NCBI GenBank assembly: GCA_003134555.1
Contig: PLBO01000082.1
Coordinates: 61,566 to 125,565 of the forward strand
Reading direction: 5' to 3'
DNA: 64,000 nt
DNA from: Actinomycetota bacterium
GTDB taxonomy: Bacteria; Actinomycetota; Acidimicrobiia; IMCC26256; PALSA-610
Part shown: positions 1-64,000 of the stretch, piece after piece
Numbering within the stretch: position 1 is the stretch's first letter
Layout: each line of letters starts with the position of its first letter
The notes under the pieces: generated by a model
What the model was told of the DNA's origin: nothing
Seen by the model: only the letters and a program-made list of their open reading frames with translations
The model's database searches: none
Program-made: the position numbers and the translations under genes

Positions 1-2
1 TG

Positions 3-476
3 GGTTACGCACTCGGCGCCGCCGAATATCTCACCAAGCCCGTCGATTGGGAGCGTCTGGGATCAATTCTGGGACGCATACAGGCCAAGGGTGGCCGAAG
101 TGCGCTCGTCGTCGACGACGACGAATCGGCGCGCGATATCGCGAGGCGAGCGCTCGAACGCGCGGGCTGGCGTGTACGAGAGGCTGAGAACGGTCGGATG
201 GCTTTGAACGAGCTTGCACAGGACGCTCCATCGTTGATCATCCTCGACCTCATGATGCCCGAGATGGATGGATTCGAATTTGTCGCGGCACTGCATGACC
301 AGCCACATTTGCGGTCGATTCCGATCATCGTGATCACATCCATGGATGTATCCGCCGCCGATCGCGAGCGGCTGGGAGGTGTGGGTCGGATCTTTCAGAA
401 AGGCGACTACACCCTGCCGGACCTCGTAGAGGAGATTCGCCGCATCATGATCGTCAAGAAGGAGTGGAGAGGCTGA
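3..476 (+). CDS. Tandem receiver-domain protein, C-terminal part (cut by window edge)
   Basis: The reading frame is open from the first bases of the window, so this is the 3' end of a longer gene. The ORF track starts it only at an internal ATG. It begins with the end of one receiver domain (GYALGAAEYLTKP, containing the conserved Lys) and continues into a complete second receiver. That one has an acidic pocket ALVVDDDE, a phospho-acceptor Asp in LDLMMPEMDG and a Lys in FQKGDY. Two consecutive receivers at a C-terminus are typical of hybrid histidine kinases, so the missing 5' part probably encodes a sensor kinase; that is inference. The stop overlaps the ATG of the next response regulator by one base (TGATG), so the two are probably translated together in one phosphorelay. 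Confidence 0.85.
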   Translation, partial: GYALGAAEYLTKPVDWERLGSILGRIQAKGGRSALVVDDDESARDIARRALERAGWRVREAENGRMALNELAQDAPSLIILDLMMPEMDGFEFVAALHDQPHLRSIPIIVITSMDVSAADRERLGGVGRIFQKGDYTLPDLVEEIRRIMIVKKEWRG

Positions 477-841
477 TGGCGCGCATTTTGCTCGTCGAAG
501 ACAACGAACTGAATCGGGACATGCTCTCCCGGCGCTTGATCAAGCGAGGCCACGAAGTTGCCATCGCGGTCGACGGCGCACAGGGATTGGAGATGGCACG
601 CGCCGATGCGCCGGACCTGATTCTCATGGATATGAGCCTGCCGGTGATGAGCGGATGGGAGGCGACGAGCGCGTTGAAGGGCGACGACCAGACGCGGGCG
701 ATCCCGGTGTTGGCGCTCACGGCGCATTCAATGTCCGGGGACCGCGAGCGGGCGATCGCCGCGGGCTGTGACGACTTCGATACCAAGCCGATCGACCTCC
801 CGCGGCTGCTCGAAAAGATCAACAGCCTCCTCGCGCGTTGA
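476..841 (+). CDS. Single-domain response regulator (DivK/CheY-like)
   Basis: A 121-residue stand-alone receiver domain. Visible signatures are RILLVEDNELNRDM (acidic pocket), LILMDMSLPVMSGW (phospho-acceptor Asp), a Thr in LALTAHS and the invariant Lys in FDTKPIDL. There is no output domain, so it should act by protein-protein contact or as a phosphotransfer intermediate, like DivK or CheY. I chose ATG 476 over the upstream in-frame GTG 464 because it overlaps the previous stop (TGATG) and GGAG lies about 6 bases before it. It forms a two-gene unit with the preceding tandem-receiver protein, its likely phosphodonor or partner. Confidence 0.9.
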   Translation: MARILLVEDNELNRDMLSRRLIKRGHEVAIAVDGAQGLEMARADAPDLILMDMSLPVMSGWEATSALKGDDQTRAIPVLALTAHSMSGDRERAIAAGCDDFDTKPIDLPRLLEKINSLLAR

Positions 842-931
842 GTCTCGAGATAGTCGTCAATCCGGTGAGTCAAGTGCGGTAGAGCAGCTTCGACGCGAGT
901 TGGACGATTCGGCGGTGATATCCGACTTCGC

Positions 932-2884
932 TCAGCCGGCGGGTGGTGCCGCACGGGCCTGGTATTGCGGCTCACGGAGCGGGCCGCCGCTTTCCGCGGG
1001 ACCAGTGGGACCATCGGTGCCGTCGATCGCAGCTTGGACCGCAGTGCCGTCGACGGTCTCGTGTTCGAGCAAGTCGGAGACGAGACGGTCGAGTGCCGGG
1101 CGATGCCCGCCGAGTAACTCCAGCGCCCGCTGCTCGGCTTCGCGGAGCAGCTTCGAGACTTCCTCGTCGATGATCTTCTGCGTTTCCTCGGCGTAAGGCC
1201 GGCTGCGTACTTCTTCGGTGCCGAGGTACATGGGCGACCCGCTCGCAAAGCCGACCGGACCGAGCCGTGCACTCATGCCGTACTCGCGGATCATTCGTGT
1301 CGCGAGGTCGGTCGCGCCGGCCAGGTCACTCGCCGCGCCCGACGACGCCTCTCCGAGCACGAGCAATTCGGCGGCGCGGCCACCAAGGCGGACGGCGAGT
1401 GAGGCCTTCAGGTAGCTCTCGGGATACAAGCGGCGCTCGTCGGCGGGGAGCTGCTCGGTCACACCAAGTGCCTGGCCCGCGGGCAGGATCGTGACCTTGG
1501 CGACGGGATCGGCGTGTTCCGACAGCGCCGCGACCAGCGCATGTCCCGACTCGTGCACGGCGACCGCGTACTTTTCGTCGCCCATCAGCGCGTTCGTTGC
1601 TTCGCGCCGGCCGAGCAGGATGCGGTCGCGTGCGTCTGAGAAGTCTGCGGCAGTGATCGTGTTGCGGCCGTCGCGCACAGCCACGATCGCGGCCTCGTTC
1701 ACCAGGTTGGCGAGATCGGCGCCTGAGAAGCCCGGCGTGGCGCGCGCAATCGCGTTGAAATCGACGTCGTCGGCGATGTGCTTGTCGCCAGCATGCACTG
1801 CCAGGATCGAGACGCGCTCGCGGAGGTTCGGCAACGGGATCTCGACCTGGCGATCGAAGCGGCCCGGCCGCAGCAGCGCGGGATCGAGCGTCTCCGGGCG
1901 GTTCGTCGCCGCGAGCACGACGACACCGGCGCTCGGGTCGAAGCCGTCCATCTCGGCGAGCATCTGATTCAGCGTCTGCTCCCGCTCGTCGTTCGACACG
2001 ACCGCGCCCCCACGACGTTGACCGATCGCATCGACCTCGTCGATGAAGATGATCGCGGGTGCCGCCTTGCGCGCGGCCGTGAACAGGTCGCGCATCCGCG
2101 CGGCGCCGACTCCGACGAACATCTCCACGAAGCTCGAACCCGTCAACGCGAAGAACGGTACGTCGGCCTCACCGGCCACTGCCCGCGCCATCAGCGTCTT
2201 GCCGGTGCCCGGTGGTCCGACCATCAGCACGCCGCGCGGTGCAACCGCACCCGCGGCCGCGTACCGATCGGGTCGCTTGAGGAAGTCGACCACTTCGCTG
2301 ATCTCGCGCTTTGCGCCTTCGTACCCCGCAACGTCCGTGAAGCGCGTCTTCGGTCGCTCCTCGTCGTAGACCTTCGCCTTCGACGAACCGATCCCCATGA
2401 ACCCGCCGGCGAGCTGGCGCGTCGCGCGTCGACTGATCCAGAAGTACACGCCCACGAGAATGAAGAGCGGCAACAGTCCGCCCACGACGCTCCAGAAGCT
2501 GGTCGAGCTCGCGGTGCCGTTCACCGTGACATGGTGCGTTTCGAGATCGTCGGCCAGCGTGTTGTCGTTCAGCGCAGTCGGGATGCGCGACGTGTAGTGG
2601 GTGTTGCCTTTGTCGTTGAGCTGGCCTGTGACCTTTCCCGACTGATCGATCGTCGCGGTCTTCACCTGATTGGCGTCGACCTTCGTCTTCCAATCGGTGA
2701 ACGACAGGGACGTCGTCGCCGGCGACGAGCTCGGCGTGAACAACAACAGCAGCGTCGCGAGCAGCCCTATGAGCCACACGAAGTGCAACCACCGGGGCGA
2801 AGATGGGCGCGCCGGCGGCTTGGGCGGATCATTCGGCGGCCCCGACTTCGCGGGGTTGGAGCGGTGCACGTGGAACGACGACAT
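932..2884 (-). CDS. ftsH: ATP-dependent zinc metalloprotease FtsH
   Basis: A membrane-anchored AAA+ protease that degrades misfolded or short-lived membrane and cytoplasmic proteins. The 650 residues follow the family order. There is a proline-rich N-terminus, TM1 around 32-50, an extracytoplasmic domain to about 130 and TM2 around 131-151. The AAA module has Walker A GPPGTGKT (223-230), Walker [12 protein letters not shown] and the second region of homology [19 protein letters not shown]. The zinc site HESGH is at 444-448, with the third ligand probably the Asp of [16 protein letters not shown] replaces the commoner HEAGH but keeps HExxH. The start is supported by GGGGG a few bases upstream. 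It converges on the response regulator and diverges from the P450 gene across 81 bases. Confidence 0.97.
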
Positions 2885-2965
2885 AACGAACCCCCGATGA
2901 CACTACCCAGTGGTCCGCTCGTCGCGCTCGTGCCAGTCTGATGCTGTGAACTCTTTGCAACCTGT

Positions 2966-4192
2966 ATGGAAACGATTGATGCCGTGGCGGTGCTGATCGA
3001 TCCGAATCCGCCTCGCAGCGACTTCGTGATGCCGTGGGATTCGCCGGACGAGAACGATCCCGTCGTTGGGCTGGCCGACGCGCGCCGGCAGCTCGGCGAC
3101 ACATTCGCCGTGGAGTCCGGAGGTGTCACCTACCTGTTCACCTTCAGCGAGGTTGGGCTCCGATCGTTCTACGCGGTCGAGGAACGCGTCGCGAGCAAGG
3201 GTCTTGCCGACTACCGCATGCTCGTGCGCAAGATGCCCGACGAGCTCTTCGCGGAGCGCCGCACGTTCGCGCACGACCTCTTCGGCGCCGAGGAGGTTCA
3301 GGGTTATCTCGACAACCTCGATTGGGCGATCGATGCCGAGATCGAGGAGCTGGGCGACACCGGATCATTCGACGTGTTCGACTTCTCGCGTCGCGTCGGA
3401 CATCGCCTCGGGCTCGGGTGTTGGATGGGACGCGAGGCGCCGATCGCCGATCTCATCCCCGAGTTCGAGATCCTCGACGGTGCCGAGGCCTTCGTGCACC
3501 CGGAGCGGTCGAAGGGCGCCACGAAGGACGACGAACGAGCGGCGCTCGGACGCATCGAGCATGTCGTGCGAGCACTCCTCGCACGCACCGACCGCCAACC
3601 GAGCTTCCTCGACGACATCGCGCGGCGATGGGACGACGTGGCCGACCCGGCGCCCGGCATCGCGGGCGACGTGGTCCTGCTTCACATTGCGACCATGACC
3701 AACTTGTTCGCGGCGCTGGCGTGGTCGCTCGCGCAGGTCCTGCTGCATCCGACGGATGCCTCGCTCGAACATTGCGCGTTCGAGGCCGTCCGGCTCGGAC
3801 AGCGTTCGATCATGCTGCGCGAGGTGCTGCGACCGTTCACGTTCTCCGACGGCCGGCACGAGTATCGCGTCGAGCGCGGTGTACAGCTGGCGACGATGCT
3901 GCCGCTGACGAACACCGAGCAGCTCGGCTTCGCTTACGAACCCGCCCGGTGGAGCGACCGATCCTTACATCGCGATGTGGCGGTAACGACGTTCGGACAC
4001 GGGCCGCATCGCTGCCCGGCCCAGCGATTCTCGGTATCAGCAATCGTCCGGACGGTCGCTCGCCTGTCGTCGGCCTACGTGATGACCCCCGACTTCGACG
4101 AGGTCGTACCGATGCCATCCCAGATCGGGGGCGTGGCCCGCAGCGCGAGACCCTGTGTCGTCTCCTACCGACGGATGACCCCCCACTCGTAG
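2966..4192 (+). CDS. Atypical cytochrome P450
   Basis: A 408-residue protein with the P450 core. The heme-thiolate loop is TTFGHGPHRCPAQRF (ligand Cys350), the K-helix ExxR is EAVR (273-276) and a PERW-like segment YEPARW sits between them. The I-helix region (about 238-255, LLHIATMTNLFAALAW) lacks the usual [AG]Gx[DE]T[TS] oxygen-activation motif. Loss of that motif is known in P450s that rearrange or dehydrate oxygenated substrates (CYP8A, CYP74) and in CYP7-related clades, so a classic monooxygenase reaction should not be assumed. No ferredoxin or reductase gene lies nearby. The start is uncertain because no good ribosome site is visible. Substrate unknown. Confidence 0.8.
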   Translation: METIDAVAVLIDPNPPRSDFVMPWDSPDENDPVVGLADARRQLGDTFAVESGGVTYLFTFSEVGLRSFYAVEERVASKGLADYRMLVRKMPDELFAERRTFAHDLFGAEEVQGYLDNLDWAIDAEIEELGDTGSFDVFDFSRRVGHRLGLGCWMGREAPIADLIPEFEILDGAEAFVHPERSKGATKDDERAALGRIEHVVRALLARTDRQPSFLDDIARRWDDVADPAPGIAGDVVLLHIATMTNLFAALAWSLAQVLLHPTDASLEHCAFEAVRLGQRSIMLREVLRPFTFSDGRHEYRVERGVQLATMLPLTNTEQLGFAYEPARWSDRSLHRDVAVTTFGHGPHRCPAQRFSVSAIVRTVARLSSAYVMTPDFDEVVPMPSQIGGVARSARPCVVSYRRMTPHS

Positions 4193-4280
4193 TCAGTTGG
4201 CTTTCCGTCGTCGACCCGTCGTCATGGCGTTTGGGAGTCGGGGCACATGTGGGGTCCGAGAGAGGTACTTTGACCATCGC

Positions 4281-4838
4281 GTGCAAGAGTCGTGTGACGA
4301 CGATGTTCTCGAGCCGCTCCCGGTGTACGAGGACGGTGTGCCGGTGCCGCCGGCGCCGGTAGCCAATGACTGGCGCCTCGGTGACCCGTTCGCCAACCGC
4401 CGTGAGCCCGCATTCGCGAGCGCGATACCTACATCGGCGCCGCCGATCCTCACTGGGCCGCCGCCCGCGGACACGGGCCGGCGGTCTTCCGCGGCGTTCA
4501 TTCGAATGACCGCTCTGAATCCGGCGTTGCTCGCCGATCTTCCGAACTGGTGGTGTCGGCGGGCCGACGACGCGCGCGTACGCGTGAGCCGGCGGCTCCT
4601 GCTCGAGGCGCCGCGCTTCGAACCGAGCGGCACGTGGCGGCTGCGCGGATCGCTGCGCAGCCCGTGGCTGCGGCGATGGATACCCGTCGAGGTTCAGCTG
4701 TGGCCCCGTCTCGGTGCGTGGACCAAGGTGAGCCTCGAGCCCCGACGTTTCGTGCGTCCCGGACGTCGCTATTTCAATAACGGTCACCGCACTCTGGACG
4801 AGCTGACCTCTCGGCTGACTTCCGAACTGAACGGTTGA
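4281..4838 (+). CDS. Conserved-looking hypothetical protein, Trp/Arg-rich
   Basis: I do not recognise this protein. The frame has strong G/C third-position bias from about 4281 to its stop, so it is likely real. The ORF track begins at TTG 4197, but the first 28 codons lack coding bias. I prefer GTG 4281, which lies 9 bases after a -10-like TACTTT and could be a leaderless start; ATG 4224 is the alternative. The product (about 185 residues) has a proline-rich N-terminal third (VPVPPAPV, SAPPILTGPPP). A basic, Trp-rich C-terminal half follows (NWWCRRADD, GTWRLRGSLRSPWLRRWIPV, EPRRFVRPGRRYF). There is no signal peptide or membrane segment. It follows the atypical P450 by 88 bases and may share its transcript. 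Confidence 0.6.
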   Translation: MQESCDDDVLEPLPVYEDGVPVPPAPVANDWRLGDPFANRREPAFASAIPTSAPPILTGPPPADTGRRSSAAFIRMTALNPALLADLPNWWCRRADDARVRVSRRLLLEAPRFEPSGTWRLRGSLRSPWLRRWIPVEVQLWPRLGAWTKVSLEPRRFVRPGRRYFNNGHRTLDELTSRLTSELNG

Positions 4839-4904
4839 GACATCTTCGGACGAACTTCTGTAACTCTGCCGGGACGGGTGTAGTTCGCCGCTACGTTGAC
4901 CGAC

Positions 4905-5852
4905 GTGAACGGGCCGATGACACGCCGAGGTTGGCTGCTCTTCGCGGCGATGAGCGTGATCTGGGGTATTCCCTACCTACTCATCAAGGTCGCGGTGAAG
5001 CACGTCGAGCCGCCCGTCATCGTTTTCGGCCGTACGGCCATCGCCGGTGTTGTGTTGCTGGTCCTCGCCGCGCGCACCGATGCATTGCGAGCCGCGCTGC
5101 GGCACTGGCGACCAGTGCTCTTGTTCGCCGCGATCGAGATGGGCGCGCCGTGGCTGTTGTTGACCAACGCCGAGAAGCGACTGCCGTCGGGTCTCACCGG
5201 ACTCCTCGTTGCGTGCGTGCCGCTTTTCGGTGCGTTGGCGGCGTACACCCTCGGAGATCACGCGGCGTTGCGCCCCGTGCGGGTTGTCGGAATCGCGATC
5301 GGACTTGGCGGGGTCGCGCTGCTCGTCGGTGGCGACCTGAGAAGCGCCGCGCATGGCATCCCCTGGTGGAGCGTCGCGCAGGTGATGCTCGTGTGCGTCG
5401 GCTATTCCATCGGTCCGTTCATCGTGTCTCGCCGTCTGGCCGGCGTGCCGAGCATCGGGGTCGTCTCGGTCTCCCTCGCTGCGGTTGCGATCGTGGTCGC
5501 GCCACTAGCGTGGTTGGCGCGCCCAACCGGCGCGCCGCCCGAGAGCGCGTGGGCTGCGGTGTTCGGACTGGCCGCGGTGTGTACCGGGTTGGCGTTCGTC
5601 TTGTTCTTCGCGCTGATTGCCGAGATCGGCCCGACGCGCGCGACCCTGATCACGTTCGCGAACCCCGCCATTGCCGTCGTGTTGGGAGCGCTTGTGCTCG
5701 ACGAGCACATCACGCTCGCGACGATCAGCGGCTTCGTGCTCGTGATCACAGGATGCTGGCTCGCGACGCGGGCTCACGCTGGAGTCGTCGTCGCCAACAT
5801 CGAAGGCGTCTCGTCGCTGAATGACGTGAGGAAGGCCTCGAGCGCGTCGTAG
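4905..5852 (+). CDS. EamA/DMT-family transporter
   Basis: A drug/metabolite-transporter superfamily permease of about 315 residues with ten predicted membrane helices in two EamA repeats. The first repeat starts WLLFAAMSVIWGIPYLLIKVAV and the second QVMLVCVGYSIGPFIVSRR; the last helix is SGFVLVITGCWLATRA. Families of this type export metabolites or amino acids, and nothing here identifies the substrate. Start candidates are TTG 4896, GTG 4905 and ATG 4917, none with a strong ribosome site. The last 79 bases overlap the 3' end of the convergent phenylalanine hydroxylase gene, so both C-termini are encoded on the same DNA. Confidence 0.88.
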   Translation: MNGPMTRRGWLLFAAMSVIWGIPYLLIKVAVKHVEPPVIVFGRTAIAGVVLLVLAARTDALRAALRHWRPVLLFAAIEMGAPWLLLTNAEKRLPSGLTGLLVACVPLFGALAAYTLGDHAALRPVRVVGIAIGLGGVALLVGGDLRSAAHGIPWWSVAQVMLVCVGYSIGPFIVSRRLAGVPSIGVVSVSLAAVAIVVAPLAWLARPTGAPPESAWAAVFGLAAVCTGLAFVLFFALIAEIGPTRATLITFANPAIAVVLGALVLDEHITLATISGFVLVITGCWLATRAHAGVVVANIEGVSSLNDVRKASSAS

Positions 5853-6661
5853 ACCTCGGTCATCGAGCGCGCCGCGAACAACGTCGGCTGGTACGTCGTG
5901 ATGTCGTACTCGACATGTGCCATCTCGACGAAGTCGAGTGGCCGGATCGTTGCTTGGCGGAAGGCGTCGAGCTCGCCGAACGACGAGAGAATGCCGGCGC
6001 CGTAAGCCTTCAGGTCGCCGTCTTCCTCCACGACACCGAATTCGAAGGTGAACCAGAACACCCGCGACAGGAGGCGCAACGCCTCGTCGGTTTCGACGCG
6101 GCCTACCGCCGCGCCGACGAGTTGGTACAAGCGCGCCGTGGTGGGATCGGCGAGCTGGTTGGCGTGGCCGAGCACTTCGTGCACGATGTCGGGCTCGGGC
6201 GTGTAGAGCGGTGAAGAGTGATGGCGGATGTACTGGGTCGATAGGAACACGTTCTCGTCGAACGAGCCGTAGAACCTTCGCAGCGGCGCCAGTCCGGCAA
6301 CCGGCTCGTATCGAAATCCCGTGACGGGCGCGAGCCGACGCGTGACGTCGGTGAGCTGTGGGATGTGATCGCGAGGAAGCGCGAGCGCTTCGACCGCGTC
6401 GACGAACCCGTGAGCGGCATGCATGCGGTGTTTCACCGCGAGCTCACGACTCACGGTGCGCCATACATCGTGCTCGACCTCGGTGTACTCGACGTTGGGG
6501 ATCGGCTGGTTGACAACATGACCCACCGAGAGCGATGCGATTGCATCACGGCGGGCGCGGTATTCCGGATCGGCGAAGCCGGGATGCGTTTGCGACAGCT
6601 CGACTCTCACCGAGCCGTCGGCGGTGGTCCGGACCGGCGAGTACAGGTTCGCGCCGGTCAC
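5774..6661 (-). CDS. phhA: Phenylalanine 4-monooxygenase (aromatic amino acid hydroxylase)
   Basis: Converts L-phenylalanine to L-tyrosine using O2 and a tetrahydropterin, feeding the tyrosine degradation genes upstream. The 295 residues contain the family signature PDIVHEVLGHANQLADP, with iron ligands His161 and His166, and FWFTFEFGVVEE, which supplies the third ligand Glu207. It has the bacterial length with no N-terminal ACT domain. The GTG start overlaps the hmgA stop by four bases (GTGA), showing translational coupling as the last gene of hpd-fahA-hmgA-phhA. No pterin-4a-carbinolamine dehydratase (phhB) is in the window, so cofactor recycling must be encoded elsewhere. Confidence 0.95.
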   Translation of the reverse strand: MTGANLYSPVRTTADGSVRVELSQTHPGFADPEYRARRDAIASLSVGHVVNQPIPNVEYTEVEHDVWRTVSRELAVKHRMHAAHGFVDAVEALALPRDHIPQLTDVTRRLAPVTGFRYEPVAGLAPLRRFYGSFDENVFLSTQYIRHHSSPLYTPEPDIVHEVLGHANQLADPTTARLYQLVGAAVGRVETDEALRLLSRVFWFTFEFGVVEEDGDLKAYGAGILSSFGELDAFRQATIRPLDFVEMAHVEYDITTYQPTLFAARSMTEVYDALEAFLTSFSDETPSMLATTTPA

Positions 6662-7839
6662 GATGAGGCTGTACCCATGGGACGGCTCCAGCTGAACGGG
6701 TATTCCGGGTCGCTCACCGCGAGCGCGCCGTCGCTGAGCAACAGCGGCCGGAAGGCGTCGAGCATCACCGCCAGCTCCTCGGTGCGCAGCGCGTCGACGC
6801 TGCTCTCGCGGCTACCCGGTTGCGGACCGTGCACGAAGCCGGGGGGATGCAAGCTGATCGATCCCACGCCGATGCCCGACCCCGCCCGGCTCATGAAGTT
6901 GCCCGCCGCGTAGAACAGCACTTCGTCGGAGTCGACGTTCGAATGGTGATAGGGCACCTTGACCGCGTTCGGATCGAAGTCGTACGGGCGCGGCACGAAG
7001 CTGCACACGACGAAGTTTGGCCCCGCGAACGTCTGATGGACAGGAGGCGGCTGGTGGATGCGCCCGACGATGGGCTCGAAGTCGTGGATGCTCATGGACC
7101 ACGGGTAGAGGTAGCCGTCCCAGCCGATGACGTCGAACGGATGGGTCGCGTGGACGTGAACACTCAGCCCGCCGCGCGTGCGCACGAGCACCGGCACCTC
7201 CTCGTCGTCGACGAGGAGTGGCTCGCAATCGGGCGCGCGCTGATCACGTTCGCTGTAGGGCGCGCCTTCGAGCAGTTGACCGTACGCGTTGAGGTACCGC
7301 GCCGGAACCGACACGTGGCCGCGGGCGGCGATGATCAGCATCTCCACGGGCGCATCGACGACCCATCGGTGCGTAGTGGCAGCCGGGATGACCACGTAGT
7401 CGCCGGACGCGACCGCGAGGCGGCCGAACCCGCTTTCGAGCACGGCCGTGCCCGCATGGACGTAGACGAGCTCGTCGCCGGTGGCGTCGCGATACAGGGG
7501 GCTCGTGGTGTTTGCCGCGACCCAGGCGATCTCCACGTCGTCGTTGCCGAGCAGAAGCTGCCGCGCGCCCACCGGGTCGGGCCGGTCGAACTGATCGACG
7601 CGCTCTCTCGGGCGTAGATGATGCGGGCGCAGCGGTTGATTCGCGTGCCAGCACGGATCGCGCGTCTCGACCGGTTCGATGCGGACGATCGCGCTCGGCG
7701 AACGCCGGTGGTACAGCAACGTCGAAGCGCCGGAGAAGCCCTCGGTGCCCATCAGCTCCTCGAACGCGACCGAGCCCTCGTGCTGGTGGAGCGTGTGACG
7801 CTTGCGGGGGACGTCGCCGACCCGCCGGTAGTGGGGCAC
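6658..7839 (-). CDS. hmgA: Homogentisate 1,2-dioxygenase
   Basis: Opens the aromatic ring of homogentisate to maleylacetoacetate with O2 and Fe(II). The 393 residues are cupin-like. Recognisable segments are VPHYRRVGDVPRKRHT at the start, HQPPPVHQTFAGPNFVVCSFVPRPYDF and VPYHHSNVDSDEVLFYAAGNF, which carry the metal and substrate ligands of the family. The ORF track extends upstream, but GTG 7839 is preceded by GAGGAGG at good spacing and sits one base after the fahA stop, so it is the start. The length matches the shorter actinobacterial form rather than the roughly 440-residue eukaryotic type. Confidence 0.94.
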   Translation of the reverse strand: MPHYRRVGDVPRKRHTLHQHEGSVAFEELMGTEGFSGASTLLYHRRSPSAIVRIEPVETRDPCWHANQPLRPHHLRPRERVDQFDRPDPVGARQLLLGNDDVEIAWVAANTTSPLYRDATGDELVYVHAGTAVLESGFGRLAVASGDYVVIPAATTHRWVVDAPVEMLIIAARGHVSVPARYLNAYGQLLEGAPYSERDQRAPDCEPLLVDDEEVPVLVRTRGGLSVHVHATHPFDVIGWDGYLYPWSMSIHDFEPIVGRIHQPPPVHQTFAGPNFVVCSFVPRPYDFDPNAVKVPYHHSNVDSDEVLFYAAGNFMSRAGSGIGVGSISLHPPGFVHGPQPGSRESSVDALRTEELAVMLDAFRPLLLSDGALAVSDPEYPFSWSRPMGTASS

Positions 7840-7840
7840 G

Positions 7841-9004
7841 TCACACCTCCTCGACAGCCGGATACACGGTACCGCTCGCTTCTCCGAAGCCGATGCGCGG
7901 CCGATCGGGCCCATCGCCACCGCACCAGCCGCGCAATGTGACGACCTCTCCGTCGGCGAGATAGTTGTCGGCGGTCGCGTCGGCGATCTGCTCGATGAGG
8001 CTGCCCCGTTCGCCCGGATTCGGACCGCTCACCGTCCCTGACGCGAACACGTCACCAGAGCGGGTCGTCGCGCCGTTGACGGTGATGTGCGCGAGCTGTT
8101 GTGCGAACGTCCAATACATCGCGGAGAAGTTGGTCTCGGCAATCGTCGCGCCGTTGCGGTCGATCTCGAGATGAAGGTCCAGTGCCCACGGCTTCGCGGC
8201 TCGAAGATACGGATCGGGTTCGGGCTCTTGCGTGGGAGCCGCGACGAGATACGGGCGCAAGGCTTCCAGCGTGACGACCCACGGGGAGATCGTCGTGGCG
8301 AAGCTCTTGGCCAGGTTCGGCCCGAGCGGCTGGTACTCGAAGCTCTGGATGTCGCGCGCCGACCAGTCGTTGCACAACGCGACGCCGAACACGTGACCGC
8401 CGGCATCGTCGGGCCGGATGTGTGTAGCGGTGGGACCGCCGACGAGGAATGCGACTTCGAGCTCGAAGTCGAGCGCGCGCGTCGGCGTGAGACGCGGTAC
8501 ACCGTCGATCGGATCGGGCACGAGACCGGAGGGGCGCGCGATGCGTGTTCCGCTCACCACGATCGTTCCGGCTCGGCCGTGGTACCCGATTGGGAGGTGT
8601 CTCCAGTTGGCCGGGAGCGGTTCTCCTTCCGGTCGGAAGATGCGTCCGAGGTTCGTTGCGTGGTGGATCGACGAATAGAAGTCGACGTAGTCGCCGACCT
8701 GGATGGGCAGCAAGACTTCGACGTCGCCCACGGCGTGCACCGCGTCGTCGCGTTCCGGGCCGGTCAAGACCTCTGCCGCGCGGGCGCGTACCTCGGCACC
8801 GCGTCCCGACTCCATCAGCGCGTTGAGCGTCGGGCGGGCGGTGAGATCCGGCGCGATCCCCGCGGCCGGCAGATCGAGCAGGTGGTCGCCGAGGCGCGTC
8901 ACGACGCGCGGTGTCCCGTGGGCGGGGCGAGCGACGCCGAACGGCAGGTTCTCGATCGGGAAGTCGCTGAGGGGTGGAACGGGGAGCCAGGTGCGCTCGG
9001 TCAC
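7841..9004 (-). CDS. fahA: Fumarylacetoacetase
   Basis: Hydrolyses fumarylacetoacetate to fumarate and acetoacetate, the last step of tyrosine degradation. The 387-residue product has a short N-terminal domain and the FAH fold. Signatures are GDYVDFYSSIHHATNLGRIFRP, DFELEVAFLVG (metal-binding Glu residues) and LCNDWSARDIQSFEYQPLGPNLAKSFATTISPWVV. The track ORF begins 150 codons earlier, within the hpd coding strand in another frame. GTG 9004, one base after the hpd stop, gives a protein of family length. One-base spacing on both sides indicates a tightly coupled operon. No maleylacetoacetate isomerase gene is present, so the cis-trans step is either encoded elsewhere or avoided. Confidence 0.95.
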   Translation of the reverse strand: MTERTWLPVPPLSDFPIENLPFGVARPAHGTPRVVTRLGDHLLDLPAAGIAPDLTARPTLNALMESGRGAEVRARAAEVLTGPERDDAVHAVGDVEVLLPIQVGDYVDFYSSIHHATNLGRIFRPEGEPLPANWRHLPIGYHGRAGTIVVSGTRIARPSGLVPDPIDGVPRLTPTRALDFELEVAFLVGGPTATHIRPDDAGGHVFGVALCNDWSARDIQSFEYQPLGPNLAKSFATTISPWVVTLEALRPYLVAAPTQEPEPDPYLRAAKPWALDLHLEIDRNGATIAETNFSAMYWTFAQQLAHITVNGATTRSGDVFASGTVSGPNPGERGSLIEQIADATADNYLADGEVVTLRGWCGGDGPDRPRIGFGEASGTVYPAVEEV

Positions 9005-9005
9005 G

Positions 9006-10142
9006 TCAGAGGTTGGCGCGGCGCGCCTGGTCGCGCTCGATCGCTTCGAACAAGGCCTTGAAGTTGCCTTCGCCGAAGCCGGTCGCGCCGCGCCGTTCGA
9101 TGATCTCGAAGAAGACGGCCGGACGGTCGGTGATCGTCTCCGTGAAGATTTGCAGCAGGTAGCCGTCGTCGTCGCGGTCGGCGAGAATGTTGGCGCGCTC
9201 CAGCGCGTCCCACGGCAGTGCGAACGCCGCCAGACGTTCCTTGGCTTCGTCGTAGTAGGTGTCGGGCACCTGCATGAAGCGCACACCGCGATCGCGCAGC
9301 GCTTGGACACTGGCGACGATGTCGTCGGTACGCAAGGCGATGTGTTGCACGCCGGGACCGTCGTAGTGATCGATGTACTCCTGGATCTGGCTCTTACGCA
9401 GCCCGTCGGCAGGTTCGTTGATCGGCATGATGATCTTCGCACCGTCCCACACAACGGTGGAGATCAGCGCGGAGTACTCGGTACGGATCTGACTTTCGTC
9501 GAAGTGCAACAGCTCGGAGAAGCCGAGCACATCGCTGTAGAAGTGCACCCAGTCGTCGAGTCGGCCCTGCTCGACATTGCCGACCACGTGATCGATGGCG
9601 CGCAGGCCGACTTCAGGCCCAACCGAAGTGTTCGGGAGGTTCTCGGCGGTGTAGCCGGGTTCGAGCTCCGAACCGCGATAGCGCGCACGGTTGACGAACG
9701 TGTGCACGGTGTCGCCGTAGGCCGCGAGCTGCGCGAGCTCGAGCTCACCCTTGTCGTCGGTCTCGATCCACGGGTCCCGCACGGAACGCGCGCCGCGGGC
9801 CACCGCGGCGGCATGGGCGGCGCGGGCGTCGTCGACGAGCCAGGCGAGGTCGTGCACGCCGTCACCGTGCTTGCGCACGTGGTCGGCGATCGGGGAATCG
9901 GCCGACAGCGCGCCGCTCACGACGAAGCGGATGTCGCCCTGTTCCAGTACGTAGCTCGCCTTGGTACGGACACCGGTTTCGGGCCCCGCGTATCCGGTGC
10001 AGCGAAATCCGAACGCCGACATGAGGAAGCCCGCAGTCGTGCGGGCGTTGCCGACCCAGAACTCAACGCAGTCCCACCCGTAGACGTGCGCGGCGGGCGG
10101 GCGGCGTTCCGCGGTCGAAGCCATGCCGTCCATCGAAGCCAT
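9006..10142 (-). CDS. hpd: 4-hydroxyphenylpyruvate dioxygenase
   Basis: Converts 4-hydroxyphenylpyruvate to homogentisate. It has two vicinal-oxygen-chelate domains. The N-terminal domain begins HVYGWDCVEFWVGNA. The C-terminal catalytic domain carries the iron ligands in LRAIDHVVGNV, GVQHIALRTDDI and FFEIIERRGATGFGEGNFKALFEAIE, the last being the classic closing helix of the enzyme. ATG 10142 gives 378 residues, the usual size in actinobacteria; ATG 10133 and 10124 are also possible and no ribosome site decides. It is the first gene of the operon, divergent from livK across about 120 bases that must contain both promoters. No tyrosine aminotransferase gene lies in the window. Confidence 0.95.
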   Translation of the reverse strand: MASMDGMASTAERRPPAAHVYGWDCVEFWVGNARTTAGFLMSAFGFRCTGYAGPETGVRTKASYVLEQGDIRFVVSGALSADSPIADHVRKHGDGVHDLAWLVDDARAAHAAAVARGARSVRDPWIETDDKGELELAQLAAYGDTVHTFVNRARYRGSELEPGYTAENLPNTSVGPEVGLRAIDHVVGNVEQGRLDDWVHFYSDVLGFSELLHFDESQIRTEYSALISTVVWDGAKIIMPINEPADGLRKSQIQEYIDHYDGPGVQHIALRTDDIVASVQALRDRGVRFMQVPDTYYDEAKERLAAFALPWDALERANILADRDDDGYLLQIFTETITDRPAVFFEIIERRGATGFGEGNFKALFEAIERDQARRANL

Positions 10143-10265
10143 ATACCCACTGTTGGTCAAGACCAAGCGACTTCCAGGGTCGGATGGAAGGTTTGGGGGA
10201 TGGCATGCGGCGGGGCCCCTCCGGCGCTATGTTCCGCGTCGCCAATCGGGACCGAGGGAGGCCAC

Positions 10266-11570
10266 ATGGCACAACGCAAGAGTTTGGGTGCGATCGCGAT
10301 CGTCGCGGTTCTCGCGCTCGCTGCGGCCGCATGCGGCAGCAGCAGCAAGAAGACGCAAACGGGATCGACGGGCACGACCACCGCTTCGCCGGGCGCGCGT
10401 GGCAACGTCAACGGCCAGCTCGTGCTGGGCGCGCTCCTACCGCAGTCCGGCGATCTCTCCGTGATCTACAAATCGCTCAACACGCCGGTGACGATGGCCG
10501 TGGCGGAGATCAACGCGGCCGGCGGCGTCAACGGTAAGCCAGTTGTGGTGAAGAGTGCCGACGACGGCACGAGTCCCACGGTGGCGTCGACCGCGCTCGA
10601 CACCTTGCTCACCGCCGACAAGGTCGACGCGATCGTAGGCCCGGCCTCGTCGGGAACCGCGCTCGGCATCATCGACAAGATCAAGACGAACGGTGTCGTC
10701 GACTGCTCGGGTTCGACCACGTCTGGTGCGCTTTCGGTCGCCGGTGGCGCCGCGGGTGGGTATTTCTTCCGCACCGCGCCTTCCGACAATCTGCAGGGTC
10801 CGGCCCTCGCTCAGCTGGTGTTGAGCGACAACAAGCACAAGGTCGCGATCCTCACGCGCAATGACTCTTACGGCACAGGTTTCGGTTCCTCGCTGTCGAA
10901 GGCACTTACCGACGGCGGCGCCGACGTGGTGGCCAACGTCGCATACGACCCGAAGTCGTCCGACTACAGGGCCGACGTTTCGAAGGTGGCCGGCAAGGGG
11001 GCCGACGCGATCGTTGTCATCGGCTTCAACGACGACGGTGGCAAGGTGCTCAAGGAGTTGATCGCCCAGAACCTCGGACCGAAGAAGGTCCAGATCTACA
11101 CCGCCGACGGCATGCAGAGCTCCAAGCTGTTCAAAGCGGTCGATCCGAGCAACCCCTCAGTCGTGCAGGGGATCAAGGGCACGGCTCCCGCCGCGGCACC
11201 GTCGGGCGTGACCAACCCCTTCATCGCCAAGTTCGCGGCGACGAAGATCGACACGATCTTCTCGTCGTACTACTACGACTGCACCAACCTCATTGCCCTC
11301 GCCGCGCAGGCGGCCGGATCCGATGATCCCGCCAAGATCAGGGACAAGATGATCGAGGTGAGCTCCGGCGGCACGAAGTGTCAGAACTTCAAGACCTGCT
11401 CCGACCTCCTGAAGGCCGGCACCGACATCGACTACGACGGCGCATCGGGCCCGGTCGACCTCACCGACAAACACGAGCCCGGCAATGGCGTGTACGACGT
11501 CTGGCAGTACGACGCCAAGGGTGGCTACGCCAACGTTCCGGGTGTTGCGCAGATCAAGATCAACGGCTGA
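10266..11570 (+). CDS. livK: ABC transporter substrate-binding lipoprotein (LivK-like)
   Basis: The extracellular binding protein of a branched-chain-type amino acid ABC transporter. ATG 10266 follows a good GGGAGG site. The track ORF of 955 residues is an artefact of an open frame running antisense through hpd and fahA. The 434-residue precursor has a lipoprotein signal peptide ending in the lipobox ALAAAAC, a low-complexity Ser/Thr linker, and a type I periplasmic-binding fold (QLVLGALLPQSGDLSVIYKSLNTPVTMAVAEINAAGGV). It converges on livF, and the rest of the transporter (livHMGF) lies just beyond. Divergence from the tyrosine operon makes aromatic amino acids a plausible ligand; that is inference. 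Confidence 0.93.
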   Translation: MAQRKSLGAIAIVAVLALAAAACGSSSKKTQTGSTGTTTASPGARGNVNGQLVLGALLPQSGDLSVIYKSLNTPVTMAVAEINAAGGVNGKPVVVKSADDGTSPTVASTALDTLLTADKVDAIVGPASSGTALGIIDKIKTNGVVDCSGSTTSGALSVAGGAAGGYFFRTAPSDNLQGPALAQLVLSDNKHKVAILTRNDSYGTGFGSSLSKALTDGGADVVANVAYDPKSSDYRADVSKVAGKGADAIVVIGFNDDGGKVLKELIAQNLGPKKVQIYTADGMQSSKLFKAVDPSNPSVVQGIKGTAPAAAPSGVTNPFIAKFAATKIDTIFSSYYYDCTNLIALAAQAAGSDDPAKIRDKMIEVSSGGTKCQNFKTCSDLLKAGTDIDYDGASGPVDLTDKHEPGNGVYDVWQYDAKGGYANVPGVAQIKING

Positions 11571-11577
11571 CCGGCAC

Positions 11578-12348
11578 TTACGCGTCTTCGGGGCCCGGGG
11601 TATCACCCCGGGCCCCGGCGCGGGCGAGCGTTCCGAGATAGAGCTGCACGACTTTGTCGTCGTCGAGCAGCTCGGCGCCGGTTCCGGTGTAGGCGTTGCG
11701 GCCTTGATCGAGTACGTAGCCGCGGTGAGCGACTTCGAGACAACGGCGAGCATTCTGCTCGACCATCAAGACCGAAACGCCGCTCTTGTTCACGCCGGCG
11801 ATGCGGTCGAAGACGTCGTCCTGCATCATCGGCGACAGGCCGGCGGACGGCTCGTCGAGCAGGAGGACCGACGGATGCATCATGAGCGCGCGGGCCATCG
11901 CCAACATCTGGCGTTCGCCGCCCGACAACGAGCCGGCGCGCTGGGGCAAGCGCTCCCCGAGCCGGGGTAGCAGACCGAGGATCTCGTCTCGCCGTTCGTG
12001 GAAGTCGTGGGGGCGGAGAAAACAACCCATTCGCAGGTTGTCGTCGACCGTCAGGGCGGGGAACACGTTGTGTAGCTGCGGCACGTAGCCGACGCCGCGT
12101 TTCACGAGCTCGTGCGGCGGACGCACCGTGATGTCGTCGGTCCGCAGGTGCACCGAGCCGCGCCGGAGGGGCACGAGCCCGAAAATTGCCTTCACCAGCG
12201 TCGACTTCCCCGCTCCGTTGGGTCCGATGATCCCGACGATCTCGCCTTCGAGCACCTCGAGGCTGCACCCGTTCAAGATGTCGACACCCGGGAGGTAGCC
12301 GGCGACGACATCGCGTGCGTCGAGCAGGACCGCGTTCCCCGCGCTCAT
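11578..12348 (-). CDS. livF: Branched-chain-type amino acid ABC transporter ATPase LivF
   Basis: One of the two cytoplasmic ATPases of the transporter. It shows Walker A GPNGAGKST, a Q-loop region, the ABC signature LSGGERQ, Walker B VLLLDEPSAGLSP and the switch His after VLMVEQNA. The start is ATG 12348, which overlaps the livG stop by four bases (ATGA); the 35 extra track residues upstream lie in livG. At 256 residues it is slightly longer than usual because of a C-terminal tail (RAGARGDTPGPEDA). That tail is encoded by the DNA that also forms the terminator hairpin. Confidence 0.94.
   Translation of the reverse strand: MSAGNAVLLDARDVVAGYLPGVDILNGCSLEVLEGEIVGIIGPNGAGKSTLVKAIFGLVPLRRGSVHLRTDDITVRPPHELVKRGVGYVPQLHNVFPALTVDDNLRMGCFLRPHDFHERRDEILGLLPRLGERLPQRAGSLSGGERQMLAMARALMMHPSVLLLDEPSAGLSPMMQDDVFDRIAGVNKSGVSVLMVEQNARRCLEVAHRGYVLDQGRNAYTGTGAELLDDDKVVQLYLGTLARAGARGDTPGPEDA
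11590..11616. terminator. Perfect 12-bp hairpin between convergent livK and livF
   Basis: GGGGCCCGGGGT, loop ATC, ACCCCGGGCCCC. The two arms are exact reverse complements with a 3-base loop, giving a very stable stem. It lies 20 bases after the livK stop and inside the last codons of livF, so it can work on both strands. There is no T-run on either side, as is common for actinobacterial terminators. Function is inferred from position and symmetry. Confidence 0.7.
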
Positions 12349-13142
12349 GTTGCTCTCGCGTGGCGTTGCCCGAGGTACGCGTCGATCACGGCCTGGTTGC
12401 TGACGACTTCGGCCGGTGTGCCGTCGGCGATGACCCGACCCTCGGCCATGCATACGACTCGATCGGAGATCGACATGACCACGTCCATGTCGTGCTCGAC
12501 GAACACGACGGTCCGACCTTCGTCGCGCAATCGCTGCACGTGATGCAGCAGCGATTGCACCAGTGCCGGGTTCACGCCTGCCATGGGTTCGTCGAGCATC
12601 ACAAGCTTCGGTTCGACCATCAGCGCGCGCGCCATCTCGAGCAGCTTGCGCTGGCCGCCCGACAACGTCGCGGCGAGATCGTTCTGTCTCGCCGACAATC
12701 CGAAGTCGTCGAGCAGGGCGAGCGCGCGCTCACGTGCTTCGCGCTCCTCCGCGCGCCAGCGGAAGCGGAACGGCGCAAGCACGAGGCGTTCGCCCGATTG
12801 ACCGGATGCGCCGAGGAGCATGTTGTCGAGAACCGTCAAGCCCGCTAACGCCTTGGTGAGCTGGAACGTTCGGACCATGCCCTGGCGCGCGACGCGATAC
12901 GCGGGCCAGCCGGAGATATCGACTCCGTCGAACTTCCAATGTCCTGCGTCTGCATGATCGAAACCCGTCAGCACGTTGAACAGTGTCGTCTTGCCCGCTC
13001 CGTTGGGTCCGATGAGCGCGGTGATCTTGTGACGCGGCACTTCGAGGTGATCGACGGAAACCGCGACCAAGCCTCCGAAGCGTCGCTCGACCGACTTCAC
13101 GACGAGGATCGGTTCCGAAGCGGCATCAGACCTATTGCTCAC
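12345..13142 (-). CDS. livG: Branched-chain-type amino acid ABC transporter ATPase LivG
   Basis: The second ATPase subunit, 265 residues. Motifs are Walker A GPNGAGKTT, signature LSGGQRKLLE, Walker B LVMLDEPMAGVNP and the H-loop VFVEHDMDVV. The C-terminal segment VIADGTPAEVVSNQAVIDAYLG is the typical LivG ending. The GTG start overlaps the end of livM by 11 bases and its stop overlaps the livF start, so the four transporter genes are translated as a coupled set. LivG pairs with LivM/LivH through the coupling helices of the permeases. Confidence 0.95.
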   Translation of the reverse strand: MSNRSDAASEPILVVKSVERRFGGLVAVSVDHLEVPRHKITALIGPNGAGKTTLFNVLTGFDHADAGHWKFDGVDISGWPAYRVARQGMVRTFQLTKALAGLTVLDNMLLGASGQSGERLVLAPFRFRWRAEEREARERALALLDDFGLSARQNDLAATLSGGQRKLLEMARALMVEPKLVMLDEPMAGVNPALVQSLLHHVQRLRDEGRTVVFVEHDMDVVMSISDRVVCMAEGRVIADGTPAEVVSNQAVIDAYLGQRHARAT

Positions 13143-14127
13143 CGAGCATCACTTCCTGGCGAGACCCGAGGAATCCTTGAGGCCGGAATATGACGAGCAG
13201 CATGATGACGAGCCCCACGAGCACGAAGCGGAACGTACCGACCTGCGTCGGATCGATCAGGTGGCCGACCCCGAGGAAGTTGTGGTCGACCGCGTGCCCG
13301 AGGAAGCTGTCGGCGCCCTCGACAAGGAACCAGAATGCGATCGCGCCCAGAATCGGACCGAAGATGCGCGCGGTACCGCCGAGGATCAGCGCCGCGAACG
13401 CATAGAAGGTGATGGCCGACTCGAAGAGGTCGGGCTGGATGAATTGCTGATCGAACACGAGCATGATCCCCGCGATGCCGCCGATCGCACCGCCGATCAA
13501 CAGCGCTTGCATCTTGTACGAGTACACGTTCTTGCCCAGCGAGCGCACCGCGTCCTCGTCCTCGCGAATTGCACGCACGACCCGTCCCCACGGGCTGTGG
13601 ACGAGCATCGCAATCAACACCGACGCGAGTGCGACGAGCGCCCACGTCACGAGCGTCACCCACAACTGACGCTGGTCGTAGGTGATCGTGCCAAATCCGT
13701 AGCGACCCCTCGCGATCGGATTGTGATCGAAGAACCAGTTCGCGAATCCGCCGATGCCCTGCGGTCCCCCGGTCACCGACTGCACCTTCGTTGAATTGAC
13801 GACGATGCGCAGGATCTCGGCTGCCGCAATGGTGACGATCGCCAGATAGTCGCCGCGCAGGCGCAGCGTCGGTATGCCGAGGAGGAGCCCGAGCAGGATC
13901 GACGCGGCGACGCCGACGAGCACCGCCCACGGCAGCCACAACCCCCAACTGTTCACGGCAATCGCGGTGCCGTAGCCGCCGACGAGCAAAAATCCCGCCT
14001 GACCGAAGTTCCACAAGCCCGCGTATCCGAACTGCACGTTCAAGCCGACGGCCGCGAGCGCGTAGACCGCAGCGTTGATGCCGAGGCCGGCGCGGAGCCC
14101 GTCGCTGAGAATTCCCGTCCAGTCCAT
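13132..14127 (-). CDS. livM: Branched-chain-type amino acid ABC transporter permease LivM
   Basis: An integral membrane subunit of 331 residues with about eight to ten helices. Characteristic family stretches are GLNVQFGYAGLWNFGQAGFLLVGGYGTA near the N-terminus, GIPTLRLRGDYLAIVTIAAAEILR and SPWGRVVRAIREDEDAVRSLGKN (the ATPase-contacting loop). The ending VGLVIMLLVIFRPQGFLGSR is also typical. I start it at ATG 14127 (MDWTGILSDG), four bases after the livH stop. The track's 55 extra N-terminal residues are a low-complexity reading of livH DNA. It forms the channel with LivH. Confidence 0.95.
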   Translation of the reverse strand: MDWTGILSDGLRAGLGINAAVYALAAVGLNVQFGYAGLWNFGQAGFLLVGGYGTAIAVNSWGLWLPWAVLVGVAASILLGLLLGIPTLRLRGDYLAIVTIAAAEILRIVVNSTKVQSVTGGPQGIGGFANWFFDHNPIARGRYGFGTITYDQRQLWVTLVTWALVALASVLIAMLVHSPWGRVVRAIREDEDAVRSLGKNVYSYKMQALLIGGAIGGIAGIMLVFDQQFIQPDLFESAITFYAFAALILGGTARIFGPILGAIAFWFLVEGADSFLGHAVDHNFLGVGHLIDPTQVGTFRFVLVGLVIMLLVIFRPQGFLGSRQEVMLGEQ

Positions 14128-14131
14128 GCCG

Positions 14132-15433
14132 TCAGCCGATCCGTTCTCGGACGCCGAGAATGCCTTGCGGACGCACGAGCAGTACGAGGATGAGGATGAC
14201 GAGCGCGATCGCGAACTGGAGATCGGACGGTAACCAGTAGGTGCCGACCTGCGATGCGACGCCGACGACCAGACCACCGGCCATTGCGCCATACGGGTTG
14301 CCGAGACCGCCCAGGACGATGGCCGCGAACATCGTGAGCAGCAGACGGAACCCCATGTTCCATTGCACGCCTTGCGATCCCACCCCCAGCATCACGCCGC
14401 CGAGTGCGGCCAGCATCGCGCCGGAGATCCATACGACGAGCGTCACCCCCGCGACGTTGATGCCCGATGCCGACGAGAGATCGCGCTCGTCGGACACGGC
14501 GCGAATCGCGGTGCCGAGGCGCGTTTGCCGCAGCATCGCGCCCACGACGAGCAGCATCACGAGGCAGATAGCCATGATGACGTAGTCGCGCACCGGCGAT
14601 TGCAGCGGTCCGATCTTGACTGGACTCGGTGCGGCGTATTCACGGTACGAGCGCGGCGCGCCCTTGAAGATCACCTGATAGATGTACCGCAGGACGAGCG
14701 CGAGCCCGATCGACACGAGCATGCGTCCGCTCGCTCCCGACCGGCGGCGCACCAGCGGCCGCCACAGACCGAGCTCGAGGCCGGCGCCGAGCACGCCGGC
14801 CGCGATCATTGCGATGATCGTGGCCAGCACGAGCGGAAGCCTGGGTCCGGAGCTCATCGTGTTCATCAACCACGCGATCAACGCGCCGAACGTCACGAGC
14901 TCGCCGTGCGCGAAATTCACGAGCCCCGTGGTGCCGTAGATCAGCGAGAGCCCGACCGAACACAACCCGACGATCAACCCGAACCGGATTCCGCTGACGA
15001 ACAGGTTGAGCAATTGATCGAGGCGCGACTGGCCGCCTGACGTTTTCGATTGCGCGGACGTCAGCGTGAATCCGGCGCTTTGCGCGAATGATCCGAACAC
15101 GCGATATTCCGCAAGCTCGGGGCGTTCGGCGCGCACACCAGAAGGCAACGTCGATACGTCCAGGGCGAGCTTGTACGTGCCCGGGCCGGGCACCCTGATC
15201 CGCCACGCACCGCGCTGGTCGGAGACCGCACGACCGACCTCGGTTGAGCCCTGGGACGCGGTGACGCGCACGCCGGGAACCGGATGACCGTCGACGGCGA
15301 GCGTGCCGCCGACGGAAGCGGATGGCGTGGTTGGCGTCGTAGTGGTGGTGGCGGCATGCGCCCGGCCCCCGCCGAGAAGCGCGCCGATGCCGGCGAGTCC
15401 GAACACGACGATCATCCGGCGTGCCTTCGGCAA
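14132..15433 (-). CDS. livH: LivH permease with N-terminal signal peptide and Ig-like (carboxypeptidase-regulatory type) domain
   Basis: The second permease of the transporter, with an unusual front end. TTG 15433 is preceded by GGGAGG at 5 bases; ATG 15415 is the alternative. Residues 1-27 (LPKARRMIVVFGLAGIGALLGGGRAHA) form a signal peptide with an AxA cleavage site. Residues about 28-38 are a Thr/Pro linker. Residues about 40-127 form a small beta-sandwich-like domain (GGTLAVDGHPVPGVRVTASQ, GRAVSDQRGAWRIRVPGPGTYKLAL) of the carboxypeptidase-regulatory or CNA-B type. The normal LivH core follows from about 145 (FGLIVGLCSVGLSLIYGTTGLVNFAHGELVTFGA to LVRPQGILG). Standard LivH is about 300 residues, so roughly 130 are added, presumably on the outside of the cell. 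Confidence 0.9.
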   Translation of the reverse strand: MPKARRMIVVFGLAGIGALLGGGRAHAATTTTTPTTPSASVGGTLAVDGHPVPGVRVTASQGSTEVGRAVSDQRGAWRIRVPGPGTYKLALDVSTLPSGVRAERPELAEYRVFGSFAQSAGFTLTSAQSKTSGGQSRLDQLLNLFVSGIRFGLIVGLCSVGLSLIYGTTGLVNFAHGELVTFGALIAWLMNTMSSGPRLPLVLATIIAMIAAGVLGAGLELGLWRPLVRRRSGASGRMLVSIGLALVLRYIYQVIFKGAPRSYREYAAPSPVKIGPLQSPVRDYVIMAICLVMLLVVGAMLRQTRLGTAIRAVSDERDLSSASGINVAGVTLVVWISGAMLAALGGVMLGVGSQGVQWNMGFRLLLTMFAAIVLGGLGNPYGAMAGGLVVGVASQVGTYWLPSDLQFAIALVILILVLLVRPQGILGVRERIG

Positions 15434-15618
15434 CGCGACCTCCCGGTGCGTGGCGACGGCGGGAGCATAGGAGCACCGGAGGCCGCGGGGGGAGACGCCG
15501 CTCGTCGTGAGCCTGTTCTTCGTCGGGTTCGCGCGGCGTGCCGGCCGGCGAACGCACGCAAGCCGACGGCTAACGTTCCGGCAGCTCAACTCAGAAGTCG
15601 TCTTCGGCGGAGGACTCG

Positions 15619-16857
15619 GTGACCGACACGACGCAAGTCGACGTTGATGCGTTGCTCGCCGAGATCTTCCTGACCACCGAGGGCAAGTCCGATCCCTACC
15701 CCCGCTACGCGGCGATCCGCGAGCACTCGTCGGCTTTCCGCAGCGCCATGGGCTTCGTGGTCGTCGGCCGCTTCGAAGACTGCCAGTGGGTGCTGCGCGA
15801 CGCCCGCTTCGGCAAGGGCGAGATGAGCGCGATGTGGGAGACCTACGACCTGACCGAGGAGCAGTGGCGCGCGCGCTTTCCGGACATGGAGCGGCGGATG
15901 AGCTCGATGCTCGGCCTCGATCCGCCCGACCACACGCGTCTGCGCCGGCTCGTGGCGAAGGCGTTCACGCCCAAGACGGTCGAGAACCTCCGTCCCGACA
16001 TCGTGCGCCTCACCGACGAGCTGCTCGACCAGCTCGGTGATTCTGTTGACGTCGTGGCCGAGCTCGCGTTGCCGTTGCCGATGGCTGTCATCGGCGAGAT
16101 GTTGGGCATTCCCGCATCGGAGCGCATCGTGCTGCAGCCGTTCGTGCGTGACGCGGTCAAGACCCTCGAGCTCGATCCGCCGCTCGATCAGCTCGACGCG
16201 GCCGCGCACGCGCGCAAGGTCATCGCCGAACACATCGAGGCGCTGATCGCGGCGCGCCGCGCCGAGCCGACCGACGACCTGCTCTCCGAGCTCGTCCATG
16301 TGGAGGAGCAGGGTGACCAACTCACCCACGACGAACTGATCAGCACCGTCATCCTCCTTTTCGGCGCCGGCTTCGAGACGACCACGAACCTCATCGGCAA
16401 CGGGCTGCTCGCGTTGCTCGAGCACCCGGCCGAGCTGCAGCGTCTGCGTGACGACCGCTCGCTCATGAAGACTGCTGTCGAGGAGTTGTTGCGTTGGGAC
16501 GCGCCGATTCAGGTCGACGGGCGCAAGGTGTTCGAGGATGTCGAGGTGCACGGGATGACGGTCGCGGCGGGGCAGGAATTCGTCACGCTGCTGGGAGCCG
16601 CCAACCGCGACCCGCGTGTGTACGACGACCCCGAGCGATTCGACGTCGGTCGAGTCGCGCCGGCACCGATGAGCTTCGGGGCCGGCATTCACTACTGCCT
16701 CGGTGCCGCGCTCGCGCGCGCGGAGGCGCACGTCGTGTTCGACCGCCTGCTCGAGCGGTTCCCGGCGATCGAGCCCGACTGGGGCGATACGCGGCCTGCA
16801 TATCGCGACTCGATCGTGCTCCACGGCCTGGAGGCTCTTCCGGTTCGGCTCGCCTAG
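15619..16857 (+). CDS. Cytochrome P450 monooxygenase
   Basis: A 412-residue soluble bacterial P450 with all standard landmarks. The I-helix is LLFGAGFETTTN (oxygen-activation motif at 249-255), ExxR is EELLRW (289-292) and the heme loop is MSFGAGIHYCLGAALAR with Cys360 as ligand. LGLDPPDHTRLRRLVAKAFTPK is the conserved C-helix region of class I bacterial P450s. The start is GTG 15619. It diverges from livH and converges on the flavin monooxygenase, with 12 bases between the stops. No redox partner gene is next to it. Substrate unknown; its position at the edge of the lipid cluster makes an oxidised lipid possible. Confidence 0.95.
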   Translation: MTDTTQVDVDALLAEIFLTTEGKSDPYPRYAAIREHSSAFRSAMGFVVVGRFEDCQWVLRDARFGKGEMSAMWETYDLTEEQWRARFPDMERRMSSMLGLDPPDHTRLRRLVAKAFTPKTVENLRPDIVRLTDELLDQLGDSVDVVAELALPLPMAVIGEMLGIPASERIVLQPFVRDAVKTLELDPPLDQLDAAAHARKVIAEHIEALIAARRAEPTDDLLSELVHVEEQGDQLTHDELISTVILLFGAGFETTTNLIGNGLLALLEHPAELQRLRDDRSLMKTAVEELLRWDAPIQVDGRKVFEDVEVHGMTVAAGQEFVTLLGAANRDPRVYDDPERFDVGRVAPAPMSFGAGIHYCLGAALARAEAHVVFDRLLERFPAIEPDWGDTRPAYRDSIVLHGLEALPVRLA

Positions 16858-16869
16858 GTCGTTGCGGAG

Positions 16870-18306
16870 CTATGTGAGTTCGTACGCCGCCGGGTCGGGT
16901 GTTTGCATGACGTCTCGGAAGCTGCTGAACGACCAGGGCCACACGGCGGGGAGGCCGCGGTCGTCGAGGTACCAGCTTTGACAACCGGTGACCCAGACGG
17001 TCTGCTTCGCGGCGAGCTCCCGGGCGCGTTCGAAGTCGGCCAATGCGTCGTGCGTCGCGCAGATCTCGCGGCCTTCGCCGGTCCGGATGCGCTCGATGAG
17101 CTGCATGATGTAGCGGAACTGGAGTTCGGCGACCTCGATGAGTGAGAAGTTCCCGACCGGACCGTTGGGGCCGTTCAGCAGGAAGAGGTTCGGGAAGTCG
17201 GGTATCGAGATCGACAGGAATGCCTCGGGTCGAGGTGTCCAGGCCTGTTCGAGCGTCATGCCGTCGCGGCCGACGATGTCGATCGGTCGCATGAACGCGT
17301 CGGCCTTGAAACCGGTTGCGAGCACGAGCACGTCGAGCTCGTGGAGGCGGCCGTCCTTCGTGCGCACACCGCTCGGTTCGATGCGCTCGATGGCGTCGGT
17401 GACGAGCTCGGCGTTCGGGCGCTGGATCGCGTCGTAGAAGTCGGGCGAGATGATCAGTCGTTTGCAGGCGGCGCGGTAGGTGGGACGGAGCCGTTCGCGC
17501 AGTTCCGAGTCGTGGACGTTGTTCTCGAGGTTCGCGAGACAGGCTTGTTGAATCATCTGGATCTCGGGCGATTCGGCGTCGACGACGGCGTTCGCGAAGA
17601 GGTCGAACATGTCCGACAAGTTCTGGCGCAATCCGGCGAGGTTCCCGGGATGCGCGCGAAACGCGGCGCGTTCCTCGTCGGTATACGCCGGGTTCTCCTG
17701 CGGCATGACCCACTGCGCGGTGCGTTGAAAAAGTGACAGTTTCGCGACGCGCTCGATGAGCGCCGACACCATCTGGACCGCGGTTGATCCAGTCCCGACG
17801 ATGCCGACGCGTGCGCCGTCGAGGTGAACGTCGTGGTCCCAGCGGGCGCTGTGGAACATCGCTCCGCGGAACGTGTCGAGTCCATCGATCTCCGGATACT
17901 TCGGGTGGTGCAGAACGCCGGTTGCCGCGATGACCACGTCGAAGTCGTCGCGGTATCCCGAGGCGGTCGTGAGGTGCCATGTCTTGTTCGCGAACACGCA
18001 GCGGGTGACCGTCTCGCCGAATCGGATTCGCGACAGCACGTCGTGTTCCTCGGCTACGTGCTCGAAGTACGCCTGGATCTCGGATCCGGGAGAGAAACGA
18101 CGGCTCCACTCGGGGTTCGGCCCGAAGGAATACGAGTACAAGTGCGACGGCACGTCACACGAAAGACCGGGGTAGGTGTTCTCTCGCCACGTTCCGCCGA
18201 CCCGATCGGCCTTCTCGAACACCGTGAAGTCGCGAAGTCCGGCCTCGGTCAGCTTGATCGCGGCGAGGATGCCCGCCATCCCGGCGCCGATAACCGCACA
18301 TCGCAT
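16870..18306 (-). CDS. Flavin-containing monooxygenase, Baeyer-Villiger type
   Basis: A class B flavoprotein of 478 residues that should use FAD, NADPH and O2 to insert oxygen next to a carbonyl or hydroxylate a substrate. It has an N-terminal FAD-binding VIGAGMAGILAA, an NADPH-binding VGIVGTGSTAVQM and the BVMO fingerprint FRGAMFHSARWDHD. Further motifs are GGTWRENTYPGLSCDVPSHLYS and LVLATGFKADAF. The fingerprint ends in WD rather than WP, seen in some subgroups. ATG 18306 is preferred to the track's TTG 18318 because GAGG lies just upstream. It follows the DUF2505 gene by 18 bases on the same strand. Confidence 0.9.
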   Translation of the reverse strand: MRCAVIGAGMAGILAAIKLTEAGLRDFTVFEKADRVGGTWRENTYPGLSCDVPSHLYSYSFGPNPEWSRRFSPGSEIQAYFEHVAEEHDVLSRIRFGETVTRCVFANKTWHLTTASGYRDDFDVVIAATGVLHHPKYPEIDGLDTFRGAMFHSARWDHDVHLDGARVGIVGTGSTAVQMVSALIERVAKLSLFQRTAQWVMPQENPAYTDEERAAFRAHPGNLAGLRQNLSDMFDLFANAVVDAESPEIQMIQQACLANLENNVHDSELRERLRPTYRAACKRLIISPDFYDAIQRPNAELVTDAIERIEPSGVRTKDGRLHELDVLVLATGFKADAFMRPIDIVGRDGMTLEQAWTPRPEAFLSISIPDFPNLFLLNGPNGPVGNFSLIEVAELQFRYIMQLIERIRTGEGREICATHDALADFERARELAAKQTVWVTGCQSWYLDDRGLPAVWPWSFSSFRDVMQTPDPAAYELT

Positions 18307-18324
18307 TGTGCCTCGCAACGCGAT

Positions 18325-18828
18325 CTACTTCTCTTTTTGCAGCCACCGTTGGCCGAAGTCGTGTTCGGCGTCCATCGTCTTCTTGGCTTGGTCGAAGACG
18401 AAGTGCTCGAGCTTGCCGCCGATGAGCGGCACCGAGACCTTGATCCTGGCGTCGATGAATTGCACGGATCCTCCGCCGACCGCTTCCAGACGGGTTGTGC
18501 CGGAGGTGGAGACCGATACCGGCACCCCGTGTGGTTCGATTCGCCAGGTGCCGGATCGAGTGCCTTCCGACGCCGGCTCCCAGTCCTCTGTCTGCGTCAT
18601 CGCGTTGTTGGGCTTGAAGAACTTCTTGGCGAAACCCGGGATGTCGGCCTGCACCGTGCGGTTCGTCACGATACGGAAACCACCGTCGGGCGTCTCCGCG
18701 CACTCGACGACCTCGTACTCCAAAGCCCCCGTCGCCTCGAGCTTCGCGCGGAGGAACTCCGCGTCGGTGAGCATGGCAAAGACGACCTCCGGGCCCGCGT
18801 CGTACTCGTGCTCCACGTTGGCGTCCAT
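18325..18828 (-). CDS. DUF2505 family protein (SRPBCC-like lipid-binding fold)
   Basis: A 167-residue cytoplasmic protein resembling the actinobacterial DUF2505 family, which is predicted to adopt the START/SRPBCC hydrophobic-pocket fold. The beginning MDANVEHEYDAGPEVVFAMLTDAEFLRAKLEATGA and the ending VPLIGGKLEHFVFDQAKKTMDAEHDFGQRWL are typical. Function is unknown; the fold usually binds hydrophobic ligands. It is transcribed away from oleBC, with only about 30 bases between the starts, and towards the flavin monooxygenase. This suggests it belongs to the lipid locus, which is inference. Confidence 0.8.
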   Translation of the reverse strand: MDANVEHEYDAGPEVVFAMLTDAEFLRAKLEATGALEYEVVECAETPDGGFRIVTNRTVQADIPGFAKKFFKPNNAMTQTEDWEPASEGTRSGTWRIEPHGVPVSVSTSGTTRLEAVGGGSVQFIDARIKVSVPLIGGKLEHFVFDQAKKTMDAEHDFGQRWLQKEK

Positions 18829-18846
18829 GTCGCGAACCGTAACGCG

Positions 18847-18852
18847 TACGAT
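18847..18852 (+). promoter_or_regulatory. Possible -10 element for leaderless oleBC transcript
   Basis: TACGAT lies 6 bases before GTG 18859, the spacing expected if transcription starts at the first codon base. No ribosome site precedes the GTG, and leaderless genes are common in actinobacteria. No convincing -35 box is seen at 17 bases upstream. Confidence 0.3.
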
Positions 18853-18858
18853 CTCGGC

Positions 18859-21432
18859 GTGTCATCCACGGCGCCCGCAACGCTGCCACCGCGGGGCCTC
18901 GCCGGTCTCGACCCGTCGTGGTCGCGACTGATGATCACACCGAAGCTCGACGGGATCGGGCGCACCTGGCACGTCCTCGACAACGGTGTGATCGACCCGG
19001 CCGTCACGCTGTTGTGTGTGCACGGCAACCCGACGTGGTCGTACCTCTGGCGAGACATGCTTGCCCGCGCCGATCCCCGGGTTCGGGTCGTCGCCGTCGA
19101 CCAGCTCGAGATGGGATTCTCCGAGCGCACCGGCATGACGCGCCGGTTGCAACAGCGCGTCGACGACCTCTGCGCGCTCACCGACCAGCTCGAGTTGAGC
19201 GGACCGATCGTCACTGTCGCCCACGACTGGGGCGGTCCTATTTCGCTCGGGTGGGCGGCGCGGCATCGCGCGCAACTCGAAGGTGTGGTCTTGACGAACA
19301 CTGCAGTGCACCAGCCCCCGGGCTCACGCGCTCCGGCACTGATCCGAATGGCTCGACTGCCGGGTGTTCTGCAACTCGTGTGCGTGCAGACGCCGGCGTT
19401 CATCCAGGCGACACTCGAGTTGTCTCGGCCGCGGCTGGCCAAACCCGTTCGAGACGCGTATCACGCGCCGTACCGGTCAGCGCAGCGGCGCGCCGGCATC
19501 GGCGCGTTCGTGCAGGACATTCCCCTCGATCAATCGCACCCCAGCGCGGAGGCGCTCGACGGGATCGTCGCCGACGTAGCCACCCTTCGGGACATCCCCG
19601 CGTTGCTGCTCTGGGGACCATCGGATCCGGTGTTCTCCGATATCTACCTTCGTGATCTCGAGGCTCGCCTTCCCCGCGCCGACGTGCACCGGTTCGTCGG
19701 AGTGAGCCACCTCGTGCCCGAAGAGGCAGACGTCGCGGGAGTAGTGCACGAGTGGGTCGCGCGGCGCGGCGCGCCGTCAACGAGCACGTCGCAATCCCTC
19801 GTGGCGCCGGTGTCACGGGCTCCGGCCTGGGCCGCGCTCGACCGGCGCGCGGGTGACGCCGATCTGGCGATGATCGAGATGACCGACCACGGCATCGGCC
19901 GGTCGATCAGCTTCGCGGCGTTGGACGCCGACGTGCGGCGTGTGGCGGCCGGCCTGGTGGAACACGGTGTGGCGCGAGGCGATCGTGTCGCGCTGCTGAT
20001 TCCACCGGGGATCGACCTCACGGTGTGCCTGTACGCCTGCTGGCGCATGGGGGCGGTGGTGGTGGTGGTCGACGCGGGTCTCGGCGCTCGTGGCATCAGT
20101 CGAGCGCTCAAGAGCGCGACGCCGCGCCACCTCATCGGAATCCCGCGCGCCTTGACTGCCGCGCGACTCCTGGGTTGGCCCGGTCGGCGAATTTCATCCG
20201 TCGCGATGCCGGCCGGCGTCGCGCGGTCGCTCGCGGTCTCGACCACCCTCGATGAGCTGCGCGCGCGGGGCGAGGGCCGGCCGGTCCCGCCGACCCCGAC
20301 CGATTCCGACCCGGCGGCGGTGATCTTCACTTCGGGTGCTACCGGCCCGGCCAAGGGCGTGTCATATCGGCACCACCAACTCCAAGCTCAACGCGATGTG
20401 CTCGCGCGCGTGTACGACATCAACGCCGACGACAGGTTCGTCGCCGCGTTCGCGCCGTTCGCGCTGTACGGACCGGCGATGGGGGTCCCGTCGGTCGTAC
20501 CGGACATGAGCGTGACCGCGCCCGGCACGCTGCGCGCGGTCGCGCTGGCCGAGGCGGCCGAAGCAATCGGTGCGTCGCTCGTGTTCGCGTCGCCCGCCGC
20601 CTTGGCCAACGTGATCGCCACCGCGGGTGATCTCACACCGCGCCATCGTGAAGCGCTGGCCAAGGTACGGCTGCTCTTGTCGGCCGGCGCGCCGGTGCCG
20701 AGCTCGGTCCTCCGTGCTGTGGCGGAGATCATGCCGAACGCCGAGGCTCACACGCCCTACGGCATGACCGAGGTGCTACCCGTTTCCGACATCACGCCGG
20801 CCGGGATCGAGGCCGCGGGCGCGGGCAACGGCGTCTGTGTCGGCCGCCCCCTCGCCGAGGTGTCGGTCGCGATCAGTCCGCTCGACGTCGATGGTCATGC
20901 CACCGGCGAGTTGACCACGCACGCGGATGCCACGGGCGAAGTGTGCGTCCAGGCCGCGCATGTGAAAGACGGTTACGACAAGCTCTGGGTCGTCCAGCAC
21001 GACAGCGCGCAGCCGCCGTACTGGCACCGGAGCGGCGATGTCGGCCACCTCGACGATCAGGGTCGGCTGTGGATCGAAGGGCGGATGATCCACATCATCA
21101 CGACCGCGAACGGGCCCGTCACGCCAGTAGGGATCGAGCAAGCCGTCGAGTCCATGGCCGAGGTCGGCCACGCCGCGTTGGTCGGGGTGGGGCCCGCCGG
21201 AACGCAGCAGCTTGTCGTGGTAGTCGTTCCCATCGAGCGCCGAAGGCGGCCCGACCTTGCACCCGTCGCGCTGGCGGAACGCGTCCGAGCAGTCGCGGGC
21301 GTCGACATCGCGGCCGTCTTCGTCGTTCCCGCGTTGCCGGTGGACAAGCGGCACAACTCGAAGATCGACCGGAGCCGGGTCGCCAAATGGGCGAGCGCGG
21401 TACTTGCCGGCGGTCGGATGCGCGCACTGTGA
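18859..21432 (+). CDS. oleBC: OleB-OleC fusion: beta-lactone decarboxylase plus beta-lactone synthetase
   Basis: Two enzymes of head-to-head hydrocarbon synthesis in one 857-residue chain. Residues about 20-303 are an alpha/beta hydrolase of the haloalkane-dehalogenase type, as in OleB. They include HGNPTWSYLW (55-64), nucleophile Asp123 with the adjacent Trp in VAHDWGG, a likely acid in WGPSDPVF and His284 in GVSHLVPEE. Residues about 345-857 are an AMP-forming synthetase close to OleC, with P-loop FTSGATGPAKGV, TPYGMTEVLPVSDI, GRMIHIITTANGPVTP and PVDKRHNSKIDR. OleC makes a beta-lactone from a 2-alkyl-3-hydroxyacid using ATP, and OleB decarboxylates it to a cis-olefin. Fused OleBC is known from actinobacteria such as Micrococcus. 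The track's 345 upstream residues are antisense readings. Confidence 0.88.
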   Translation: MSSTAPATLPPRGLAGLDPSWSRLMITPKLDGIGRTWHVLDNGVIDPAVTLLCVHGNPTWSYLWRDMLARADPRVRVVAVDQLEMGFSERTGMTRRLQQRVDDLCALTDQLELSGPIVTVAHDWGGPISLGWAARHRAQLEGVVLTNTAVHQPPGSRAPALIRMARLPGVLQLVCVQTPAFIQATLELSRPRLAKPVRDAYHAPYRSAQRRAGIGAFVQDIPLDQSHPSAEALDGIVADVATLRDIPALLLWGPSDPVFSDIYLRDLEARLPRADVHRFVGVSHLVPEEADVAGVVHEWVARRGAPSTSTSQSLVAPVSRAPAWAALDRRAGDADLAMIEMTDHGIGRSISFAALDADVRRVAAGLVEHGVARGDRVALLIPPGIDLTVCLYACWRMGAVVVVVDAGLGARGISRALKSATPRHLIGIPRALTAARLLGWPGRRISSVAMPAGVARSLAVSTTLDELRARGEGRPVPPTPTDSDPAAVIFTSGATGPAKGVSYRHHQLQAQRDVLARVYDINADDRFVAAFAPFALYGPAMGVPSVVPDMSVTAPGTLRAVALAEAAEAIGASLVFASPAALANVIATAGDLTPRHREALAKVRLLLSAGAPVPSSVLRAVAEIMPNAEAHTPYGMTEVLPVSDITPAGIEAAGAGNGVCVGRPLAEVSVAISPLDVDGHATGELTTHADATGEVCVQAAHVKDGYDKLWVVQHDSAQPPYWHRSGDVGHLDDQGRLWIEGRMIHIITTANGPVTPVGIEQAVESMAEVGHAALVGVGPAGTQQLVVVVVPIERRRRPDLAPVALAERVRAVAGVDIAAVFVVPALPVDKRHNSKIDRSRVAKWASAVLAGGRMRAL

Positions 21433-22406
21433 GGGTCCTCGTCACCGGCGCGACGAGCTTGCTCGGCGGAGCGGTCGCACAGCGACTGCAAGCCCGGGGT
21501 GACCACGTGACGGTGTTCCAGCGCCGACCGAGCGGGTTGGGGTTTCGCGAAGTGCTCGGCGACGTCGCCGATCGGTCGGCCGTCGACGCCGCACTTGCCG
21601 GAGTCGACGTGGCCATCCACGCGGCCGCCAGAGTCTCGGTCGTCGGACCGTGGTCGGCGTTCGCGGAAACCAATATCACCGGCACTACGAACATGCTCGA
21701 CGCGGCTCGAACCGCCGGAGTCACTCGATTCGTGTACGTCTCCTCGCCGTCGGTTGCCAATGCCGGCAAGTCGCTCGTGGGCGCTCCGGCCGGGCCGGCC
21801 GATCCCGACTCGGCGCGGGACAACTACTCCCGGAGCAAGGCGTCCGCCGAACTGTTGGCGCTCGCCGCCGCCACGAGTGGTTTCTCAGTTGTTGCGGTGC
21901 GGCCACATCTCGTGTGGGGTCCGGGTGACACTCAACTCGTCGGTCGCATAGTCAGTCGGGCTCGCGAGGGCCGGCTGGCCGTGATCGGTTCCGGTGCGGC
22001 ATTGATCGACACGACGTACATCGACAACGCGGCCGATGCGATCGTCGCGGCGGCGGATCGTGCCGGCGAGTTGAGCGGGCGCGCCCTCGTGGTGTCGAAC
22101 GGGCAACCGAGGCCGGTGCGCGAGTTGCTGAACCGGATCGCGTTGGCTGCCGGACTCGAGCCTCCTCGGCTCCGGGTACCGGTAGGGGTTGCCCGCGCCG
22201 CCGGAGCCGTCCTCGAGCGCGCATGGGCAGGTCTTCGACGCGAAGACGATCCGCCGATCACCAGGTTCCTCGCCGAACAGCTCTCGACTGCGCATTGGTT
22301 CGACCAGCGCGAAACCCGCGAGGCGCTCGGGTGGCAACCCTCGGTGGATCTCGATGAAGGTTTCGCCCGTCTGGAGTCGTGGTTCCTAGCCCGTCGGAAC
22401 CGATGA
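21429..22406 (+). CDS. oleD: OleD-like NAD(P)-dependent 2-alkyl-3-ketoacid reductase
   Basis: An extended short-chain dehydrogenase of 325 residues. It has the nucleotide-binding VLVTGATSLLGGAVAQRL, the active-site NYSRSKASAE (YxxxK) preceded by YVSSPSVA, and HLVWGPGDTQLV. OleD reduces the 2-alkyl-3-ketoacid made by OleA to the hydroxyacid that OleC turns into a beta-lactone. GTG 21429 overlaps the oleBC stop by four bases (GTGA), so the two are translationally coupled. The track ORF runs back into oleBC in another frame. Its last 21 bases overlap the convergent acyl carrier protein gene. Without the neighbouring oleBC it would only be called an NAD-dependent epimerase/dehydratase family protein. 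Confidence 0.87.
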   Translation: MRVLVTGATSLLGGAVAQRLQARGDHVTVFQRRPSGLGFREVLGDVADRSAVDAALAGVDVAIHAAARVSVVGPWSAFAETNITGTTNMLDAARTAGVTRFVYVSSPSVANAGKSLVGAPAGPADPDSARDNYSRSKASAELLALAAATSGFSVVAVRPHLVWGPGDTQLVGRIVSRAREGRLAVIGSGAALIDTTYIDNAADAIVAAADRAGELSGRALVVSNGQPRPVRELLNRIALAAGLEPPRLRVPVGVARAAGAVLERAWAGLRREDDPPITRFLAEQLSTAHWFDQRETREALGWQPSVDLDEGFARLESWFLARRNR

Positions 22407-22673
22407 GCGCACGAAGGCGGTCAGGTCTGCGACCGTTTCGAGCCACGGCAGCGTGGGCGGGTCGGTCACATCGTCGACCGAGAGGCCGAGGTCGTCGAGG
22501 ATCTGCTCGCGAACGCTGAGGAGTGCCTCGATCAGGGACAAAGAGTCGAGGCCGACGTCGCTGAGCAACGCGTCGTCGCGGAAGACGGCAATCGGCTCGC
22601 CGGTGACGGCGGCGAGCTCGGCTCGGAGCAGCGCGGCGATCGGATCGGCATCGGCATCGGCGGCGGAGGTCAT
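22386..22673 (-). CDS. Acyl carrier protein
   Basis: A 95-residue stand-alone carrier protein. The phosphopantetheine attachment Ser is in DVGLDSLSLIEALLSVREQI, followed by an acidic helix as in other ACPs. ATG 22673 overlaps the fatty-acyl-AMP ligase stop by four bases (ATGA), so ligase and carrier are made together. FAALs normally pass their acyl-adenylate to a carrier, so this ACP is the likely acceptor. The gene is invisible in the track because it was swallowed by a longer ORF in the same frame. It is convergent with oleD. Confidence 0.9.
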   Translation of the reverse strand: MTSAADADADPIAALLRAELAAVTGEPIAVFRDDALLSDVGLDSLSLIEALLSVREQILDDLGLSVDDVTDPPTLPWLETVADLTAFVRSSVPTG

Positions 22674-24304
22674 CCGAAGTTCATCCTTGCCAGCATGCCG
22701 TCGTCGGTGGCGAGCGATCTGCTGATCGCGAGGCGGCGGAGCTTCCCGCTCGGGGTTTTCGGCAACGACCCGCGCGGCACGAACGCGACGGTGGCAAGCG
22801 AGCAGCCCGTCTGACTCGCGACCGCCGTACGGATGCCGCGGCACGCCGTCTCGAGCTCCGTCGTCGACATGTGCTTGCTCGGTTCGACAACGATGGCAAG
22901 ACCGCCGTCGGGCGCCGCGACCGCAGCGATGCACCCTTGACGGATGGACCCGTGCTGCACGGCGGTCTCGATGTCGTCCGGATACACGTTGCGGCCGGCG
23001 ACGACGATGGCCTCGTCGCCGCGGCCGACGACGAACAGCTCGCCGTCGCGCATCAACCCGATGTCGCCGGTGACGAAGTAGCCGTCGTCTGTGAGGCACA
23101 GCTCCGCGCCGAGGTACCGAGAGAGAAGTGAAGCGCTGCGAAACTCGATCGGCCCGACGGGCCCGTCGCTCGGCGCGATCCGCACGTCGGTTCCGGCGAA
23201 CGGGGAGCCGGTGGAGACGAGCGCCGCCGCGCCGCCCGGCCCGTCGCCGTCAGCCGGCCGCGGGATCGAGCGCCACGGCTCGTGGGGACGCACCATCGTG
23301 ACCGCGAGCGTCGCTTCGGCCAACCCGTATCCCGGGCAGAACGCCAACGGGCGAAAACCCGTCGGCACGAACGCTTCTGTGAACCGCTCGAGCGTGTCGG
23401 CTCGGACCGCTTCCGAACCGACGATGATCGCTCGCAGCCGCGACAGGTCGAGCGATCCGATGCGGCGGCTCGCGCGGACCGCCAGATCCAACGCGAAGTT
23501 CGGGGCGACGGTGATGGTCGACCCCGTCGCGGAGCAGGTCCGCAGCCACGACCGCGGGTTGGCCATGAACGTCTCGGGCTTCATGAGCGTGAGTCGGTGA
23601 TCACCGAATTCGTGGGAACCCGCAGCCAGCGGCGCCAGGAGCTGTCCGATCAGACCCATGTCGTGCGACAGCGGAAGCCATGAGCACGAAGCGTCACCGG
23701 CTACGGGCTCGAGCGCCGCCACGATTGCGGTGACGTTCGCGCCGACCGCGTCGAGGGTCAAGAAGATGCCCTTCGGGGTTCCGATGCTGCCCGAGGTGAA
23801 CTGCACCAGTGCGCCTTCGCCGCTCAACGAGGACGGAGGACCACCGGAGAGTGTCTCGTCGAACGTGTGTACCGCGAGCGGTGCATCATCGAGCAACGAC
23901 GCCTGAGCCGCGTCCAACAAGAGCATCCGCGCCCCTGCGGCCGCGCAGAACCGCGTGAGTTGGTCGGCATAGACCTGCGGCGACATCCCGCGCGCCGGCA
24001 ACGGGAGTGACGCAACGGCGCAACCGGCGCGCCAGGCTCCGAACAGCGCGGTGACACAGGAGCGGGTGTTCGTGAGTACCGCCGCGATGGTGCCGCCCGC
24101 TCCCACCTTCGTGGCCATCCATCGGGCGGCGCCCTCCGCCGAGTCCCACAGCGCGCCGATCGCGGTCGGCTCCGGCTCGTCGCCGACGAAGTGCACGGTC
24201 CCGTTGCCGGCCGCGCTGTCGTCCAACAGGTCGAGCATCGAGATCGCGTGGGCGCGGCCGCGGGCGGTATCCGGACCGGTTGCGGTGGCCAGTTCGGCTG
24301 TCAT
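22670..24304 (-). CDS. Fatty-acyl-AMP ligase (FAAL)
   Basis: Activates a free fatty acid as acyl-AMP for transfer to an acyl carrier protein. The 544 residues carry ANL-superfamily motifs in the FAAL form: QFTSGSIGTPKGIFLT, SWLPLSHDMGLIGQLLAPL, VAPNFALDLAVR, FCPGYGLAEATLAVTMV, and the catalytic Lys loop PKTPSGKLRRLAISR. The HDMGLIG and YGLAEATL segments separate FAALs from ordinary acyl-CoA ligases. Whether the FAAL-specific insertion is present needs an alignment. It lies 10 bases after the OleA-like gene and overlaps the ACP gene, forming oleA-faal-acp. This suggests chains come from free fatty acids rather than from acyl-CoA. Confidence 0.88.
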   Translation of the reverse strand: MTAELATATGPDTARGRAHAISMLDLLDDSAAGNGTVHFVGDEPEPTAIGALWDSAEGAARWMATKVGAGGTIAAVLTNTRSCVTALFGAWRAGCAVASLPLPARGMSPQVYADQLTRFCAAAGARMLLLDAAQASLLDDAPLAVHTFDETLSGGPPSSLSGEGALVQFTSGSIGTPKGIFLTLDAVGANVTAIVAALEPVAGDASCSWLPLSHDMGLIGQLLAPLAAGSHEFGDHRLTLMKPETFMANPRSWLRTCSATGSTITVAPNFALDLAVRASRRIGSLDLSRLRAIIVGSEAVRADTLERFTEAFVPTGFRPLAFCPGYGLAEATLAVTMVRPHEPWRSIPRPADGDGPGGAAALVSTGSPFAGTDVRIAPSDGPVGPIEFRSASLLSRYLGAELCLTDDGYFVTGDIGLMRDGELFVVGRGDEAIVVAGRNVYPDDIETAVQHGSIRQGCIAAVAAPDGGLAIVVEPSKHMSTTELETACRGIRTAVASQTGCSLATVAFVPRGSLPKTPSGKLRRLAISRSLATDDGMLARMNFG

Positions 24305-24314
24305 CGTTCCCCGT

Positions 24315-25352
24315 TCAAAGAACCAGCGGGATCACTGCCGCGCTGAATCCAGCCGCTCCTCCGACGAGGAGAACCTTGTCGCCGGCTGCCGCACGCCCTT
24401 CTTCGATGGCGAGGTCGAGCGCGAACGGGATGCTTGCGGCCGCGGTGTTGCCGAACCGGTCGAGCGTCACGACGCAGCGGTCGAGGGGATATCTCAGGAG
24501 CGACGACACACGTTCGATGACCGACCTCGAGACCTGGTGGGGAACGACGAGGGCAACGTCGTCGAGCGCCCAGTCCAGCTTCATGAGCACGTCGGTCACC
24601 AGCGCGGGGATGCGAGCGACGGCGAGTTGCTGCAATTTCATGCTGCGGCACTCGAAGAACATCCGGTCGGGTGCCGCGCCGTAGCGGGAGCCGCCCGCGA
24701 GCACCGTCGAGAGCTCCCAATGGCGACCGTCCGACTCGAACGCGCCGCGCATGACGCCGCGTTCCGGAGCCGCACTCGCCTCGAGGACGCAAGCCGCGCC
24801 GGCATCTCCCAACGTGAGTGCCGCCAGACGCTGGGGCAGATCCTCGGAACCGTCGATGTCCCACTTGATGAACGGCAGGAGGCGCTCGCCGGCCGCGACG
24901 ACCACTCGTGGCGCGCGGCCGGTCTCGATGAAGGCCTGCGCCACGTCGAGCCCGTTGAGGAAGCTGTTGCACGCGTTCTTCACGTCCATCACGGCGGCGC
25001 GTTCACAACCCAGCGCGATCTGCAGCATGTTGGCTGTAGCGGGCTCCGCGACGTCGTGCGATGCCGACGCGAAGATCAGGAGATCGACGTCGCGGGGCTC
25101 GATTCCCGCGCTCGCCATGGCTTTCTCCGCGGCGCGCGCAGCGAGGTCGGATGAGCACACACCGTCGGACGCGTAGCGGCGCTCGACGACACCGGTAGCG
25201 AGACGGATGATGCCCTTCGGGATTCGCCACCCGCCGCTGCACTCGTTGACGCGCGTCTCGACCATGTCCGAGGTCCACACGTCGTCGGGCTCGTAGCGTC
25301 CTGTCCCGGTGATGAGGGCTCGGATACGAGACCCATTCTCGTTCTGAGTCAT
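24315..25352 (-). CDS. oleA: OleA-like thiolase-fold condensing enzyme (KAS III family)
   Basis: A 345-residue KAS III-type enzyme with catalytic Cys128 (VKNACNSFLNG), His272 (VVPHQVSR) and Asn302 (RFGNTAAASIP). Like OleA it has a Glu in an EPxTA motif (Glu103), about 25 residues before the Cys. In Xanthomonas OleA the catalytic base Glu117 occupies the equivalent place. The segment LPQRLAALTLGDAGAACVLEAS also resembles OleA. OleA condenses two fatty-acyl thioesters to a 2-alkyl-3-ketoacid. Use of acyl-ACP from the adjacent FAAL/ACP pair, rather than acyl-CoA, is inference. ATG 25352 is chosen over GTG 25376. It starts the oleA-faal-acp operon. A KAS III priming another lipid pathway is the alternative. 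Confidence 0.78.
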   Translation of the reverse strand: MTQNENGSRIRALITGTGRYEPDDVWTSDMVETRVNECSGGWRIPKGIIRLATGVVERRYASDGVCSSDLAARAAEKAMASAGIEPRDVDLLIFASASHDVAEPATANMLQIALGCERAAVMDVKNACNSFLNGLDVAQAFIETGRAPRVVVAAGERLLPFIKWDIDGSEDLPQRLAALTLGDAGAACVLEASAAPERGVMRGAFESDGRHWELSTVLAGGSRYGAAPDRMFFECRSMKLQQLAVARIPALVTDVLMKLDWALDDVALVVPHQVSRSVIERVSSLLRYPLDRCVVTLDRFGNTAAASIPFALDLAIEEGRAAAGDKVLLVGGAAGFSAAVIPLVL

Positions 25353-25513
25353 TGTTCGGCGTACCCCGCTCCACACGTCGTCGCGCGGATCTGCATTGAC
25401 GACGCTGCCACTTCAGGACCCCGTGCAGGTCCCGGAGACCCCGAGTTTCAAATGCCCGATTCCGGCTCCTGGCGGCAGACTATGCCCGAGCACAGGACCA
25501 ACTCAACTGACGA

Positions 25514-25942
25514 TCAGCCCGGTTCGGGCACCTTGCGGGCCTCACGCAACTCACCGGCCAGCGCGATGAGCAGCTGCTCGGCCAGATCCGAGAACTCGCG
25601 GAGCATCGTCCGGAACATGCGGATACCGATCACCGCCACCTTCACGTCGGTCGCGGCGACGACCGTCGCGCTGCGCGGTTCGCCGTCGAGGATCGCCATC
25701 TCCCCGAAGTAAGCGCCCGGACCGGACCGGCTGACCTCCATGCCACCTTGGTACACGATGGCCTCGCCGTCGAGGATGACGAACAGCGCGTCGCCGGGCT
25801 CGCCCTCCTTGACGAGGTCGACTCCCGCGGGCAGGTCGGCGATCTGCGCGTGGCGAGCGATCGTGCGGCGTTGCCGCGAGCTGCACTTCGAGAAGAGTTT
25901 GACGTCGACCAAGAGGTCGGCGAGATCTCGCTTTGGTCCCAT
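25514..25942 (-). CDS. Cyclic-nucleotide-binding domain protein
   Basis: A 142-residue protein that is almost entirely one cNMP-binding domain (cAMP receptor fold) without a DNA-binding region. The phosphate-binding cassette is GPGAYFGEMAILDGEPRSATVVA, with the Glu and Arg that contact cyclic nucleotide. The N-terminus resembles other small sensors (DLADLLVDVKLFSKCSSRQRRTIARHA). ATG 25942 has a strong GGGAGG site. Proteins like this sense cAMP or serve as regulatory subunits. It lies between the oleA operon and the MMPL gene, and a link to lipid synthesis or export is only suggested by position. Confidence 0.88.
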   Translation of the reverse strand: MGPKRDLADLLVDVKLFSKCSSRQRRTIARHAQIADLPAGVDLVKEGEPGDALFVILDGEAIVYQGGMEVSRSGPGAYFGEMAILDGEPRSATVVAATDVKVAVIGIRMFRTMLREFSDLAEQLLIALAGELREARKVPEPG

Positions 25943-26041
25943 TCCCGCCTCCCGCGTGCGCCACGCGACCGACCAACCTACGCTGCGCGCTGCACTCTTT
26001 CACGATGATGCCGGCGAAGTCGACTAAGAGCGGGGAGACAA

Positions 26042-28276
26042 GTGCGGCGCTTGGCACTCTTTGTGGTCCGCCGGCGGTGGTGGGTGATCGGCCTAGCCTT
26101 GATCGCGTTGCCGGCTTCCGCGCTTTACGGCGGCGGCGTGCACGGCAAGCTTTCGCCGGGTGGCTTTGTCGATCCCGGGGCCGAATCGAGCCGAGCGGCC
26201 GCAGCCATCGCCAAGGAGTTCCCGGGCTCCGGCCAGTCCGACTTCGTAATCCTCGTGACGGCCAAGCGCGGCACGGTCGACAGCCCGGCGGTGGTCGCGG
26301 CCGGGACCGCCCTCACGCAACGCTTGGGCCGAGCCCACGGCGTGGTCTCGTCCTTTTCGTATTGGAGCCTCGGCAAGCTCCCGCCATTGCGCAGCCGTGA
26401 CCAGCGTCAAGCGCTCGTCTTCGCCTCGTTGCGCGGAACCGACGACGCGAAGATCAAGCTGGCCGCCGAGCTGGCGCCCGAGTTCGACGCCGACACCAAG
26501 GTCGTGAGTACCGGCGTGACGGGAGTTGCCGTCGTGACCAGCCAGCTCTCCGACCAGGCCGAGAAGGATCTCCAGAAATCCGACCTCCTCACCGGCCCGT
26601 TCACGTTCGTCGCGCTGGTGTTCGTCTTCGGCAGCTTGGCGGCGGCGCTGTTGCCGCTCGGCGTCGCGTTGCTCGCCGTATTGGGCACGTTCGTCGTGCT
26701 TACCGTTCTCGCGCAGCTCACGACCGTTTCGGTCTTCTCGCTCAACCTCGCGACCGGCCTCGGCCTCGGGCTCGCGATCGACTACAGCCTGTTCGTGGTC
26801 TCCCGTTACCGCGAAGAGTTCGCCCGCGGCGTGTCGGTTCCCGTCGCGATCGGAAGATCGATGCAAACCGCGGGGCGAACCGTCGCCTTCAGCGCGGGCA
26901 CGGTCGCGATCTCGCTCATGGCGCTGGCGATCTTCCCCATTCCGTATCTTCGTTCGTTCGCCTATGCAGGTGTTGCGGTTGTGGCCCTCGCGGCCGTGTC
27001 GGCGATCGTGGTGCTGCCGGCCGTCCTCGCTGTACTCGGTTCACGCGTCGAGCGGTTCCGTGTGTTCAAGGTGCGCGAGGTGACCGAGGGCGGCGCCTGG
27101 CGCCGTCAGGCCGATCGCGTCATGCGCCATCCCGTGCCGTATGCCGTCACGATCAGCCTCGTGCTGATCCTGCTCGCGATCCCGTTCTTCCACTTGAATC
27201 TCGGCCTCTCCGACGACCGGGTCGGACCGAAGAACATGAGCAGCCGAGTCGCCACCGATCAGTACCGTGCTCACTTCGCGAGCAGGGAAGCCGACGCGCT
27301 CTCGGTCCTGGTTCCCGGCATCGACACGAAAACCGACCTCAAGGCAATAGATCGCTTCGCCACCGAACTCGCGAGCCTTCCGAACGTCGCACGCGTCGAC
27401 GCTCTCAGCGGCGAGTACTTGGTGATGAACAACAAAGTTGTCCCCGTGCCGCCGATCCCCGGGGTCGTGCAACGGTTCACGCCGCCGCCCGGGCAGCGCG
27501 GCACCTACCTCTCGGTCGTGCCCGACGTCGAACCGCTCTCGAAACAAGGCGAGCAACTGGTCAAGGACATCCGCTCTGCTCATGCGCCGTTCACATTCTC
27601 GGTTTCCGGACTCTCGGCAAGGCTGGTCGACACCAGAGAATCGGTTATCAGCCGCCTGCCACTGGCGCTCGGGCTCGTCGCATTCGCGACCTTCGTGCTG
27701 CTGTTCTTGATGACGGGCAGCCTCCTCATCCCGATCAAGGCGTTGGTACTCAACATGCTCTCGCTCACCGCGACGTTCGGCGCCACGGTGTGGATCTTCC
27801 AAGACGGCCATCTTGCGAACCTGCTGCATTTCACGCCGACGGGCACGATCGACGTCTTTACGCCGATCCTGATGTTCTGCATCGCGTTTGGACTCTCGAT
27901 GGACTATGAGGTGTTCTTGCTCTCTCGTATCAAGGAGGAATACGACCTCGAACGCGACAACGAGCGCGCCGTATCGATCGGCTTGCAGAAGACGGGCCGG
28001 ATCGTCACGGCGGCCGCGCTCCTGCTCACGATCGTCTTCATCGGTATCGCGACCTCGGAAGTCGCGCTGGTGAAGGCCTTCGGTGTCGGGCTCGGAATCG
28101 CTGTGCTCGTCGACGCGTTCCTCATCCGCGCGACCCTCGTTCCCGCGTTCATGAGGCTCGCGGGTCGTGTCAACTGGTGGTCGCCGCGGTGGCTCCGCCG
28201 ATGGCACCTTCGGTTCGGGATCTGGGAGAACGAACCGATCGCGCTCCTCGACCGCGAGTTCGAGACGAGCGTGTGA
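26042..28276 (+). CDS. MMPL family (RND superfamily) transporter
   Basis: A 744-residue inner-membrane transporter with two MMPL repeats, each with a large extracytoplasmic loop followed by membrane helices. The proton-relay Asp-Tyr pairs typical of MmpL proteins are visible in LGLAIDYSLFVVSRYREE and FGLSMDYEVFLLSRIKEEYD. About eleven to twelve hydrophobic helices can be traced. Actinobacterial members export lipids and siderophores. GTG 26042 follows GCGGGGAGAC. It is divergent from the cyclic-nucleotide-binding gene. Proximity to a FAAL/ACP/OleA operon makes it a candidate exporter of that product, as MmpL genes often accompany FAAL lipid clusters in mycobacteria. Confidence 0.93.
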   Translation: MRRLALFVVRRRWWVIGLALIALPASALYGGGVHGKLSPGGFVDPGAESSRAAAAIAKEFPGSGQSDFVILVTAKRGTVDSPAVVAAGTALTQRLGRAHGVVSSFSYWSLGKLPPLRSRDQRQALVFASLRGTDDAKIKLAAELAPEFDADTKVVSTGVTGVAVVTSQLSDQAEKDLQKSDLLTGPFTFVALVFVFGSLAAALLPLGVALLAVLGTFVVLTVLAQLTTVSVFSLNLATGLGLGLAIDYSLFVVSRYREEFARGVSVPVAIGRSMQTAGRTVAFSAGTVAISLMALAIFPIPYLRSFAYAGVAVVALAAVSAIVVLPAVLAVLGSRVERFRVFKVREVTEGGAWRRQADRVMRHPVPYAVTISLVLILLAIPFFHLNLGLSDDRVGPKNMSSRVATDQYRAHFASREADALSVLVPGIDTKTDLKAIDRFATELASLPNVARVDALSGEYLVMNNKVVPVPPIPGVVQRFTPPPGQRGTYLSVVPDVEPLSKQGEQLVKDIRSAHAPFTFSVSGLSARLVDTRESVISRLPLALGLVAFATFVLLFLMTGSLLIPIKALVLNMLSLTATFGATVWIFQDGHLANLLHFTPTGTIDVFTPILMFCIAFGLSMDYEVFLLSRIKEEYDLERDNERAVSIGLQKTGRIVTAAALLLTIVFIGIATSEVALVKAFGVGLGIAVLVDAFLIRATLVPAFMRLAGRVNWWSPRWLRRWHLRFGIWENEPIALLDREFETSV

Positions 28277-28304
28277 TCGACCAAGCGTTTGTCGGCTGAG
28301 TTCC

Positions 28305-29117
28305 CTAGACGCGAGCAGGCGCGACGGGGGCGCCGGCGACGTCGACTCTCGTGCGGAGCACGCAACCGCGCAACTCGGGGTGGTCGGAGTGGCCGCCGGT
28401 CGTGACGTAGAGATCGCGGCCGGCGAAGCACAGGCTGGTCGTGAACGCCGACGGCGGTTCGATTCTTCGGTCGACCTCGCCGTCGGGCGTGAGCCGCACG
28501 ATGCCGCCACTCACGAGCGCGAGCCAGACGGCGCCGTGCTCGTCGAGTGCCATGCCGTCGGGATGTCCGAACGCGGATACGTCGATGTCGCGGCGGGAGC
28601 CGTTCTCGACGTCGAAGACGATGACTCGCTGTCGGCGCGTGTCGCTGAGGTAGATCTCGCGACCGTCGGTCGTGCAGGCCACCCCGTTCGCGTGCACCAC
28701 GTCGCCGAACATGATGGTGGGGTCGCCCTCGAGTCCGACGCGCCACAACTCACCGGGAACGACCTCGGCGTCGGGATCGAACACCGCAAAGCGCAACGCG
28801 CCGGCGTAGATGCGTCCCGCAGTGTCCGTGCACAGATCGTTCCATCCGGCGACGCCGTCGACGCCGAGCACGGTGCGTTGTTCGTGGCCGTCGCGGACGT
28901 GGATCACATCGCGACCAGTGCAGACGATCCCGCCGTCCGCATGGATCGCGATGCCGCCGACGCCGCGCCGCTTGGGTACCACAGTGGTGACGGTGCCGTC
29001 GCCGTCGACGCGGTAGATACCGCCGCCCAGGACGTCGGAGAACACGAGCGAACCGTCGGTGTCGATCGTGGGCGCTTCCGCGAGCCCGTAACCGTGCGCA
29101 ACTACGTCCCAGTCCAT
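28305..29117 (-). CDS. SMP-30/gluconolactonase/LRE family protein
   Basis: A 270-residue six-bladed beta-propeller of the SMP-30/gluconolactonase family, predicted to hydrolyse lactones with a divalent metal. Repeated blades show LAEAPTIDTDGSLVFSDVLGGGIYRV, NDLCTDTAGRIYAGA, ANGVACTTDGREIYLSDT and HPDGMALDEHGAVWLALV. These supply the acidic and Asn metal ligands of the family. There is no signal peptide. It is alone on its strand between the MMPL gene and a degraded oxidoreductase. The substrate cannot be read from the sequence; sugar lactones and other lactones are both possible. Confidence 0.87.
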   Translation of the reverse strand: MDWDVVAHGYGLAEAPTIDTDGSLVFSDVLGGGIYRVDGDGTVTTVVPKRRGVGGIAIHADGGIVCTGRDVIHVRDGHEQRTVLGVDGVAGWNDLCTDTAGRIYAGALRFAVFDPDAEVVPGELWRVGLEGDPTIMFGDVVHANGVACTTDGREIYLSDTRRQRVIVFDVENGSRRDIDVSAFGHPDGMALDEHGAVWLALVSGGIVRLTPDGEVDRRIEPPSAFTTSLCFAGRDLYVTTGGHSDHPELRGCVLRTRVDVAGAPVAPARV

Positions 29118-29153
29118 GCCCGCAGGACACTAAGGCGAGCGCCGAGCCCGCGG

Positions 29154-29481
29154 TCAACCCAAGTAGTTGCCCGCGATGCGGTGGTTGCGGGAACGGCCCA
29201 AGACGGCGTTCGCGGCCTGCAGGCCTGACAGTGTCGCCGCCTCGATGCAACCCGCGTTGAGCCCGTTGTCGGTCCAGTCGCCGGCCACGAACAGATTGTC
29301 GTAGCCGCTTTCGTCGGCGCGGAACCGGTACCGGTCTGTCCCCGGCGCGCATTGCACATAGCGGTCGGAGGGATCGACGTTGGCGCTGATGAACTGCGTG
29401 TCGAGCGCGTCGGCGCCGCGCTCCCCGCGGGTGCCACACAGCAAGTCCCACCGCGCGCCGTCGGGAGACTCAGCCGTTCGA
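29154..29481 (-). pseudogene. C-terminal remnant of an FAD-dependent amine-oxidase/desaturase-type oxidoreductase
   Basis: About 105 codons encode the closing part of a large flavoprotein: DTQFISANVDPSDRYVQ, YRFRADESGYDNLFVAGDWTDNGLNAGCIEAATLSGLQAANAVLG. The last stretch is the C-terminal FAD-contacting motif of the NAD(P)/FAD oxidoreductase family that includes phytoene desaturase-like and hydroxysqualene dehydroxylase-like enzymes. The N-terminal GxGxxG nucleotide-binding half is absent. Upstream of about 29481 the frame becomes low-complexity, and the divergent DUF2182 gene begins 42 bases away. Homology therefore stops abruptly, as expected for a gene truncated by deletion or by arrival of the neighbouring pair. 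Confidence 0.75.
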
Positions 29482-29522
29482 GTGCATGCGGTCGGCGTCT
29501 GAAGCGTGGCATGGTGCTCTGT

Positions 29523-30308
29523 ATGGCGGCGACGAGCGAACGCGGCGCAGCGGTTGGCGCGTTGCGGTCGCGGCAGCTGCTCGGCCCGCTCCTCCTCGCC
29601 GCCGCGGCGACGTGGGCTGCCGTCGTCGCGATCTGGCGCAGTTTGGGTGCGATGCCGGGAACGATGGGCCTTGGTGTCGCCGCGTTCGGCGGTGTCTGGA
29701 TCCTGATGATGGCCGCGATGATGTTGCCGAGCGTCGCTCCATTCGCGTCGTTCTACACGCGTACCTTCACTGATCGGCGCCGGCGACGCCTCGTCGCGTT
29801 CACGGCCGGCTACCTGTTGGTGTGGACGGCAGCCGGGCTGCCCGTGTTCGGTCTCGCGTGGATCGCAGATCGACTCGTCACGGCACATCCGGGAGCGGCT
29901 ACGGCGTTCGCGGCGCTGATCTTCCTCGTCTGTGGCTTGTATCAGCTGACGCCGTTCAAGGACCGCTGCCTCGCGCGTTGTCGGTCGCCTCTCGCGTTCA
30001 CGTTGGAGCATGCAGCGCACCGCGGTCGGGGCCGCGACCTGCGCGCGGGCATGTCTCACGGTGTCTTCTGCGTCGCCTGCTGCTGGGCGATCATGCTGTT
30101 GCTCGTCGCATTCGGGCTGATGAATGTCCTCGCGATGCTGATCATCGCCGCGGTTGTGTTGGCCGAGAAGACCTGGCGCTGGGGTGGAGGGGTCGCGCGA
30201 GCATTCGGCGTCGCATCGATCGTGCTCGCACTGGTTGTGGTCGCCCATCCCGCGGTGGCGCCCGGCCTGTACTCGCCCAACCCGACGATGACCGAAGGAA
30301 CGATGTGA
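29523..30308 (+). CDS. DUF2182 integral membrane protein
   Basis: A 261-residue polytopic membrane protein of the DUF2182 family. The characteristic stretches are GTMGLGVAAFGGVWILMMAAMMLPSVAPF, LIFLVCGLYQLTPFKDRCLARCRSP and GMSHGVFCVACCWAIMLLLVAFGLMNVLAMLIIAA. The Met-rich helix and paired Cys residues suggest metal binding, although no function is established. ATG 29523 is used; ATG 29511 is equally possible. The stop overlaps the following DUF1326 gene (GTGA), so the two products are made together. Confidence 0.88.
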   Translation: MAATSERGAAVGALRSRQLLGPLLLAAAATWAAVVAIWRSLGAMPGTMGLGVAAFGGVWILMMAAMMLPSVAPFASFYTRTFTDRRRRRLVAFTAGYLLVWTAAGLPVFGLAWIADRLVTAHPGAATAFAALIFLVCGLYQLTPFKDRCLARCRSPLAFTLEHAAHRGRGRDLRAGMSHGVFCVACCWAIMLLLVAFGLMNVLAMLIIAAVVLAEKTWRWGGGVARAFGVASIVLALVVVAHPAVAPGLYSPNPTMTEGTM

Positions 30309-30937
30309 ACGACTGGCGCGTGCGCGGCTCCTACTTCGAGGGCTGCAACTGCGAGGCGATCTGCCCGTGTCGATCCGCGCACGGTCGTCCGGGTGGGCCT
30401 TCGACTTACGGCGAGTGCTACGGCGCGCTTTCGTGGATTGTCGAAGGTGGCCATGCCGACGATCTGGATCTGTCTGGTTTGTCGGTCGTCATGACGCTGC
30501 GTTATTTCGATGATGTTCAGCCCTCCACGCGATGGGATGTCGTGCTCTACGTCGACGAGCGGGCGGGTTCCGAGCAGCAGGCCGCGCTGGCTGACATCTT
30601 TCTCGGGCGTGCCGGAGGCACCGTTGCCGCGCTCTACGGACCCGCCATCGGCGCGGTGCACGCCGTGCGCTCGGCCCGGATCACCCTCGAGCACATCGCA
30701 ACCCGCAAGCGGATCGGTGTCGTCGGCTACGTCACACTCGAGAGCGAGGATGCGGCGTCGGAGCTCGACGCCGTGCAATGCGGCATCCCCGGCTTCGATC
30801 ACCCCGGTACCGAGCTCTTCGGCGAGGGCCTCGAGTCGATCGACCCTCTTCTGCGCTTCGAAGTGCGTGGCAAGCGACACGCTTCGTTCTTCACGGACTT
30901 CGACTATCGCTCGGGCGACGTGTCATCAGCCTCCTGA
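30305..30937 (+). CDS. DUF1326 protein
   Basis: A 210-residue DUF1326 protein. The signature is at the very start: WRVRGSYFEGCNCEAICPCRSAH, with a CNC/CPC cysteine cluster that could bind metal. The rest is a soluble mixed alpha/beta domain (LDLSGLSVVMTLRYFDDV, WDVVLYVDERAGSEQQAALADIFLG). DUF1326 genes are frequently found next to DUF2182 genes, as here. The GTG start overlaps the DUF2182 stop by four bases. The last 12 bases overlap the convergent P-type ATPase gene. Function is unknown; a joint role in metal handling is a guess from the Cys and Met content. Confidence 0.88.
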   Translation: MNDWRVRGSYFEGCNCEAICPCRSAHGRPGGPSTYGECYGALSWIVEGGHADDLDLSGLSVVMTLRYFDDVQPSTRWDVVLYVDERAGSEQQAALADIFLGRAGGTVAALYGPAIGAVHAVRSARITLEHIATRKRIGVVGYVTLESEDAASELDAVQCGIPGFDHPGTELFGEGLESIDPLLRFEVRGKRHASFFTDFDYRSGDVSSAS

Positions 30938-33460
30938 CGCGGTCGACGGTCGTTTGAACGGTTCAACCCAAAGCGTCGCGCCGGCCGCCGCTCCCGCCGC
31001 GATGAGCCAATCGACCGGACGCAGCGCGCTCATCTCGAAGACGCTGCGGACGGCGGGCACACCGAAGACGACTGCGATGACGGCGAGCATCGTGACGATC
31101 GCCGGCAGCAGGATCGTGTTGTTCGCAATGGCGACGCGCCAGACCGGTCGGCTGGACGAGCGCGAAACGAGCATGAGGATGAGCGCGGAAAACAGCAACG
31201 TGGCGAATCCCAGCGCTCGGGCATGTTCCGCGGCGTCATTGCGGGAGAGCTCCCAGAAGTACAAGCCGAGAATCGCCGCGGCGACTGTCGTACCTACCTC
31301 GACGGCGCGCCAGATCTCGGCGCGCGAGAGGATGCCGGCAGCGGCCGACCGCGGCGGCCGCCGCATGACATCAGGATCTGCGGGGTCGCGTTCGAAAACG
31401 AGAGCGACGATCGGGTGCAGAAGCAGCTCGAGGAGGATCATGTGCATGGGCAGCAGGAGGAGGGGTTTTCCGACGAGCGGTACGACCAGCGCGGCGAGCA
31501 GTAGTGGCGCGTGGAAGACGGCGAGGTAGCTGAAAGCGTGCCGAAGGTTGCCGAAGATGCGCCGTCCGCCCCTCACCGCACTGACGATCGTCGCGAAGTT
31601 GTCGTCGAGGAGCACGAGTGTGGCGGCCTGACGGGCGACCTCCGTCCCGCGTTCACCGCCGAATGCGACTCCGATGTCGGCCTCGCGTAGGGCCGGCGCG
31701 TCGTTGATGCCGTCGCCGGTCATCGCGACGACGTCGCCCCGTGCTCGCAACGCGTGAACGATGCGATGCTTCTGCTCGGGGCGAACGCGAGCGAAGACAT
31801 CGCTCGACGCGACCAGCGCGTTCAGCGCGTCGTCGTCGGTGCAGGCGTCGAGGTCGTCACCGGTCACAACCGCGCCGGAGCCGTCCATGTGCAAGCTGTC
31901 GGCGACGGCGCGGGCGGTTACGGGGTGATCGCCGGTGATCATGAGCACCCGGACTCCCGCCGCGTGACACGCGACGAGGGCGTCGGCGACCCCCTCGCGC
32001 AGCGGGTCGGAGAAGCCGATCAGCCCGTCGACGCGGAGATCGCGCTCGTCGTCGGCACGGGACGTCACCTCATCCTGCGTCGTTCCCGATGCGACGCAGA
32101 TCACTCGCATGCCGGCCTCGGCGAGCTGTGCGTGCTGTGCAACGAGTCGTGCCACCTCGTCGGCTTCCGTCCGAGCGTGGAGCAGAATGCCCTCCAAAGC
32201 GCCCTTGGCTGCGACGTTCCAGGTGTCGTCGTCCCGCCACACGTGGGTGACGTATTTGTCGCGCGGGTCGAACGGATGGTCGCGTTCGAGCGTTCCCGGG
32301 AATCGATGCATGCCGTGCCGCGTGGCGACCTCGTAGAGCGCACGGTCGAGCGGGTCGTACGGGTCGGGCTCGGAAGCCAAGATCGCAGCCTGCAGCAGCG
32401 ATCGAGCTGCCTCTGAGAGCGGGGTCGCGGCGTCGACGACGGCGTTCGGAGTCGCCAGCGCCACGACCTGGAGCCGACCGCGTGTGAGTGTGCCCGTCTT
32501 GTCGGTGCAGATGACCGTCGTCGATCCGAGCGTCTCGACGGCGGGCAACCGCCGGACGAGCGCGCGCTGCCGGGCGAGCCGTGTCGCGCCGAGCGCGAGG
32601 CTGAGGGTCAAGACGATGAGGTACTCCTCGGGAATCGCCGCGATGCCAAGGCTGACCCCCGCGACGATCGCATCTCCCCAACCCTGGCCGCGCACGAGCT
32701 CGGTCGTCACCACGGCGGCGCAGAAGCCGCCGGCGACGACGGTCAGCATTGCGACGAATCGTCGGACCTTCCGCTCGAGCGGAGTGCGAGACGGGCGAAC
32801 CCGAGCGACGAGCGAACCGATGCGGCCGTAGCGGGTCTGCAGGCCGGTGACCGCGATCTCGGCGTAGCCGCGCCCGGTCAATACGGTGGTCCCCGCGAAC
32901 AGGGCGGCGTCTTCGCCGACCGACTTGGTGACCGGAACCGACTCGCCGGTCAGCCTGGCTTCGTCTATCACGATCGGCCCGCCGCCGACGAGTTCGCCGT
33001 CGGCCGCGATGACGTCACCTTCTCGCACAACGAGCATGTCGCCCGGTACGACGTGTTCGGCATCGACGATCTGTTCGACGCCATCGCGTACCGCGGTCGT
33101 CGTCGGTGCGACGAGCGCGGCGAGCTGCTCGAGCGCGTGCTCGGCGCGCGTCTCGAGCGCGACGCCGATCGCGGTGATCGGTCCCAGCGCCAGGAAGGTG
33201 ACGAGCGCGTCGAGCCGGTTGCCGAGCGCGAGGTAGGTCGGTGCCGCGATGAGCAGGAGCACCGCCATCGGATCGCTGACCGCGCGCCACAACACCGTTG
33301 CTCGGCGACTCCGCGACGGAGTGGGCACCAAACGGTTCGGACCCACTTCCCGCAACAGTCGATCCGCGTCGGCGGAAGTCAGCCCACTTCGCGGTGCGGT
33401 AAGCGCGGGCACCGTCATGAGGTTGGGTCCCGAAGCCGGGTCATGCGCCGCCATTGCCAT
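30926..33460 (-). CDS. P-type cation-transporting ATPase (CtpF/P2-like)
   Basis: A membrane cation pump of 844 residues. It has the cation-ATPase N domain, actuator TGES (171-174), M4 motif IPEEYLIVLT (276-285), phosphorylation site DKTGT (Asp320), nucleotide-binding domain and hinge TGDGINDAPALREADIGVAFG. Four C-terminal helices follow. The M4 sequence PEEY replaces the PEGL of typical Ca2+ pumps, so the ion is uncertain. No N-terminal heavy-metal domain is present. In M. tuberculosis the DosR-controlled ctpF sits among dormancy genes much like this one does here. ATG 33460 is the track start; ATG 33418 (MTVPALT) is also possible. Confidence 0.92.
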   Translation of the reverse strand: MAMAAHDPASGPNLMTVPALTAPRSGLTSADADRLLREVGPNRLVPTPSRSRRATVLWRAVSDPMAVLLLIAAPTYLALGNRLDALVTFLALGPITAIGVALETRAEHALEQLAALVAPTTTAVRDGVEQIVDAEHVVPGDMLVVREGDVIAADGELVGGGPIVIDEARLTGESVPVTKSVGEDAALFAGTTVLTGRGYAEIAVTGLQTRYGRIGSLVARVRPSRTPLERKVRRFVAMLTVVAGGFCAAVVTTELVRGQGWGDAIVAGVSLGIAAIPEEYLIVLTLSLALGATRLARQRALVRRLPAVETLGSTTVICTDKTGTLTRGRLQVVALATPNAVVDAATPLSEAARSLLQAAILASEPDPYDPLDRALYEVATRHGMHRFPGTLERDHPFDPRDKYVTHVWRDDDTWNVAAKGALEGILLHARTEADEVARLVAQHAQLAEAGMRVICVASGTTQDEVTSRADDERDLRVDGLIGFSDPLREGVADALVACHAAGVRVLMITGDHPVTARAVADSLHMDGSGAVVTGDDLDACTDDDALNALVASSDVFARVRPEQKHRIVHALRARGDVVAMTGDGINDAPALREADIGVAFGGERGTEVARQAATLVLLDDNFATIVSAVRGGRRIFGNLRHAFSYLAVFHAPLLLAALVVPLVGKPLLLLPMHMILLELLLHPIVALVFERDPADPDVMRRPPRSAAAGILSRAEIWRAVEVGTTVAAAILGLYFWELSRNDAAEHARALGFATLLFSALILMLVSRSSSRPVWRVAIANNTILLPAIVTMLAVIAVVFGVPAVRSVFEMSALRPVDWLIAAGAAAGATLWVEPFKRPSTASGG

Positions 33461-33521
33461 CCGCCGTGCATGCTCGGCTCCGCTTCTGCGACGAAGGTGC
33501 CCGTCATCTTCCCCTCAGAGC

Positions 33522-34382
33522 TCAGCGTCGCTGGGCTTTCTCTGCCGTCCAGTACTCCTTTATCTCGCCGGGAAGCACTGCCGCGATGTCCCGGACCTCT
33601 TCCGGCACCAATCCGCGCAGTGTTGTGATCACGGCCCGCGTGATCGCCTCCGCGTGTTCGGGCTCGATGCCCCGCTCGGCCGTGATCGCGGCGACGAGTT
33701 GGGAGACCGTCTTCACTCGCGACGCCCGCTCGCCTCGACGGCGCGGCGGTTCCGCGAGCCGGCGGACATCCGCGGGCAGGTGGGTGAAGATCTGGGCGCG
33801 CTCGTCGTCGGGTATGCGGTCGGTGAAACCGCACAGCACGGCGTGCACCGCCGACTCGGGATGGTGTGCGCCGGTGCCGCGAGCCGCGTCGACAAGCGCC
33901 TGCAGTGCGGCCGAACGCGGGTGGTGGCGATGGCCCTCGGAGGGGCGGGTATCGCCCGCTATGAGACCGAGATGCAGGTGCGATTCGATGCCGCGGACAC
34001 CGACTACCTGTAGTACCGCGCGTTCGATCGCGGTCGCGCCGCGCTCGTCGGGAATCTCGCCGTGCAGGATCGCGAAGTGGTCGTCGACGATCACGTGCAC
34101 GCGGGGCACGTCCAGCCGGTGTTCCAGCGGCCCGAGGGCCGAGCGGATCCGATCCGCGAGGATGTCGTCGCTCACGTGGGGATCGGGATGCCGACCCGAT
34201 AGCCGGTATCGGATTCCCGGCGTGCTCGCCGCCGCGTACCGCAGGTCGCGAGCCAGACGCTTCCCGAGTTTGCGGGCGGATCGTGCGACCGCGCTGTCGG
34301 GAGTCGCGACCATGGCTACGGCGACGCCGATCACGCCGGCGGCCATCTCGATCGCGCGCATCAATCGCTTCGTCGTCTGCAT
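33522..34382 (-). CDS. BON and DUF2267 domain protein
   Basis: A 286-residue protein with a short hydrophobic N-terminal helix (MAAGVIGVAVAMVAT, about 13-27). A BON domain follows at about 70-145 (SDDILADRIRSALGPLEHRLDVPRVHVIVDDHFAILHGEIPDERGATAIERAVLQVVGVRGIESHL). The C-terminus is a DUF2267 domain from about 170 (ESAVHAVLCGFTDRIPDDERAQIFTHLPADVRRL to LVPEEVRDIAAVLPGEIKEYW). BON domains bind lipid or peptidoglycan in envelope-stress proteins. DUF2267 is common in actinobacterial stress islands. It follows, on the same strand, upstream of the P-type ATPase and diverges from a PNPOx-like gene. Confidence 0.85.
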   Translation of the reverse strand: MQTTKRLMRAIEMAAGVIGVAVAMVATPDSAVARSARKLGKRLARDLRYAAASTPGIRYRLSGRHPDPHVSDDILADRIRSALGPLEHRLDVPRVHVIVDDHFAILHGEIPDERGATAIERAVLQVVGVRGIESHLHLGLIAGDTRPSEGHRHHPRSAALQALVDAARGTGAHHPESAVHAVLCGFTDRIPDDERAQIFTHLPADVRRLAEPPRRRGERASRVKTVSQLVAAITAERGIEPEHAEAITRAVITTLRGLVPEEVRDIAAVLPGEIKEYWTAEKAQRR

Positions 34383-34499
34383 GAGTGCCCCTTTCGGTCG
34401 TCATGATCATCAACCCCGGGGGCGGCCCAAAGGCAGTGCCGCCCGGCGGTCGCGCGTGTGACGAAAGACCGCGTACCGGCCGAGGTGCCCCGCCGGATA

Positions 34500-34513
34500 G
34501 GGACCGAGGACTC
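34500..34513. promoter_or_regulatory. Weak DosR-box-like sequence
   Basis: GGGACCGAGGACTC keeps the left half (GGGAC) of the DosR consensus GGGACYWWNGTCCC but has a degenerate right half. It lies 80 bases before the PNPOx gene at 34593 and 118 bases before the BON-DUF2267 start. On sequence alone it could be chance. Confidence 0.2.
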
Positions 34514-34592
34514 TCGTTCCGGCCGGCCGTGAGGTTCATAGTGCTGGAGCAGGAGGTGGCGCCATGATCGAGCCCCGGGAACTGGAGGAATC

Positions 34593-34991
34593 ATGACGAG
34601 CCGAGGATTCGATTTGATCGGAACCGACCAGTGCGTCGAGTTGCTTCGCGCCCATTCGTTCGGCCGAGTCGGCGTGACGATCGCGGACGAGCCGGTCATC
34701 CTGCCCGTCTTCTACGCGCTGGTGGACGGTGAGGTCGTGTTCCGGACCGACCCGGGCACCAAGTTGATCGCGGCTGTGCTCGAGACGCGCGTCGCGTTCG
34801 AGGTCGACGATGCGGCCAGTGGCTGGAGCGTGCTCGTCGTAGGTCACGCGCATGAGATGCGATCGCCGTCACCCGCTCTGACCGGCGCGCAGTCACGACT
34901 CGACGACTATTGGCCCTCGGGAGAGCGCGAGCGCGTTGTGCGGATAGAGGTCGAGAAGATCACCGGGCGGCGTTTGCAGCGTTCCGCTTGA
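34593..34991 (+). CDS. PNPOx-like flavin-binding split-barrel protein (copy 1)
   Basis: A 132-residue protein of the pyridoxamine-5'-phosphate-oxidase-like superfamily. It shares the core pattern CxxLLxxxxxGRxGVxxxxxPxxxPVxxxxxxxxVxxRTxxGTKL with two other genes in this window: SFGRVGVTIADEPVILPVFYALVDGEVVFRTDPGTKL here. Members bind FMN, F420 or heme and occur repeatedly in mycobacterial and streptomycete hypoxia regulons. ATG 34593 follows a clear GGAGGAA site. The C-terminus (VRIEVEKITGRRL) is the conserved strand that closes the barrel. Substrate unknown. Confidence 0.85.
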   Translation: MTSRGFDLIGTDQCVELLRAHSFGRVGVTIADEPVILPVFYALVDGEVVFRTDPGTKLIAAVLETRVAFEVDDAASGWSVLVVGHAHEMRSPSPALTGAQSRLDDYWPSGERERVVRIEVEKITGRRLQRSA

Positions 34992-35038
34992 GACGGTCCG
35001 CTTCGAGCTCGTCGCGTCTAGCGCGCAGGTGGATCGGC

Positions 35039-35191
35039 TCAACTCGCGATGCGCCGCGAGTCAGAGATCGTCACGGTGATCGGGACGAGATCGGGACGAC
35101 CGCGCCGGGCGAGCACGCCGGCCAGCTCCTCGGCGAGGATCCGGGTTCCCAGGTGTTCGTGCAGGTACTCGAGGAACTGCGCCGTCTTCAT
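35039..35191 (-). CDS. Small unannotated protein, 50 aa
   Basis: Too short for the ORF track. ATG 35191 is preceded by GGAGG with 6 bases of spacing (CGGAGGCGATCATG). The 50 codons have strong G/C third positions, encoding MKTAQFLEYLHEHLGTRILA... and ending ...VPITVTISDSRRIAS. The first half is predicted amphipathic helix and the second is basic then beta-like. No cysteine or membrane segment is present. It is convergent with the PNPOx copy 1 gene, 47 bases after that stop. A DosR-like box lies about 205 bases upstream, in a 307-base stretch shared with the divergent DsbA-like gene. Function unknown. Confidence 0.55.
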   Translation of the reverse strand: MKTAQFLEYLHEHLGTRILAEELAGVLARRGRPDLVPITVTISDSRRIAS

Positions 35192-35395
35192 GATCGCCTC
35201 CGATCGATGTCGTCCCGGAGACCATTGCGTCTCGACCGGCGCCGTCGACAGGGACGAAAGGCCCGGTTCACATGCCGGTCGGCCCTGAGCTCGCCCCAGG
35301 TTCGAGCCCGCGTGCGACAGTCGGTCCCCGGCTCGTCGTCGTCAAGCCCCGACCCGATCGTTTATCGGAAACACGGCCGGAGGTCGCCGATCCTC

Positions 35396-35409
35396 GGGAC
35401 GTCCGTCCC
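35396..35409. promoter_or_regulatory. DosR-box-like palindrome upstream of the DsbA-like gene
   Basis: GGGACGTCCGTCCC has both outer half-sites (GGGAC...GTCCC) of the DosR consensus at the correct 4-base spacing; only the centre differs (GTCC instead of YWWN). It is 90 bases before the ATG at 35499 and is the only recognisable signal in the 307-base intergenic stretch 35192-35498. The DevR protein encoded at 49399-50061 is the likely binder. Confidence 0.5.
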
Positions 35410-35498
35410 TGACGCTCAGGGCGCCGGCGGCGGATGCTGGTGTTATCGAGGACGGCCATCTGAACGGATCGTTGGCCAGGAGCTAAAGGGGTCATCGG

Positions 35499-36188
35499 AT
35501 GCTGCAGCACCGGACAGCCGTCGGGCGGCCGCACTACACGGCACAGGTGTCCGCATCGTCGTCAACCGAGGCGCGGCCGACGCGCATCGAGGTGTACGCC
35601 GACATCTCGTGTCCGTTCACGCACGTTGGTTTGCGACGCCTCGTCGCGGCGCGCGACGCCAGAGGAGCCGACGTCCGGATCCGAGTGCGGGCGTGGCCGT
35701 TGGAGTGGGTCAACGGTCGGCAACTCGCTCCCGACCACGTCGCGGCCGAAATCTCAGGGTTGCGCGCCCGGGTCGCTCCGGGGCTGTTCGCCGGTTTCGA
35801 TCCGACGTGCTTTCCCAGCACGACGATCCCGGCGCTCGGACTCGCCGCCGCGGCGTACCAGGTCGGCGACGACGTTGGTGAGCGGTTGAGCCTGCGGGTG
35901 CGCGACGCGCTCTTCGAGGAGGGTCGCGACCTCACCGACGATGCGGAGCTGCGCGTGATCGGCGGGGAGTTCGGTGTGGAGCCCTTGCCGGGCCCCTCGG
36001 CGGAAGCCGCCGTGCGCGCCGACTGGGACCAGGGGAAGGCTCGAAACGTTCGGGGCTCACCGCATTTCTTCGTTGGCAGTCGAGACTGGTTCTGTCCGTC
36101 GCTTCTGATCCGCCACGAGGGAACGAAGTTCGACATCTCGATCGACAGCGAGGCGCTCGACGCCTTCTACGCGGCAGTCCTCGGTTGA
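35499..36188 (+). CDS. DsbA-family thioredoxin-fold protein
   Basis: A 229-residue protein of the DsbA/FrnE/2-hydroxychromene-2-carboxylate-isomerase superfamily. The thioredoxin active-site region is YADISCPFTHVGLRRL, where SCPF replaces CxxC, so there is a single Cys and it is not a standard disulfide oxidase. The cis-proline loop is VRGSPHFFVGS. About 30 non-conserved residues precede the fold, so translation may begin downstream of ATG 35499, although AAAGGGG lies 8 bases before it. No signal peptide is obvious, which favours a cytoplasmic isomerase- or glutathione-transferase-like role. A DosR-like box is 90 bases upstream. Confidence 0.8.
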   Translation: MLQHRTAVGRPHYTAQVSASSSTEARPTRIEVYADISCPFTHVGLRRLVAARDARGADVRIRVRAWPLEWVNGRQLAPDHVAAEISGLRARVAPGLFAGFDPTCFPSTTIPALGLAAAAYQVGDDVGERLSLRVRDALFEEGRDLTDDAELRVIGGEFGVEPLPGPSAEAAVRADWDQGKARNVRGSPHFFVGSRDWFCPSLLIRHEGTKFDISIDSEALDAFYAAVLG

Positions 36189-36300
36189 CCGCCACGACCT
36201 GTCGCGACGGGCAGGTTCGATGCAACCGCGTCAATTCAGGTCGAGCTTGATGTCGATGCCATCGATCGAACCGACGCGAATGCTCTCGAGCCCGTGCACG

Positions 36301-36570
36301 TCATGCCCTGCTCGACGCTTGGTCCGCTTCGTACACAGCCACGCAGCGCGCACGTTCGGGGCACCCGAGACACGCGGCAGGTGTCATGCGGTGTACGTAT
36401 CCGAGCTCGACGTGCCAGCAGCGCGAGCAGTCGCGGCAGAGAAGATGCACGGTTTGTCTCTCTGTCTCGACAACGGGATCGAGGTGGTTCGATTTGCAGA
36501 CGGGACAGTGCGCGAGCGGCCGGGTGATCGGATGTTCGTCGAGGTCGGGTTCGTGTTCGAAGGGTCCCAT
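36301..36570 (-). CDS. Eight-cysteine ribbon protein (copy 1)
   Basis: I do not recognise a named family. The 89-residue protein has eight Cys at 22, 25, 45, 48, 51, 67, 70 and 76 (HCPVCKSNH, LCRDCSRCWHVELGYVH, TPAACLGCPERARC). The same spacing recurs in the protein at 44042-44341: C-x2-C-x17..19-C-x2-C-x2-C-x15-C-x2-C-x5..7-C. Two zinc ribbons or an iron-sulfur site are possible. ATG 36570 has an excellent AAGGAG site 7 bases upstream; the longer track ORF is wrong. The acidic N-terminus lacks a signal peptide. It is convergent with the DsbA-like gene and divergent from the USP gene. Confidence 0.8.
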   Translation of the reverse strand: MGPFEHEPDLDEHPITRPLAHCPVCKSNHLDPVVETERQTVHLLCRDCSRCWHVELGYVHRMTPAACLGCPERARCVAVYEADQASSRA

Positions 36571-36750
36571 CAGGGTCTCCTTGCGTGAGAAGCGCCGGCG
36601 GGGATGTCGACATCGAACCACCGCTGCTGTTCGAAAGGACCTTCTGCTCCTTCTACCTGGGGCCGAGCAGCACGAGCAGTGCCGGGAGCCACCTCTTGAC
36701 GGGCCGTTCGCCTCTCGCGGCGCTTCGTCGCACTTGAGCAGGATGGGAAC

Positions 36751-37170
36751 ATGAAGATCGTCATCGGAGTGGATGGCTCGCCGGCATCGGCGCGAGCGGT
36801 CGAATGGTGCGCGGTGCACGCCGCGGCGTTGGAGGCCGAAGTCGTCGCCGTGCACTCGATCGAAATGCCGCTGTACGCGGGGTACCCATTCGGATACGTC
36901 TCGCTGCCCTCGGGCCCCGACCGTGACGAAGTACACGACGTGACTCAACGCGAATGGTGTGCGCCGCTGTCAAAGGCGAACGTCCGATTCCGCGTCGTTC
37001 TGTCAGACGGTACGCCGGCGCCCGCAATCATCGCGATCGCGAAGGAGGAGTCCGCCGATCTGGTCGTCACCGGTCGTCGCGGCCGTGGCGGCTTCGCGGA
37101 ACTGCTCCTCGGGAGCACGAGTCACGCGCTCTCGCACCACTTGGAACGTCCACTGCTGATCATTCCCTGA
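36751..37170 (+). CDS. Universal stress protein (copy 1)
   Basis: A 139-residue single USP domain. It starts MKIVIGVDGSPASARAVEWC and has the ATP-binding motif TGRRGRGGFAELLLGSTSHALSHH (G-x2-G-x9-G-S pattern), so it should bind ATP. It is a close paralogue of the product of 46258-46683, sharing AVEWCA.H.AA.EAEVVAVH, CAPLSKANV and GRRGRGGFAELLLGSTSH. USPs are hallmark members of the DosR regulon. The gene precedes the Rv2004c-like kinase by 13 bases, probably as one transcript. Confidence 0.93.
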   Translation: MKIVIGVDGSPASARAVEWCAVHAAALEAEVVAVHSIEMPLYAGYPFGYVSLPSGPDRDEVHDVTQREWCAPLSKANVRFRVVLSDGTPAPAIIAIAKEESADLVVTGRRGRGGFAELLLGSTSHALSHHLERPLLIIP

Positions 37171-37183
37171 CGATGTTCCTCCG

Positions 37184-38725
37184 ATGAAGGCCGAGACGGG
37201 CGATCTGTCAGTCGCCGAACAGCGAAACCTCTTTCGCGCGTGGATACAGCGCAAGTTCGGGAGTGTGTCGGTCAAGTTCGTCGAGACTCACGTCTCGATC
37301 CTCGCGTTGAGCGCCGATCGGGTTTGGAAGCTCAAGAAGGCCGTCCACTTTCCATTCATCGATCTGTCGACGGCAGAGCTGCGCAGGCTGAACGCGGAAC
37401 GGGAGGTCGCCTTGAATCGAAGGTTCGCGCCCGACGTCTATCTCGGAGTGGTCCCGCTCGATGACGACAAGGGTGCGGACATCGACGCACTGGTCGAGAT
37501 GCGTCGGATGCCGGATGACCGCCGACTCGCGGTGCTCGCGGCGCACCCGAGCGCGCGCGATTGCGTCGATCGCGTCGCGGAGGCGCTCGTGCGGATCCAT
37601 CGCGTCGCTCCGTCGAGCGAGGAGATCGATCGAGCTGGCTCTCCGGAGACATTGAGTGAATTGTGGTCGCGCAATCTCGAGGAGATGCACCTGTTCACGA
37701 CCTCGATACTGGACGCCGACCAGATCGGGCGTGTCGCCGCCGACGCGTACACGTACCTGGCGGGCCGCGCGCAACTGTTCGCCCAACGGATCGCCGACGG
37801 GTGCATCCGCGACGGCCACGGCGATCTCCTCGCCGACGATGTGTTCTGTCTCGACGACGGTCCGCGCATACTCGATTGTCTCGAGTTCGACGATCAGCTG
37901 CGCTACGGCGACGTGCTGGCCGACGTCGCCTTCCTAGCGATGGACCTGGAGCGACTCGGACACCGTCAGCTCGCGGACGGCCTGATCGACCGATATCGAC
38001 AGCTCAGTGGCGACTCGTGGCCGAAGTCGCTCGCCGATCTCTATGTCGCGTACCGCGCAGTCGTGCGGTCGAAGGTTGCGTGCCTGAGCGCTGCTGCGGA
38101 CGATGTCACTGCTGCATCGGCGGCCGCGACGACCGCACGGCGATTGCTCGCGCTTGCAGCCGAGCATCTCGTGCACGGGCGCGTCCGCCTCGTGCTCGTC
38201 GGTGGATCGCCCGCCACGGGAAAGACCACACTCGCTCAAGAGCTCGAGCGACATACGGATTGGTCTGTCGTGCATTCCGACGAGGTGCGGAAGCGACTCG
38301 CCGGTCTCGAACCCACGATCTCGGCCGCGGACGAACTCGACTCCGGCCTCTACACGGCGGCGTGGAACAGGCGCACCTATGACGCGGTGCTCGACACCGC
38401 GAGGGGACTCCTCGCACGGGGAGAAAGCGTGATCCTGGACGCTTCGTGGAGTGACGCCGATCGCCGCGACGACGCCGCGCGCCTCGCGGAGTCCACCTCG
38501 AGCGCGCTGGTGAGCTTTCTGCTCACAGCCCCGGGAGAGCTTGCCGACGCGCGTGCGCGCGCTCGCGCGTCGGAGCACGTCGACGCGTCCGATGCGTCGG
38601 ACGCGTTGATGGGAGCGCTTCGCGCGCGCTTCGCCTCTTGGCCCGGCGCGATCCGTCTTGACGCCACCGAACCGCTGAACGTCCTCGCGGTACGGGTGCT
38701 CGGAGAGCTCGGTTACTCGACCTGA
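37184..38725 (+). CDS. Bifunctional phosphotransferase-like/P-loop kinase protein (Rv2004c type)
   Basis: A 513-residue two-domain protein. The N-terminal part resembles aminoglycoside-phosphotransferase-like kinases, with VWKLKKAVHFPFIDLS, catalytic loop RDGHGDLLADDVF (210-221) and the DFG-equivalent ILDCLEFDD. The C-terminal part is a P-loop kinase with GGSPATGKTTLAQELE (340-355). The same arrangement is found in M. tuberculosis Rv2004c, a DosR-regulon gene of unknown substrate. It follows the USP gene by 13 bases. The N-terminal domain may be a catalytically reduced kinase, and the P-loop half may phosphorylate a small molecule. Confidence 0.85.
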   Translation: MKAETGDLSVAEQRNLFRAWIQRKFGSVSVKFVETHVSILALSADRVWKLKKAVHFPFIDLSTAELRRLNAEREVALNRRFAPDVYLGVVPLDDDKGADIDALVEMRRMPDDRRLAVLAAHPSARDCVDRVAEALVRIHRVAPSSEEIDRAGSPETLSELWSRNLEEMHLFTTSILDADQIGRVAADAYTYLAGRAQLFAQRIADGCIRDGHGDLLADDVFCLDDGPRILDCLEFDDQLRYGDVLADVAFLAMDLERLGHRQLADGLIDRYRQLSGDSWPKSLADLYVAYRAVVRSKVACLSAAADDVTAASAAATTARRLLALAAEHLVHGRVRLVLVGGSPATGKTTLAQELERHTDWSVVHSDEVRKRLAGLEPTISAADELDSGLYTAAWNRRTYDAVLDTARGLLARGESVILDASWSDADRRDDAARLAESTSSALVSFLLTAPGELADARARARASEHVDASDASDALMGALRARFASWPGAIRLDATEPLNVLAVRVLGELGYST

Positions 38726-38758
38726 AGTCTGCTGTCTCCCTGGACTGACCGCCGATCG

Positions 38759-38795
38759 CCGACCTTTGCCCCCGCGACCGGAGGTCTTTGGGCCC
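38759..38795. promoter_or_regulatory. Two tandem weak DosR-box-like sites before the alcohol dehydrogenase
   Basis: CCGACCTTTGCCCC (38759-38772) and AGGTCTTTGGGCCC (38782-38795) each match about 10 of the 13 defined positions of GGGACYWWNGTCCC. Their centres are 23 bases apart, about two helical turns, a spacing that would place two dimers on one face of the DNA. They lie about 90-125 bases before ATG 38887. Confidence 0.3.
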
Positions 38796-38886
38796 TGCAC
38801 GAATCGTGCTCCAGAGCGCAACCTGATGAGTGAGCGTTATGTCTGCCAGACGAACGCGCTGCTCGACGACCTATGGAGGTCTGACG

Positions 38887-39930
38887 ATGAAGGCACTCGT
38901 GTATCACGGGCCCAACAAGAAGGCGTGGGAGGAAACCGCGAAGCCGACGATCGTCGACGACACGGATGCGATCGTGCGCGTCGACGCCGTCACGATCTGC
39001 GGCACCGATCTGCACATCCTGAAGGGCGACGTACCCGAGGTGACGGACGGACGGATCCTCGGCCACGAAGCCGTGGGCACGGTCGAATCGGTGGGGACGA
39101 GCGTCAAGAACGTCAAGCCCGGCGATCGCGTGCTTGTCTCGTGCATAACTGCATGCGGTGCGTGCCGCTTCTGTCGCGAAGGTCGCTACGGTCAGTGCCT
39201 CGGCGGCGGAGGCTGGATCCTCGGCCACCTCATCGATGGCACGCAGGCCGAGTACGTGCGGGTGCCGTTCGCCGACACCTCCACCTATCCCGTCCCGGCG
39301 GGCGTCACCGACGAAGCCGTCCTCATGGTGGCCGACATCCTCCCGACGAGTTACGAGGTCGGCGTATTGAACGGTCACGTCGCGCCCGGCGATGTCGTGG
39401 CGATCGTCGGCGCAGGTCCGATCGGACTGTCGGCAATCATCGGAGCTCGGCTCTACAGCCCGAGTCACGTCGTCGCGATCGATCTCGCAGACAACCGGCT
39501 GGACGCGGCGAAGCGTTTCGGCGCTGATGTCGTCGTCAATCCCGAGCGCGAGGATGCCTTGGCGATCGTGCGCGAGCTCTCGGACGGTCTCGGTGCTGAT
39601 GTCGCGATCGAAGCGGTAGGCACGCCGGAAACGTTCGAGCTCACGGTGAGTCTGGCCCGTGCAGGCGGTCACATCGCGAACATCGGCGTGCACGGCAAGC
39701 CCGCGACGCTCCATCTCGAGGAACTGTGGATCAAAGACCTCACGATCACCACGGGTCTCGTCGACACCTTCTCGACGCCGACGTTCCTGAAGTTACTCGC
39801 GGGCCATCAACTCGACGCGACTGCTTTCGCGACGCACCACTTCACCCTCGACCAGTTCATGGACGCGTACGACGTGTTCGCACGCGCGAGCGAGACGGGA
39901 GCACTCAAGGTCGTGCTCACCCGGACCTGA
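38887..39930 (+). CDS. Zinc-dependent alcohol dehydrogenase (copy 1)
   Basis: A 347-residue medium-chain dehydrogenase. It shows the catalytic zinc ligands Cys (TICGTDLH) and GHE (LGHEAVG), the structural zinc four-Cys lobe CGACRFCREGRYGQC and the NAD-binding IVGAGPIGLSAI. It oxidises alcohols or reduces aldehydes with NAD(P)H. The related threonine- and formaldehyde-dehydrogenase subgroups share this layout. ATG 38887 has a strong GGAGG site at 7 bases, so the track's 19 extra residues are not used. Weak DosR-like boxes precede it. Under hypoxia such an enzyme could recycle NADH by reducing aldehydes. It is convergent with the second alcohol dehydrogenase. Confidence 0.92.
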   Translation: MKALVYHGPNKKAWEETAKPTIVDDTDAIVRVDAVTICGTDLHILKGDVPEVTDGRILGHEAVGTVESVGTSVKNVKPGDRVLVSCITACGACRFCREGRYGQCLGGGGWILGHLIDGTQAEYVRVPFADTSTYPVPAGVTDEAVLMVADILPTSYEVGVLNGHVAPGDVVAIVGAGPIGLSAIIGARLYSPSHVVAIDLADNRLDAAKRFGADVVVNPEREDALAIVRELSDGLGADVAIEAVGTPETFELTVSLARAGGHIANIGVHGKPATLHLEELWIKDLTITTGLVDTFSTPTFLKLLAGHQLDATAFATHHFTLDQFMDAYDVFARASETGALKVVLTRT

Positions 39931-39935
39931 ATACG

Positions 39936-40946
39936 TCAGGACGTTGTGGCTACTACGAGCACGGCGGCACCGGTCACGCGGTCGTGAGCGAGGTCTCGGA
40001 GCGCGTCGTTCGCCTGGTCGAAGCGATACGGCGTGGTCCGGACCCGCATTCGCACGTGTGCTGCCGTCGATAACAATTGTCGGCCATCGTCTCGAGTGTT
40101 GGCAGTCACGCTGCGCACCCCTCGCTCTTCGAAGAGGTGTCGTTGGTACTCGAGTGGTGGTATGTCCGTGAGGTAGATGCCGGCAATGGCGAGAGTTCCG
40201 CCGCGGTCGAGAGCTTCCAGCGCGGGCGGAACGAGCGTGCCCACGGGCGCGAAGAGCAGGGCGGCGTCGAGCGGTTCCGGTGGAGGGTCGGCCGCGCCGC
40301 CCACACTCGAGGCGCCGAGCTCGAGCGCGAGCTCTCGGGCATCCAGTGCTCGGGTGAGGACGTGGACGCGCGTACCTTCGGCGATGGCGACCTGAGCGAC
40401 GAGGTGAGCCGAGGCACCGAAGCCGTAGATGCCGAGACGACCGCCGGGTGGGCATTCCGACTGGCGCAGCGCCCGGTAGCCGATGATCCCGGCGCACAGG
40501 AGTGGCGCCGCCTCGACGTCGTCGAAATCGGCCGGCAGGGGATACGCGTAGTCCTCTTCTGCGATGAGGTATTCGGCGTAACCGCCGTCGACGTCCCAGC
40601 CGGTGAAGCGCGGTGCGATGCAGAGGTTCTCGCGTCGGCTCGTGCAGAACCGGCACACCCCGCAGGTGTGGGCGAGCCAAGGGACGCCGACGCGGTCGCC
40701 CACCGCGAACCGGTGCGACCCCGCGCCGACGCGGTCGACGATCCCGACGACCTCGTGACCGGGAGTGACGTGAGCGCGCCGCGGAAGTAAGTCGCCCTCG
40801 GCGAGATGGAGATCAGTACGACAGACGCCACACGTCAGCACCCGCACCCGTACCTCGCCGATCCCGGGGGCAGGGATCAATCGCTCGACGAGCGCGAGGG
40901 GGTGGTCGTCGATCGGACCCGGCTCGTCGACGACCCAGGCTCGCAT
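39936..40946 (-). CDS. Zinc-binding alcohol dehydrogenase (AdhA-like, copy 2)
   Basis: A 336-residue zinc alcohol dehydrogenase of the propanol-preferring AdhA type. It has catalytic zinc residues in TCGVCRTDLH and TPGHEVVG, structural Cys cluster CGVCRFCTSRRENLC, GWDVDGGYAEY and the nucleotide-binding IYGFGASAH. ATG 40946 (MRAWVVDEPG) is the family start, and the 41 track residues before it are an extension. It is the last gene of a run that starts at the Cys-rich proteins near 44.5 kb: ribbon, aminotransferase, acyl-CoA dehydrogenase, alcohol dehydrogenase with gaps of 9-19 bases. It is only distantly related to the facing gene, so this is not a local duplication. Confidence 0.92.
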   Translation of the reverse strand: MRAWVVDEPGPIDDHPLALVERLIPAPGIGEVRVRVLTCGVCRTDLHLAEGDLLPRRAHVTPGHEVVGIVDRVGAGSHRFAVGDRVGVPWLAHTCGVCRFCTSRRENLCIAPRFTGWDVDGGYAEYLIAEEDYAYPLPADFDDVEAAPLLCAGIIGYRALRQSECPPGGRLGIYGFGASAHLVAQVAIAEGTRVHVLTRALDARELALELGASSVGGAADPPPEPLDAALLFAPVGTLVPPALEALDRGGTLAIAGIYLTDIPPLEYQRHLFEERGVRSVTANTRDDGRQLLSTAAHVRMRVRTTPYRFDQANDALRDLAHDRVTGAAVLVVATTS

Positions 40947-40962
40947 CGTCGTGACGCCTTGA

Positions 40963-42630
40963 TTAGACGTGGTCGGCATGGGCGAGGGTGTCGACGCGGG
41001 ACGCGTAGCCGGAGTCGTGCTCCGGCCGTTCCGCGACGAGGCGTGTCCGGAGCAGATGCTCGGCGGCAACGTGCTCGCCCGCGTCGAAAAGCGAGGCTAT
41101 ACGCGCGATCGTGACGACGCGGTCGAGCACGCCGCGGAAATGGCGGGCGCCGAACTCGGCGTCGGTGACCGACCGACGCATGTCGCGGAGCGCCTGATCG
41201 AGCTCGTCCAGCGCGCGATCGGCCGCGGGCGACGCGCCGACGCTGCAGAGTTTGCCGATGCGATCACCGACGACCTCGATGATCGGCATTCGGTGCAGGT
41301 CGGCGAGCACCTGCGCGACGAGCACATTGTGTGTGCCTTCCCACGACTCGTAGACGATCGAGTCGCGGTAGAGCCGCGGCAGCACGCTGAACTCCTCGAT
41401 CGTGCCGTTGCCGCCGAGCACCTCGATCGCGCTCCGCACCGCGGCCGTGGCGTCGACCGACAGCGCGTACTTCGTCGCGTTCACGAGGAAGCGGTGATAC
41501 ACGGTGACCTCGTCGTCGGCGGTCGCGGAGTCGATGCGGTCCTCCAGCGCCGTCAGCGCGAAGACGAGATGCAACGCACCCAGCCACATGACGCGCAGAT
41601 CCGCGATCGTGGCGCGGGTCGACGGGAACTCGTCGATCGGGCGACCAAAGGCGCGGCGGTGACGCGCGTACGCCGACGCCTCGACATACGCGCGCCGCAT
41701 CATGCCCGCAGATCCGATCGCGGTCATCCAACGACTCGTGTTGAGAACGACTCCGGCCGCGGTGCGAAATCCGTCTTCGACGGCTCCAATCGGCCACGCG
41801 CGGGCCGCTTCGAGATCGATCTCGCCGGATGCCATTCCGCGGGTGCCGAGCTTCTCCTTGAGGCGACGCAGCACGAAGCCGTTGGGCTCACCGTCGAGCA
41901 TTCGGGGGACCACGAAGCAACCGAGGCCGCGCGTGCCCGGTGGACCATCGGGCACGCGAGCTGTGACGAGGAACTGCTGTGCGTCGGCGACGGAGCAGAA
42001 CCATTTCTCGCCGGTGATCGCATAGGAGCCGTCGGCCTGCGGTACCGCGACCGTCGCGTTCGCGCCGACGTCACTTCCACCCTGCACTTCGGTGAGGAAC
42101 TGCGAACCGCGTTGCGCATGCGCGTACTCGGTGTCGAGCAGTGGCGGAAGGAACCGATCGCGGATGGCGGGGTCGGCCACCCGCCGAAGCGCGCGGGCAA
42201 GCCCGATCGTGCAGACCGCCGGACACGCGTGACCGGCTTCGCCCTCGAGCGACAGAAGGTAGAGAAGCGTTGCCTGCTCGTACGCTCGGCCGGGAGTGCC
42301 GGAGAGTGCGACGAGGCCGCTCTGCCACACTGCCGCGCCCGCGCGGTGGTAGTCGGGATCGAAGCTCACTGCCTCGACTCGCCGGCCGATGCTGTCGTAG
42401 CGCGCCAACTCCGGCAGGTGCGCCCGGTGCTCGTAGCGCGTGCAGGCGGGACCGACGGTTTCGACCACTGCGCGACCGAAGCGGGACGCGTCACGCGCGA
42501 GCGCGTCGACGCGGTCGACAGGCAGTACCCGGTCGAGCAGCGCGCGCAATGGCCCGTCGGCGGCGAAGGGATCGTCGGAGAACGCGGCGCGCCACGCCGC
42601 GAGGTCACGCCGGGCGTCGTCGAACGTCAC
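40963..42630 (-). CDS. AidB-like acyl-CoA dehydrogenase
   Basis: A 555-residue FAD-dependent acyl-CoA dehydrogenase of the long AidB-type branch. Features are RYDSIGRRVEAVSFDPDYH near the N-terminus, QFLTEVQGGSDVGANATVA and YAITGEKWFCS for flavin contact. FGRPIDEFPSTRATIADL, EVLGGNGTIEEF and YESWEGTHNVLVAQVLADL are further signatures. Ordinary acyl-CoA dehydrogenases are about 380-400 residues; the extra length is at both ends, as in AidB. AidB is linked to alkylation stress and anaerobiosis in E. coli. The GTG start is 19 bases after the aminotransferase stop, in the same operon. Confidence 0.9.
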   Translation of the reverse strand: MTFDDARRDLAAWRAAFSDDPFAADGPLRALLDRVLPVDRVDALARDASRFGRAVVETVGPACTRYEHRAHLPELARYDSIGRRVEAVSFDPDYHRAGAAVWQSGLVALSGTPGRAYEQATLLYLLSLEGEAGHACPAVCTIGLARALRRVADPAIRDRFLPPLLDTEYAHAQRGSQFLTEVQGGSDVGANATVAVPQADGSYAITGEKWFCSVADAQQFLVTARVPDGPPGTRGLGCFVVPRMLDGEPNGFVLRRLKEKLGTRGMASGEIDLEAARAWPIGAVEDGFRTAAGVVLNTSRWMTAIGSAGMMRRAYVEASAYARHRRAFGRPIDEFPSTRATIADLRVMWLGALHLVFALTALEDRIDSATADDEVTVYHRFLVNATKYALSVDATAAVRSAIEVLGGNGTIEEFSVLPRLYRDSIVYESWEGTHNVLVAQVLADLHRMPIIEVVGDRIGKLCSVGASPAADRALDELDQALRDMRRSVTDAEFGARHFRGVLDRVVTIARIASLFDAGEHVAAEHLLRTRLVAERPEHDSGYASRVDTLAHADHV

Positions 42631-42649
42631 GCTCGAAGTCTTTCAGACG

Positions 42650-44032
42650 TCATCCCCGCGAGCAGGAGGCTCCGAGCGAGCGGTTGCCGCTAGTCCAGGG
42701 AGCGGCTTCGCCCTCCGGCCAATAGTCGCCCGTCGCAGTGTCTTGCCGGTACGTCACCGGTGCGGGGCTGCCGTCGGCGACGATCGCGACGGCGGCCAGG
42801 AGACGATCGATGTCGGCGGTCGTCGTCGACAGGTCTGCGCTGGCGCGTACGGCGCCTGGGAGCCGGCGCCGGTCGCCCCTTCGCACATCCTCGCGGTACT
42901 GGTCGACGACGTTGCGCGGCAGATCCAACAGGCGCATGAGATAGGGGTGCGCGCAGAAGCAACCGTGCCGGACGCCGATGCCGAACTCCGCGCTGAGCCG
43001 CGCCGCGACCAACGCGTGGGGGACGTCGTCGATCTCGAACGCCGCCACCGCCAGGGTCGGCACGTCGAGCGCCGGTCCGAGCAGCCGCACGCCGCGCGTC
43101 GCGGCCAATCCCGACCGAAGTCGTTCCGCGAGCTCTTGCTCGTGCGCCACGATCGCGTCCCAGCCGAACGACCGAAGCTCGGAGATCGCCGCGCCGAGCG
43201 CAACGGCGCCGATCACGTTCGGCGACCCGGCTTCCTCTCGCTCCGGCGGGTCCGTCCAGATGACCTCGTCGAGATCGACGAGGTCGACCGCGCCGCCGCC
43301 CGCCAGAAAGGGGTCGCCGTCGACGAACGCGGCGCGGGGGCCGATCAACACTCCGGCGCCGTAGGGCGCGTACATCTTGTGTCCACTCCACGCCATGTAG
43401 TCGGCAGTCGCCGGCAGCGGCCGGTGGGGCGCGAGCTGGGCCGCGTCGACGAGCACCTCGACACCTCGGGCGTGCGCGGCTTCGACGATCTCGTCGATGG
43501 GTGGGATCCATCCGGTGACGTTGGTCGCACCCGTGATCGCGAGCAACGTCGGTACGGGTCCCGAGTCGAGCGCCTCGACGACGTCGTCGACGGAGAACGT
43601 GCCGCTCGCGCCGCACTCGACATAGCGCCGGCTTACGTCGAGACGCGTCCACGGCAAGAGATTCGCGTGATGCTCCGCGACGGTCATCACCACAGTTGAA
43701 TCTGGTCCCAGCCGCATCCGGTACGCGAGGTGATTGATCGCTTCGGTGGTGTTCCGGCAGATGATCGCGACGTCGTCACGGTCGGAACGACCCGCGAAGT
43801 CGAGCGCGGCGGTGCGGGCATCCTCGTAGGCCGCGGTGGATATCTGCGATTTGTAACCGGCCCCGCGATGCACGCTCGAGTACCACGGAAGGAACTCGTT
43901 CACGCGCTCGACCACCGCCGGCAAGGCCGAGGTCGAGGCCGCCGCGTCGAGCGACAGATATGGCCGCTCGGAGCCGTCGACACACGGAACCGCCTGATCG
44001 GCGCCGACCAGGCGCACCGGAAGCACGCTCAT
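42650..44032 (-). CDS. Class V aminotransferase (cysteine desulfurase-like)
   Basis: A 460-residue PLP enzyme. The cofactor Lys is in YMAWSGHKMYAPYGAGVLIG, preceded by the PLP-contacting VLVDAAQLAPH. Other family features are SSVHRGAGYKSQ, TTEAINHL and VMTVAEHHANLLPW. A Cys-rich loop VRHGCFCAHPYL sits where SufS/IscS carries its catalytic Cys. It may therefore release sulfur from cysteine or act on another amino acid; sequence alone does not decide. It starts 9 bases after the 8-Cys ribbon gene. That is suggestive if the ribbon protein holds an iron-sulfur cluster. Confidence 0.88.
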   Translation of the reverse strand: MSVLPVRLVGADQAVPCVDGSERPYLSLDAAASTSALPAVVERVNEFLPWYSSVHRGAGYKSQISTAAYEDARTAALDFAGRSDRDDVAIICRNTTEAINHLAYRMRLGPDSTVVMTVAEHHANLLPWTRLDVSRRYVECGASGTFSVDDVVEALDSGPVPTLLAITGATNVTGWIPPIDEIVEAAHARGVEVLVDAAQLAPHRPLPATADYMAWSGHKMYAPYGAGVLIGPRAAFVDGDPFLAGGGAVDLVDLDEVIWTDPPEREEAGSPNVIGAVALGAAISELRSFGWDAIVAHEQELAERLRSGLAATRGVRLLGPALDVPTLAVAAFEIDDVPHALVAARLSAEFGIGVRHGCFCAHPYLMRLLDLPRNVVDQYREDVRRGDRRRLPGAVRASADLSTTTADIDRLLAAVAIVADGSPAPVTYRQDTATGDYWPEGEAAPWTSGNRSLGASCSRG

Positions 44033-44041
44033 CCGACGGTT

Positions 44042-44341
44042 CTACACGGATTCGTAGCCGGATTCCGCTCCGGAGCCGAAGCGCCGAAACTTGCTCTGCA
44101 ACAACTCGATGCATTCCCGCCTCGGGCGAGTGGCGCAGCCGTGACACGCCACTGGATCGACCGCTCGCAGTCGGCCGTGCTCCGCTCGCCAGCACTGTCG
44201 GCACGAGTCGCACAGCCAGCGTGATTCGTCGAGCGATCGGACCCGGTGGACTGACCCGACCGGGCACGCCGGGCAACGACGATCAGTGAACCACAACTCG
44301 TCGAGACCTGCAGGAAGGAACGTGTCAGCGAAAATTTCCAT
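44042..44341 (-). CDS. Eight-cysteine ribbon protein (copy 2)
   Basis: A 99-residue paralogue of the product of 36301-36570. Cys at 23, 26, 44, 47, 50, 66, 69 and 77 give the same pattern (RRCPACPVGS, LCDSCRQCWRAEHGRLRAVDPVACHGC, RREC). Shared residues outside the Cys include CW, the EHG/ELG turn and the V/M-x-P before the seventh block. ATG 44341 has a perfect AAAGGAG site at 7 bases. There is no signal peptide or membrane segment. It lies 9 bases upstream of the class V aminotransferase in an operon. Metal or Fe-S binding is inferred from the cysteines; no named family is recognised. Confidence 0.82.
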   Translation of the reverse strand: MEIFADTFLPAGLDELWFTDRRCPACPVGSVHRVRSLDESRWLCDSCRQCWRAEHGRLRAVDPVACHGCATRPRRECIELLQSKFRRFGSGAESGYESV

Positions 44342-44377
44342 CGCGCGCTCCTTTGCCAGGTTCTCGGCTCGAAGGAC

Positions 44378-44590
44378 CTATTCCGGATGTCTGACCGACG
44401 TTCTCGAGGAACGCGAGGCCATCTTCTCGTTGCAGGTGCGGCAGATGTCCGGCCAATGTGCAAGACGGTTCGGATCCTGCATGCACACTTCGCGACCGGC
44501 GGCTCCGACCGGGCACGGGAGAAGTCCCCGGCGGGGGGCTGATGTCGCAGCCGCTTCGGAGAGGGCCGATCGCTTGTGAAGCCAAACCAC
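44378..44590 (-). CDS. Possible small Cys-containing protein, 70 aa
   Basis: GTG 44590 is preceded by AAGGGAG at 5 bases, and the frame runs 70 codons to TAG, ending 36 bases before the ribbon protein start. Four Cys (LLPCPVGAAGREVCMQ and ICRTCNEK) could bind a metal ion. Third-position bias is only moderate and no family is recognised, so this may be spurious. If real it is the first gene of the ribbon-aminotransferase-dehydrogenase operon. Confidence 0.3.
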   Translation of the reverse strand: MVWLHKRSALSEAAATSAPRRGLLPCPVGAAGREVCMQDPNRLAHWPDICRTCNEKMASRSSRTSVRHPE

Positions 44591-44934
44591 GAATACTCCC
44601 TTGATCGAAGCGCGTATCTCGGACGAGTTCCAGCCTCGGCCGATGACCGCCCGCGGCGCAGTGCCGAAGGTCCCCAATCGCGCCGCCAGACGACACGCGG
44701 TCGTCGCTAATCGCCGGAGACGAGTGAGCCCGCGCTCGACACCTCGACATGGTGCAACGAGTCGTGCAAGGGCATGTTCGAGAAGGCGGCGGATGGTGCT
44801 CCGGTCTCAGCCGATGCTCAGACCTCGCGACCAGTACCCGGGGATATGGTCGTTTGCCTCTCCCGCCTGCGCCGCTTGGAAGAGATCATGGACTGCATCG
44901 AGCACCCGCTCGTGATCGTTACCAGGTGACGTGG
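44591..44934. other. Intergenic stretch before the UbiB-like gene
   Basis: 344 bases between a possible small gene on the minus strand and the ABC1/UbiB gene on the plus strand. The listed ORFs here (44601-44915 + and others) are Arg/Ser-rich frame shadows. I see no convincing DosR box, hairpin or repeat; both divergent promoters must lie here. Confidence 0.5.
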
Positions 44935-46239
44935 ATGAGTTGGCAAGGGCACCCGAGCACCCACCGCGCCCGAGAGGTCGCGCTCGTCCTCCTACGACAC
45001 GGCTTGGATTCGCTCCTCGATCTGGTCGACCTACGTGTCCTTCTTCCTGGCATTCATCACGCGCCGCCCGGCACACTTCGAGCCGGCCCCGCTCATCTTC
45101 GACGCGCCTTCGAAGAGCTCGGGCCTACGTTCATGAAGCTCGGGCAGGTGCTGTCGACGCGCCCGGATCTCGTTCCGCCCGATTACGAGGCCGAGCTGGC
45201 GCGACTTCAGGATGCGGCCCCGACAGTGCCTCCTCGCGAGATCGCCGCCGCCGTCGAGTCCGCGCTCGGCCGGCCGTTGCGCGAGACGTTCGCCCGGTTC
45301 GAGCTCGTCCCGATCGCGGCGGCTTCGATCGGACAGGTTCACGCCGCGACGCTGCCCGACGGTTCGGACGTGGTGGTGAAGGTGCGCCGGCCCGGAGTGA
45401 TCGACCAAGTGAACATCGATCTCGACCTGCTCAACCGCCTTGCCGACATCGCGGCGCGACGGTCGGCTCACGCGGCGCGTTACGACCCGGTAGGTCTGGC
45501 TCACGAGTTCGGTGCGACGCTGCTCGGCGAGCTGGATTACATACGCGAGGGGCGCAATGCCGAGGTGGTTGCGGCCGGGTTCGATGACGACGACCGGGTG
45601 CACGTGCCCAGGGTGTTCTGGGACTACACGCGCGTCGACGTCATCACCGAAGAACGCGTCCGCGGCATCAAGATCGACGACCTGCAGACGCTCGATGCCA
45701 GTGGCGTCGACCGTGCGACGGTCGCGAGAACATTCGCGGACGCGTACTTGTCGATGGTCTTCGTGCGTGGGTTCTTCCATGCCGACCCCCACCCCGGCAA
45801 CGTCTTCGTCGAGTCGGCGCAACGAATCGGGTTCGTCGACTTCGGCATGGTGGGGTCGGTCGCGCCGCAGGCGAGCCGTGGCCTCGGGCACATCTTGCTC
45901 GCGCTCGTGACCAGGGATGCCGCGCGCATGGCCGAGGGACTGCTGCGATTAGGCATCGCGTGCGAGGGCGTCGACCGGTCGGGCCTGGAGCGGGACCTGG
46001 CACGATTCCTCGATCGCTACACCCGCACGCCATTGGAGCAGCTCCGTATCGGCCCGCTGCTGAGCGATCTGATGAGCGTTGTGCGTTCCCATCGGCTTCG
46101 GCTGCCGACAGACCTCGCGCTCTTGCTCAAGACCGTGATGATGTGCGAAGGCGTCGCCGCGCAGCTCGATCCTGGCTTCGAGCTCGTCCCAATGCTCGTT
46201 CCGTACGCGAACCGGCTGCTGCTCGACGGCGCAGATTGA
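44935..46239 (+). CDS. ABC1/UbiB family protein kinase-like protein
   Basis: A 434-residue atypical kinase of the UbiB/AarF/COQ8 family. It has the KxGQ motif in FMKLGQVLSTRPDLVP (Lys68), Ala-rich loop IAAASIGQVHAATLPDGSDVVVKVRRPG, catalytic HADPHPGNVFV and metal-binding FVDFGMVGSV. Family members bind ATP and support ubiquinone or menaquinone synthesis. The usual C-terminal transmembrane helix pair is not apparent. ATG 44935 follows AGGTGA; upstream track residues are intergenic. The gene is alone on its strand in the dormancy island, which might reflect quinone adjustment at low oxygen (inference). Confidence 0.9.
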   Translation: MSWQGHPSTHRAREVALVLLRHGLDSLLDLVDLRVLLPGIHHAPPGTLRAGPAHLRRAFEELGPTFMKLGQVLSTRPDLVPPDYEAELARLQDAAPTVPPREIAAAVESALGRPLRETFARFELVPIAAASIGQVHAATLPDGSDVVVKVRRPGVIDQVNIDLDLLNRLADIAARRSAHAARYDPVGLAHEFGATLLGELDYIREGRNAEVVAAGFDDDDRVHVPRVFWDYTRVDVITEERVRGIKIDDLQTLDASGVDRATVARTFADAYLSMVFVRGFFHADPHPGNVFVESAQRIGFVDFGMVGSVAPQASRGLGHILLALVTRDAARMAEGLLRLGIACEGVDRSGLERDLARFLDRYTRTPLEQLRIGPLLSDLMSVVRSHRLRLPTDLALLLKTVMMCEGVAAQLDPGFELVPMLVPYANRLLLDGAD

Positions 46240-46257
46240 CCACAGCGCGCGCCCGCG

Positions 46258-46683
46258 CTATGGGACGATCACGAGGGGTCGGTCGAGGTGATGCGAGAGC
46301 TGGTGACTCGTGCTCCCAAGGAGGAGTTCCGCGAAACCGCCCCGGCCCCGACGTCCGGTGACAACCAGATCGGCGTCCGCATGCTCCGCCGCGGCCATGA
46401 TCGCAGCCGCGGGCGCCCCGTCGATCAGCTCCACACTGAACGGCACATTCGCCTTCGACAGCGGCGCACACGACTCGCGCCGTATGACGTCGCGAAGCTC
46501 GTCGCGGTCGGACTCGGAGACCACTGGTAGCGGCACCGATCCGAAGCCGCTCGCGGCGTACACCGGAATCTCGATCGCATGCACGGCTACGACCTCGGCC
46601 TCCATGGCCGCTCCGTGCGCCGCGCACCACTCCACCGCACGCGTCGACGAGGACGAACCGTCAACTCCGACGATGATCTTCAT
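46258..46683 (-). CDS. Universal stress protein (copy 2)
   Basis: A 141-residue USP domain, MKIIVGVDGSSSSTRAVEWC..., with ATP-binding motif TGRRGRGGFAELLLGSTSHQLSHH. It is clearly a duplicate of the USP at 36751-37170; both keep the rare insertion around CAPLSKANV. It lies 18 bases after the PNPOx copy 2 stop, in a two-gene unit. Its stop is convergent with the UbiB-like gene. USPs of this type bind ATP and affect growth arrest in mycobacteria. Confidence 0.93.
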   Translation of the reverse strand: MKIIVGVDGSSSSTRAVEWCAAHGAAMEAEVVAVHAIEIPVYAASGFGSVPLPVVSESDRDELRDVIRRESCAPLSKANVPFSVELIDGAPAAAIMAAAEHADADLVVTGRRGRGGFAELLLGSTSHQLSHHLDRPLVIVP

Positions 46684-46701
46684 GGTGACCCGATCCCTTC
46701 G

Positions 46702-47154
46702 CTAGCTCGAGCCGTCGGGATGCACCGAACGAGCCTGGACGAGGCGCCGGCCGGTGAGGAGCTCGCAATGCATACGCACGTAGTGGTTGCGCCGCTCTCC
46801 GGCGCGTGTGGCGTCGAGCGTCGGCACGTCGTCCTCTTCGTGCTCGGTCGTGAGCACGGTCGCGCGCCCCAAGGCGAGAACGCTCCAGCCCTCGCTTGTT
46901 TCGGTGTCGTACACGTCGACCTCGAACGCGAGCACGTCGCCGCTCTCGGCGGCGCGCAGCTTCGTGCCGCCACCCGTCCGGAACGTGATGGCATTGTCCG
47001 CGTACAGGTAACGGACCGGAAAGATCACCGGCAGGCCGCCACTCGTCACACCCACGCGACCGAAGGTCCGTGTAGCGAGCAGGCTCCGACACTCCGCCTC
47101 CGTCAAGGAGTCGAAGACGTCACCTTGGGCCAGGAAGGTTCTCGCGTCCGTCAT
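46702..47154 (-). CDS. PNPOx-like flavin-binding split-barrel protein (copy 2)
   Basis: A 150-residue member of the same family as 34593-34991 and 48910-49353: ECRSLLATRTFGRVGVTSGGLPVIFPVRYLYADNAITFRTGGGTKL, then EGWSVLALGRATVL and LLTGRRL. ATG 47154 (MTDARTFLAQ) is the likely start. The track start at 47211 lies in the 73-base gap shared with the divergent sensor kinase. It is co-oriented with the USP gene downstream. Cofactor (FMN, F420 or heme) cannot be told from sequence. The clustering of three paralogues next to devR/devS genes is the notable point. Confidence 0.87.
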   Translation of the reverse strand: MTDARTFLAQGDVFDSLTEAECRSLLATRTFGRVGVTSGGLPVIFPVRYLYADNAITFRTGGGTKLRAAESGDVLAFEVDVYDTETSEGWSVLALGRATVLTTEHEEDDVPTLDATRAGERRNHYVRMHCELLTGRRLVQARSVHPDGSS

Positions 47155-47227
47155 CTTGTCTATTCTCGGCGATGAATCTGCTGTTCCGGCAGAGTCGAAA
47201 GGCCAATCCACAGGGGTCCTTCTCGGG

Positions 47228-48262
47228 ATGCAACCCGAATCCCAGCTCTCAGACGACCTGCTCCGTCAGGCCCTCGACGCGGCTCCCGACGGCATCGCCG
47301 TCGTCGACGACACCGGGGCGATCATCTTCGTCAATCCGATGGTCGAGCAGCTCTTCGGATACCCGCGCGACGAGCTCGTGGGCATGTCGGTCGACTTGCT
47401 GGTGCCCGAGAGGGCCCGCGGCCTGCACGCCGGAAGGCGGGCGGAGTATGCCGCCCATCCCCGCACGCGGTCGATGGGAACGGGGCTCGACCTCCATGGA
47501 CGCAGACGGTCGGGTGCCGAGTTCCCGCTCGAGATCAGTTTGAGCCCGCTCCGCATGGGCGAGCGGCTGCTGGTGATCGCAGTCATCAGGGACATCACGG
47601 AGCGCCGTGCGGTCGACGAGGAGCTGCAGCAGGCGCGCGAGGTGCTCGCGTTGGTCGACGACCGGGAACGGATCGCGCGCGACCTGCACGACACGGTGAT
47701 CCAACGACTCTTCGCGGTCGGTCTGTCGTTACAGGGCGCGGTCACCCGCGCCGCGAGCGACCCCGCGGTCGAGCGGATCCAGCTCGCCATCGACGACATC
47801 GACACCACGATCCGCGACATCCGATCGTCGATCTTCGCCCTGCACACACGGCAACCCTTCGCCGCAAGCCTGCGCGACGATGTGATCGTCATCGCCCGCG
47901 AAGCTGCGCGTGCTCTCGGATTCGAGCCGTCGGTGATGTTCGACGGTCCGGTCGACTCCGTCGTGACCGACGAGATTCGTGAACACCTTCTCGCCACTTT
48001 GCGCGAGGCCCTCAGCAACGTGACCAAGCACGCCCATGCTTCGAAGGTGCACATCGAGCTCGTCGCCGACGCGAACCATGTGTCGTTGTGCGTTGGCGAC
48101 GACGGCGTCGGGATCGACAGCCCCGGCGAAGGGAACGGCCTGCGAAACATGAAGGTCCGCGCCATCGCATTCGGTGGAAGCTGCGAGATCGACCGGGCGT
48201 CTGCTGCAGGCGGAACCCGCATCCAGTGGCGCGTTCCGGTCGACGCAGGCGTCGCCGGCTGA
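47228..48262 (+). CDS. PAS-domain sensor histidine kinase (DevS/NarX type output)
   Basis: A 344-residue kinase. Residues about 10-127 form one PAS domain (LLRQALDAAPDGIAVVDDTGAIIFVNPMVEQLFGY to VIAVIRDITERR). The HisKA_3 helix follows with phospho-acceptor His154 (DDRERIARDLHDTVIQRLFAVG), then a compact ATPase domain (EALSNVTKHAHASKV, GDDGVGI, GNGLRNMKVRA). DevS and DosT have heme-binding GAF domains instead. Here His67 in PERARGLHAGRRAEY falls where FixL PAS domains carry the heme ligand, although FixL's distal Arg is replaced by Leu. ATG 47228 gives the natural domain start. The DevR-like regulator at 49399-50061 is the obvious partner. Confidence 0.9.
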   Translation: MQPESQLSDDLLRQALDAAPDGIAVVDDTGAIIFVNPMVEQLFGYPRDELVGMSVDLLVPERARGLHAGRRAEYAAHPRTRSMGTGLDLHGRRRSGAEFPLEISLSPLRMGERLLVIAVIRDITERRAVDEELQQAREVLALVDDRERIARDLHDTVIQRLFAVGLSLQGAVTRAASDPAVERIQLAIDDIDTTIRDIRSSIFALHTRQPFAASLRDDVIVIAREAARALGFEPSVMFDGPVDSVVTDEIREHLLATLREALSNVTKHAHASKVHIELVADANHVSLCVGDDGVGIDSPGEGNGLRNMKVRAIAFGGSCEIDRASAAGGTRIQWRVPVDAGVAG

Positions 48263-48280
48263 ATCCGGCCTTCCGCCCGG

Positions 48281-48898
48281 TCAGCTCGGCGTCGCGAGTA
48301 CGACGTCGATGCCGCGAGCGGTCGCATCCAGCTCGCGCAACTTCGCCAGCATCCGCACGACGGCCGCGTCGCGCTGACGCGGCGCGAGCGCGTCGAGCCC
48401 GCTGACGGACGCGAGGAGGCTGCCGCCGCGCCGCGTCACCGAGGCCCGGGCGTCGGCCCGCGCGCCGTGCGCGATTTGTGTCGTCCTCAGCGCCTCGCTC
48501 GCGACCCGACTGTGGCGCGGCAACTCGGCCGCCGCGACCTCTTCGCACGCGCCGACGACATCGGTCGTGCGATCCAGCACCCGTGCTTCGTAGCCGTCAT
48601 ACGGATCGAGCACCGCGGACCCGGCCACCACGAGGGGTACGTGATGCATGAGTGCGCAGCGCACTCCGTCCTCCTGAGGGGCGGGCTGCGACCGGGGTCG
48701 CGATCTCACGACCAATGCCACGTCGACGGCGTGCGACCGCAACGGGCACGACGATTGATCCTCGACACCGCGGCACGGGAACGCCGGTGCGCCGGGTTCG
48801 TGACACCGGAGCACGACGTGACCGGCCCCCGTCAGCTCGAGCGCGGCTTGATCTGCCGCGCCGCGCTCGCTTTGAAGCACCATGACGTTCAACGGCAT
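48281..48898 (-). CDS. Unknown protein following the devR-PNPOx genes
   Basis: A 205-residue protein I do not recognise. The start is secure: ATG 48898 with AGGAGG 7 bases upstream, 11 bases after the PNPOx copy 3 stop. The first 110 residues look like an alternating alpha/beta domain (MPLNVMVLQSERGAADQAALELTGAGHVVLRCHE, VDVALVVRSRP, VPLVVAGSAVLDPYDGYE). That is reminiscent of a degenerate receiver or USP fold with a CPLRSH loop. The last 90 are helical and Arg/Ala-rich (GLDALAPRQRDAAVVRMLAKLRELDA). No membrane segment. It is the last gene of the run antiporter-arcA-arcC-devR-PNPOx-this, and convergent with the sensor kinase. Confidence 0.75.
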   Translation of the reverse strand: MPLNVMVLQSERGAADQAALELTGAGHVVLRCHEPGAPAFPCRGVEDQSSCPLRSHAVDVALVVRSRPRSQPAPQEDGVRCALMHHVPLVVAGSAVLDPYDGYEARVLDRTTDVVGACEEVAAAELPRHSRVASEALRTTQIAHGARADARASVTRRGGSLLASVSGLDALAPRQRDAAVVRMLAKLRELDATARGIDVVLATPS

Positions 48899-48909
48899 CG
48901 AAGGTCCTC

Positions 48910-49353
48910 CTAGGTTTGGATGCGACCGTGCGTTGGGATGCGCCGGCCCGTGATGGTCCCGCCTTTGATTCGCAACCACGTGGGCTTCGGTCCGGGGCAC
49001 CACGGACCGAGCGGGAGTCGCTCGAGACGCGCGACCTCGTGGGGGTTGCGCACCTCCTCGGCGTCGCCGAGAACGAGTACGCTCCAGCCGGTGTGAAACA
49101 TGCGGTCGATGCCGTCGCATTCGAATGCGACCGGACCGTTGCGCGCCGCGTAGAGCTTGGTCCCCTCGTTGGTGCGCAAGACGACCGCGCTGCCATCGAG
49201 GGTGAAATTCACGGGAAATACGAGCGGGCGACCAGACACGACGACGCCCAGACGACCCAACGGCGCCCGGGCGAGCAGTTCGAGGCAGGCGGCCCGGTCG
49301 AGATCCTCCAGCCCGGTGCGCTGATCGATGTTCGCGGCCACACTCGCGTCCAT
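48910..49353 (-). CDS. PNPOx-like flavin-binding split-barrel protein (copy 3)
   Basis: A 147-residue member of the family: ACLELLARAPLGRLGVVVSGRPLVFPVNFTLDGSAVVLRTNEGTKL, then TGWSVLVLGDAEEV and the closing GGTITGRRIP. It starts at ATG 49353, 45 bases after the devR stop, and is followed after 11 bases by an unknown gene. Being immediately downstream of the response regulator makes it a probable member of that regulon or operon. In copy 3 the loop before GTKL is TNEG, against TDPG and TGGG in the other copies, so ligand preferences may differ. Confidence 0.87.
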   Translation of the reverse strand: MDASVAANIDQRTGLEDLDRAACLELLARAPLGRLGVVVSGRPLVFPVNFTLDGSAVVLRTNEGTKLYAARNGPVAFECDGIDRMFHTGWSVLVLGDAEEVRNPHEVARLERLPLGPWCPGPKPTWLRIKGGTITGRRIPTHGRIQT

Positions 49354-49398
49354 GTCCGCATCGTCACCGAATGCGAACGCGCCGGCCAGGGCCGATGG

Positions 49399-50061
49399 TC
49401 ACGAGTCGGGGGGCGCGTCGTCCTTTCGTTTCGTCGAAAGCTTGGTGGCGAACACCGCAGCCTCGGTCCGCCGCTCCATGCCCAACTTCGAAAGCAGGTT
49501 GGAGACGTAGTTCTTCACCGTCTTCTCGGCGAGGAACAGTCGCTCGCCGATCTGGCGATTCGTCAAACCCTCGGCGATGAGATCGAGGATCTTGCGCTCC
49601 TGGTCGGTGAGCCGAGCAAGACGCGGATCTTCTTCGGGGCCGGTACGCAACCGTTCCAGAACGCGGGCCGTCACGCTCGGGTCGAGCAGCGACTGGCCCC
49701 CGGCGACTCTTCGGACGGCATCGACGAGGTCGGTGCCCTTGATCTGTTTCAGGAGGTACCCGGCCGCACCGGCCATGATCGAGTCGAACAGCGCCTCATC
49801 ATCGGAGAACGACGTCAGGATCAGGCACTGGATCGAACCGTCGATCGAGCGCACCTCTCGACAGACCTCGACGCCGTTGCCGTCGGGCAGCCTCATGTCG
49901 ACGATCGCGACATCGGGCTTCGTCGCGGGGATGCGGGAGACGCCCTCAACGGCGGTGCCGGCTTCTCCGACGATCTCGATGTCGTCGTGCGCCTCGAGGA
50001 GCTCGCGTACGCCGCGACGAACGATCTCGTGATCGTCCAACAAGAACACTCGAATACTCAT
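49399..50061 (-). CDS. devR: DevR/DosR-like NarL-family response regulator
   Basis: A 220-residue two-domain regulator. The receiver starts MSIRVFLLDDHEIVRRG, with phospho-acceptor Asp55 in VDMRLPDGNG and Lys105 in YLLKQIKG. The LuxR-type helix-turn-helix is LTDQERKILDLIAEGLTNRQIGERLFLAEKTVKNYVSNLLSKLGMERRTEAAVFATKL. As far as I recall the M. tuberculosis DevR sequence, this matches almost residue for residue, including the DNA-contacting Lys and Asn (here Lys180 and Asn184). It should therefore recognise a DosR-type box, and such boxes occur in this window. It follows arcC by 50 bases on the same strand. The PAS kinase at 47228-48262 is the likely phosphodonor. Confidence 0.93.
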   Translation of the reverse strand: MSIRVFLLDDHEIVRRGVRELLEAHDDIEIVGEAGTAVEGVSRIPATKPDVAIVDMRLPDGNGVEVCREVRSIDGSIQCLILTSFSDDEALFDSIMAGAAGYLLKQIKGTDLVDAVRRVAGGQSLLDPSVTARVLERLRTGPEEDPRLARLTDQERKILDLIAEGLTNRQIGERLFLAEKTVKNYVSNLLSKLGMERRTEAAVFATKLSTKRKDDAPPDS

Positions 50062-50111
50062 TGCTTCCCCGGGGTCGCGGTCGCCCGAGGGTACTTCGTG
50101 CCCGGCCCGTC

Positions 50112-51032
50112 TCATTGCTCCTCAGAGCTCACCACCGTCGTTCCGGCCGTTCCCTCGACGATCGCCATGGCATCGGCGAGGGCGCCGATCGAGGCCCGTT
50201 TGCGCGTCGACCGTACGAACGACGACGCAGCCTCGATCTTCGGCGCCATGGATCCGACCGCGAATTGATATTGCTGCAGTTCCGTCGGCGTCACCGTTCG
50301 CAGTGGTCGGGCCTCGGGAGTGCCCCAATCGCGCTCGACCGCGGGTACGTCGGTCAACAGCAGCAGAAGATCGGCCGAGAGCTGGCGCGCGAGAAGGGCG
50401 CTGGCGAGATCCTTGTCGACAACTGCCTCGACGCCGTGACGCGCTCCCGCGGAGTCGACGACGACCGGGACACCTCCACCGCCTGCGCAGACGACGACGA
50501 CGCCGTGGTCGAGGAGCAGGCGGATCGTGGGGAGCTCGACGATCGATCGCGGCGAGGGCGAGGCGACGACGCGACGCCACATCTTGTTCTTGCCGTCGGG
50601 CGCGACCGTCCAGCCCCGTTCGCGCGCCAGCGCCTGAGCGCGATCGGCGTCGTATACGGGCCCGATCGGCTTCGTCGGTCGTTGAAATGCGGGATCGAGC
50701 GCGTCGACGACCGTCTGGGTGATCAGGGTCGCGACCGCGCGTTCGCCGAGCTCGTTCCCCAGCTCGCGTTCGAGGAGGTAGCCGATCATTCCCTCGCTCT
50801 CGGCCCCCAGAACGTCGAGCGGGTACGTCCGTACGTCGCGGAACGCCTCGCTCTGCAGCGCGAGCAGGCCGATCTGCGGGCCGTTGCCGTGGGTGACGAC
50901 GAGCTGGTGCTCACACGCGATCTGCCCGAGAACCCGGGCGGCCACCTTCATGTTTCGCTGCGCGACTTCCGCGTCGAGCGACTCGCCACGACGGAGAAGC
51001 GCGTTGCCGCCGAGAGCCGCAACGATCAGCAC
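50112..51032 (-). CDS. arcC: Carbamate kinase
   Basis: Transfers phosphate from carbamoyl phosphate to ADP, making ATP at the end of the arginine deiminase pathway. The 306 residues show AALGGNALL, VVTHGNGPQIGLLALQ, VVVCAGGGGVPVV, VVDKDLASALLA, LLLTDVPAV and GSMAPKIEAASSFV, all typical. GTG 51032 has AGGAGG 5 bases upstream and lies 8 bases after the arcA stop, so the track ORF's 115 earlier residues are shadows. No ornithine carbamoyltransferase (arcB) is in the window. That middle enzyme must come from the arginine biosynthesis set or elsewhere. Confidence 0.95.
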   Translation of the reverse strand: MLIVAALGGNALLRRGESLDAEVAQRNMKVAARVLGQIACEHQLVVTHGNGPQIGLLALQSEAFRDVRTYPLDVLGAESEGMIGYLLERELGNELGERAVATLITQTVVDALDPAFQRPTKPIGPVYDADRAQALARERGWTVAPDGKNKMWRRVVASPSPRSIVELPTIRLLLDHGVVVVCAGGGGVPVVVDSAGARHGVEAVVDKDLASALLARQLSADLLLLLTDVPAVERDWGTPEARPLRTVTPTELQQYQFAVGSMAPKIEAASSFVRSTRKRASIGALADAMAIVEGTAGTTVVSSEEQ

Positions 51033-51040
51033 GAAGCCTC

Positions 51041-52255
51041 CTACGCCGCGTCTCGTTCGAGCGGACAGCTCATGCAGCGCGCGCCGCCGCGTCCGCGCGA
51101 CAGTTCGAAGCCCTCGATCGTGATGACTTCGATGCCGGCGCGCCGCAACTTCGTATTGGTGTCGACGTTTCGGTCGTAGGCGACGACCACGCCGGGCTCG
51201 ACGGCGAGCACGTTGTTGCCGTCGTCCCACTGCTCGCGATCTGCTTCCATCGCGTCGCCGCCCGTCGTGAAGACGCGTACTGCGTCGAGGTCGAGCGCGC
51301 TCGCGAGCGCGTCGAACAGGTTCGCGCGGGGTGCCACCACAAGCTGGGCGGGAGCGTCGCCCGGCGTGATGGACCATGTACGAGCTTCCTCGACGACACC
51401 CGGATACACGAGGAACGCGTCACGGTCGATCATCGTCATCACCGTGTCGAGATGCATGTAGGAACGCGCCCGCGGCAACTCGACGGCCACGATCTCCTTC
51501 GCGGCTCCGTGCGCGAACAGTCGCTGTGCCAGCTGCTCGACCGCGAAAGGCGTTGTGCGCTCGCCCATGCCGATCAGCATGGCGCCGTGACCGATGACGA
51601 GCACGTCGCCGCCTTCGAGCGTCGCGCGTCCCCACTGCTCGTCGATCCCGCCGAACCATCGCTCGAACGCCTCGCCCGAGAAGCTCGGGTGAAAGCCGTA
51701 GATGGCCTCGAGATGTACCGTCTCCCGCCGCCGCGCCGGCTTCGCCATCGGGTTCAGCGATACGCCGCCGTAGATCCAGCACGACGTGTCGCGCGTGAAC
51801 AAGTGGTTGGGCAGGGGCGCGAGCACGAGGTCGCTCGGGCCCAGCGTCGCCCAGGCAAGGCCGCGCCCACCCGGAAGATCGGTCGCGACCAATCCGCCGA
51901 TGAGCGCACGAGCCAGGGCGCCGGCGTCGAGCGTCAGGAGATGGTCACGCACGTGCGGGGCCATGATCGGTCCGAGCTCGTGCTCGGTGATCGTGTGCTC
52001 GAGCACCCATTTTCGGGCGGTGTCGTCGGCGAGCGTCTCGGTGAGGAGCTCGGCGAGGTACAGCACCTCCACGCCGCGCTCGCGCAACGTGTCGGCGAAG
52101 GCGTCGTGTTCCTGGCGAGCCCGTTTCACCCAGAGCACGTCGTCGAACAGGAGGTCGCTGCAATTCGCGGGGGTCAGCCGCTGCAGCTCGACGTCGGGGC
52201 GGTGCAGCAGCACTCGCCGCAACCGCCCCACTTCGGAATCGACGTGGAATGTCAT
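51041..52255 (-). CDS. arcA: Arginine deiminase
   Basis: Hydrolyses arginine to citrulline and ammonia. The 404 residues have the catalytic motifs [32 protein letters not shown] and the C-terminal nucleophile loop [15 protein letters not shown], with the catalytic Cys in RCMSC. Family length is about 405-410, so the gene is complete. It lies between the amino acid antiporter (12-base gap) and arcC (8-base gap). Together with those genes it would give ATP from arginine without oxygen and raise the pH. This fits the hypoxia theme of the island. Confidence 0.96.
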
Positions 52256-52267
52256 CGGATCTTCACC

Positions 52268-53677
52268 TCAACCGACGCTGACGGGCTCGGGCTCGGACAC
52301 CGGCGGCGCAGGGAGGTCGCCAGGCTCGATCGCCACGGGCACGCCGGTCGAGTCAGTCGCGGCGCGCCACTTCGTGAACACGTACACCGGGATGCCGGCC
52401 AGCAGGAGCATGAACCCACGGAACACGACCTGGTAGCCCGAACCCGCAATGGTCCACAGCGAGTACGCGAACGCCAGCGTGGCGATGATCGAGTCCTTCG
52501 CGAAGCGAGGCATCGAGAAGGCATCGCGATCACTGATGAACAACATCAGCTCGGCCGCCGCGGAGAACGCGTAAGGGATCAAGGTGGTGAGGGTCGCGAG
52601 CAGGATGATGAACGTGAACTGCGACACCAGGCTCGCGTTGTAGTTCATGAACACGAGGCCGGTCACAAGCAGGCTCGAGACGACCAGGCCGACCCAGGGC
52701 GAGCCGTTCGGGGTCTGGCGTTGGAACGGCTTCGGGAACACGCGGTCACGCGCCGCGGCGAACGGGATCTGGCCCTGGATCAGGATCCAGCCGTTGAGGG
52801 CGCCGAAGGTCGCGGCCAGCGCACAGATCGTGATGATGTGACCACCAACGCTGCCCCACATGATCTTGGCGGCATCGGAGAACGGCGCCCCGGACTTCGC
52901 GGCGGCGGCCGAACCGAGCACACCGAACACGACGAACGTTCCGAGGATGTAGACGACGGCGGTCACTGCGGTGCCCACGATCGTCGACCACGGAATCGTC
53001 CGGTCGGGGTCGCGGACGTCCTCGGCCGGCACGGTCGCCGACTCGAGACCGATGAACGACCACAGCGTGAGGGTCGCACCCGCGGTGACCGCACCGTAGA
53101 TCGAGTCGCCGCTCGCGTTGAACGGACCGAAGTTGTGTGCGTGCACGTAGAAGAGGCCGATGACCGCGATCGCGGCCAGCGGGACGAACTTCATGACGGT
53201 CGTGACGACTTGCAACACGCCGCTCTGGCGGACGCCGGCGACGTTCACGGCGGTGCACACCCAGATCGCCGCGACGGCGGCGAGCGCGGCCACCACGTTG
53301 TTGTGCCGCACCGTGCTCCAGTACTCGCCGAGATAGCTCACGAACGCGATCGCGATCGCCGCGTTGCCGGCCCAGGCGGCGATCCAGTAGCCCCAGGCCT
53401 GCCAGAACCCGATGAAATCGCCGAACGCCCGCTTGCTGTACACGTACGGACCGCCGGTCTCGGGGTACGTACGGCCGAGCCGTGCGAAGACCAGCGCGAG
53501 CAGGATCGCTCCTACCGCGGTGATCGCGAAGGCAACCAGGCTGATGGGTCCGTACGAGCCGAGGGCGGCCGGCAGCAGGAACACTCCAGAGCCGATCATG
53601 TTGCCGACGACGAGTGCCGTCGCCATGCTGAGTCCGAGGCCCGCCGCCTTGCGAGCCCGCGTGTTCGAAGTATTCAT
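52268..53677 (-). CDS. APC-family amino acid antiporter (arginine/ornithine type)
   Basis: A 469-residue permease with twelve predicted helices. The first helix GNMIGSGVFLLPAALG and LTLWSFIGLESATVPAEDVRDPDRTIP match the substrate-binding unwound helices of the AdiC/ArcD/CadB exchangers (basic amino acid/polyamine antiporters). Its position 12 bases before arcA makes arginine-for-ornithine or arginine-for-citrulline exchange the likely role. It heads a six-gene same-strand run that continues through arcA, arcC, devR, PNPOx copy 3 and an unknown gene. A weak DosR-like box lies 64 bases before its start. Confidence 0.9.
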   Translation of the reverse strand: MNTSNTRARKAAGLGLSMATALVVGNMIGSGVFLLPAALGSYGPISLVAFAITAVGAILLALVFARLGRTYPETGGPYVYSKRAFGDFIGFWQAWGYWIAAWAGNAAIAIAFVSYLGEYWSTVRHNNVVAALAAVAAIWVCTAVNVAGVRQSGVLQVVTTVMKFVPLAAIAVIGLFYVHAHNFGPFNASGDSIYGAVTAGATLTLWSFIGLESATVPAEDVRDPDRTIPWSTIVGTAVTAVVYILGTFVVFGVLGSAAAAKSGAPFSDAAKIMWGSVGGHIITICALAATFGALNGWILIQGQIPFAAARDRVFPKPFQRQTPNGSPWVGLVVSSLLVTGLVFMNYNASLVSQFTFIILLATLTTLIPYAFSAAAELMLFISDRDAFSMPRFAKDSIIATLAFAYSLWTIAGSGYQVVFRGFMLLLAGIPVYVFTKWRAATDSTGVPVAIEPGDLPAPPVSEPEPVSVG

Positions 53678-53740
53678 CGCCGTCCTTTCTCGTCAGGAGA
53701 AGACACGACGAGCATGAAGCAGATGCGCCAACCCGCCCCA

Positions 53741-53754
53741 GGGCCGAACGTCCT
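53741..53754. promoter_or_regulatory. DosR-box-like sequence upstream of the antiporter-arcA-arcC-devR run
   Basis: GGGCCGAACGTCCT matches about 10 of the 13 defined positions of GGGACYWWNGTCCC, with the spacing between halves kept. It is 64 bases before the antiporter start, a position suited to activation. If DevR binds here, the regulator would control its own operon together with arginine fermentation. Confidence 0.35.
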
Positions 53755-53811
53755 CCTGGGTGCGGCCGGACGACCTCGCGCCGCGTGCTCAGGACGCGAC
53801 GAGTGTCCGCC

Positions 53812-56514
53812 TCAGGTTCGCATCCTGCGCATATCCGGCGGAACCTGCGCGCGCGCAGGTGCGACGCGGATCTTCACGTCGATCGCCACGACTCCGTCCG
53901 CCGACGCGACGACGGGATTCAGATCCATCTCGGCGATCTCTTGGATCTCGTCGGCGAGGGCGCCGACGCGCAGGACGAGGTTCTCGAGCGCGCCTAGGTC
54001 GACCGCGGGCCGTCCGCGATAGCCGAGCAGGAGTTGCGAACCGCGTAACGATCGGACGAGGTCGTGCGCGTCGGCATCGGTCACCGGCACCAGGTGCAGC
54101 GCACGGTCGGCGAGCAGCTCCGCAGTGACGCCTCCGAGTCCGAACATCACGAGCGCGCCGAACGACGGATCGTGGGTGATTCCCACGATGACCTCGACGC
54201 CGGCACCGACCATTGGTTGCACGACTGCACCGGTCATCGCCGCTCCGAGGGAACGAGACATCGCGTCGAAGGCTCGAGCGACGCTGTCCTCGTCGTGCAC
54301 GTCGAGCGCGACTCCACCGACATCGCTCTTGTGCACGAGATTCGGTGCCGAGGCCTTCAGAGCGACGGGGAAGCCGAGCTCGCGCGCCGCGACGCGAGCC
54401 TGGTCGGCGTCGGCAACCTCGCGAAACGCCACGACCGGGATGCCGAAGCAATCGAGCAGCGCGCCGGCGGCGGCCGGGGTGAGCCACGCACCGTCGGGTT
54501 GAGCCTCGAGAACGGAAGCGACGATCGAACGCGCTCCTGCCCCGTCGATGCCGGTGAACCGCGGAACGGTCCCGGGCGGACGTCGCCGCCAATCCGCAAG
54601 ATCGGCGACCCGACCGATCGCGTGCACGGCCGTCTCGGGAAACGCGAACGACGGGATCGTCTTGCGCACCTCGTTCCCGCGGAGCGCGTCGGGTACGCCG
54701 GAGTGCCCCAGGAAACAGGACACGATCGGCTTGCCGCCGGCCGAGTCAGCGGCGCGACCGATCGCGCGCGCGACGTCCTCGGCGCGCGTCACGAGTGGCG
54801 GAACGAAGATGGCGAGCGCCGCGTCGATCGACGCGTCGGCGAGCGTGATTCGGAGCGCGGCCTCGAATTGCTCTGCAGTCGCGCCCGCGACCAGGTCGAC
54901 CGGATTGCGCACCGATGCACCGGACGAGGAGATCTCACGCAGCGCCTCCTGCGTCGCCGCGCCGAGCTCGGGCACCTCCAGACGCGCGCCCGCGCACGCG
55001 TCGGTCGCGAGGACTCCAGGACCGCCGGCATTGGAGACGATGGCGATCCGGCGTCCCGCGGGCAGTGGCTGATGCGCCAGCACCATGGCGGTCGACAACA
55101 GCTCCTCGAGTGTGTCGACGCGGATCACGCCTGCTTGCCGAAACAGCGCGTCAACGGCGACATCGGGCGCGGCGAGCGCCGCGGTATGGGACGAAGCCGC
55201 GAGGCTCCCGGCCGCGGTACGCCCGCTCTTGACCGCGACGATCGGCTTCGAGCGGGCCAGGTTGCGCGCGAGGCGGGCGAACTTGCCCGGGTTCCCGAAC
55301 GACTCGAGATAGAGGAGGATCACCTCGGTTTGGTCGTCGTCGGCCCAGTACTGCAGCAGGTCGTTTCCGCTGACGTCGGCCTTGTTGCCCACCGAGACGA
55401 ACTGCGAGATCCCGATCCCCAGCTCACCGGCGCGGCTCATCAGCTCGATCCCGAGCCCGCCCGACTGCGACAAGAACGCCACGTTCCCCGCGACTGGCCG
55501 CGCGGGCGCGAACGTCGCGTTCATTCGCACGCCGGGCGCGGTGTTCACCACGCCGAGACAGTTCGGTCCGATGATGCGCATGCCGTTTCGGCGCGACAGC
55601 GCGACGAGCTCGCGCTCGGCCTCTTTGCCTTCGGGGCCGGTCTCGGCGAACCCGGCCGAGATGATCAGCATGCCGTGCACACCCTTTTCCGCGCACTCCC
55701 GCGCGACGCCGGGAACGTCGGTCGCAGGCACGACGACGACTGCGAGGTCGACCGCGTCCGGCACCTCGAGCACGCTCGCATACGCGCGCACGCCGGCGAC
55801 GGAAACCGACGACGGGTGTACCGGGTAGACCGGACCCTCGAACCCGTACTCGAGCAGGTTGCGAAACAGCTCGTGACCGATCCGACCCGGACGGCGGCCG
55901 GCTCCGATCACCGCGATCGAACGGGGCGCGAGCAGCCGAGCCATCGATGCCGACTCCGCGTGACTCTCGCGCGCCTCCACCACGCCTACTGAAGACTTGG
56001 TCGCCGCGATCGCGAAACGGACTCTGACCGTGCCCTCGTCGAATCGACTCTCGGCGTGCCATCCGGCGTCGGAGAAAACCTTGAGCATCTTTGCGTTGCC
56101 CGGCAGCGTGTCGGCCAAGAACGTGCTGATGCCGTTCGCCCGCGCGATGCCCGCGAGATGTTCGAGCAGCAGCGTGGCCAGGCCGCGCCGCTGCTGGTCG
56201 TCGGCGACCGCAAACGCGACCTCCGCTTCGTCCGGGGCGACGCGGTCGTAGCGGGCGACCGCGACGATGTCGCTACCGAGCTCCGCGACGAGCACCATTC
56301 GATCGACGTAGTCGATCGACGTGATGCGTTCGAGCTGCACCGCGGTCGGACGGGGCACCGGCGAGAAGAACCGTAGATAGATCGACTCGTCACTCAGTCG
56401 CTCGTACAGCGATAAGAGCGCCGGCTCGTCGTCGGGGCGGCTCGGCCGGACCCTGGCAGTCCCGCCGTCCGCGAGAACGACGTCGCTCTCCCACCGGGCC
56501 GGATACTCGAACAC
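53812..56514 (-). CDS. GNAT acetyltransferase fused to ADP-forming acyl-CoA synthetase-like protein
   Basis: A 900-residue protein-acetyltransferase-type fusion. Residues about 12-170 are a GNAT domain (ARVRPSRPDDEPALLSLYERLS, acetyl-CoA loop DDQQRRGLATLLLEHL). Residues about 190-300 are a CoA-binding Rossmann domain (RSIAVIGAGRRPGRIGHELFRNLLEYGFEGPVYPVHP). The succinyl-CoA-ligase-like part follows (VHGMLIISAGFAETGPEG, GPNCLGVVNTAPG). The C-terminus is an ATP-grasp domain (VALKASAPNLVHKSDVGGVALDV, DLNPVVASADGVVAIDVKIR). GNAT at the N-terminus matches the Streptomyces PatA arrangement; E. coli PatZ has it at the C-terminus. Such proteins acetylate lysines of acetyl-CoA synthetase and others. 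The start is GTG 56514. A strong DosR box lies 36 bases upstream. Confidence 0.9.
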   Translation of the reverse strand: MFEYPARWESDVVLADGGTARVRPSRPDDEPALLSLYERLSDESIYLRFFSPVPRPTAVQLERITSIDYVDRMVLVAELGSDIVAVARYDRVAPDEAEVAFAVADDQQRRGLATLLLEHLAGIARANGISTFLADTLPGNAKMLKVFSDAGWHAESRFDEGTVRVRFAIAATKSSVGVVEARESHAESASMARLLAPRSIAVIGAGRRPGRIGHELFRNLLEYGFEGPVYPVHPSSVSVAGVRAYASVLEVPDAVDLAVVVVPATDVPGVARECAEKGVHGMLIISAGFAETGPEGKEAERELVALSRRNGMRIIGPNCLGVVNTAPGVRMNATFAPARPVAGNVAFLSQSGGLGIELMSRAGELGIGISQFVSVGNKADVSGNDLLQYWADDDQTEVILLYLESFGNPGKFARLARNLARSKPIVAVKSGRTAAGSLAASSHTAALAAPDVAVDALFRQAGVIRVDTLEELLSTAMVLAHQPLPAGRRIAIVSNAGGPGVLATDACAGARLEVPELGAATQEALREISSSGASVRNPVDLVAGATAEQFEAALRITLADASIDAALAIFVPPLVTRAEDVARAIGRAADSAGGKPIVSCFLGHSGVPDALRGNEVRKTIPSFAFPETAVHAIGRVADLADWRRRPPGTVPRFTGIDGAGARSIVASVLEAQPDGAWLTPAAAGALLDCFGIPVVAFREVADADQARVAARELGFPVALKASAPNLVHKSDVGGVALDVHDEDSVARAFDAMSRSLGAAMTGAVVQPMVGAGVEVIVGITHDPSFGALVMFGLGGVTAELLADRALHLVPVTDADAHDLVRSLRGSQLLLGYRGRPAVDLGALENLVLRVGALADEIQEIAEMDLNPVVASADGVVAIDVKIRVAPARAQVPPDMRRMRT

Positions 56515-56549
56515 ATGTGAACGTTACGGCCACGCTCCGGTGACGCGGG

Positions 56550-56563
56550 AGGACCAAAGTCCC
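56550..56563. promoter_or_regulatory. Near-consensus DosR/DevR box between divergent genes
   Basis: AGGACCAAAGTCCC matches 13 of 14 bases of the palindrome GGGACCAAAGTCCC, a form of the DosR consensus (TTSGGGACTWWAGTCCCSAA); it is flanked by GGG and AAT. It lies 36 bases before the GTG of the GNAT-acyl-CoA synthetase gene and 127 bases before the ATG of the membrane protein/multicopper oxidase pair. One site could therefore serve both. The encoded DevR has the matching recognition helix. Confidence 0.75.
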
Positions 56564-56689
56564 AATTTGCCACGTGATTGGGCCCAGTCGAACGCGGCGC
56601 ATCGCCTCTGCCCGCGGAGGCGTCACTTGACGACCATGAAGGGAGAACGCGCCGCACCCTTAGCGGCTCACGACGAATAGGAGAACAAG

Positions 56690-57295
56690 ATGCGTCTCAA
56701 GAGCTGGCTGAGGACCGTACCGACGTTGGTGATCATCGGCTCGGTCTTGTTCCTGGTCCTGTCGGTCGGAAGCGGGCTCCTGCTCTGGGGTTCGGGCTTC
56801 GCGCACAGGATGGTGCACAACCAACTCTCGGAACAGCAGATCAAGTTCCCGCCGAAGGGCAGCCCTGGTCTCGACGCGAAGGAGTTCCCGGGACTCCAGC
56901 GCTACGCCGGTCAAGCGGTCGACAGCGGACCGAAGGCGAAGGCCTACGCGGACCAGTTCATCAAGGTTCACCTCAAGGGCATCGCCAACGGCCAGACGTA
57001 CTCGCAGGTGAGCGCGCAGTCGCAGCAGAACCCGGGCGACGCCAAGCTCGCCGGCCAGGTCCAAACCCTCTTCCGCGGTGAGACCCTGCGTGGCTTGTTG
57101 CTCTACGCGTGGGGCTGGTCGGTCGTCGGTGTAATCGCGTACTGGACCGGGATCGGCGCACTGCTCGGAGCCGTCACGGTGCTGATCGCCTTGGCACTCG
57201 GCTTCGCCGGCCATGAGCGCCAGATCAGGCGCTCAGTGCACACGGCAGCGTCCGCGGACACGACGTCCGCACGGGAGCCGGTCAGCATCGGCTGA
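56690..57295 (+). CDS. Unknown membrane protein upstream of the multicopper oxidase
   Basis: A 201-residue protein with an N-terminal membrane helix (TVPTLVIIGSVLFLVLSVGSGLLLWGSGF, about 9-37). An external segment of about 100 residues (MVHNQLSEQQIKFPPKGSPGLDAKEFPGLQRYAG, SAQSQQNPGDAKLAGQVQTLFRGETLRG) follows. It ends with two helices (LLLYAWGWSVVGVIAYWTGIGALLGAVTVLIALALGF). No family is recognised. TAGGAGAACAAG before ATG 56690 gives a good start. It is followed after 40 bases by the cupredoxin-multicopper oxidase and probably shares its transcript, perhaps anchoring or serving as electron partner to it (inference). A DosR box lies 127 bases upstream. Confidence 0.8.
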   Translation: MRLKSWLRTVPTLVIIGSVLFLVLSVGSGLLLWGSGFAHRMVHNQLSEQQIKFPPKGSPGLDAKEFPGLQRYAGQAVDSGPKAKAYADQFIKVHLKGIANGQTYSQVSAQSQQNPGDAKLAGQVQTLFRGETLRGLLLYAWGWSVVGVIAYWTGIGALLGAVTVLIALALGFAGHERQIRRSVHTAASADTTSAREPVSIG

Positions 57296-57335
57296 CCCAT
57301 TCCACCTCGGTTCGACACCCGACAAGGAGATAACT

Positions 57336-58739
57336 GTGCGCTTGTTCCGTCGTAGCGACCGTGAGGCGGTGGGAACCGCGGGTGTGGCGTTGGGGCTCGT
57401 GGCCCTGATGTTCGGGTTCCTCGCCTTCGTGGTCGCGGCGCACGCCGACACGCGCAAGGTCGGCGCGCCCGCCGGGGCGGTGCAGGTCACCTTGAGTGAC
57501 TTCGCCATCGCCCCGGCGAGCATCTCGGCGCCGTTGAACGGCAAGCTCCTCGTCACCAATTCCGGTTCGTCCGTACACAACTTCAACGTGCAGGGGACGA
57601 GCATTCATACGAAGGACCTGCAGCCGGGTGAGACGGCCACCCTCGACCTCAAAGGTCAGAAGGCGGGGAGCTACACGGTCCTCTGCGCGATCTCCGGTCA
57701 TCAGCAACTCGGCATGCAGGCCACGCTCGTCATCGGAGGCTCCGGCGCCGCGTCGTCGGCCGCCGGCGGCATGGCGAACATGGACTTCAACAGCATGTCG
57801 CCGCAGCAGCTGCAGGCCATGAACGACCAGATGGACGCGACGATGGCGAAGGCCGTTGGCATCTATACGGCGCAGTTGAAGAGCGGCGCCAACACGAAGG
57901 GCGTCGGCAACCAGCCCCTGACTCCTCAGGTGCTCGCCAGTGGAACGAAGGTGTTCCACCTCATCGCCCAGCTCGCCGACTGGGAGGTGTCGCCGGGCAA
58001 GACCGTGCGCGCCTGGACGTTCAATGGCACCGTGCCGGGGCCCGCCATAAAGATGAACGTCGGCGACCATGTACGCGTCGTCGTCGACAACAAGCTGCCG
58101 ATGTCGACGGGTGTCCACTTCCACGGCATCGAGGTTCCGTTCACCATGGACGGCGTCCCCGACGTCACACAAACGCCGATCAAGCCCGGGAAGAGCTTCA
58201 CCTACGAGTTCACGGTCAACAAGCCCGAGCTCGGGATGTATCACTCGCATCACGACGCGCAGGTGCAGGTCCCGAACGGGATGCTGGGCGTCTTCCAGGT
58301 CGGCGATCCGGCACTACCGCCGAACACGGGTCCCGTCACGCAGACCGTTCCGATGGTTCTGAACGATGCGGGTGTGATCGGGCTCTCGATCAACGGCAAG
58401 TCGTTTCCGGCGACGGCGCCGATCATCGCCCACCCCGGTGACTGGGTCGAGATCAACTACTTCAACGAGGGATTGCAGATCCACCCGATGCACCTGCACG
58501 GTCTCCCGCAGCTCGTGATCGGGGAAGACGGCTATCCACTCTCGGCGCCCTACACCGTCGACACGCTCTCGATCGCGCCGGGCCAGCGGTTCACGACCCT
58601 CGTCCACGTGACGTCGGACTTCCTCGGGCCGAACAACACGCCCGGCATCTGGGCGTTCCACTGCCACATACTCACGCACGCCGAAGGCCCGAACGGCATG
58701 TTCGGAATGGTGACCACGCTCATTGTTTCGCCCCGGTGA
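57336..58739 (+). CDS. Multicopper oxidase with N-terminal cupredoxin domain
   Basis: A 467-residue membrane-anchored copper protein. A signal-anchor helix lies at about 13-36. Residues about 46-134 form a plastocyanin/azurin-like domain with type 1 ligands His81, Cys117, His122 and Met127 (SSVHNFNV, CAISGHQQLGM). The two-domain oxidase follows, with type 2/3 copper motifs GVHFHGIEV (261-263), YHSHHDAQV (303-306), IHPMHLHGL and the closing FHCHILTHAEGPNGMFGM. The HCHxxxH closing motif marks a multicopper oxidase and is absent from classical copper nitrite reductases. The extra blue-copper domain could relay electrons. GTG 57336 has AAGGAG at 6 bases, so the track's earlier residues are rejected. 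Confidence 0.9.
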   Translation: MRLFRRSDREAVGTAGVALGLVALMFGFLAFVVAAHADTRKVGAPAGAVQVTLSDFAIAPASISAPLNGKLLVTNSGSSVHNFNVQGTSIHTKDLQPGETATLDLKGQKAGSYTVLCAISGHQQLGMQATLVIGGSGAASSAAGGMANMDFNSMSPQQLQAMNDQMDATMAKAVGIYTAQLKSGANTKGVGNQPLTPQVLASGTKVFHLIAQLADWEVSPGKTVRAWTFNGTVPGPAIKMNVGDHVRVVVDNKLPMSTGVHFHGIEVPFTMDGVPDVTQTPIKPGKSFTYEFTVNKPELGMYHSHHDAQVQVPNGMLGVFQVGDPALPPNTGPVTQTVPMVLNDAGVIGLSINGKSFPATAPIIAHPGDWVEINYFNEGLQIHPMHLHGLPQLVIGEDGYPLSAPYTVDTLSIAPGQRFTTLVHVTSDFLGPNNTPGIWAFHCHILTHAEGPNGMFGMVTTLIVSPR

Positions 58740-58838
58740 TATCCGACGGACATCACCTCATCGGACTGATGGGCCCGAGAGATCTTGCGCGCAGCAGCAT
58801 TCCGGAACCGCCAGAAGACTGAGCCCGAGTTGCCGCCT

Positions 58839-59438
58839 TCAAACGGCGATCTCCTCGCGCGACGCGCCACGCGTGCTCGTAGCGGCCGCATTCCGTGCCG
58901 TGCGCGACGGGGAGAGCAGCCGCACCGAGACGAAGAAGACGACGCCGAGGCCGACGGCGAAGGCGCTCCATTGCACAGCACGGTTCGCCCGATCGGTTCC
59001 GGCGAGAAATCCGTGCACCGTCGCCATGACGAGCATCGGGATGCTCAACAGGTGTACCCGATGCCACAGTTTTCGCGGGAGCTTCCGCATCGCCCACGAC
59101 GTGGTCTGGATCGCGATCAGCAGGTAAGTGCTGAAGATGCCCCATGCGACCGCGTGCGGTCGCCAGCTCGCCGTGAACGGGACGAATAGCTGTTTCGCGT
59201 CGAACTTCACGAACGAGTCGAGCCAGATCGCGGCGACGTGGATGGCGACGAACACGATCGTGAGCGTGCCGAGATAGCGGTGCAGGTCGAGGATCCACGC
59301 GGGTGCACCTCGCCGCCGGATCATCTTGGTCGATGCGAGCAGACCCCACACCACCGCAGCTGCGACGACGACCCACGCGACGATCCCCGCAGCACGCGTG
59401 ACCCACCACCACGTGCGGCTGTCCAACGCCGCGATCAC
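58839..59438 (-). CDS. Ferric-reductase-like transmembrane protein
   Basis: A 199-residue membrane protein with five to six helices of the ferric reductase-like (Ferric_reduct) superfamily. Paired His for heme b are in LDLHRYLGTLTIVFVAIHVAAIW and LWHRVHLLSIPMLVMATVHGFLAG. It is the size of the membrane part alone, with no attached flavin/NAD domain, as in MsrQ- or YedZ-type proteins. GTG 59438 overlaps the apbE stop by four bases. Coupling to a flavin transferase suggests electron transfer through covalently bound FMN on an external partner. Its C-terminal tail is basic and hydrophilic. Confidence 0.85.
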   Translation of the reverse strand: MIAALDSRTWWWVTRAAGIVAWVVVAAAVVWGLLASTKMIRRRGAPAWILDLHRYLGTLTIVFVAIHVAAIWLDSFVKFDAKQLFVPFTASWRPHAVAWGIFSTYLLIAIQTTSWAMRKLPRKLWHRVHLLSIPMLVMATVHGFLAGTDRANRAVQWSAFAVGLGVVFFVSVRLLSPSRTARNAAATSTRGASREEIAV

Positions 59439-60358
59439 GTGCCCGCCCAGTTGCTGGTGAAGTGGTAGCGCCCGTCGTCGCCGACCAAGACGGCGGCGAC
59501 ACCGAGTCGTTCGAGAAGGTCGATGCCGGCACCGATGCCCGCAACGAGTGCGGCCTTGGCGACACCCTCGGCCCACCATGCCTCATCGGCCTGTGCAACG
59601 ACCGCGGTGACGCCCCGCCGAGCCGGCGTGCCCGTGCCCGGGTCGATGAGGTGATGCATGACGGCGTCGCCGCGGCGCCATCGCCGAAAGCGCGTCGTGC
59701 TCGTGACGACGGCTTGGTCGACGAGCACTCTCGTGCCCAGCGTCCGCGATTCGTCCAACGGATCCTCGACCGGGATCGACCACGCAGTTCCGTAGGCGGG
59801 TTTACCGGCCACGCGTACGTCGCCGCCGAGCGCGACACACGCACCGAGCGCGCCCTGCGCGACGATGCCGGTCGCGACGAGATCGGCCGCGAGGCCCTTC
59901 CCGATGCCGCCGAGGTCGAGCTCCACCCCCGCGGGCACCGTGACCGCGCCGCGATCGCGGTCGACGCGCACACCGTCACAGCCGGGTGCCGGACGCGACG
60001 GCTGCACCGCGGGGCCGTCAAGTTCGACGAGACGGAAAGTCCGGTCGTAACCGCAGGCGTCGAGCGCGGTGCGAATCGTCGGGTCGAAGCGGCCGTCGGT
60101 CACGTACCAAAGCGCGACGGCCTTGCCGATCGCGTCGACCATCTCGTACGAAGAGGGAACCGGTCGCGCGCCCGCGCGCCGACCGAGACGGCACAGTTCG
60201 CTCTCGGGTCGGAACCGGCTCCAGGTCGCCTCGAGCTGCTCGATTCTCGCGGTCGCCCACTCGACGAGTTCGCCGCTCGCGTCCCCGACGATCATGAGTT
60301 CGGCCGTCGAGCCCATGGCCTCGAATCGGTGGCTGACGACGTGCTCGTTCGCGGTCAC
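59435..60358 (-). CDS. apbE: FAD:protein FMN transferase ApbE
   Basis: Attaches FMN covalently to Thr/Ser of target proteins outside the membrane. The 307 residues show HRFEAMGSTAELMIVG near the start, ELDLGGIGKGLAADLV, ALGACVALGGDVRVAG and MHHLIDPGTGTPARRGVTAVV, all ApbE signatures, plus the RFRPESELCRLGRRAG region. GTG 60358 overlaps the upstream stop by four bases. There is no lipoprotein signal, so it may act inside the cell or be exported by another route. No FMN_bind-domain target is found next to it; the two upstream unknown proteins or a distant gene could be the acceptor. Confidence 0.93.
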   Translation of the reverse strand: MTANEHVVSHRFEAMGSTAELMIVGDASGELVEWATARIEQLEATWSRFRPESELCRLGRRAGARPVPSSYEMVDAIGKAVALWYVTDGRFDPTIRTALDACGYDRTFRLVELDGPAVQPSRPAPGCDGVRVDRDRGAVTVPAGVELDLGGIGKGLAADLVATGIVAQGALGACVALGGDVRVAGKPAYGTAWSIPVEDPLDESRTLGTRVLVDQAVVTSTTRFRRWRRGDAVMHHLIDPGTGTPARRGVTAVVAQADEAWWAEGVAKAALVAGIGAGIDLLERLGVAAVLVGDDGRYHFTSNWAGT

Positions 60359-60858
60359 GGACACTTGGATCCTGAGCACGTCGGCGTGGCGGGTGCCGGC
60401 GCCGGCGGTGGTGTTGGTGCAGGCGCCGGCGCGACCTGGGCCGGAGCAGGTGCTGCGGTTGTGGCCGCCGGTGTGGCCACGATCGAGGGCGCGAGCCGCC
60501 CGGAGGACGCGTACGTCGGCGTCGACGAGTACGACGGTTGCCAAGCTCCGGGCGCGCTGCGAGTGGAACGCTCCGCGACCGGCGGATCGGTGACGACGAC
60601 GACGCGGTGCACCACCCGCCACACGATCGTGGTCGGGGTCGCCGTCGGTCGCGTCGCGACGTGTCGCGACGGCGTGGTCGCCGTGCTCGCGACGCGCCGG
60701 GTCGCGGCCGACGGCAAGGAGTGCGCCGCGATGGCGCCGACGATGCCGAGGAGGGCGCCCGCGCTCACTCCGGTCACCGCGATCCGGCCACCGGCGGCCT
60801 TGCGTCGCCGGCGCGGCCTCGCCGCTTTCTGCGGTGGCTGCGCGTTCTGGTCGCTCAT
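60355..60858 (-). CDS. Unknown membrane-anchored Ala/Pro/Thr-rich protein with C-terminal CxxxxC
   Basis: A 167-residue protein with a basic cytoplasmic start (KAARPRRRRKAAGG), one membrane helix (IAVTGVSAGALLGIVGAIAAHSL, about 26-48) and a long low-complexity external part. That part is rich in Ala, Thr and Pro (TPAATTAAPAPAQVAPAPAPTPPPAPAPATP) and ends TCSGSKCP. No family is recognised. ATG 60858 overlaps the stop of the gene before it, and its stop overlaps apbE, so it is fully embedded in the operon. The two C-terminal Cys could form a disulfide or bind metal or heme; a CxxCH heme motif is not present. Confidence 0.7.
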   Translation of the reverse strand: MSDQNAQPPQKAARPRRRRKAAGGRIAVTGVSAGALLGIVGAIAAHSLPSAATRRVASTATTPSRHVATRPTATPTTIVWRVVHRVVVVTDPPVAERSTRSAPGAWQPSYSSTPTYASSGRLAPSIVATPAATTAAPAPAQVAPAPAPTPPPAPAPATPTCSGSKCP

Positions 60859-61376
60859 CGGTCGGCCGTCTCTGCGGGCGCGGTCGTGGGCGTGTTGCCG
60901 GGAGCTCGTAGAGCGATGTGATCGGTTACCGCGTCATCGGGTTCCGAACCCGCGTCGTCGGTAGGCGCGCCCCGCGGTTGGGTACTCGTGGCGGCCGCCG
61001 CCTCCGGTGCGGCGGTGCGGGCGGCCGTCACGACCGGTGCGACGGCTTGTGCGTACAGGGCCTGATAACTCGACGCGATGAGGACGCGCGGCGCGCGGTA
61101 TGCGCCGCCCGCACGCTGCGCCTCGTAGGCGCTCGTCGGAGCCGGCCGGTGGACGATGTCGTCGACGTAGCGCGTGCGCACGATCTTGACGGGCTCGGTC
61201 TTTCGGGGCTCGACGGCGACCGCGCGCCGGCCGGGGAGCGGTCTCGTCGCGGCAGACGCCGGGCCGAAGCCGAGCACTGGTAGATGGAACGCCGCCGCTC
61301 CGGCAACGGTCGCACCCGCGGCGACGAAGGCGATCGATGCCGCGAACGCTCGGGTCGTGGTCTTGGTGAGGGGCAC
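60855..61376 (-). CDS. Unknown exported or membrane-anchored protein, first gene of the apbE operon
   Basis: A 173-residue protein starting at GTG 61376, which has GGAGG at 6 bases (CCGGAGGTTTCC); the track start at 61454 lacks support. The N-terminal helix (TRAFAASIAFVAAGATVAGAAAFHLPVLG, about 8-36) may be a signal peptide or anchor. The rest is disordered-looking and Ala/Pro/Thr-rich, with one more structured stretch (KIVRTRYVDDIVHRPAPTSAYEAQRAGGAYRAPRVLIASSYQALYAQAV). Its overall design matches the next gene, so the two may be ancient duplicates. No family is recognised. An 11-base-phased direct repeat lies upstream. Confidence 0.65.
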   Translation of the reverse strand: MPLTKTTTRAFAASIAFVAAGATVAGAAAFHLPVLGFGPASAATRPLPGRRAVAVEPRKTEPVKIVRTRYVDDIVHRPAPTSAYEAQRAGGAYRAPRVLIASSYQALYAQAVAPVVTAARTAAPEAAAATSTQPRGAPTDDAGSEPDDAVTDHIALRAPGNTPTTAPAETADR

Positions 61377-61461
61377 GGAAACCTCCGGGTTGGAAACCTG
61401 ACTGGTCGCATTGTCGGGACCCGCTTCCCCGAAGGAAAGGCTTGGAAGCTTCATTTGCGCG

Positions 61462-61480
61462 CGACTTGGGAGCGACTTGG
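61462..61480. repeat. Direct repeat CGACTTGG, 11-bp phase, upstream of the apbE operon
   Basis: CGACTTGG occurs at 61462-61469 and 61473-61480, start to start 11 bases apart, with GAG between. Direct repeats phased by one helical turn are typical of OmpR/PhoB-family response regulator sites. It lies about 85-105 bases before GTG 61376 and just after the end of the histidine kinase gene. A degenerate third copy (CGACCCTT) begins at 61485. Confidence 0.4.
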
Positions 61481-61538
61481 TGTTCGACCCTTCGTAGAAG
61501 ATCGGTCGGCGACTGCTGGCGCGCAGTTTGCGCCTGCT

Positions 61539-62807
61539 TCAGGGTTTCGCCGGTCCCAGCTCCACGTCGACCAGGGCACCACCGAGATCGCTTCGACCGA
61601 GTGCCACCGTCCCGCCGGAGTCGCGCGCGACTCGTCGGGCGATCTCGAGGCCGAGCCCGCTGCCTCGAGCCGCGCCGCCCGCGTTCGGGCTGAACCCGAG
61701 ACCCGCGTCTTCGACGCTGAGATGGGCGCCGCCGTGCCTTCCGGGCGCGGTGGTGACGCGGGCCGCCCGACCGGATGGCGTGTGGCGCAGAATGTTTCCG
61801 ACGAGCACGTCGACGAGCTCTTGCAGGTCGTGGCGGGGCGCGTCGACCGGAAGCAGGCCGGGATGCAGGCGCACGTCGAGCGTGCGTTGTTGCGCGCGCG
61901 TGAGCACCTCCCAGAATGCCAGTCGCTCGCGAACGACCTCGCCCAGATCGATGCCGCGCTGGTGAGGGTTCCTCCGCTCGCGGCGCGTATCGGCGATCAC
62001 GTTCGTCACCGCGTCCTCCAGATCGTCGATTGCGGCCGCGATCCGTTGTGCCTCCGCCTTGTCGTGCAGCAGCTCCGCGTCCAACCGCAACGCGGTGAGC
62101 GGCGTGCGCAGGCTGTGGGAGAGGTCGGCCGCGTGCTCGCGCTCGGCGCGCAGCAGATCTCCGATGCGTGAAGCCAGTGCGTCGAGCGCGCGACTCACCT
62201 CGACGACCTCCGTGGATCCGCGGACGCGAGATCGCGCGCCCAGGTCACCGCTCGCGAGCCGGCGGGCGATGTCGGTCAGCGTCTGCATCGGCTTGGTGAT
62301 CGAGCGAGCCATGCGATCCGCGACGAGTGCGGCCAGTGCGATGAGCACGACGCCGAGCGCGCCGAGCGACCACCAAGCCGTCCACACGCCGCGCTCGAGT
62401 GCGCGGTTCGGCGCGGAGACGCGCACGACCGCCGTCTGACCTGCGGCGCCGAGCACGGGAAGGAACACGTCGACGCCCCCCGACCATGAGCGGCTGAACG
62501 AGCGGCCCCTACGGGCGAGCTGCAGGCTGTCGGCATCAGGCGGGCGGGCACGGTCGCCGATGACGGCGCCGTCGGCGTAGTACACCGATATGCGGCCCGA
62601 AGACGAAGCATCGGCCTGCGCGACGAGAGCCGGGGCGGTCGCGCGGTTGCCGGCGATGATCTGCCCGACGTACTGCGCATCGGCGTTGGCTTGGCTGACC
62701 ACCCGATCGGCGGCGATGGTCCGAACGAGGAACGCCAACGGGAGTACGAACGCGATCACGACGATCGACGTGACCGCGAGTGTCATCAGGACGAGCTGGC
62801 GGCGCAT
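61539..62807 (-). CDS. Sensor histidine kinase (HAMP, HisKA, HATPase)
   Basis: A 422-residue classical membrane sensor. TM1 is at about 7-32 (LMTLAVTSIVVIAFVLPLAFLV), followed by an external sensor domain to about 143 (ISVYYADGAVIGDRARPPDADSLQL). TM2 is at about 144-166, with a HAMP domain (ARSITKPMQTLTDIARRLASGDLGAR). The H-box ADLSHSLRTPLTALRLD has Ser at the usual Glu position. The ATPase domain has DLQELVDVLVGNILRHT, VEDAGLGF and GSGLGLEIARRVA. No response regulator gene is adjacent; the expected upstream place is taken by the divergent tyrosinase. It sits directly before the apbE operon on the same strand. Confidence 0.92.
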   Translation of the reverse strand: MRRQLVLMTLAVTSIVVIAFVLPLAFLVRTIAADRVVSQANADAQYVGQIIAGNRATAPALVAQADASSSGRISVYYADGAVIGDRARPPDADSLQLARRGRSFSRSWSGGVDVFLPVLGAAGQTAVVRVSAPNRALERGVWTAWWSLGALGVVLIALAALVADRMARSITKPMQTLTDIARRLASGDLGARSRVRGSTEVVEVSRALDALASRIGDLLRAEREHAADLSHSLRTPLTALRLDAELLHDKAEAQRIAAAIDDLEDAVTNVIADTRRERRNPHQRGIDLGEVVRERLAFWEVLTRAQQRTLDVRLHPGLLPVDAPRHDLQELVDVLVGNILRHTPSGRAARVTTAPGRHGGAHLSVEDAGLGFSPNAGGAARGSGLGLEIARRVARDSGGTVALGRSDLGGALVDVELGPAKP

Positions 62808-64000
62808 CGGCTGCTGCCGCGTCCGCCGCGGGCGTACCGACGCTCGCCGGAGCGCAACTCACGCCCACCTGCACGCAACCGTGGCCGGCGGGCACGACGC
62901 CCACCCCATGGTCAGCCCCGTACGGACAGACGACGATCAACCGGATCTCGGCGTACGATCCGAGCTACAACTGGACCAGGCTCAAGAAGGCGTACGCGGC
63001 GATGCGCGCGCTGCCGGCCTCCGATCCACGCAGCCTCGCCGCGCAGCAGAACGTGCACGCCTGGTATTGCCAGACGTGTATGGGTGAGCCACCGCCGAAC
63101 GACATTCACGGGCGCTGGACGTTCTTCGTCTGGCACCGCGCGTTCTTGTACTTCCACGAACGCATCCTCGGGTTGCTCGCCGGCGACACGACGCTGCGGC
63201 TGCCGTACTGGGACTGGGAGAATGCGGCCCACCAGAACCTGCCGCCGCAGTACTATCAGGGCTCGCTCAACGATACGACGCGCGAACTGCAGCCCGGCCA
63301 TTCCGTCCAGCGCGCTCTGCCGTGCTGCGGCGGCTGGTTCATCAACCTCGTCACGACCGTCCCGCCCGAGATCGGGCTGGACTTCACCGGGATCGGCGGC
63401 GACGCCACGTCGTCGGGCGACGTCGAAACCGGCCCGCACGGTTACGTCCACATGTCGGTGGGCGGCGCGAACGGCGACATGGGCAACCTCGAAACCGCCG
63501 CCGGCGATCCGATCTTCTTCGCGCATCACGGGAACGTCGACCGGCTGTGGTACAGCTGGGAGCAGGTCAGCGGGAACGTCGATCCCGCCGGGCTCAGCTC
63601 GATTCCGCCGTTCGCGTTCTATGACGGAACCAAGTGGCGCACGATGAGCGCTTCGCAGATGATCCCGACCACCCACATCGGCTACGCGTACGACACCAAG
63701 GTCAACCCGCCGCTGAAGTTCCGGGTGAAGTTCCCGATTCTGCTCCAGCAGAACCGCGTGCTCAAGCCACTGCCACCCGAGCAGGTACGCGCGGTGGCGG
63801 CATCGCCGGAGGTTGCCGTCTCGCTGAGCCACGTCGAGTTCACCGGGACCGGGGCGTTCACGGTCGTGGCGAAAACCGCGACCGGGTCGCACGTTGTGGG
63901 GACGTTCTTCGTTGTACCTCACGGGAAGCACGCGATGGACACGACGCACTCGGCAAACGTCCGCTTCGTCGTCCCAGCTGCGACGGCGCAGGCCTTGACC
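62780..64000 (+). CDS. Tyrosinase-family copper monooxygenase (3' end beyond window)
   Basis: Missed by the ORF track because it has no stop before the window edge. CuA ligands are in NVHAWYCQ, NDIHGRWTFFVWHRAFLYFHERIL. CuB ligands are in GPHGYVHMSVGG and DPIFFAHHGNVDRLWYSW. The central LPYWDWEN is also typical. The enzyme oxidises phenols to quinones using a type 3 dicopper site. The only in-frame start after the upstream stop is GTG 62780. It gives a weak signal-like N-terminus (GRAGGASAAAASAAGVPTLAGA) without a clear twin-arginine motif, and it overlaps the start of the divergent kinase gene by 28 bases. The N-terminus is therefore uncertain. At least 405 residues are present. Confidence 0.9.
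   Translation, partial: MSSGRAGGASAAAASAAGVPTLAGAQLTPTCTQPWPAGTTPTPWSAPYGQTTINRISAYDPSYNWTRLKKAYAAMRALPASDPRSLAAQQNVHAWYCQTCMGEPPPNDIHGRWTFFVWHRAFLYFHERILGLLAGDTTLRLPYWDWENAAHQNLPPQYYQGSLNDTTRELQPGHSVQRALPCCGGWFINLVTTVPPEIGLDFTGIGGDATSSGDVETGPHGYVHMSVGGANGDMGNLETAAGDPIFFAHHGNVDRLWYSWEQVSGNVDPAGLSSIPPFAFYDGTKWRTMSASQMIPTTHIGYAYDTKVNPPLKFRVKFPILLQQNRVLKPLPPEQVRAVAASPEVAVSLSHVEFTGTGAFTVVAKTATGSHVVGTFFVVPHGKHAMDTTHSANVRFVVPAATAQALT

Follow-up and report, generated by a model that had tools for sequence, protein, structure and literature searches.

In the window, that is, the whole stretch of 64,000 nucleotides from an Actinomycetota bacterium that was analyzed, the permease gene livH belongs to an old, Actinomycetota-wide orthologous family in which a sandwich domain is fused to the N-terminus of LivH, and the fusion can be explained neither as a local peculiarity nor by a wrongly assigned start codon. 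The computation supports the open frame of livH, the selection acting on it, the fold class and conservation of the additional domain, the placement of the fused proteins in a single clade and the operon context. We have high confidence that a signal peptide, a linker, a sandwich domain, a tether and a permease core are combined in one protein.

Gene structure of livH and its operon

The livH gene is a single open frame of 433 codons on the minus strand, which runs from a TTG start at position 15433 to the stop at position 14132 (14132..15433) and encodes 433 amino acids. A GGGAGG Shine-Dalgarno sequence is located 5 nt upstream of the TTG codon (15439..15444, minus strand), and a TATGCT hexamer (15464..15469, minus strand) may represent a −10-like promoter element. 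We compared the gene and its upstream region to those of an orthologue with 87% identity (L048), in which the TTG start is kept, as is the block with the hexamer, but not an ATG codon at residue 7. The dN/dS values between the two genes were 0.18 for the N-terminal domain, 0.12 for the core, 0.35 for the signal peptide and 0.41 for the juxtamembrane stretch, and the substitutions in the domain and the core pile up at third codon positions.

These data make it very improbable that the extension is an artefact of a real start near residue 140, with the upstream frame untranslated: a TTG codon is present at residue 141, but the sequence before it contains no Shine-Dalgarno motif, and the upstream codons, which would be unconstrained if translation began there, are under constraint and encode an in-frame signal peptide and an intact domain in about 50 homologues. 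Such a start, which the original prediction had named as the case that would refute it and leave a standard LivH, is thus contradicted, as far as sequence can tell, and the uninterrupted frame of that prediction, with a signal peptide, a Thr/Pro linker and a sandwich ahead of the LivH core, is confirmed by the open codons, the purifying selection and the layout shared with the homologues.

The predicted signal peptide covers residues 1–27 (15353..15433, minus strand, as for all segments of livH), read by eye as MPKARRMIVVFGLAGIGALLGGGRAHA followed by A, with the putative cleavage site between AHA and A. As assessed by simple rules or by eye, an equivalent hydrophobic segment with an A-x-A-like site precedes the domain in all intact fused members. 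The Thr/Pro linker at residues 28–40 (15314..15352) is variable among relatives and is followed by the beta-sandwich at residues 41–126 (15056..15313) and a juxtamembrane tether at residues 127–140 (15014..15055), a region modeled with low confidence. This tether of 14 residues is short in most relatives as well (median 9 residues, mostly 7–13, range 6–48). The N-terminus of the permease core (residues 141–433, 14135..15013) is predicted from hydropathy and charge to be located outside (N-out), so that a signal peptide makes sense and the sandwich would be extracytoplasmic. We infer that the signal peptide is cleaved and that the domain is retained on the permease.

The core matches the BPD_transp_2 family (PF02653) at residues 146–418 with 146 bits, well above the cut-off of 26.8, while the scores for the E. 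coli-type LivH equivalog NF008011 (95 bits, cut-off 379) and for UrtB TIGR03409 (140 bits, equivalog cut-off 250) fall below the thresholds. PDB sequence searches with the whole protein and with a core profile gave no matches, and a Foldseek search with the full-length model gave weak matches to metal importers, for the core only. The gene is located in an operon with livM (13132..14127, minus; PF02653, 178 bits), livG (12345..13142, minus; ABC_tran and BCA_ABC_TP_C) and livF (11578..12348, minus; ABC_tran), next to livK (10266..11570, plus), which is convergent with livF and encodes a Peripla_BP_6 substrate-binding protein (162 bits) with a lipobox, LAAAAC followed by G, recognized by eye. 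This is the gene set expected for a LivH-type permease, and from its sequence we identify the protein as the LivH subunit in a family of Liv-type ABC importers of the Actinomycetota. The extra domain is found on LivH only; LivM has no extension.

Elsewhere in the window (18931–22406 and 22670–25376), a fusion of a hydrolase and an AMP ligase, with matches to models of olefin beta-lactone synthetase, is accompanied by a KAS III protein, another AMP ligase and an NAD-dependent epimerase. This set has the appearance of an olefin cluster of the OleABCD type in which OleB and OleC are fused. Beside livK, adjoining fumarylacetoacetase-like (FAH) and 4-hydroxyphenylpyruvate dioxygenase-like (HPPD) genes, identified by eye (7841–10166, minus), suggest tyrosine catabolism. 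HPPD, FAH and P450 neighbours were not found near livK in the relatives examined, and these genes are thus uninformative about the substrate of the importer.

Distribution and ancestry of the fusion

A search of 61 related genomes recovered a livH orthologue in 16, most of which match over the N-terminal domain, with 41–87% identity, whereas other LivH paralogues were matched mainly in the core, at about 30% identity. With a profile of the N-terminal domain and the first helices, the complete layout of signal peptide, domain and core was identified in 53 of 397 genomes, all from the Actinomycetota, including Arthrobacter sp. StoSoilB13 and Nonomuraea gerenzanensis; two further matches, broken by contig ends, are not counted among the 53. 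The original prediction had contrasted the protein with standard LivH and proposed a search for its architecture: the fusion is real, but this distribution, together with UrtB proteins that also have a secreted N-terminal extension, shows that it is not unique. The apparent N-terminal domain in a match on a Sinorhizobium plasmid was rejected for the one protein inspected, the annotated CDS of which (290 aa) begins at the core; a record from Variovorax came without annotation. Nothing relevant to the architecture or to the UrtB domain was found in the open-access literature, a search that could have overlooked papers behind subscriptions and entries in domain databases, and the fused form is apparently a previously undescribed variant of a known transporter.

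In a tree of the permease core, all fused members group together with one domain-less orthologue in a single clade with 100/100 support, in a bootstrap analysis that was not fully settled; the basal branching order of this clade is collapsed into a polytomy, and UrtB forms a separate branch. In five of 61 genomes of one genus (7.7–10.7 Mb), the core of the orthologue begins no more than about 20 residues after the signal peptide, and no remnants of the domain were found upstream of the core in these five proteins. Transport does therefore not always need the domain, the absence of which may represent either a loss or an ancestral stage.

The genes livH, livM, livG and livF are collinear in nearly all loci, and livK is convergent past livF in 43 fused loci, with L099, L101 and L136 as exceptions. 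Three outgroup loci (L126–L128) have the same convergent layout with neither the signal peptide nor the domain, which argues that the fusion was probably acquired by an already existing transporter. Two fused liv operons are arranged head to head in the same genome at L105. Frame breaks in several liv genes at L093, L094 and L084 (genomes G030 and G006) are probably sequencing errors in the assemblies.

Fold and possible roles of the sandwich domain

The domain of about 85 residues is classified as a prealbumin/CNA-B-like sandwich. The Pfam profile CarboxypepD_reg (PF13620) matches residues 48–90 with 26–30 bits, slightly below the gathering cut-off of 32.3, and also matches all 14 relatives tested (best E-value 2e-10). 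The AlphaFold model of 114 residues, built on two sequences, is a seven-strand sandwich with a mean pLDDT of 71.8, and of 80–89 over about residues 11–70 of the model. The best Foldseek matches to this model include the CNA-B-type and pilin domains of SdrD (B domain), UafA and GBS52 (probability 1.0, TMq 0.58–0.66, E-value 1.6e-3 at best), consistent with a profile match to SdrD, so that the domain has the prealbumin-like fold by which CNA-B domains are recognized. The fold class of the original prediction, a carboxypeptidase-regulatory/CNA-B-like sandwich for which structure prediction had been proposed as a check, was thus right. A sandwich of the same type (48% identity over 64 residues) is present in an unrelated zinc-ribbon protein with a single membrane span (L125:6693–8000), and this occurrence suggests that the sandwich may be a mobile surface module.

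The mechanism that we favour, at slightly less than an even chance, is that of an accessory domain at the transporter mouth that helps the LivK lipoprotein; this role is ranked first, with a partner-free structural role as a close second. The cleavable signal peptide would export the N-terminus of LivH, and the sandwich would stay joined to helix 1 of the N-out permease via the short tether. One accessory domain per transporter would then be placed at the outer mouth, beside the docking face for LivK, where it would help the lipoprotein to meet the transporter, to stay there or to adopt a productive orientation, as an aid to transport and not as an essential part. The selection, the signal peptide, the single clade, the operon, the tether, the N-out topology and the placement on LivH only all point to this role, and the adhesin- or pilin-like fold is counted in its favour. 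A functional precedent is the P2 loop of MalF, which according to the title of Daus et al. (2009), as cited in PMC3328499, interacts with MalE during the whole catalytic cycle.

Against an aid to LivK, no co-variation of the domain and LivK beyond shared history was detected in a partial Mantel test (domain versus LivK distances given the other components, r = −0.02, p = 0.64), a test on 35 loci with limited power and with a null result that is compatible with docking via variable or backbone contacts; for the core versus LivK distances in the same loci, r was 0.20 (p = 0.003). The absence of a clear conserved partner-binding patch in the domain alignment, the variable charge, the five domain-less genomes and the model built on two sequences also count against it. 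Docking to LivK or the cell wall, as the original prediction had suggested, is thus unproven; the LivK part stays plausible because livH and livK are so strongly associated at the operon level, while the test result, the tether of mostly 7–13 residues and the domain-less orthologues weaken the idea.

A possible alternative, to which we give around a third of our confidence, is a spacer or a folding or stability module that has no partner and shields the permease mouth or stabilizes LivH at the outer surface. Conservation is limited to fold-determining residues, mostly glycine, proline and hydrophobic positions, the domain diverges faster than the core (mean distance 1.40 versus 0.75), its net charge ranges from −23 to +3 among members, one lineage lacks it and one LivH (L091 in genome G013) has two tandem copies, all of which fit such a spacer, but the domain is kept under purifying selection in about 50 lineages and the sister transporters at L126–L128 manage without it. 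It is unlikely that the domain anchors the importer by binding to the cell wall or to some other component of the envelope: the fold resembles B domains of wall proteins and pilin domains and the organism belongs to the Actinomycetota, but with its short tether to the first helix the domain could not extend far into the wall, the domain alignment showed no conserved surface of basic or aromatic residues, and neither LPXTG nor a known wall-binding domain was found in the protein by the Pfam search. The short tether instead favours a domain kept at the transporter mouth, a position that would also suit the sensing of an extracellular ligand or stress that gates the transporter, but no conserved pocket-like polar site was seen in the alignment, and this role is about as unlikely.

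Taking the aid to LivK one step further, we tentatively propose that one family of Liv importers, spread across the phylum, gained a permease-tethered sandwich that captures or orients LivK, with one genus as a natural domain-less control. If true, this would be a second MalF-P2-like solution, made by N-terminal fusion. Liv importers make up a large class of transporters. A conserved outer domain on one permease subunit, with natural orthologues that lack it, offers direct access, in harmless laboratory actinobacteria such as Arthrobacter, to the question of how domains carried by permeases contribute to the docking of binding proteins.

Comparison with known transporters and domains

The protein shares its core and its operon partners LivM, LivG, LivF and LivK with LivH permeases of the BPD_transp_2 family; to our knowledge, E. 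coli-type LivH has neither a signal peptide nor an external domain. The domain is similar to CNA-B and SdrD B domains and appears similar to CarboxypepD_reg domains in fold and sequence profile, but the conserved columns across 49 domains include no isopeptide triad (Lys-Asn with Glu or Asp), and it sits on an importer and not on an adhesin or pilin. Some UrtB proteins from this superfamily, as on plasmids of Klebsiella quasipneumoniae (WP_015958384.1, 524 aa), Azospirillum and Sinorhizobium, likewise have a signal peptide and a large secreted N-terminal region before the same permease core, but their extension of about 220 residues is apparently helical, as judged by eye, unlike the sandwich of LivH; another Klebsiella UrtB (308 aa) has no extension. 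The P2 loop of MalF resembles the LivH domain as a permease-borne outer domain at the face of the binding protein, but it is inserted as a loop into a permease of another family and is not an N-terminal fusion with a signal peptide.
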